NCBI GenBank assembly: GCA_027028665.1
Contig: JALVIU010000408.1
Span: forward strand, 1 to 18,856
Direction of reading: 5' to 3'
Length of the DNA stretch: 18,856 bases
From: Candidatus Atribacteria bacterium
Lineage (GTDB): Bacteria > Atribacterota > JALVIU01
Part shown: positions 1 to 18,856 of the stretch, piece after piece
Position numbering within the stretch: the first letter of the stretch is position 1
Layout of the letters: the number at the start of each line of letters is the position of its first letter
The notes under the pieces: generated by a model
What the model was told of the DNA's origin: nothing
The model's input: the letters and a program-made list of their open reading frames with translations, nothing else
The model's database searches: none
Program-made: the position numbers and the translations under genes

Positions 1-184
1 GGATTCCTCCGGGATATTGAAAGAGTAGAAATGAAACAGATATTATAGAATACGATATGCCTATTTGCATATCTTTTGCACCGAGTTCTTTTAGATATAT
101 AGGAAGTACGGTGTACCAGGAAAATATAGAAAAAGTCATAAGAGCAACTGTTCCAGATATTGTTATGACATTTCTTTTACTCAT
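1..184 (-). CDS. MFS transporter, N-terminal fragment (runs off window)
   Basis: An open frame reads from an ATG at 184-182 to the window edge, giving 61 codons. After a short basic start (MSKRN) comes a hydrophobic helix (residues about 6-25), then a short loop LKELGAKDMQIG and a second helix ending FLLFQYPGG. This is the usual start of a major facilitator superfamily carrier: TM1, a periplasmic loop with a G-A/S-x-x-x-x-G pattern, then TM2. It lies 32 nt after the arsC stop on the same strand, so it is probably the third gene of the peroxiredoxin-arsC operon. The substrate cannot be told; export of arsenite or a drug would fit the context but is only a guess. An AGGAGG at 203-208 is 18 nt from the ATG, unusually far; a weaker GAAGAG lies closer. 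Confidence 0.72.
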   Translation of the reverse strand, partial: MSKRNVITISGTVALMTFSIFSWYTVLPIYLKELGAKDMQIGISYSIISVSFLLFQYPGGI

Positions 185-216
185 AATACTCTTCTTTTTT
201 GTCCTCCTGATTTAAC

Positions 217-681
217 CTATTTGGGATTTACAATAAATACCTCGCCTATCTTTTCTGGTTCGATCTCTTCATTTTTTCCAAAGTTTTCATCTATCCACTT
301 CTTTATTTCATCCCTTGTTTTCCTAAATGCCTCTCTTTTTTCCTCTTCTGTCCCCTGTACAGTAGATGGATCTTTAAAACTTCTATGTATGTATCTTTTC
401 CCACCAGGAAAGTAGGGACAGTGCTCTCTTGCATGATCACATACTGTTATGATGTAATCAAATCTTTCTCCAATAAATTGATTTGCATGTTTAGAGTAGT
501 GATGTGATATATCTATTCCTATCTCTTTCAATACCTCTATAGCAAAGGGGTTTACATGTGATACCTCTACTCCTGCACTTTTTGCCTCATATAGATCTCC
601 GTAGTAATGATTAAGTAACCCTTCTGCCATTTGTGATCTTGCAGAATTATGTGTACATAAAAATAAAACTTTTTTCTTCAC
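217..681 (-). CDS. arsC: Arsenate reductase, thioredoxin-coupled (LMW-phosphatase fold)
   Basis: 154 aa cytoplasmic enzyme expected to reduce arsenate to arsenite. The phosphatase-type P-loop is at the N-terminus: Cys9-THNSA-Arg15-Ser (CX5RS). Cys81 and Cys88 (motif VCDHAREHCP) match the two relay cysteines of Bacillus/Staphylococcus ArsC (Cys82 and Cys89 there), and Asp104 in FKDPS is the general acid. The three-cysteine relay is therefore complete, which separates it from tyrosine phosphatases that lack the relay pair. The start is GTG at 681-679, sharing GTGA with the stop of the upstream peroxiredoxin gene. An AGGAGG about 8 nt upstream, inside the last codons of that gene, supports it. 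The overlap implies translational coupling. The dedicated thioredoxin and the arsenite pump are not visible here, though the truncated MFS gene follows directly. Confidence 0.9.
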   Translation of the reverse strand: MKKKVLFLCTHNSARSQMAEGLLNHYYGDLYEAKSAGVEVSHVNPFAIEVLKEIGIDISHHYSKHANQFIGERFDYIITVCDHAREHCPYFPGGKRYIHRSFKDPSTVQGTEEEKREAFRKTRDEIKKWIDENFGKNEEIEPEKIGEVFIVNPK

Positions 682-1154
682 TTATGGACCTCCTTTAGTT
701 TTGAAAGCACATCTTCTACATGACCTGTTACTTTTACCTTTGGCCATATATGGGCAATCTTTCCTTCAGGGTCAATTAAAAAGGTACTCCTTACTACTCC
801 CATATATTCTCTACCGTACATTTTTTTAAGTTGCCATGCCCCATATGTCTCAAGCACCTTATGCTCTTGATCACTTAAGAGTGTAATAGTAAGCTTCTTT
901 TTTTGTATAAAATTTCTGTGACTTTTAGGAGAATCAGGGCTTACCCCGAGAATGATGGCATTAAGTGCCTCAAACTCTTTCTTTTTCTCTGTAAAGCCTA
1001 TAGCCTCTTTTGTGCATCCTGATGTATTATCCTTTGGATAAAAGTAAAGTACTATCCATTTGCCTTTGAAGTCCTCAAGGCAGACGTCTTCTTCATCTTG
1101 ATTGGGCAAACAAAATAAGGGAGCTTTATCTCCTACTTTTAACTTTTCACCCAT
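678..1154 (-). CDS. bcp: Peroxiredoxin, BCP/PrxQ type
   Basis: 158 aa thiol peroxidase that reduces hydrogen peroxide and organic peroxides in the cytoplasm. The AhpC/TSA fold starts with VGDKAPLFCLPNQD. The active site PKDNTSGC has the conserved P40, T44 and peroxidatic C47 (family motif PxxxTxxC; the usual Pro before Gly is Ser here). The catalytic Arg lies in VVRSTFLID. Many BCP proteins have the resolving Cys five residues after C47, but that site is Ile52. The only other cysteines are C15 and C25, so it is either a 1-Cys enzyme or uses an unusual partner. ATG 1154-1152 follows AAGGAG at normal spacing, and a consensus promoter lies just upstream. It is the first gene of an operon with arsC. 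Confidence 0.92.
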   Translation of the reverse strand: MGEKLKVGDKAPLFCLPNQDEEDVCLEDFKGKWIVLYFYPKDNTSGCTKEAIGFTEKKKEFEALNAIILGVSPDSPKSHRNFIQKKKLTITLLSDQEHKVLETYGAWQLKKMYGREYMGVVRSTFLIDPEGKIAHIWPKVKVTGHVEDVLSKLKEVHK

Positions 1155-1189
1155 TTTATTTCACTCCTTTTTAAAGATTTGTATCCTTT

Positions 1190-1218
1190 ATTATATCTTC
1201 TAAATGAAGATATTGCAA
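1190..1218 (-). promoter_or_regulatory. Sigma-A promoter of the peroxiredoxin-arsC operon
   Basis: On the minus strand, TTGCAA (1218-1213), a 17-bp spacer and a perfect TATAAT (1195-1190). Predicted start of transcription is near 1183, leaving a leader of about 30 nt with the Shine-Dalgarno sequence. Confidence 0.75.
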
Positions 1219-1340
1219 CTTTTTTCTATAGTTTTATGATGAAGTTCATAAAGGGGATAGGGAAGAAAGAATTTCCTATAGAATAAATTAAGAAGTAGTC
1301 CTAAGTAATGTGGGATGCCTTAGGAGCCTTACTTTAACAA

Positions 1341-1380
1341 TAAATAGAGATGATAGGGGTGCCCCTATCATCTCTATTTA
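1341..1380 (-). terminator. Hairpin with perfect 19-bp stem after the lipoprotein operon
   Basis: 1341-1359 is exactly complementary to 1362-1380, with the centre GGGGTGCCCC (real loop probably GTGC). It begins 4 nt after the stop of the 424-aa lipoprotein gene. On the minus strand the base of the stem and what follows read CTATTTATTGTT: U-rich, but not a clean T-run. Termination is the likeliest role; mRNA 3' protection is also possible. Confidence 0.65.
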
Positions 1381-1384
1381 CCAA

Positions 1385-2659
1385 TTACAAATTTACTTTA
1401 TCTTTTGCGAGAAGATTTATTAGTTTAAATAGTTTTTTCTTTGTAGTAAAATCATAACTTAATACATGTACATTGAAGCCCATGTAAGATTTTGCATAGC
1501 CGTAAAGTTTCCATAGTAATCCATAGGACTTGAGCTCTGCTTTTAAGAGTCCGCCACCTCTTATAGAAATAAAGGGACCCATTACCTCATACACCTTTCC
1601 AGAAAGCTTTAGATATAGGTACACATCTGCCTTGCCTTTTGCCTCAGGGAATTCGTAGTATGGCTTAAATTTTACCTTACTCCAATTACTTTTACTTGTT
1701 CCTTCGCCTTTTTCCCATGCAACTTTGCCCCCTATAGTCATACTTGTACGTACGCCTACAGCAAATTCATCTGCCACACTTAGATCTATCCCTGCATGAA
1801 CATAAAGTGGAAAAGAGACTTCTACAGGGACAGCTCCTACAAATACTACATAGCGAGGATGAGCTACAGTAGTATTGATCAGATTAATATTCAATTCTGA
1901 TTTATCATCATATTTTGACTTATTTTTTGTATCTTTGCTCATACTTAGTAGTGCTGAAGATAGTTTGACATCTACATATGGATTACCTGTAATTTTCAGG
2001 GACATATATTTGGGTACTCCCCAACTAAATTTTAATTTTATTTTTACATGAATCTTTAAACCCATGGTTGTTTCTCCATGGAATTTGAAACCTTTATAAT
2101 CAAAATCTTTCTCAAATGTTTTTTCGGTGCTTACAGTAAATCTTGATGGATCTTCATTCTGAAAGAGCCCTTGATATTCTGAAAGTGATACATCTTTATC
2201 AATCTCTATAGAACCTGATAAAAATACATTTTCTAAGTATGCGTTTTCAGTTTCTAATGTTTTTGACCCTCTTTCTCCTGTTTTTATCCCTGTTACTCTT
2301 AAAAGTGTCCAGGATGTATCTTTTTTAAATACAAGTATTGTTCCTTCCTTTATTGAATTTACCTTGGAAGATACATCTTTAGAAGGAGAGAGAATAATAC
2401 TGTTTCCAGACATAGAAGCACCACGGGTATTTTCTGGATCCAACACTACCACATCTGGGGAGATTACTACATCCTTATAGGTTACTACAATACCTGATAC
2501 AGGGTCTTGATATGTACCACTTATAGGGGTCCCTTCTATCTGAGGAGTAGGAGAGAGGAGTGGCGGTACAGTAGGAGATTTGGTATTACAACCGGTAAAT
2601 AGGAGTACTATAACTATTAAAGAGATGAATATATATGCTAATTTTTTATTTTTATACAT
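1385..2659 (-). CDS. Predicted lipoprotein, beta-rich, function unknown
   Basis: 424 aa. The N-terminus MYKNKK plus a hydrophobic stretch ends in the lipobox LFTGC, so signal peptidase II should cleave before Cys24. A Pro/Ser/Thr-rich tether (about 25-45) follows. Residues about 50-165 alternate short hydrophobic strands (VVVLDPENTRG, GTILVFKKD, TLLRVTGI, LENVFLSGSIEI). From memory, the pattern value-strand, 'G-t-v-l', 'l-r-r-V-t', 'T-e-x-a-x-L-e-d-x-f' recurs in uncharacterised secreted proteins of many bacteria. Residues about 180-424 look like a long beta-sandwich or barrel-like region ending in the motifs VMGPFISIRGGG and WKLYGYAKSYMGFNVHVL. No enzyme motif is seen. The ATG at 2659 overlaps the upstream TAA by one base (TAATG), with AGGAGG just upstream, so the two lipoproteins are translationally coupled. 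A role at the cell surface is inferred from the signal only. Confidence 0.85.
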   Translation of the reverse strand: MYKNKKLAYIFISLIVIVLLFTGCNTKSPTVPPLLSPTPQIEGTPISGTYQDPVSGIVVTYKDVVISPDVVVLDPENTRGASMSGNSIILSPSKDVSSKVNSIKEGTILVFKKDTSWTLLRVTGIKTGERGSKTLETENAYLENVFLSGSIEIDKDVSLSEYQGLFQNEDPSRFTVSTEKTFEKDFDYKGFKFHGETTMGLKIHVKIKLKFSWGVPKYMSLKITGNPYVDVKLSSALLSMSKDTKNKSKYDDKSELNINLINTTVAHPRYVVFVGAVPVEVSFPLYVHAGIDLSVADEFAVGVRTSMTIGGKVAWEKGEGTSKSNWSKVKFKPYYEFPEAKGKADVYLYLKLSGKVYEVMGPFISIRGGGLLKAELKSYGLLWKLYGYAKSYMGFNVHVLSYDFTTKKKLFKLINLLAKDKVNL

Positions 2660-3270
2660 TATTTATCTCCTCCTGCTGATTCATTTTTTAAAAGATATAC
2701 AGTAGTAGAGGCTTTTACATTTAAGCCTTTATCTGTAGTCCCATAAAATGTATACTTTTTTATAAGGTATACATTTTCCTCATCACCTTTTGCTTTTTTT
2801 ATATACCGTAATGATTGGCTTTCTTCTGCAGAGATTTCCCCTCCTTCTGGAATATAATTATTGCCAAAGATTACTTTTATGAAATTTTGTGGCAATGTAA
2901 TTATTACAGGAGAATCAGGGTGATCGGGGGGGTATGTCTCTATCTGTAAACTATTGAGTGTTATCCCCGTATCTACTGCTTTTACATAGACCGTATATAC
3001 CCAACCTTTTTCTTCATCATAGGGTACATTTTCTGGATCAGTCCAAGCCTCTATAGATGTGCTGGGCATAGCAGTAAGTAGCCCTCCTTGTTGCTCTTCA
3101 GATGTGAGCTCATCAAATTCATTATCTGAAAGAGATATTTCTGTTCCTGGAGATGTAAGAGTAAACCCTCCAAATTCTGATTCATCTACAGTGTAAGTAG
3201 TCCCACACCCAGAGAACATGAACATTAATAAAAGCAAAGCAAGAAAAACAAAAATTTTAAAAATTTTCAT
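2659..3270 (-). CDS. Predicted lipoprotein with Ig-like beta pattern, function unknown
   Basis: 203 aa. The signal sequence MKIFKIFVFL followed by Leu/Met/Phe ends in the lipobox FSGC, giving a lipidated Cys22. The mature part opens with an acidic, Ser/Thr/Gly-rich linker (about 25-70, pI very low), then a domain of alternating strands (WVYTVYVKAV, LNSLQIETYPP, PVIITLPQNFIKVIFG, VYLIKKYTFYG, VKASTTVYLL). This fits an Ig-like or carbohydrate-binding sandwich, although no family is recognised. GGGAGG at 3284-3279 sits 8 nt from the ATG. It is the first gene of a two-gene operon; its stop overlaps the start of the second lipoprotein by one base, which suggests the two act together at the envelope. 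Confidence 0.83.
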   Translation of the reverse strand: MKIFKIFVFLALLLLMFMFSGCGTTYTVDESEFGGFTLTSPGTEISLSDNEFDELTSEEQQGGLLTAMPSTSIEAWTDPENVPYDEEKGWVYTVYVKAVDTGITLNSLQIETYPPDHPDSPVIITLPQNFIKVIFGNNYIPEGGEISAEESQSLRYIKKAKGDEENVYLIKKYTFYGTTDKGLNVKASTTVYLLKNESAGGDK

Positions 3271-3306
3271 ACAATTTTCCTCCCTTATGTTAAATTTTCA
3301 TTTATC

Positions 3307-3335
3307 ATAATACCTTTTTAGGATATCTTTGTCAA
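3307..3335 (-). promoter_or_regulatory. Sigma-A promoter of the lipoprotein operon
   Basis: Minus strand: perfect TTGACA (3335-3330), 17-bp spacer, TATTAT (3312-3307); start predicted near 3300. A 14-bp palindrome ATATTTTAAAATAT lies 14 bp upstream of the -35 box (3350-3363). It could be an UP-like element or an operator, but AT-rich palindromes arise easily by chance. Confidence 0.75.
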
Positions 3336-3394
3336 ATAAATTTAGTCTTATATTTTAAAATATCATTAATTTTCTAAGAATATTAGTAGATAAA

Positions 3395-4255
3395 CTATAA
3401 AACTATGCTTCCAATAATCAGGATAAGCCCGAATACAGTGGAAGGTAATATTGTCTCACCTACGATAAAGTGTATAAAGATAAGGGAGATAAAGGGGGAT
3501 AAAAATACAAGATTACCGATTTTTGCAGAGGTCTCAGAGAGGGAGAGTGCCCGAAGCCATAGGAGAAATGTAATGCTCATCTCAAATGCCCCTACATAGA
3601 CTGTCCCGATAAGTCCTTGCCATTTTGGGATATATATTTTTGATGTTGCAAGTGTAAATACAAGTGTAAATAAAAAACCTATGGCAAAGTTTAGAAAGAG
3701 TTTTACCTCTGCATCCCTTTTGTCTTTTACATTATATAACCAGAATAGGGCCCAGATGAGAGAGGATCCTGTAGCAAGTATTACCCCGAAGGGATTTGAT
3801 AGAGAAAGTGTGGTAATTTTTCCGTGTGTGGCTATTATAATTACACCAAGAAATCCTATAAAAAGAGAGAGGATGTTTTTGAATGTAACCTTTTGCTTTA
3901 AAAGTGGTGCAGATAATAGCACAAGGACAATGGGCCAGGTATAGTTTAGGGATTGTGCCTCCTGGGCAGGCAGTAAACTATATGCCTTAAAAAGTACTGT
4001 GTAATACAAAAATGGATTTAGGAAACCAAGGATAATAGACCATTTCCACTCCTTTTTTGGCATATTTTTTATGTACATATACTTTTTTCTTTTTATAACC
4101 ACAAAGAAAAGAATTAAGGAGGAAAATAGAGAAGAGTAGAGGAGTAGGTTTAAGAAATTCATATATCTTAGGCTTATTTTAAATGCAGATGCAACAGTAG
4201 ACCATAAAAGTATAGAAGATATGGCGTATATATAGGCTTTTATCTGTGTTTTCAT
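3395..4255 (-). CDS. DMT superfamily transporter, EamA family
   Basis: 286 aa inner-membrane protein with about ten hydrophobic helices in two five-helix halves (first half residues 7-142, second half about 152-286), the EamA repeat layout. Family-typical pieces are the WSTVASAFK start of TM1, PAQEAQSLNYTWPIV in TM4 of the first repeat, and GAFEMSITFLLWLRAL in the second. These carriers export or take up amino acids, sugars or other metabolites; the substrate cannot be read from the sequence. The protein stops right after the tenth helix with no cytoplasmic tail, a normal length for the family. The ATG at 4255 has no Shine-Dalgarno sequence at usable distance, but a strong promoter puts transcription start about 3 nt upstream, so it may be translated leaderless. 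It is divergent from the aldolase gene. Confidence 0.88.
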   Translation of the reverse strand: MKTQIKAYIYAISSILLWSTVASAFKISLRYMNFLNLLLYSSLFSSLILFFVVIKRKKYMYIKNMPKKEWKWSIILGFLNPFLYYTVLFKAYSLLPAQEAQSLNYTWPIVLVLLSAPLLKQKVTFKNILSLFIGFLGVIIIATHGKITTLSLSNPFGVILATGSSLIWALFWLYNVKDKRDAEVKLFLNFAIGFLFTLVFTLATSKIYIPKWQGLIGTVYVGAFEMSITFLLWLRALSLSETSAKIGNLVFLSPFISLIFIHFIVGETILPSTVFGLILIIGSIVL

Positions 4256-4264
4256 ATTAGTTAA

Positions 4265-4294
4265 ATTATAAACCTTCAGTTATATAGTTTTCAA
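4265..4294 (-). promoter_or_regulatory. Promoter of the EamA gene predicting a leaderless mRNA
   Basis: Minus strand: TTGAAA (4294-4289), 18-bp spacer, TATAAT (4270-4265). With start 7 nt after the -10 box, transcription begins near 4258 and the ATG is at 4255-4253, leaving only about 3 nt of leader. Confidence 0.6.
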
Positions 4295-4324
4295 GAATTC
4301 TTAGTAGAAAAAATATCTGTTTTG

Positions 4325-4333
4325 TGGTAAAAT
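4325..4333 (+). promoter_or_regulatory. Extended -10 promoter of the aldolase-lon operon
   Basis: TGGTAAAAT: TG one base upstream of a -10 box TAAAAT (4328-4333). No good -35 is seen at 16-18 bp. Start predicted near 4340. The Shine-Dalgarno AAAGGAGGT at 4351-4359 is 5 nt from the ATG. Confidence 0.45.
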
Positions 4334-4364
4334 GCCTATGTAAAACATCAAAAGGAGGTAGGGT

Positions 4365-5435
4365 ATGGAAAGTATAAAATTAACACCTGGGAAGTGGAGA
4401 GGACTGAAGATACTTGCAGATGATGAAGGAAAATTTAGAATGATGGCAATAGATCAGAGGGGATCTCTAAAAAAAGCCCTTGCTAAGGCTTTAGGTATTT
4501 CTCCTGAGGAGGTAACCGATGAGGATATAGTAAAGGCAAAGATTATGATCACCAAGGTCCTTTCACCTTATGCAAGTGCAGTTCTTACAGATCCTATATA
4601 CGGTTTTCCCTATACATTTGAGTACATACCAAGAGATGTGGGTATCCTTCTTGCATATGAAAAGACAGGATACGAAAAGGCACAGGGTGGAAGAAAGACT
4701 GCACTTCTTTCTGACTGGAGTGGGGAGAAGATAAAGAGAAGTGGTGCAAATGCTATAAAGCTTCTTCTCTATTACAGACCAGACGGAGACCCTGAGGTAG
4801 TAAAGTATCAGCAGGATATCGTAAGAAAGGTAGGAGAAGAGGCAAGAAAGTACGATATTCCATTCCTTCTTGAGCCAGTAGGGTATGAAATAGAAGAACC
4901 TGCGAAGGATTCTTTGGAATATGCCCAGAGAAAGCCCCAGATCGTTATAGAGACGGTAAAGGAGTTTACAAAAGAAGAATATGGAGTAGATGTATTAAAA
5001 CTCGAATTCCCTGCTGATCTTAAATATACAGAAGAGTTTGCAGGTGGAGAGTTTGATGGGAAGGAGAGGGATGTAGCATATGACCTATACGAAGTAGAGG
5101 ATATATGTGAGGAATTAGATGATACAGCTACCATTCCATGGGTATTGTTAAGTGCAGGTGTAGGGATAGAGGAGTTTCTCTTGAATGTAGAAATTGCAGT
5201 GGCACATGGGGCAAGTGGATTTTTGGCAGGCCGTGCTATCTGGAAGGATGCTGTTCCATTTTACCCCGATCTTGACAAGATGGAGAAATGGCTTGCTACA
5301 GAAGGGGTTGATAATTTTGCAAGACTTTATGAAGTATCAGATGAGGCAACCCCATACTATAAACACAAGAAATTTAAAAGTTTTGCAAATATAGACCTTG
5401 AAGGAAAAGGGACTGATTGGTATAAAAATTATTAG
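4365..5435 (+). CDS. lacD: Class I tagatose 1,6-bisphosphate aldolase, LacD-like
   Basis: 356 aa TIM-barrel aldolase of the DeoC/LacD family, expected to split tagatose 1,6-bisphosphate (and often fructose 1,6-bisphosphate) to dihydroxyacetone phosphate and glyceraldehyde 3-phosphate. AIDQRGSL (28-35) is the family N-terminal motif. Lys132 (NAIKLLLYY), Glu170 (PFLLEP) and Lys212 (DVLKLEFP) line up with Lys125, Glu163 and the Schiff-base Lys205 of streptococcal LacD at a constant offset of 7. The phosphate-binding end of the barrel is LLSAGVG and GFLAGRAIWKDAV. It is about 30 residues longer than the streptococcal enzymes, mainly at the C-terminus. No lac/tagatose genes or PTS lie nearby, so it may be a general sugar-phosphate aldolase here. 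A strong AAAGGAGGT supports the start; lon follows 15 nt downstream. Confidence 0.85.
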   Translation: MESIKLTPGKWRGLKILADDEGKFRMMAIDQRGSLKKALAKALGISPEEVTDEDIVKAKIMITKVLSPYASAVLTDPIYGFPYTFEYIPRDVGILLAYEKTGYEKAQGGRKTALLSDWSGEKIKRSGANAIKLLLYYRPDGDPEVVKYQQDIVRKVGEEARKYDIPFLLEPVGYEIEEPAKDSLEYAQRKPQIVIETVKEFTKEEYGVDVLKLEFPADLKYTEEFAGGEFDGKERDVAYDLYEVEDICEELDDTATIPWVLLSAGVGIEEFLLNVEIAVAHGASGFLAGRAIWKDAVPFYPDLDKMEKWLATEGVDNFARLYEVSDEATPYYKHKKFKSFANIDLEGKGTDWYKNY

Positions 5436-5450
5436 GGGTGATAAAATTAT

Positions 5451-7868
5451 ATGGCCGAAAATATAAGGGAACTTACCTCAGCTGAGGTATATAAAAGATG
5501 TGATCCATCTATATTCAAATTTGAAACCACTAAGGAGTTAAACTCTTTAGAGGAACTAATAGGACAGGAAAGGGCAGTAAGGGCTATAGATTTTGGTCTT
5601 AGAATAAAGAGAAATGATTACAATCTTTACCTTTCTGGTCTCCCTGGAACAGGAAAAACAAGTTATATAAGGGCATATCTTAAAGAGGTAGCAAAGAAAG
5701 AAAAAACTCCTTCTGATTGGTTGTATGTTTATAATTTTAAGCAACCATCCAAACCAAGGGCAATAAACCTTCCTGCGGGAAAAGGCGAAAAATTTTGTCA
5801 AGATATGAATGAATTTATTGAAGAGCTTAAGGTAGAGCTTCCCAAGGTATTCTCAAGTGAAGAATATGAAAAGCGAAAAGTTGCTGTAATGAAAGAGGTC
5901 CAGGAGAAGAGTAATGAGATAATGGAGGCCTTAAATGAAGAGGCAAAGAAGGAAGGACTTGCCATTGTAAGGACAAATGCAGGATATGTAACAATTCCTA
6001 TTATAAATGGAAGACAGATTACACCAGAGGAATTTGAGATACTTCCAGATGAAGTAAAAAAAGAGATAGAGGAGAAGACAAAAAAGATCCAGGACAAACT
6101 TCTTGAGGCATTAAGGCAGATAAGAAATATGGAGAAAGATGCAAAAAAGACCCTATCTGAGCTTGATAGGCAGACTGCTTTATTTGTAGTTTCTCCTCGT
6201 ATAGAGGAGTTATTAGAAGAGTATAAGGGACATGAAAAGATAGAAGAATATCTAAAGAGTGTCCAGGATGACATAGTAGATAATCTAAGCATTTTTCTTC
6301 CTCAAGAAGAGACATCCCCTCTTAATTTATTGCTAAAAAGTAAATCTTCTCCTTTTACAAGGTATAAGGTAAATCTCATAGTAAATAGAAAGGGCTCAGA
6401 GGGTGCACCTATCGTAGAAGAGGCAAATCCCACATATTCAAATCTTGTAGGAAAGGTGGAATATGAAGGACAATTTGGAACTATGGTGACAGATTTCACA
6501 AAGATAAGGGCAGGGGCCTTTCATAGAGCAAATGGAGGATATCTTATATTACAGATTAGAGATGTATTAAGTAATTTGGGTTCCTGGGATGCATTAAAGA
6601 GAATCTTAAAAACAGGTTCTATAAAGATAGAGAGCCTGAGTGAAAAATTGGGCCTTACTACTATTGATTCTTTAAAACCAGAACCCATCCCTGTAAAGGT
6701 AAAAGTTATATTAGTAGGGAATCCTTTACTTTATCACCTTTTATATCAGTATGATGAGGATTTTTCCAAGCTCTTTAAGATTAAGGCAGATTTTGATTGG
6801 GTAATGAAAAGAGATAATGAAAATATTGAGAAACTTGCAAGTTTTGTAAGTTCATACTGTAAAAAAGAGGGGCTTAAGCATTTTGATAAGACAGGAATGG
6901 CAAGACTTATAGAATACTCAAGCAGGATGTCTGATAATCAGGATAAACTAAGTGCAATGTTTAACAGGCTCACAGAAATAATACAGGAATCTGCCACATG
7001 GGCAGAGATAGAGGGTGCAGATGTTGTAAGTGAAAGGCATGTTGATAAGGCAATAGAGGAGAAGATCTATCGTTCAAATCTCTATGAGGAAAAGATCCAG
7101 GAGATGATAGAGAAGGGTAAGATACTTATAGATATAGATGGAGAAAAGGTGGGTCAGATAAACGGACTTGCAGTGCTTTCTCTGGGTGATTATAGTTTTG
7201 CCAAACCATCAAAGATAACAGCAAATGTATTTTTAGGGAAAGAAGGAGTAGTAAATATAGAGCGAGAGGTAAAGCTAAGTGGTAATATACATAGTAAAGG
7301 GGTTTTAATACTTTCAGGTTTTTTGAGGGATAGATTTTCTCAGGAGTTTCCTCCAAGTTTTTCTGCTACCCTTGCCTTTGAACAGGTATATGAGGGAGTA
7401 GATGGAGATAGTGCATCAAGTACAGAGCTATATGCACTTTTGTCTGCCCTATCTGGTGTTCCCATAAGACAGTATATTGCTGTAACAGGTTCTATAAACC
7501 AAAAAGGTGAGATACAGCCAATAGGTGGTGTAAATGAAAAGATAGAGGGATTTTTCAAGGTCTGTAAGGCCAAAGGTCTAACAGGAAAACAGGGGGTCAT
7601 AATCCCTGTGCAAAATATCGATAATCTAATGCTTGATAAGGAGGTTCAAGAAGCGATAGATAAAGGACTATTTCATATATATCCTGTTAGCCATGTAAGT
7701 GAGGGGATAAAGATACTCACAGGTATGGAACTTGGGATACCAAAGGAGGATGGCTCATATCCAGAAGGTACCATATCCTATCTCGTGCAAAAGAGATTAA
7801 AGGATATGCTGGATAAGCTTAAGGCACTTGATTCAAAAGAGAATAATAAAGAAAAAAATAAGGAGTAA
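5451..7868 (+). CDS. Lon-related ATP-dependent protease (LonB-like, AAA_32 + Lon_C)
   Basis: 805 aa, cytoplasmic. Residues 1-70 lead into Walker A GLPGTGKT (63-70). A long charged, coiled-coil-prone insertion (about 120-290) follows, then the second half of the AAA module with FHRANGGYLIL (357-367) and a sensor region around VILVGNP. The C-terminal Lon protease domain (about 565-760) has catalytic Ser654 in DGDSAS and Lys697 in GGVNEK, 43 residues apart as in E. coli Lon (679 and 722). It lacks the N-terminal LON substrate domain of LonA and has no membrane insertion as in archaeal LonB, so it belongs to the bacterial Lon-related group with an insertion inside the ATPase module. Its likely job is degradation of misfolded or regulatory proteins. 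GGGGTGAT 8 nt before ATG 5451 extends pairing to the 16S tail. Probably cotranscribed with the aldolase. Confidence 0.9.
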   Translation: MAENIRELTSAEVYKRCDPSIFKFETTKELNSLEELIGQERAVRAIDFGLRIKRNDYNLYLSGLPGTGKTSYIRAYLKEVAKKEKTPSDWLYVYNFKQPSKPRAINLPAGKGEKFCQDMNEFIEELKVELPKVFSSEEYEKRKVAVMKEVQEKSNEIMEALNEEAKKEGLAIVRTNAGYVTIPIINGRQITPEEFEILPDEVKKEIEEKTKKIQDKLLEALRQIRNMEKDAKKTLSELDRQTALFVVSPRIEELLEEYKGHEKIEEYLKSVQDDIVDNLSIFLPQEETSPLNLLLKSKSSPFTRYKVNLIVNRKGSEGAPIVEEANPTYSNLVGKVEYEGQFGTMVTDFTKIRAGAFHRANGGYLILQIRDVLSNLGSWDALKRILKTGSIKIESLSEKLGLTTIDSLKPEPIPVKVKVILVGNPLLYHLLYQYDEDFSKLFKIKADFDWVMKRDNENIEKLASFVSSYCKKEGLKHFDKTGMARLIEYSSRMSDNQDKLSAMFNRLTEIIQESATWAEIEGADVVSERHVDKAIEEKIYRSNLYEEKIQEMIEKGKILIDIDGEKVGQINGLAVLSLGDYSFAKPSKITANVFLGKEGVVNIEREVKLSGNIHSKGVLILSGFLRDRFSQEFPPSFSATLAFEQVYEGVDGDSASSTELYALLSALSGVPIRQYIAVTGSINQKGEIQPIGGVNEKIEGFFKVCKAKGLTGKQGVIIPVQNIDNLMLDKEVQEAIDKGLFHIYPVSHVSEGIKILTGMELGIPKEDGSYPEGTISYLVQKRLKDMLDKLKALDSKENNKEKNKE

Positions 7869-7892
7869 CCCCTCTGGGTTGCTCCTTATTTT
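7855..7892. terminator. Bidirectional terminator shared by lon and the dpp operon
   Basis: 17-bp stem, 7855-7871 with 7876-7892, with one T-G wobble (7866/7881) and loop CTCT. The A-run on one side and T-run on the other make it work in both directions, between convergent genes. The lon stop codon TAA (7866-7868) lies inside the stem. Confidence 0.85.
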
Positions 7893-7899
7893 GATATAT

Positions 7900-8862
7900 C
7901 TAAATCACCAGATGACATGCTACCTTATGTTCCCCCTGTACAGTTTTTAACTTGGGTTCGACCTCACGACAGATAGGTTTTGCATAGGGACAACGGGTAT
8001 GAAATCTACACCCTGAGGGTGGGTTTGTAGGATTTGGTACATCCCCCTCAAGTGTGGTTATCTTCTTTTCTCCATCTGGTGGATGTGGGGGAAGTATAGA
8101 TGAAAAGAGTGCCTTTGTATATGGATGTATAGGATTTTTCACAATATCTTCTGTTTTTCCTATCTCTACAATCCTTCCAAGGTACATAACAGCTATGCGG
8201 GTACTTAGATATTTGATAACACTTAAATCGTGAGATATAAATAGATATGTAAGATTTAACTCCTCTCTTAGCTTACGAATAAGATTTAGGATCTGTGCCT
8301 GGACAGATACATCAAGTGCAGATGTGGGCTCATCAAGTACGATAAATTCAGGGTCGAGGATAAGTGCCCTGGCGATCCCTATCCTTTGCCTCTGTCCTCC
8401 TGAGAACTCATGAGGAAACCTATCAAGCCTTGGTAGCGGAAGCCCTACCTTGGCAAGTGTCTCTTTTGCCTTCTCTATACGCTCTTTTTTTGTTCCGATA
8501 TTGTGTATCTTTAGAGGAGATGTGAGTATTGCCCCTACAGTCATACGGGGATCCAGTGAAGAATATGGGTCTTGAAATACTATCTGGATCTTTCTCCTCA
8601 GCTTTTGTTCCTCATTTTTTGGAATCTTTGTTAGATCTTTCCCCTCATAATATATGGTACCATCTGTAGGGGGTAGAAGATTTAAAAGCACCTGTCCAAG
8701 TGTAGATTTTCCACACCCTGATTCCCCTACAAGACCAAGGGTTTCTCCCCTTTCTATCCTTAAATTGACCCCATCTACTGCCTTTAATACCTTTTTTCCA
8801 CCTAATACACTCTTTTTTACAAAGTATTTTTTTACATTTTCTAATCTAATCAGTTCTTCCAT
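7900..8862 (-). CDS. dppF: Dipeptide/oligopeptide ABC transporter ATP-binding protein, DppF/OppF-like
   Basis: 320 aa from the preferred ATG at 8862. Walker A GESGCGKS (46-53), Q-loop Gln97, signature FSGGQRQR (153-160), Walker B FIVLDE (173-178) and His211 are all intact, so it should hydrolyse ATP. The C-terminal oligopeptide-transporter domain ends GCRFHTRCPYAKPIC...ACHLVI with Cys285, 291, 298 and 316, a pattern that in this family can hold an iron-sulphur cluster. It pairs with the DppD-like protein to drive the two permeases. A longer reading from ATG 8886 adds MKRWKDWA, but it overlaps the upstream gene by 41 nt and does not match the usual family start; the shorter one (17 nt overlap) fits better. 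No strong Shine-Dalgarno sequence is present, so coupling is likely. Last gene of the operon. Confidence 0.93.
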   Translation of the reverse strand: MEELIRLENVKKYFVKKSVLGGKKVLKAVDGVNLRIERGETLGLVGESGCGKSTLGQVLLNLLPPTDGTIYYEGKDLTKIPKNEEQKLRRKIQIVFQDPYSSLDPRMTVGAILTSPLKIHNIGTKKERIEKAKETLAKVGLPLPRLDRFPHEFSGGQRQRIGIARALILDPEFIVLDEPTSALDVSVQAQILNLIRKLREELNLTYLFISHDLSVIKYLSTRIAVMYLGRIVEIGKTEDIVKNPIHPYTKALFSSILPPHPPDGEKKITTLEGDVPNPTNPPSGCRFHTRCPYAKPICREVEPKLKTVQGEHKVACHLVI

Positions 8863-9847
8863 AGCCCAATCTTTCCATCTTTTCATTTTTTATTTTGTGA
8901 CACCAAACATAGTGCTCTTCTCCCAGGTGAAATCTTTCAGGTCTTCCTTCTTTGCAATACTCTTCGCGTATATCACATCTGTCATAAAAGAGACAACCCT
9001 TTGGAGGGTATATGAGGTTTGGGAGTGTTCCAGGTATGGTTGGCAGTTCTTCTCCCTCTTTTGCAAGGGATGGCAAAGAGCGAAGCAGTCCTTTTGTATA
9101 AGGGTGTGAAGGGTTTGTAAATATACTCTTTACCCTACCTTCTTCTACGATATTTCCTGCATACATTACAATTACCCTATCTGCTACATTTGCAACCACT
9201 CCAAGGTCGTGTGTTATAAGGAGAACTGCTGTGCCCCTCTTTTGTGAAAGATCTATGATGAGCCTTAAGATTTGTCCTTGAATGGTTACATCAAGTGCAG
9301 TAGTAGGTTCATCTGCAATGAGGATCTCTGGGTCAGAGGATAGTGCCATAGCGATCATCACCCTCTGCCTCATACCACCTGATAATTCAAAAGGGTATTT
9401 ATTAAGCACACCTTCTGGATCTGGCATTTTTACCTCTTTTAGCATCTTTTTTGCAATATTTAAGGCCCTGTTTTTGTTGACCTTTTTGTGAACCATTATC
9501 ACCTCTGACATAAGTGTACCGATCTTGAGCACGGGATTTAGAGAGGTCATAGGCTCCTGAAAGATCATAGAGATGTCTTTACCCCTTATTGTTCTCATCT
9601 CTTCTTCAGACAAAGAGAGAAGATCTTTTCCCCTATATAATATCTTACCCTCTTCTATCTTTCCAGGTTCTTTTATAAGCCTCATTATAGAGCGTGCAGT
9701 AACTGACTTTCCACACCCTGTTTCTCCAACAAGACCAAGGATCTCTCCTGGATATAGAGAAAAACTTACACCGGTAAGTGCCTTAAGGACACCTCTATAT
9801 GTATGAAAATATGTATGTAGTCCTTCTACTTTTAATAGCTCTTCCAT
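8846..9847 (-). CDS. dppD: Dipeptide/oligopeptide ABC transporter ATP-binding protein, DppD/OppD-like
   Basis: 333 aa. Walker A GETGCGKS (41-48), Q-loop Gln97 (FQEPMTSLNP), signature LSGGMRQR (155-162), Walker B ILIADE (175-180) and His213 mark a complete ABC ATPase. The C-terminal extension (PSHPYTKGLL, then GCLFYDRC...YC...WC) carries Cys285, 291, 298 and 316, at the very same positions as in the partner DppF-like protein. This extension is typical of peptide and nickel transporters. The ATG at 9847 directly abuts the TAA of the permease gene, with AGGGG upstream. The C-terminal tail after Cys316 (KIKNEKMERLGYGRTD) is slightly long and its coding sequence overlaps the start of dppF. Confidence 0.93.
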   Translation of the reverse strand: MEELLKVEGLHTYFHTYRGVLKALTGVSFSLYPGEILGLVGETGCGKSVTARSIMRLIKEPGKIEEGKILYRGKDLLSLSEEEMRTIRGKDISMIFQEPMTSLNPVLKIGTLMSEVIMVHKKVNKNRALNIAKKMLKEVKMPDPEGVLNKYPFELSGGMRQRVMIAMALSSDPEILIADEPTTALDVTIQGQILRLIIDLSQKRGTAVLLITHDLGVVANVADRVIVMYAGNIVEEGRVKSIFTNPSHPYTKGLLRSLPSLAKEGEELPTIPGTLPNLIYPPKGCLFYDRCDIREEYCKEGRPERFHLGEEHYVWCHKIKNEKMERLGYGRTD

Positions 9848-10693
9848 TTATCTACCCCTTATCTTTGGATCAAGTATATCTCTTAGTCCATCACCGAATA
9901 GATTAAATCCCATTACTGCTAAGAATATAAATAATCCAGGGAATGTTGCATACCACCATTGATCGAGTATGTATTTTCTTCCTACACTGACCAGTGCACC
10001 CCATTCAGGTGTAGGGGGTTGGGCACCGAGTCCTATAAAGCTCAGAGATGCTGCAACCAGTATAGCATCACCCATTACAAGACTTGCAAGTACTATAACA
10101 GATGAGAGGGAGTTGGGTATTATGTGTCGAAAGATTATATATAGAGGTTTCCCCCCCTGGGCACGAGTGGCAAGCACAAAGGGTTTTTCCTTTAGTGATA
10201 GGGTTTCTCCCCTTACGAGCCTTGAGAATTTTGGTATCATGATGAATGCAACTGCCATCATAGAGTTTACAAGACTTGGACCAAGGGCTGCTGCAATGGA
10301 TAAGGCAAGTACCAGGGGAGGAAATGCCATAACGATATCCATAAGTCGCATTATTATATTATCGAACTGTCCTCCATAATATCCAGAAAAAGCACCGATG
10401 AGTATTCCAGGTATACCTGCCAGAAGTACAACCACTATACCTACCTGAAGTGATATTCGAGACCCATATATTACCCTGCTTAACAGGTCTCTTCCTACTT
10501 CATCTGTGCCAAAGGGGTGTTTTAGGGAAGGGGGAGCAAGCTTTTCTCTTAGACTTATTCTATTGGGATTGTATGGTGCGATAAGGGGTGCAAATATAGC
10601 CATGAGTATTAATAGTATAACAAGAACTGCCCCAAACAGGGTAAGGGGACTTTTCAATATTAAGTATAGTGTAAGTGGCATTTTCTTTTTCAT
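9848..10693 (-). CDS. dppC: Dipeptide/oligopeptide ABC transporter permease, DppC/OppC-like
   Basis: 281 aa inner-membrane permease. An N-terminal helix (about 17-40) is followed by the OppC-type periplasmic motif FGTDEVGRDLLSRVIYGSR (61-79), then five more helices. The cytoplasmic EAA loop, which contacts the ATPases, is at about 174-194 (ATRAQGG...FRHIIPN). GLGAQPPTPEWG (221-232) is a further DppC hallmark. It forms the channel with the DppB-like subunit. Its ATG lies 3 nt after the dppB stop and its stop abuts the dppD start, the tight packing expected of one mRNA. Confidence 0.94.
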   Translation of the reverse strand: MKKKMPLTLYLILKSPLTLFGAVLVILLILMAIFAPLIAPYNPNRISLREKLAPPSLKHPFGTDEVGRDLLSRVIYGSRISLQVGIVVVLLAGIPGILIGAFSGYYGGQFDNIIMRLMDIVMAFPPLVLALSIAAALGPSLVNSMMAVAFIMIPKFSRLVRGETLSLKEKPFVLATRAQGGKPLYIIFRHIIPNSLSSVIVLASLVMGDAILVAASLSFIGLGAQPPTPEWGALVSVGRKYILDQWWYATFPGLFIFLAVMGFNLFGDGLRDILDPKIRGR

Positions 10694-10696
10694 AGG

Positions 10697-11707
10697 CTAA
10701 TACCTTATCTGTGGATCTAAAAATGCATATATAACATCCACCAATAGATTCATAAATACATATATAAATGTTACAACTACCGTAAATCCCATAATTGCAG
10801 GGAAGTCAAGGTAATTTATAGATTCAACTACATATTTTCCTACACCAGGAAAAGAAAATATAGTTTCTGTAAGTATAGCACCACCCATAAGTTCTCCAAA
10901 GGAGATACCTATAATGGTTACAACAGGTATAAGTGCATTTTTGAGTGCATGCTTTAGTATAATGCTTTTCTCTGGAATTCCATTTGCCCTTGCGGTTTCT
11001 ATATACTCTTTATTTAATACCTCAAGCATGGATGATCGGGTAATACGGGTAATAATGGCAAGATATACATATCCAAGACAAAAGGCAGGAAGTATAAGAT
11101 GTGTAAGTGCACTTATAAATACAGGCCAGTTTCCTGTAAGGAGTGCATCTATGGTATACATTCCTGTAATGTGTGTAGGTGGGGACAATATGGTATCAAG
11201 TCTTCCAGAACCTGGCAATATCTTTAGCTTACTGTAAAATACCAAAAGCAATAAGAGCCCTAACCAGAATACAGGCATAGAGACTCCGAAGATGGAAAAA
11301 GTACGGGAGATATGGTCTGGCCATCTATTTCTCTTGATCGCAGATATTATCCCTAAGGGAATCCCCGCACCTATGGCAAACAACATACTGAAGAATGTAA
11401 GCTCTAATGTAGCAGGGAAGTACTTTTTAAGATCTGTAGCTACATCTATACCTGTCCTTATCGATTTTCCAAAATCTCCCTTTAAAAGGCCCCTTAAGTA
11501 TATCATGTACTGCACATAGATAGGCTTATCAAGACCAAGGTCGTGTCTTATTCTTTCTATAGTAGCCTTTGAGGCCTTGGGGCCGGCAATGAGACTTGCC
11601 GGATCCCCAGGGATAGTATGAGAAATAAGAAATACAAGGATCGTTACCCCTAACATTACAGGGATGATATATAGTAATCTTATACCTATGTATTTTGCTA
11701 TTCTCAT
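10697..11707 (-). CDS. dppB: Dipeptide/oligopeptide ABC transporter permease, DppB/OppB-like
   Basis: 336 aa inner-membrane permease with six predicted helices. The N-terminal helix (about 8-30) is followed by the family motif IPGDPASLIAGP and a periplasmic region with LGLDKPIYVQY and GDFGKSI. The EAA loop lies at 235-260 (ETARANGIPEKS...ALKNALIP). The C-terminal half contains GGAILTETIFSFPGVGKYVVESI, which is characteristic of OppB/DppB. The ATG comes 3 nt after the solute-binding protein stop and lacks an obvious Shine-Dalgarno sequence, so it probably relies on ribosomes arriving from the upstream gene. No hairpin separates it from the binding-protein gene, although many operons of this kind have one there. 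Confidence 0.94.
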   Translation of the reverse strand: MRIAKYIGIRLLYIIPVMLGVTILVFLISHTIPGDPASLIAGPKASKATIERIRHDLGLDKPIYVQYMIYLRGLLKGDFGKSIRTGIDVATDLKKYFPATLELTFFSMLFAIGAGIPLGIISAIKRNRWPDHISRTFSIFGVSMPVFWLGLLLLLVFYSKLKILPGSGRLDTILSPPTHITGMYTIDALLTGNWPVFISALTHLILPAFCLGYVYLAIITRITRSSMLEVLNKEYIETARANGIPEKSIILKHALKNALIPVVTIIGISFGELMGGAILTETIFSFPGVGKYVVESINYLDFPAIMGFTVVVTFIYVFMNLLVDVIYAFLDPQIRY

Positions 11708-11710
11708 GAT

Positions 11711-13240
11711 TTATTTATAGATAGATTCAAAGTTGTACATCCTCTCAAGCATTGGGTTGTATATAAAGTTCTTTACTTCTTTTCTCATAGGAATGATGCT
11801 CATAGTCTGATAGAGCAAGATATATGGTGCATCTTCCATTATGATATCCTGTGCCTTTTTATAAAGCTCTTCTCTCTTTTTCTGATCTGGTATCTTAAGT
11901 GCTTCTCTTATGAGCTTATCCACCTCATCGTTTTTGTAGAAGGACCTATTACCTGCAAGACCCCACTTAGAAGAATCAAACCAGTAGTTCATAAACATAG
12001 ATGGATCTGCAAAGTCTGGTGACCATCTACCCATACAGAGGTCAAACTGTCCTTTGTCAACTTTTTCTCTCATGGTTGGGTTTGCAAGCTTTCTTATGTT
12101 GAGTTTTACCCCAATGTCTGCAAAATTGCTCTGGAGAATAAGTACCTCTTCTTCCCAGGTAGGCTGTACGCTTGAATACATAATTTCAAGCTCGAGTCCT
12201 TTTGCATATCCTGCCTTTTTAAGAAGTTCCTTTGCCTTTTTGGGGTCATATGTATACTGAAAAACATCTTCACTGTGTCCCCACATACCCTTAGGAATTG
12301 GTCCTCTCATCTGAATACCATTACCCTTGAGAACAAAATCGATAATACCCTTATAGTCTACTGCATAGTTAAGTGCCTGTCTTACAAGTTTATTATCAAG
12401 AGGTTTCTTCTGGTTATTTATATATACATAGTTACAGAGCTGAGATGGGTATTTTCTTATAACTACATCTTTATTTTTAGCAAGTTTTTCAAGCTGATCT
12501 ACCAATATACCATCTGCTATATCTATATCTCCTCTCTCAAGTGCCATTCTCTGGTCTGTGGATTCTTTTATTACCTTTATTATAACCTCTTTTAACTTTG
12601 GCTTCTCGCCCCAATAATCATCCTTTGCCTCAAGTACGATCTTCTCATCCTTTACCCATTCTTTGAGTCTAAATGGTCCAGACCCGTCGATATGTGTAGC
12701 AAGCCATTTCTGGGCAAGGTCTCCATTCTCTTCGTGTTTTATGATATTTGGGTTTAGAATGCTTGCAGCATTTGTTGCAAGTGTGTAGATAAATGGTGCA
12801 TATGGATACTCTAATACAAATTGTACCTCATAGTCACCTAAGATCTTTATTTCTTTTATTTCTGTGAAATAATCAGATGGTCCTTTTCCTATCTTTTTCA
12901 ATCTTTCAAATGTGAATTTTACTGCCTTTGCATCAAGAGGTGTGCCGTCGTCAAATTTTATTCCTTTCTTCAATTTGAATGTCCATACAGTGCCATCTTC
13001 ATTTGCCTGCCAGGATTCTGCAACAGATGGCTCTACCTCAGTGGATGAGCCCTTATACTTTACAAGCCTGTCATAGCAAGGGTATGTAACCCTCCAATCC
13101 TGATTGTCAAATGTCACTGCTGGATCAAGTATTCTTACATCTTCTCTTGTACCTACAACTAATACATCTTTTGGAGTTGCAAAAGCTAAAGTAGAAATTA
13201 AAAGTACCAATACAAAAATTAAAATACCATACTTTTTCAT
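11711..13240 (-). CDS. dppA: ABC transporter solute-binding protein, SBP_bac_5 (peptide) family
   Basis: 509 aa periplasmic receptor that should deliver peptides, or possibly oligosaccharides or nickel, to the DppBCDF-like transporter. A cleavable signal peptide (MKKYG plus a hydrophobic core) ends in AFA before T22. There is no lipobox Cys, which suggests a free periplasmic protein and hence an outer membrane. Family-5 features run throughout: LVVGTREDVRILDPA at the mature start, AESWQANEDGTVWTFKLKKG (about 74-93), DGTPLDAKAVKFTFERL, GSGPFRLKEW, NNQKKPLDNKLVRQALNYAVD and GRWSPDFADPSMFMNYW. First gene of the operon, with a strong AAGGAGGAGG before ATG 13240 and its own promoter. In some thermophiles this family binds cello- or manno-oligosaccharides, so peptide specificity is inferred. 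Confidence 0.94.
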   Translation of the reverse strand: MKKYGILIFVLVLLISTLAFATPKDVLVVGTREDVRILDPAVTFDNQDWRVTYPCYDRLVKYKGSSTEVEPSVAESWQANEDGTVWTFKLKKGIKFDDGTPLDAKAVKFTFERLKKIGKGPSDYFTEIKEIKILGDYEVQFVLEYPYAPFIYTLATNAASILNPNIIKHEENGDLAQKWLATHIDGSGPFRLKEWVKDEKIVLEAKDDYWGEKPKLKEVIIKVIKESTDQRMALERGDIDIADGILVDQLEKLAKNKDVVIRKYPSQLCNYVYINNQKKPLDNKLVRQALNYAVDYKGIIDFVLKGNGIQMRGPIPKGMWGHSEDVFQYTYDPKKAKELLKKAGYAKGLELEIMYSSVQPTWEEEVLILQSNFADIGVKLNIRKLANPTMREKVDKGQFDLCMGRWSPDFADPSMFMNYWFDSSKWGLAGNRSFYKNDEVDKLIREALKIPDQKKREELYKKAQDIIMEDAPYILLYQTMSIIPMRKEVKNFIYNPMLERMYNFESIYK

Positions 13241-13272
13241 AATATCCTCCTCCTTTTTCTTTGGTCTATAAA

Positions 13273-13301
13273 ATCATAGTATATTTTTATTATAAAGTCA
13301 A
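13273..13301 (-). promoter_or_regulatory. Sigma-A promoter of the dpp operon
   Basis: Minus strand: TTGACT (13301-13296), 17-bp spacer, TATGAT (13278-13273); start near 13266. It sits within 40 bp of the stop codon of the upstream HTH gene, and no terminator hairpin lies between them. Confidence 0.65.
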
Positions 13302-13309
13302 GGATTTAG

Positions 13310-13924
13310 TTAAGCTATTTCTTTTTGTGATAATATTTTCTTTATTTTATGTAATATTTCTGCAGGTGTTTTTACAGGAAATTCCATATTTTCTACTAAC
13401 TCATTGGCAGGTATATTTTTTATAACTATTCCTTCTAATCTTTCTTTTAACTCTTCTTTAGTAAGTGGAAAATTTGCCCCTCTAAGCCTTATTAATACCT
13501 TTATGGCCCATTCTACTCCAAGTACTTCTAACTCTTTTTCTTTAATAAAGATTCCCTTTTCCTCTTTTACTTTTTTGTAGGCAAGCTTTGCTATGCCTCC
13601 TGCTTTGTGAAAGTCGATTTTTTCAAATTCCCCTTCTAAGTATTTTAGTATGAGTTCTTCATTTGATTGAAGGATTTTTTTTACTGTTTGTTCCGTTATG
13701 CCGAGTGTCTCCGCTATTTCATAATGTGTTTTAAGAAGCTCTTCTTTTAAGATAATTACATAAGCTGCTTCTGCTAAAGAGGGAAGCCATGTGAGATTTC
13801 TATAATCGATGAGTTTTCTTAATCCACCAAGAATTTTTATACTTTCTTCAAATACCCTTTCCGCAAGAAAATCAATATCTGTCTCAGTGATAGGTTTGGA
13901 AATTACCTCCATTTGCTTAGACAT
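13310..13924 (-). CDS. KaiC-associated probable regulator with HTH (near_KaiC_dom-like)
   Basis: 204 aa from the preferred ATG at 13924. I recognise it as like the 'probable regulatory domain' family found beside KaiC-like ATPases in archaea (TIGR03879-type); this is from memory. The segment YRNLTWLPSLAEAAYVIILK (41-60) leads into a helix-turn-helix THYEIAETLGITEQTVKKIL (66-85), like a sigma-70 region 4 or LuxR helix pair. A second helical domain (about 130-200) ends TPAEILHKIKKIL. No membrane segment or enzyme motif. GGAGG, inside the last codons of the ATPase gene, is 9 nt from this ATG, 4 nt after the ATPase stop. A longer reading from 13957 would overlap the ATPase gene by 29 nt and is not preferred. 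Probably a DNA- or protein-binding output partner of the ATPase. Confidence 0.8.
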   Translation of the reverse strand: MSKQMEVISKPITETDIDFLAERVFEESIKILGGLRKLIDYRNLTWLPSLAEAAYVIILKEELLKTHYEIAETLGITEQTVKKILQSNEELILKYLEGEFEKIDFHKAGGIAKLAYKKVKEEKGIFIKEKELEVLGVEWAIKVLIRLRGANFPLTKEELKERLEGIVIKNIPANELVENMEFPVKTPAEILHKIKKILSQKEIA

Positions 13925-13928
13925 CGTT

Positions 13929-14780
13929 TTACACCTCCCTTTTGATAAAGTCATCAATTGGGGTAAGAATATCTATAGTTCCTCCCTCGGTAATCTCAAA
14001 TACCCAGTTTTTTGTGTCGTGACCTGTAAGACGACAGCCATCTATACGGATAGTTCGGAAAATGCTCCCTATAGGAAGTCCATATAGATTTATTTCCCAC
14101 TTTGTTTCTATCAATTTTTTATTCATTACAATAGTTCCATCTACTATATGGGCTACAGCAAGCCCTCCTGCAGCTTCTGGAGAAGTTGCATCTTGACTGG
14201 ATCTTTTTTGAGAGACAAATACCCCTGTTTGCCTCCACTTTTTTAGAAAATTGAAGAATATTCTTATTATCTGTCGTGCAGTCATTTCTTTGTGTTCATA
14301 GAGACCTGTAATACTATCTATGATCACATTCGTAATCTTCTTTTCTTTTATTGCATAGGCCATGGTTTCGATTAAAGCTTTTGGATTTTCTCTTAATTCA
14401 TCATTTTGTGAAGCATCAATTACTATTATATTTTTTTCTACTTTTTTAAAGTCTATCTTAAGATAGGCACTTTTTTGTTTAAGCGAAGTGTATAAAAAGT
14501 TTACAGGAGACTCTACTGAAACAAATAAAACTTTATAATCTCTTTCTGCTTGAACGATGGCAAACTGTTCTGCAAGTAGGCTTTTCCCCGTATCCGGTGT
14601 TCCAGTTATATTTATAACAGAGAGATAAGGTATTCCCCCAATAGGTTTTTTTATAAAATTTCCATTTTTTTCTTCTATTGTCCAGAACATCTCATCAAGT
14701 TTTGTTCCTGTAGGGATTCCAAAGAGTTTAGGAGCATCTACTTTTAATTCAGAAAGTTCCAAAAACAATTTTTCTGGCAC
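13929..14780 (-). CDS. KaiC-like RecA-superfamily ATPase, single domain
   Basis: 283 aa with one KaiC/RadA-type ATPase domain. Walker A is GTPDTGKS (60-67), a possible catalytic Glu is Glu90 (FVSVESP), and Walker B is NVIIDS (151-156). A C-terminal part reads IDGCRLTGHDTKNW then FEITEGG (247-267), a pattern seen in KaiC-family proteins. The start FGIPTGTKLDEMFWTIE is like the 'G-ipTGI..LDelf' opening of the family. It matches archaeal-style single KaiC proteins that sit beside the HTH partner family (PAE1156/AF_0351-like), rather than the double-domain cyanobacterial clock protein. Its role is unknown; signal transduction is the usual suggestion. The start is GTG (14780-14778), 6 nt after a GGGGGG run; an ATG overlapping it is out of frame. 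First gene of a two-gene operon. Confidence 0.88.
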   Translation of the reverse strand: MPEKLFLELSELKVDAPKLFGIPTGTKLDEMFWTIEEKNGNFIKKPIGGIPYLSVINITGTPDTGKSLLAEQFAIVQAERDYKVLFVSVESPVNFLYTSLKQKSAYLKIDFKKVEKNIIVIDASQNDELRENPKALIETMAYAIKEKKITNVIIDSITGLYEHKEMTARQIIRIFFNFLKKWRQTGVFVSQKRSSQDATSPEAAGGLAVAHIVDGTIVMNKKLIETKWEINLYGLPIGSIFRTIRIDGCRLTGHDTKNWVFEITEGGTIDILTPIDDFIKREV

Positions 14781-14849
14781 ATAAATCCCCCCTTTTTTAT
14801 TATATTATAACATAATAATAACAAATTAAATATCTCAAAATTAGCTATT

Positions 14850-15056
14850 TTAAAAATTTCTGGTAGTATCAATTTGATTTGTAGTTTGAGTAAGAAATAT
14901 TATGATCTTCCATATGTACCTTACATAAGATAGCTTTTTAGTTTCTTTTTCTTGTAGACCCCATTTTATCAAATAATAATAAACTTTCTCTTCAAGCTCT
15001 TCAAGAAGGATTATAATTATAATAAAAAATACTCCTATATTTATTTCTATTATGAT
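14850..15056 (-). pseudogene. Start-less ORF of 68 codons, possible gene remnant
   Basis: Open on the minus strand from just after a TAG (15059-15057) to TAA (14852-14850), with no ATG or GTG near its beginning. The translation starts hydrophobic (Ile/Phe/Leu), continues LLEELEEKVYYYLIKWGL and QEKETKKLSYVRYIWK, and uses codons like the neighbouring genes (ATA, CTA, AGG, GAG). AGGAG at about 15034 is followed 8 nt later by an in-frame ATT, a rare start codon; TTG further in is another option. It reads toward the KaiC-like gene 69 nt away. It could be a decayed gene end, a real small protein with a rare start, or chance. Confidence 0.3.
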
Positions 15057-15176
15057 CTATTATGATATGATTAGATTAGTTATAAGGAATTTTATTTTCT
15101 CTTCTTAACAATTTAAGACCTATCTTTTCTCTTTTAGAAGAAGAATAGCACTTTTTCTTTACTCATCTTGCAGAGA

Positions 15177-15191
15177 GTGCCATAACGGCAC
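15177..15191. repeat. Short GC-rich hairpin upstream of the transposase relic
   Basis: GTGCC-ATAAC-GGCAC, a 5-bp perfect stem in AT-rich surroundings, 35 bp before the first codon of the transposase relic. It may belong to the left end of the decayed insertion sequence, but no matching right end was found. Confidence 0.3.
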
Positions 15192-15226
15192 TAAAATAAT
15201 CTTGTACCTAAAAAGAGCATTTAAAT

Positions 15227-15525
15227 ATGGATATTACACAGGATCTAAGTGAATATGGTAAAAATCAATTAGCAAAATTAATGGAAGATCTACTATGGGA
15301 GATAATGGGAAAAGAGAGATATGAGTTTATTAGAGAATAAAGATGATAAGGGTAATAGATATATACAAGAGTCTCTCTATATCCTTTGGTACATTAAGTC
15401 TAAAGATATCCGGGTAAGAAGCGGAGATTTTGTTCCTTATTAACCCCAGAAAAGTATAAAAGACATGATGAGAGTTTGAAGATCTTATATTCTCTCTAAT
15501 ATTTATGGTAGGGAGAATAGCCATA
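15227..15525 (+). pseudogene. IS256-family (mutator-type) transposase, frameshifted N-terminal relic
   Basis: Pieces of one protein in three frames. Frame one, ATG 15227 to TAA 15338-15340, gives 37 aa including GKNQLAKLMEDLLWEIMGKE and RYEFIRE, the usual start of IS256-type transposases. The adjoining frame (about 15335-15440) gives NKDDKGNRYIQESLYIL and SKDIRVRSGDFVPY, matching the family's 'G-N-x-Y-x-R-x-L' and 'I-x-V-P-R-x-R-x-G-x-F-x-P' segments. Frame one resumes at 15437 with LLTPEKYKRHDESL, and a third frame from 15481 gives DLIFSLI. The order and spacing match 'LPxYKRHDESLEDLIxSLY' of intact members. The catalytic DDE region, about two thirds of the protein, is missing. At least three indels show it is long dead. 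Identification is by memory of the family pattern. Confidence 0.7.
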
Positions 15526-15696
15526 TGTTATATCTTCTTTAGGTTTATTTCCATTATTTATTAATAAGTTTAATGATTACTTTTGCTATAAATATTTATA
15601 GACTCTGATGGATTCTGGAAGCTATTAATGCTAAAATTAGAAATATGGAAATTTTAAAATATTGAATTTCTATTATTGGGAGGGGGGGTGAATTTG

Positions 15697-16026
15697 ATGA
15701 AGGAGTTAAGGATATTTTTTCCATTTATAGTGATACTGGGACTTTTCCTTTTTGTATTAGGGATTGTCCTTATATTCCGGGCAACTAAAGAAGAAGGAAA
15801 GTTAAAGACATTTCTGCTTATTACTGGAATCTCAGCAGTTTCACCTTTTATCTTTACACTGTTACATAATTTATTTTATGGTCTTGCGATTACTTTTACA
15901 GATTTTGGGTATATATTTATACCACTTCATGTTATATCTTTTATTATCTCTGTAGTACTGGCACCGATCCTATTTATTATCGGAGGAGTGAGCACACTTT
16001 TCTACCTTAAGCACAAAGAGAAATAA
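15697..16026 (+). CDS. Small membrane protein, function unknown
   Basis: 109 aa from ATG 15697. Three hydrophobic helices are visible: one right after MKELR (about 6-25), one at about 37-65 and one at about 75-103, with a charged loop (RATKEEGKLK) between the first two and the short basic tail LKHKEK. No conserved polar or cysteine motif and no recognised family. A G-rich run, GGGAGGGGGGG (15678-15688), serves as Shine-Dalgarno sequence. An in-frame GTG at 15688 (three more residues) is possible but very close to the run, and a TTG at 15676 would place it inside the coding region. It stands alone between the decayed transposase and a shared terminator, convergent with PEPCK. Confidence 0.7.
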   Translation: MKELRIFFPFIVILGLFLFVLGIVLIFRATKEEGKLKTFLLITGISAVSPFIFTLLHNLFYGLAITFTDFGYIFIPLHVISFIISVVLAPILFIIGGVSTLFYLKHKEK

Positions 16027-16027
16027 A

Positions 16028-16054
16028 AAAGCCCCCTCAGAATGAGGGGGCTTT
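16028..16054. terminator. Bidirectional terminator between small membrane gene and pckA
   Basis: 12-bp perfect stem (16028-16039 with 16043-16054; core GCCCCCTCA/TGAGGGGGC), loop GAA. On the minus strand it ends in TTTTTTATTT, a strong terminator for pckA. On the plus strand only TTT follows, so it is weaker for the small membrane gene. Confidence 0.88.
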
Positions 16055-16060
16055 GAATAA

Positions 16061-17767
16061 CTACTCTCCTACAACTGCCTTTATAATCTTGGGATCTACT
16101 CCGTGATGTTCTAAAAATTCTTTTCTTTCCTGTTTTATCTTCTTTACCCATGCTTCGTATTCTGAAAGCCTTCCCTGTTTCTCGAAGAAGAGTTTAGGCT
16201 TTATAATCTCTTTTGGTACCTGTTCTAATAAAAATGCATTCTCTGGTGCATCTACATCTGGTACCTCATATCCAAAATCTGGGTCTTTTACCCATTTTAC
16301 CTTACCTGAAAGCACAGCTTCTACCAATGCCTTTGAATGTCTAATCTTTACCTTAAGTGCCTTTCCTTCCTTTTCATCCACTGCATCTCCACCTACATAC
16401 CCTGTATTCATCATCCAGAGATTTAGATCTGGAAACACCTTATAGAGCTCTGTAAATCTATCTGCCTGTAGACTGTATTTTCTTGGGAAAAATGGTTGAG
16501 TAAATGGAACACGAGTCTTGCCTCTTTCTTTTCCTGCTGCAGATGTTTTAGATGTCTCTCCCAACATAAAGTATCCTGCTGCCTGTTCTCCGTTTACAAA
16601 CCTTACGATGCCTGGAGTAGCTGCGTCTTTTCCCTCGTCTCTGTTTAGTATGCCTATAGAGCCAAGTGGAGGAATATTATTGAAATCTGCTACATTTTCT
16701 ATTCTACTCATAGGGATAACAGATCTACCGTTTTGAGTCCAGACTACAAAATCCCATCCATCTTTAGGTATACCATATTTATCTACCACATCCTCTGCCT
16801 TTATCTTTCCACTTATATAGTCATCTACATTTTTGGGGTCCGCACCTGTTTCTATGAAAGCCTCTCTATAGAACTCTACCTCTTTAGGTGTAAGGACTTC
16901 TTTGGAGAAATCGAGTGTCCCATCTTCATTCATATATACATTTTCAAGCCATGCATCAGGATGAACAGTGCCTTTGTATATTACAGGTTCTGTCTCCTCT
17001 TTTAGCCCGAAGGTCTTTGCAAAACAGCCATTTTCTGTGATGTTTATTGTACCATCTGGCCAGAGGCTTATCATATCATCCTGTATAGGCCATGACATAT
17101 CACCATGCTTTACAAATGTTGTAGTGGTCTTTCCAGTGCCTGATAGTCCTAATATAGCAAGGGTGGTTCTCTTTCCCTCGATCTCCACTACCTTTGCCCC
17201 TGCATGTAGGACAAGTCCACCCTTTTGATATACCAATTCATTTAGCATACGGAGGGCACCTTTTTTGCTTTCCCCAAAGTAGTCACTTCCTATTACATAT
17301 GTGATGAAGTTTTCTAAATCTACAAGCATTGCCACTTTGCCAGGCATGTTTTGTGGTCTTAATTCTGGTGTGTAATATACAGTAAGCTGTGGCTTGAAAT
17401 TCTCATCAGGTGGGAAGGATAGGATTTGTTGCATAGCAGCTACATTTGCAGCAGCAAGGCTGTATATCCACCTTACAGCCACCTTTTTTTCTCCTAATCC
17501 ATAATAACCATCTATCTGTATAAGTTCTTCCTGGTTTTTCATATAATCTTGCTGAAACTTGATAAGCTCTGCTCCTAATTCTGGATCAATAGTTTTCATA
17601 GAATATTTTGGTTCATTTTCTTTCTTGTCTATTATATAGGTGTATTGAGCCTGTCTTGCCTTAAATACTGTAATTTTATCCACATTTTTGTAATAGGTTT
17701 TAAATATTGGCGTACTGTACTTTAAAGCAAGTTCTCTTAATTTTTCTTGAGTTGGGTTTGCTAACAT
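16061..17767 (-). CDS. pckA: Phosphoenolpyruvate carboxykinase, ATP-dependent type
   Basis: 568 aa cytoplasmic enzyme converting oxaloacetate and ATP to phosphoenolpyruvate, CO2 and ADP, or the reverse in fermentative cells. The PEPCK-specific region has DYFGESKKGALRMLNELVY (162-180) and GGLVLHAGAKV. The P-loop is GLSGTGKT (207-214, Lys213). The second kinase motif is IQDDMISLW (228-236), where classical enzymes have IGDDEHGW; the two Asp are kept. CFAKTFGLKEETEPVIY, DAWLENVYMNEDGTLDF and, near the end, GKERGKTRVPFTQPFFPRKY and LWMMNTGYVGGD correspond to segments of ATP-type PEPCK. It has about 30 residues more than E. coli PEPCK and an added stretch at about 295-340. AAGGAG lies 7 nt before ATG 17767. 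It may be cotranscribed with the antiporter gene upstream, with an additional internal promoter. Confidence 0.92.
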   Translation of the reverse strand: MLANPTQEKLRELALKYSTPIFKTYYKNVDKITVFKARQAQYTYIIDKKENEPKYSMKTIDPELGAELIKFQQDYMKNQEELIQIDGYYGLGEKKVAVRWIYSLAAANVAAMQQILSFPPDENFKPQLTVYYTPELRPQNMPGKVAMLVDLENFITYVIGSDYFGESKKGALRMLNELVYQKGGLVLHAGAKVVEIEGKRTTLAILGLSGTGKTTTTFVKHGDMSWPIQDDMISLWPDGTINITENGCFAKTFGLKEETEPVIYKGTVHPDAWLENVYMNEDGTLDFSKEVLTPKEVEFYREAFIETGADPKNVDDYISGKIKAEDVVDKYGIPKDGWDFVVWTQNGRSVIPMSRIENVADFNNIPPLGSIGILNRDEGKDAATPGIVRFVNGEQAAGYFMLGETSKTSAAGKERGKTRVPFTQPFFPRKYSLQADRFTELYKVFPDLNLWMMNTGYVGGDAVDEKEGKALKVKIRHSKALVEAVLSGKVKWVKDPDFGYEVPDVDAPENAFLLEQVPKEIIKPKLFFEKQGRLSEYEAWVKKIKQERKEFLEHHGVDPKIIKAVVGE

Positions 17768-17808
17768 TTTCCCGCTCCTTTCTTTACTTTTTTGTATTTC
17801 AATTATTT

Positions 17809-17817
17809 ATTATAACA
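17809..17817 (-). promoter_or_regulatory. Possible extended -10 promoter for pckA
   Basis: Minus strand TGTTATAAT: TG plus a perfect TATAAT (17814-17809), overlapping the stop codon of the antiporter gene. No good -35 hexamer. It would give a leader of about 35 nt before the pckA ATG. Confidence 0.4.
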
Positions 17818-18856
17818 CATCCCTTGAAATTTTAGGAGGATTTTGTATAAAAGTTTTTATATACCACTTTAAAAGAATTGGTGTAATGAGTGCCATAGCA
17901 ACTGCCATAAAAACCACACTTGAATATATAGTTCTATTTATAAGACCAGATGTTAGTGCCACATTTGCTACAACCAACTCTACTGCAGCCCTTCCATTCA
18001 TTCCAATTCCTATCTCTATTGAACTCTTTAGATTAAAACCAGATATAAGGGCACCAAGTCCTCCACCAAGTATCTTTCCAAAGAATGCAACGATTATAAT
18101 GACAAGTAGAGTGATTCCTATAGCCTCTTTTGAGAACACCACTGAGAATCCTGTCCATGCAAAAAATAGAGGTGCAAAAAATCCCCATATCCAGTTTTCG
18201 AGTATCTCTTTCTCTCCAGACCTTAACACATCTCTGATAGATAGACCTCCAAGATATGCACCAATTATAAGATGGATCTTTAGATAATGTGCAATAAGTG
18301 AGTATATAAATACCCATAAGAGTATAAATGCAAGATGGTCCTCTGACTTTACCCTTCTTACAAACTTGAAGATCCATTTGCAGATAGGAGGACTTACAAA
18401 TATCGATATTACTACAAATACAAGTGCAAAGATAGTGGTTAGGAGTATATTGGATATAGATATTTGTGAACCCTGTTTTACTGCCATTAATATAGATAGT
18501 AGGATTACACCTATAATGTCATCTACTATAGCGGCACCTACTATAGTAAGCCCTTCTTTTGTATTTAATCTATTCATTTGAATAAGGGTGGCAACAGAGA
18601 GGGCAACTGCAGTAATGGAAAGTGCAACACCTAAATACATAGCACCTAAATGTGATAATCCTAAAACCTTTATCCCAGAGAAGTATCCCAAGGAGAGAGG
18701 TGTAATTACACCAAAGGTGGCAACTAATATGGCTGACTTACCTACCTTGAGTAATTCTTTTGGGTCAGTTTCAAGACCTGCTCCAAACATTAGCATAACA
18801 CCTGCAAAACTTATGAGGTCTTCTGTTTTTGGACTTGCATATATTACAGATAAAAA
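17810..18856 (-). CDS. CPA2-family Na+(K+)/H+ antiporter, N-terminus outside window
   Basis: The frame stays open from the stop at 17810 through ATG 18796 to the window edge; the residues before that ATG (SVIYASPKTEDLISFAGVML) continue the family pattern, so the gene begins outside. At least 348 residues with about ten or more helices. LMFGAGLETDPKELLKVGK is the CPA2 loop after TM3. ALSITAVALSVATL and AAIVDDIIGVILL carry the paired aspartates typical of electrogenic Na+/H+ antiporters such as NapA and GerN. FAPLFFAWTGFSV and GIGMNGRAAVELVVANVAL are further family segments. There is no C-terminal TrkA-N (RCK) domain, so it is not a full KefB/C-type regulated channel. It should exchange cytoplasmic Na+ or K+ for protons. 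pckA starts 42 nt downstream on the same strand. Confidence 0.9.
   Translation of the reverse strand, partial: FLSVIYASPKTEDLISFAGVMLMFGAGLETDPKELLKVGKSAILVATFGVITPLSLGYFSGIKVLGLSHLGAMYLGVALSITAVALSVATLIQMNRLNTKEGLTIVGAAIVDDIIGVILLSILMAVKQGSQISISNILLTTIFALVFVVISIFVSPPICKWIFKFVRRVKSEDHLAFILLWVFIYSLIAHYLKIHLIIGAYLGGLSIRDVLRSGEKEILENWIWGFFAPLFFAWTGFSVVFSKEAIGITLLVIIIVAFFGKILGGGLGALISGFNLKSSIEIGIGMNGRAAVELVVANVALTSGLINRTIYSSVVFMAVAMALITPILLKWYIKTFIQNPPKISRDVL

Follow-up and report, generated by a model that had tools for sequence, protein, structure and literature searches.

A bacterial KaiC-family ATPase and its near-KaiC regulator: archaeal-type relatives and an association with reverse gyrase

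The two-gene unit and its surroundings

The window, that is, the whole stretch of 18,856 nucleotides analysed here, carries on its minus strand a KaiC-family ATPase gene (13929..14780, stop included; 283 aa, GTG start; TIGR03878), followed by a gene for a near-KaiC helix-turn-helix (HTH) regulator (13310..13924; 204 aa, ATG start), whose product combines an N-terminal TIGR03879 domain with a C-terminal domain. The genes are co-encoded as a two-gene unit of their own. As had been stated in a sequence-only reading of this DNA, the spacer from the KaiC gene to the HTH gene is 4 nt (13925-13928), and the Shine-Dalgarno sequence of the latter, AGGGAGGTG (13932..13940, minus strand), is found within the last KaiC codons, 7 nt 5' of the ATG; both points are borne out by the sequence.

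By hmmscan, the KaiC protein was assigned to TIGR03878 (thermo_KaiC_2), scoring 381.2 bits over residues 19-275 against a cutoff of 232.2, and it matched Pfam KaiC (PF06745) with an E-value of 3.6e-54. TIGR03880/03881, which had been proposed as its family, gave 40 and 71 bits against cutoffs near 249, and every KaiC family besides TIGR03878 was far under its cutoff. The protein has a single RecA/KaiC domain, in which Walker A (GTPDTGKS, residues 60-67; 14580..14603, minus strand), recognised from the sequence and the alignment of relatives, and Walker B (VIIDS, residues 152-156; 14313..14327, minus strand) are intact. Core residues of these motifs are invariant across the aligned relatives, among them I154, D155 and S156 of Walker B. 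The initial description of one KaiC domain with intact Walker motifs thus agrees with the sequence, the alignment and the TIGR03878 match.

The HTH protein belongs to TIGR03879 (near_KaiC_dom), with 115.7 bits against a cutoff of 65.1 over residues 31-122 (13559..13834, minus strand), a region containing a sigma-70-region-4-like HTH at about residues 54-87; the near-KaiC part as a whole takes up residues 1-125. The HMM search that had been suggested as a check therefore placed both proteins above curated cutoffs, and this match, together with the position beside a KaiC gene, upheld the earlier view of the partner as an HTH protein of a KaiC-associated family. Additionally, the protein carries a C-terminal domain of ~80 residues that had gone unmentioned, a putative DUF2795/MTH865-like domain, so classed from the homologues (about residues 129-204; 13313..13540, minus strand) that is present in long forms of the family and not in short ones. 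DUF2795 (PF11387) reached 14.1-16.2 bits on this part of the window protein, under the gathering score of 25, and matched 20/28 HTH homologues at E<=1 (best E 2.6e-6). Among the same 28 homologues, Sigma70_r4_2 was matched in 27 and HTH_23 in 25, and Pfam gave weak HTH matches only on the window protein itself. The window protein is of the long form, as in archaea, whereas other members of its own phylum have the short form. In four loci from that phylum (L003, L005, L006, L007), a remote version of the pair was observed, with a 130-aa HTH protein devoid of the C-terminal domain.

The AlphaFold model of the HTH protein (pLDDT 82) contains the HTH helices and an N-terminal part that is all helical, with a pTM of 0.57 that leaves the relative placing of the domains uncertain. 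Foldseek returned nothing for this model at E<=0.001, a result that says little on novelty, and a comparison by sequence found no solved structure for the family. The best neighbours by VIA-align were TFIIB/cyclin-type, DeoR and sigma -35 domains (Z <= 5.9), and this resemblance of the model to nucleic-acid-binding regulators may reflect a common helical arrangement alone.

Regarding the surroundings, a LonC/LonB-like protease (5451-7868) faces a complete oligopeptide (opp) ABC transporter (7900-13240), and nothing was found to link either of them to the pair. A promoter-like site, TTGACT-17-TATGAT (13273..13301, minus strand; 10 of 12 positions), separates the oppA-like gene from the pair, in a region where such sites are no commoner than by chance. 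Upstream of the pair, a frame-broken coding remnant (15227-15443) resembles an IS256-type transposase by eye, and Pfam had no match for the two pieces of it that were searched. Two adjacent predicted lipoproteins of 424 and 203 aa (1385-3270) likewise had no Pfam match at E<=1e-5.

Distribution and descent of the pair

TIGR03879 was found, in one copy each, in 48 of 50 genomes that had been selected because TIGR03878 was present, and the two genes are adjacent in most loci outside Aquificota. In Aquificota the genes are apart, although nearly all genomes sampled do carry the HTH gene. Within the 61-genome neighbourhood of the window, KaiC was above cutoff in six genomes (G000, G002, G004, G012, G048 and G059) and the HTH family in those six plus G018 and G020; in G059 the genes are unlinked, at 1057501 and 569168. 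The expectation that the partners travel together was thus confirmed, and the opposite case, partners usually found apart, failed. The pairing had also been regarded as an archaeal trait, which is only partly right: it is indeed found in archaea, and it is not restricted to them, being widespread in thermophilic bacteria, with a remote version in the window's own phylum.

A genome scan for relatives returned 80 loci, the closest of which (65-74% identity) come mainly from Archaeoglobi, Thermoplasmata and Methanophagales; a few of them are from DPANN archaea and three from Caldisericales bacteria. The trees of the two proteins agree on the placement of the window copy inside an archaeal clade, with support of 100/100 for KaiC and 100/97 for the HTH protein, and with Caldisericales as its sister (84/94 and 97/90, respectively). 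The copies from the window's own phylum group far away, in a clade characterised by the short HTH protein. In AU tests, forcing the window copy together with these was rejected (p=2e-5), as was a single bacterial clade (p 2e-75). Acquisition from archaea, which had been put forward as a possibility, is in line with both gene trees and the AU tests, and lateral transfer of the pair from the family's archaeal branch, to which the Caldisericales copies also belong, is supported. Since the phylum set of Caldisericales (54 genomes) includes neither G000 nor its listed relatives, the archaeal-type pair occurs in two bacterial phyla, and the window attests to its lateral spread into both.

A mis-binned contig was considered and rejected: the GC content of the window (0.363) and its tetranucleotide profile (r 0.93-0.97) match other contigs of the bin. 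For the Lon-like protein of the window, relatives at 42-54% identity occur throughout the phylum to which the window belongs. The IVYWREL fraction of the window proteome is 0.43, and this composition suggests that the organism is a thermophile. In Caldisericota (L217-L222; G066, G067, G069, G495), two unlike TIGR03878 types were observed, the compared copies sharing either about 72% or about 51-53% identity with that of the window.

A sister pair is found in Thermococcales-type loci (L154, L155, L157-L159), where a TIGR03877 protein (467 bits), very close to PH0284, accompanies TIGR03879. The partner in L157 has a long coiled-coil-like tail, and in L154 and L155 the gene after the pair resembles speD by eye. 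PF1931 and PF1932 of Pyrococcus furiosus are presumably such a TIGR03877/TIGR03879 pair (UPF0273).

Association with reverse gyrase

Reverse gyrase is regarded as the hallmark gene of hyperthermophily, and its regulation is largely unsettled. When neighbours were clustered across loci, archaeal loci proved to have a protein of ~1050 aa encoded immediately downstream of the pair, and all six of the six downstream proteins tested were confirmed as reverse gyrase by TIGR01054 (994-1241 bits). The order KaiC-HTH-reverse gyrase, tightly packed, is present in 12 Thermoplasmatota genomes, and the operon is also found in L031 (Aenigmatarchaeota) and in L057, from another archaeon; in L027 (Pacearchaeota), reverse gyrase lies about 4 kb from the pair. 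Operon loci comprise L017 (3229-7878), L018 (5986-10638), L019, L023, L029, L031, L036, L039 and L057. Genes often overlap in these loci, and the boundary between the HTH and reverse gyrase genes is either an overlap or a gap of a few bases (7442/7444 in L018, 7434/7427 in L023, 6822/6819 in L029). The reverse gyrases linked in this way belong to two clades far from each other, and as the copy of L057 stands apart from the rest, the linkage must either date from very early or have formed on more than one occasion.

This association is also seen in gene content. Among 243 Thermoplasmatota genomes, KaiC is present in 13, reverse gyrase in 14 and both in 13, so that reverse gyrase is found in 13/13 genomes with KaiC versus 1/230 without it (Fisher 1e-20, for genomes related by descent); the fourteenth reverse gyrase lies at a contig start in a genome without KaiC. 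Among 151 archaea, TIGR03879 of both partner types is present in 33 and reverse gyrase in 41, with reverse gyrase in 33/33 genomes that have the HTH family versus 8/118 of the others (Fisher 4.5e-26, kinship ignored). Such co-occurrence could arise from thermophily alone. Of the 50 KaiC-bearing genomes, 37 have a reverse gyrase and in 13 none was found. In the genome neighbourhood of the window, it was detected only in G002, G012 and G059; it was not found in G004 (99% complete) or G048, both of which carry the pair, and none was above cutoff in G000 (90% complete, 413 contigs, sampled contigs <3 kb reading N). In the window, the gene directly downstream of the pair encodes an oppA-like solute-binding protein and not reverse gyrase. 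Since no reverse gyrase was found in several genomes that carry the pair, it is not an obligate partner.

No shared inverted repeat rose above shuffles among the regions upstream of 94 KaiC and 23 unlinked reverse gyrase genes. In the open literature, with most subscription papers outside the search, no paper connecting KaiC with reverse gyrase was found, the single one in which both terms appear drawing no link. The near-KaiC family is named only as a "probable regulatory domain", and the reverse gyrase link, invisible from the window alone, represents its main functional lead. The operon and the near-perfect nesting of the HTH family within reverse gyrase genomes in archaea turn two questions into one testable hypothesis.

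Candidate roles and comparison with known systems

Regulation by the pair is inferred. We see even chances that it acts as a two-protein, ATP-gated transcriptional switch of a thermophile or reverse gyrase programme, ancestrally tied to reverse gyrase. In such a switch, the KaiC protein would form a ring that senses the ATP/ADP state, or temperature through the rate of hydrolysis, and that binds the HTH protein. The HTH protein would in turn bind promoter DNA and adjust the expression of reverse gyrase and other heat-adaptation genes, and would also autoregulate its own operon. In the organism of the window, the pair was laterally acquired and would now stand apart from any reverse gyrase gene. 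The intact ATPase motifs, the HTH matches, the co-occurrence of the two genes and their linkage to reverse gyrase speak for this reading, as does the heat-induced P. furiosus pair described below as a parallel. Counted against it were the pair-bearing genomes in which reverse gyrase was not found, the possibility that thermophily alone explains the co-occurrence, the lack of a shared inverted repeat and the fact that a search for KaiC-HTH fusions found none. The switch is favoured over a general stress regulator and, after that, over an accessory acting directly on DNA topology.

A general thermophile stress regulator, responding to heat or energy state and acting on many genes, is possible though rather unlikely. 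In that case, the link with reverse gyrase would mostly reflect a shared hot habitat and an inherited operon. The many thermophilic bacteria that carry the pair with no detectable reverse gyrase, the unlinked genes of Aquificota and the thermophile-like composition of the window proteome are consistent with this role. In P. furiosus, additionally, heat strongly induces both the KaiC-domain protein PF1931 and the predicted regulator PF1932, which carry Phr motifs and are assigned by prediction to the Phr heat-shock regulon (PMC10746257). However, Thermoplasmatota, one member of Aenigmatarchaeota and L057, with a reverse gyrase of a different clade, all have the pair next to reverse gyrase, with Pacearchaeota showing the genes ~4 kb apart, which argues against habitat and inheritance as the main source of the link.

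It is decidedly improbable that the pair is a physical accessory to reverse gyrase or to DNA topology, in which the HTH protein, together with a ring of KaiC/RecA type, would be loaded onto DNA and act on the topoisomerase or on repair directly rather than through transcription. Such a role would fit the place of KaiC within the RecA superfamily, the topoisomerase nature of the operon partner and the resemblance of the HTH protein to general nucleic-acid binders. However, the RadB and RadA matches of the window KaiC are weak and far under their cutoffs (RadB 33.9 bits against 172.4), and the pair persists in genomes with no detectable reverse gyrase. Control of the neighbouring peptide transporter, which the sequence-only reading had entertained, would make the pair a local regulator in the window genome and is very improbable, since the opp genes, despite lying 69 bp downstream on the same strand, are beside the pair in none of the related loci and are separated from it by a promoter-like site, itself weak evidence.

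Beyond the favoured switch, a broader proposal can be put forward tentatively: TIGR03878/TIGR03879 and the sister TIGR03877/TIGR03879 may constitute a regulator devoted to reverse gyrase and positive supercoiling and spread widely by transfer. This KaiC switch, gated by energy or temperature, would rank next to reverse gyrase as the second near-universal mark of hyperthermophily. The word "thermo" in the NCBIfam names shows that the thermophile bias of these families had been noticed before.

Among known systems, the cyanobacterial clock KaiC has in common with the window protein the KaiC ATPase domain and its Walker motifs; it possesses two KaiC domains rather than one, the window protein scores 35.4 bits against a TIGR02655 cutoff of 546.25, and neither KaiA nor KaiB was seen within the window. 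ArlH (FlaH) is, like the window KaiC, a single-domain KaiC-like ATPase; however, the window protein reaches 47.2 bits against a cutoff of 215 for NF052589, and no archaellum genes were seen within the window. Closer is thermo_KaiC_1 (TIGR03877; PH0284/UPF0273) with its own TIGR03879 partner, which follows the same two-gene logic in thermophiles with a paralogous partner domain, and PH0284 (structure 2dr3) is the nearest solved KaiC-fold chain to the window KaiC. Nevertheless, the latter gives 61.9 bits against the TIGR03877 cutoff of 307.25, and the partner domain of the sister pair is shorter, with a coiled-coil-like tail where the window protein has the DUF2795-like domain. Judged from sequence, the window pair is a further member of families whose pairing NCBIfam already names, TIGR03878 and TIGR03879, both of whose cutoffs its proteins pass with ordinary divergence only.
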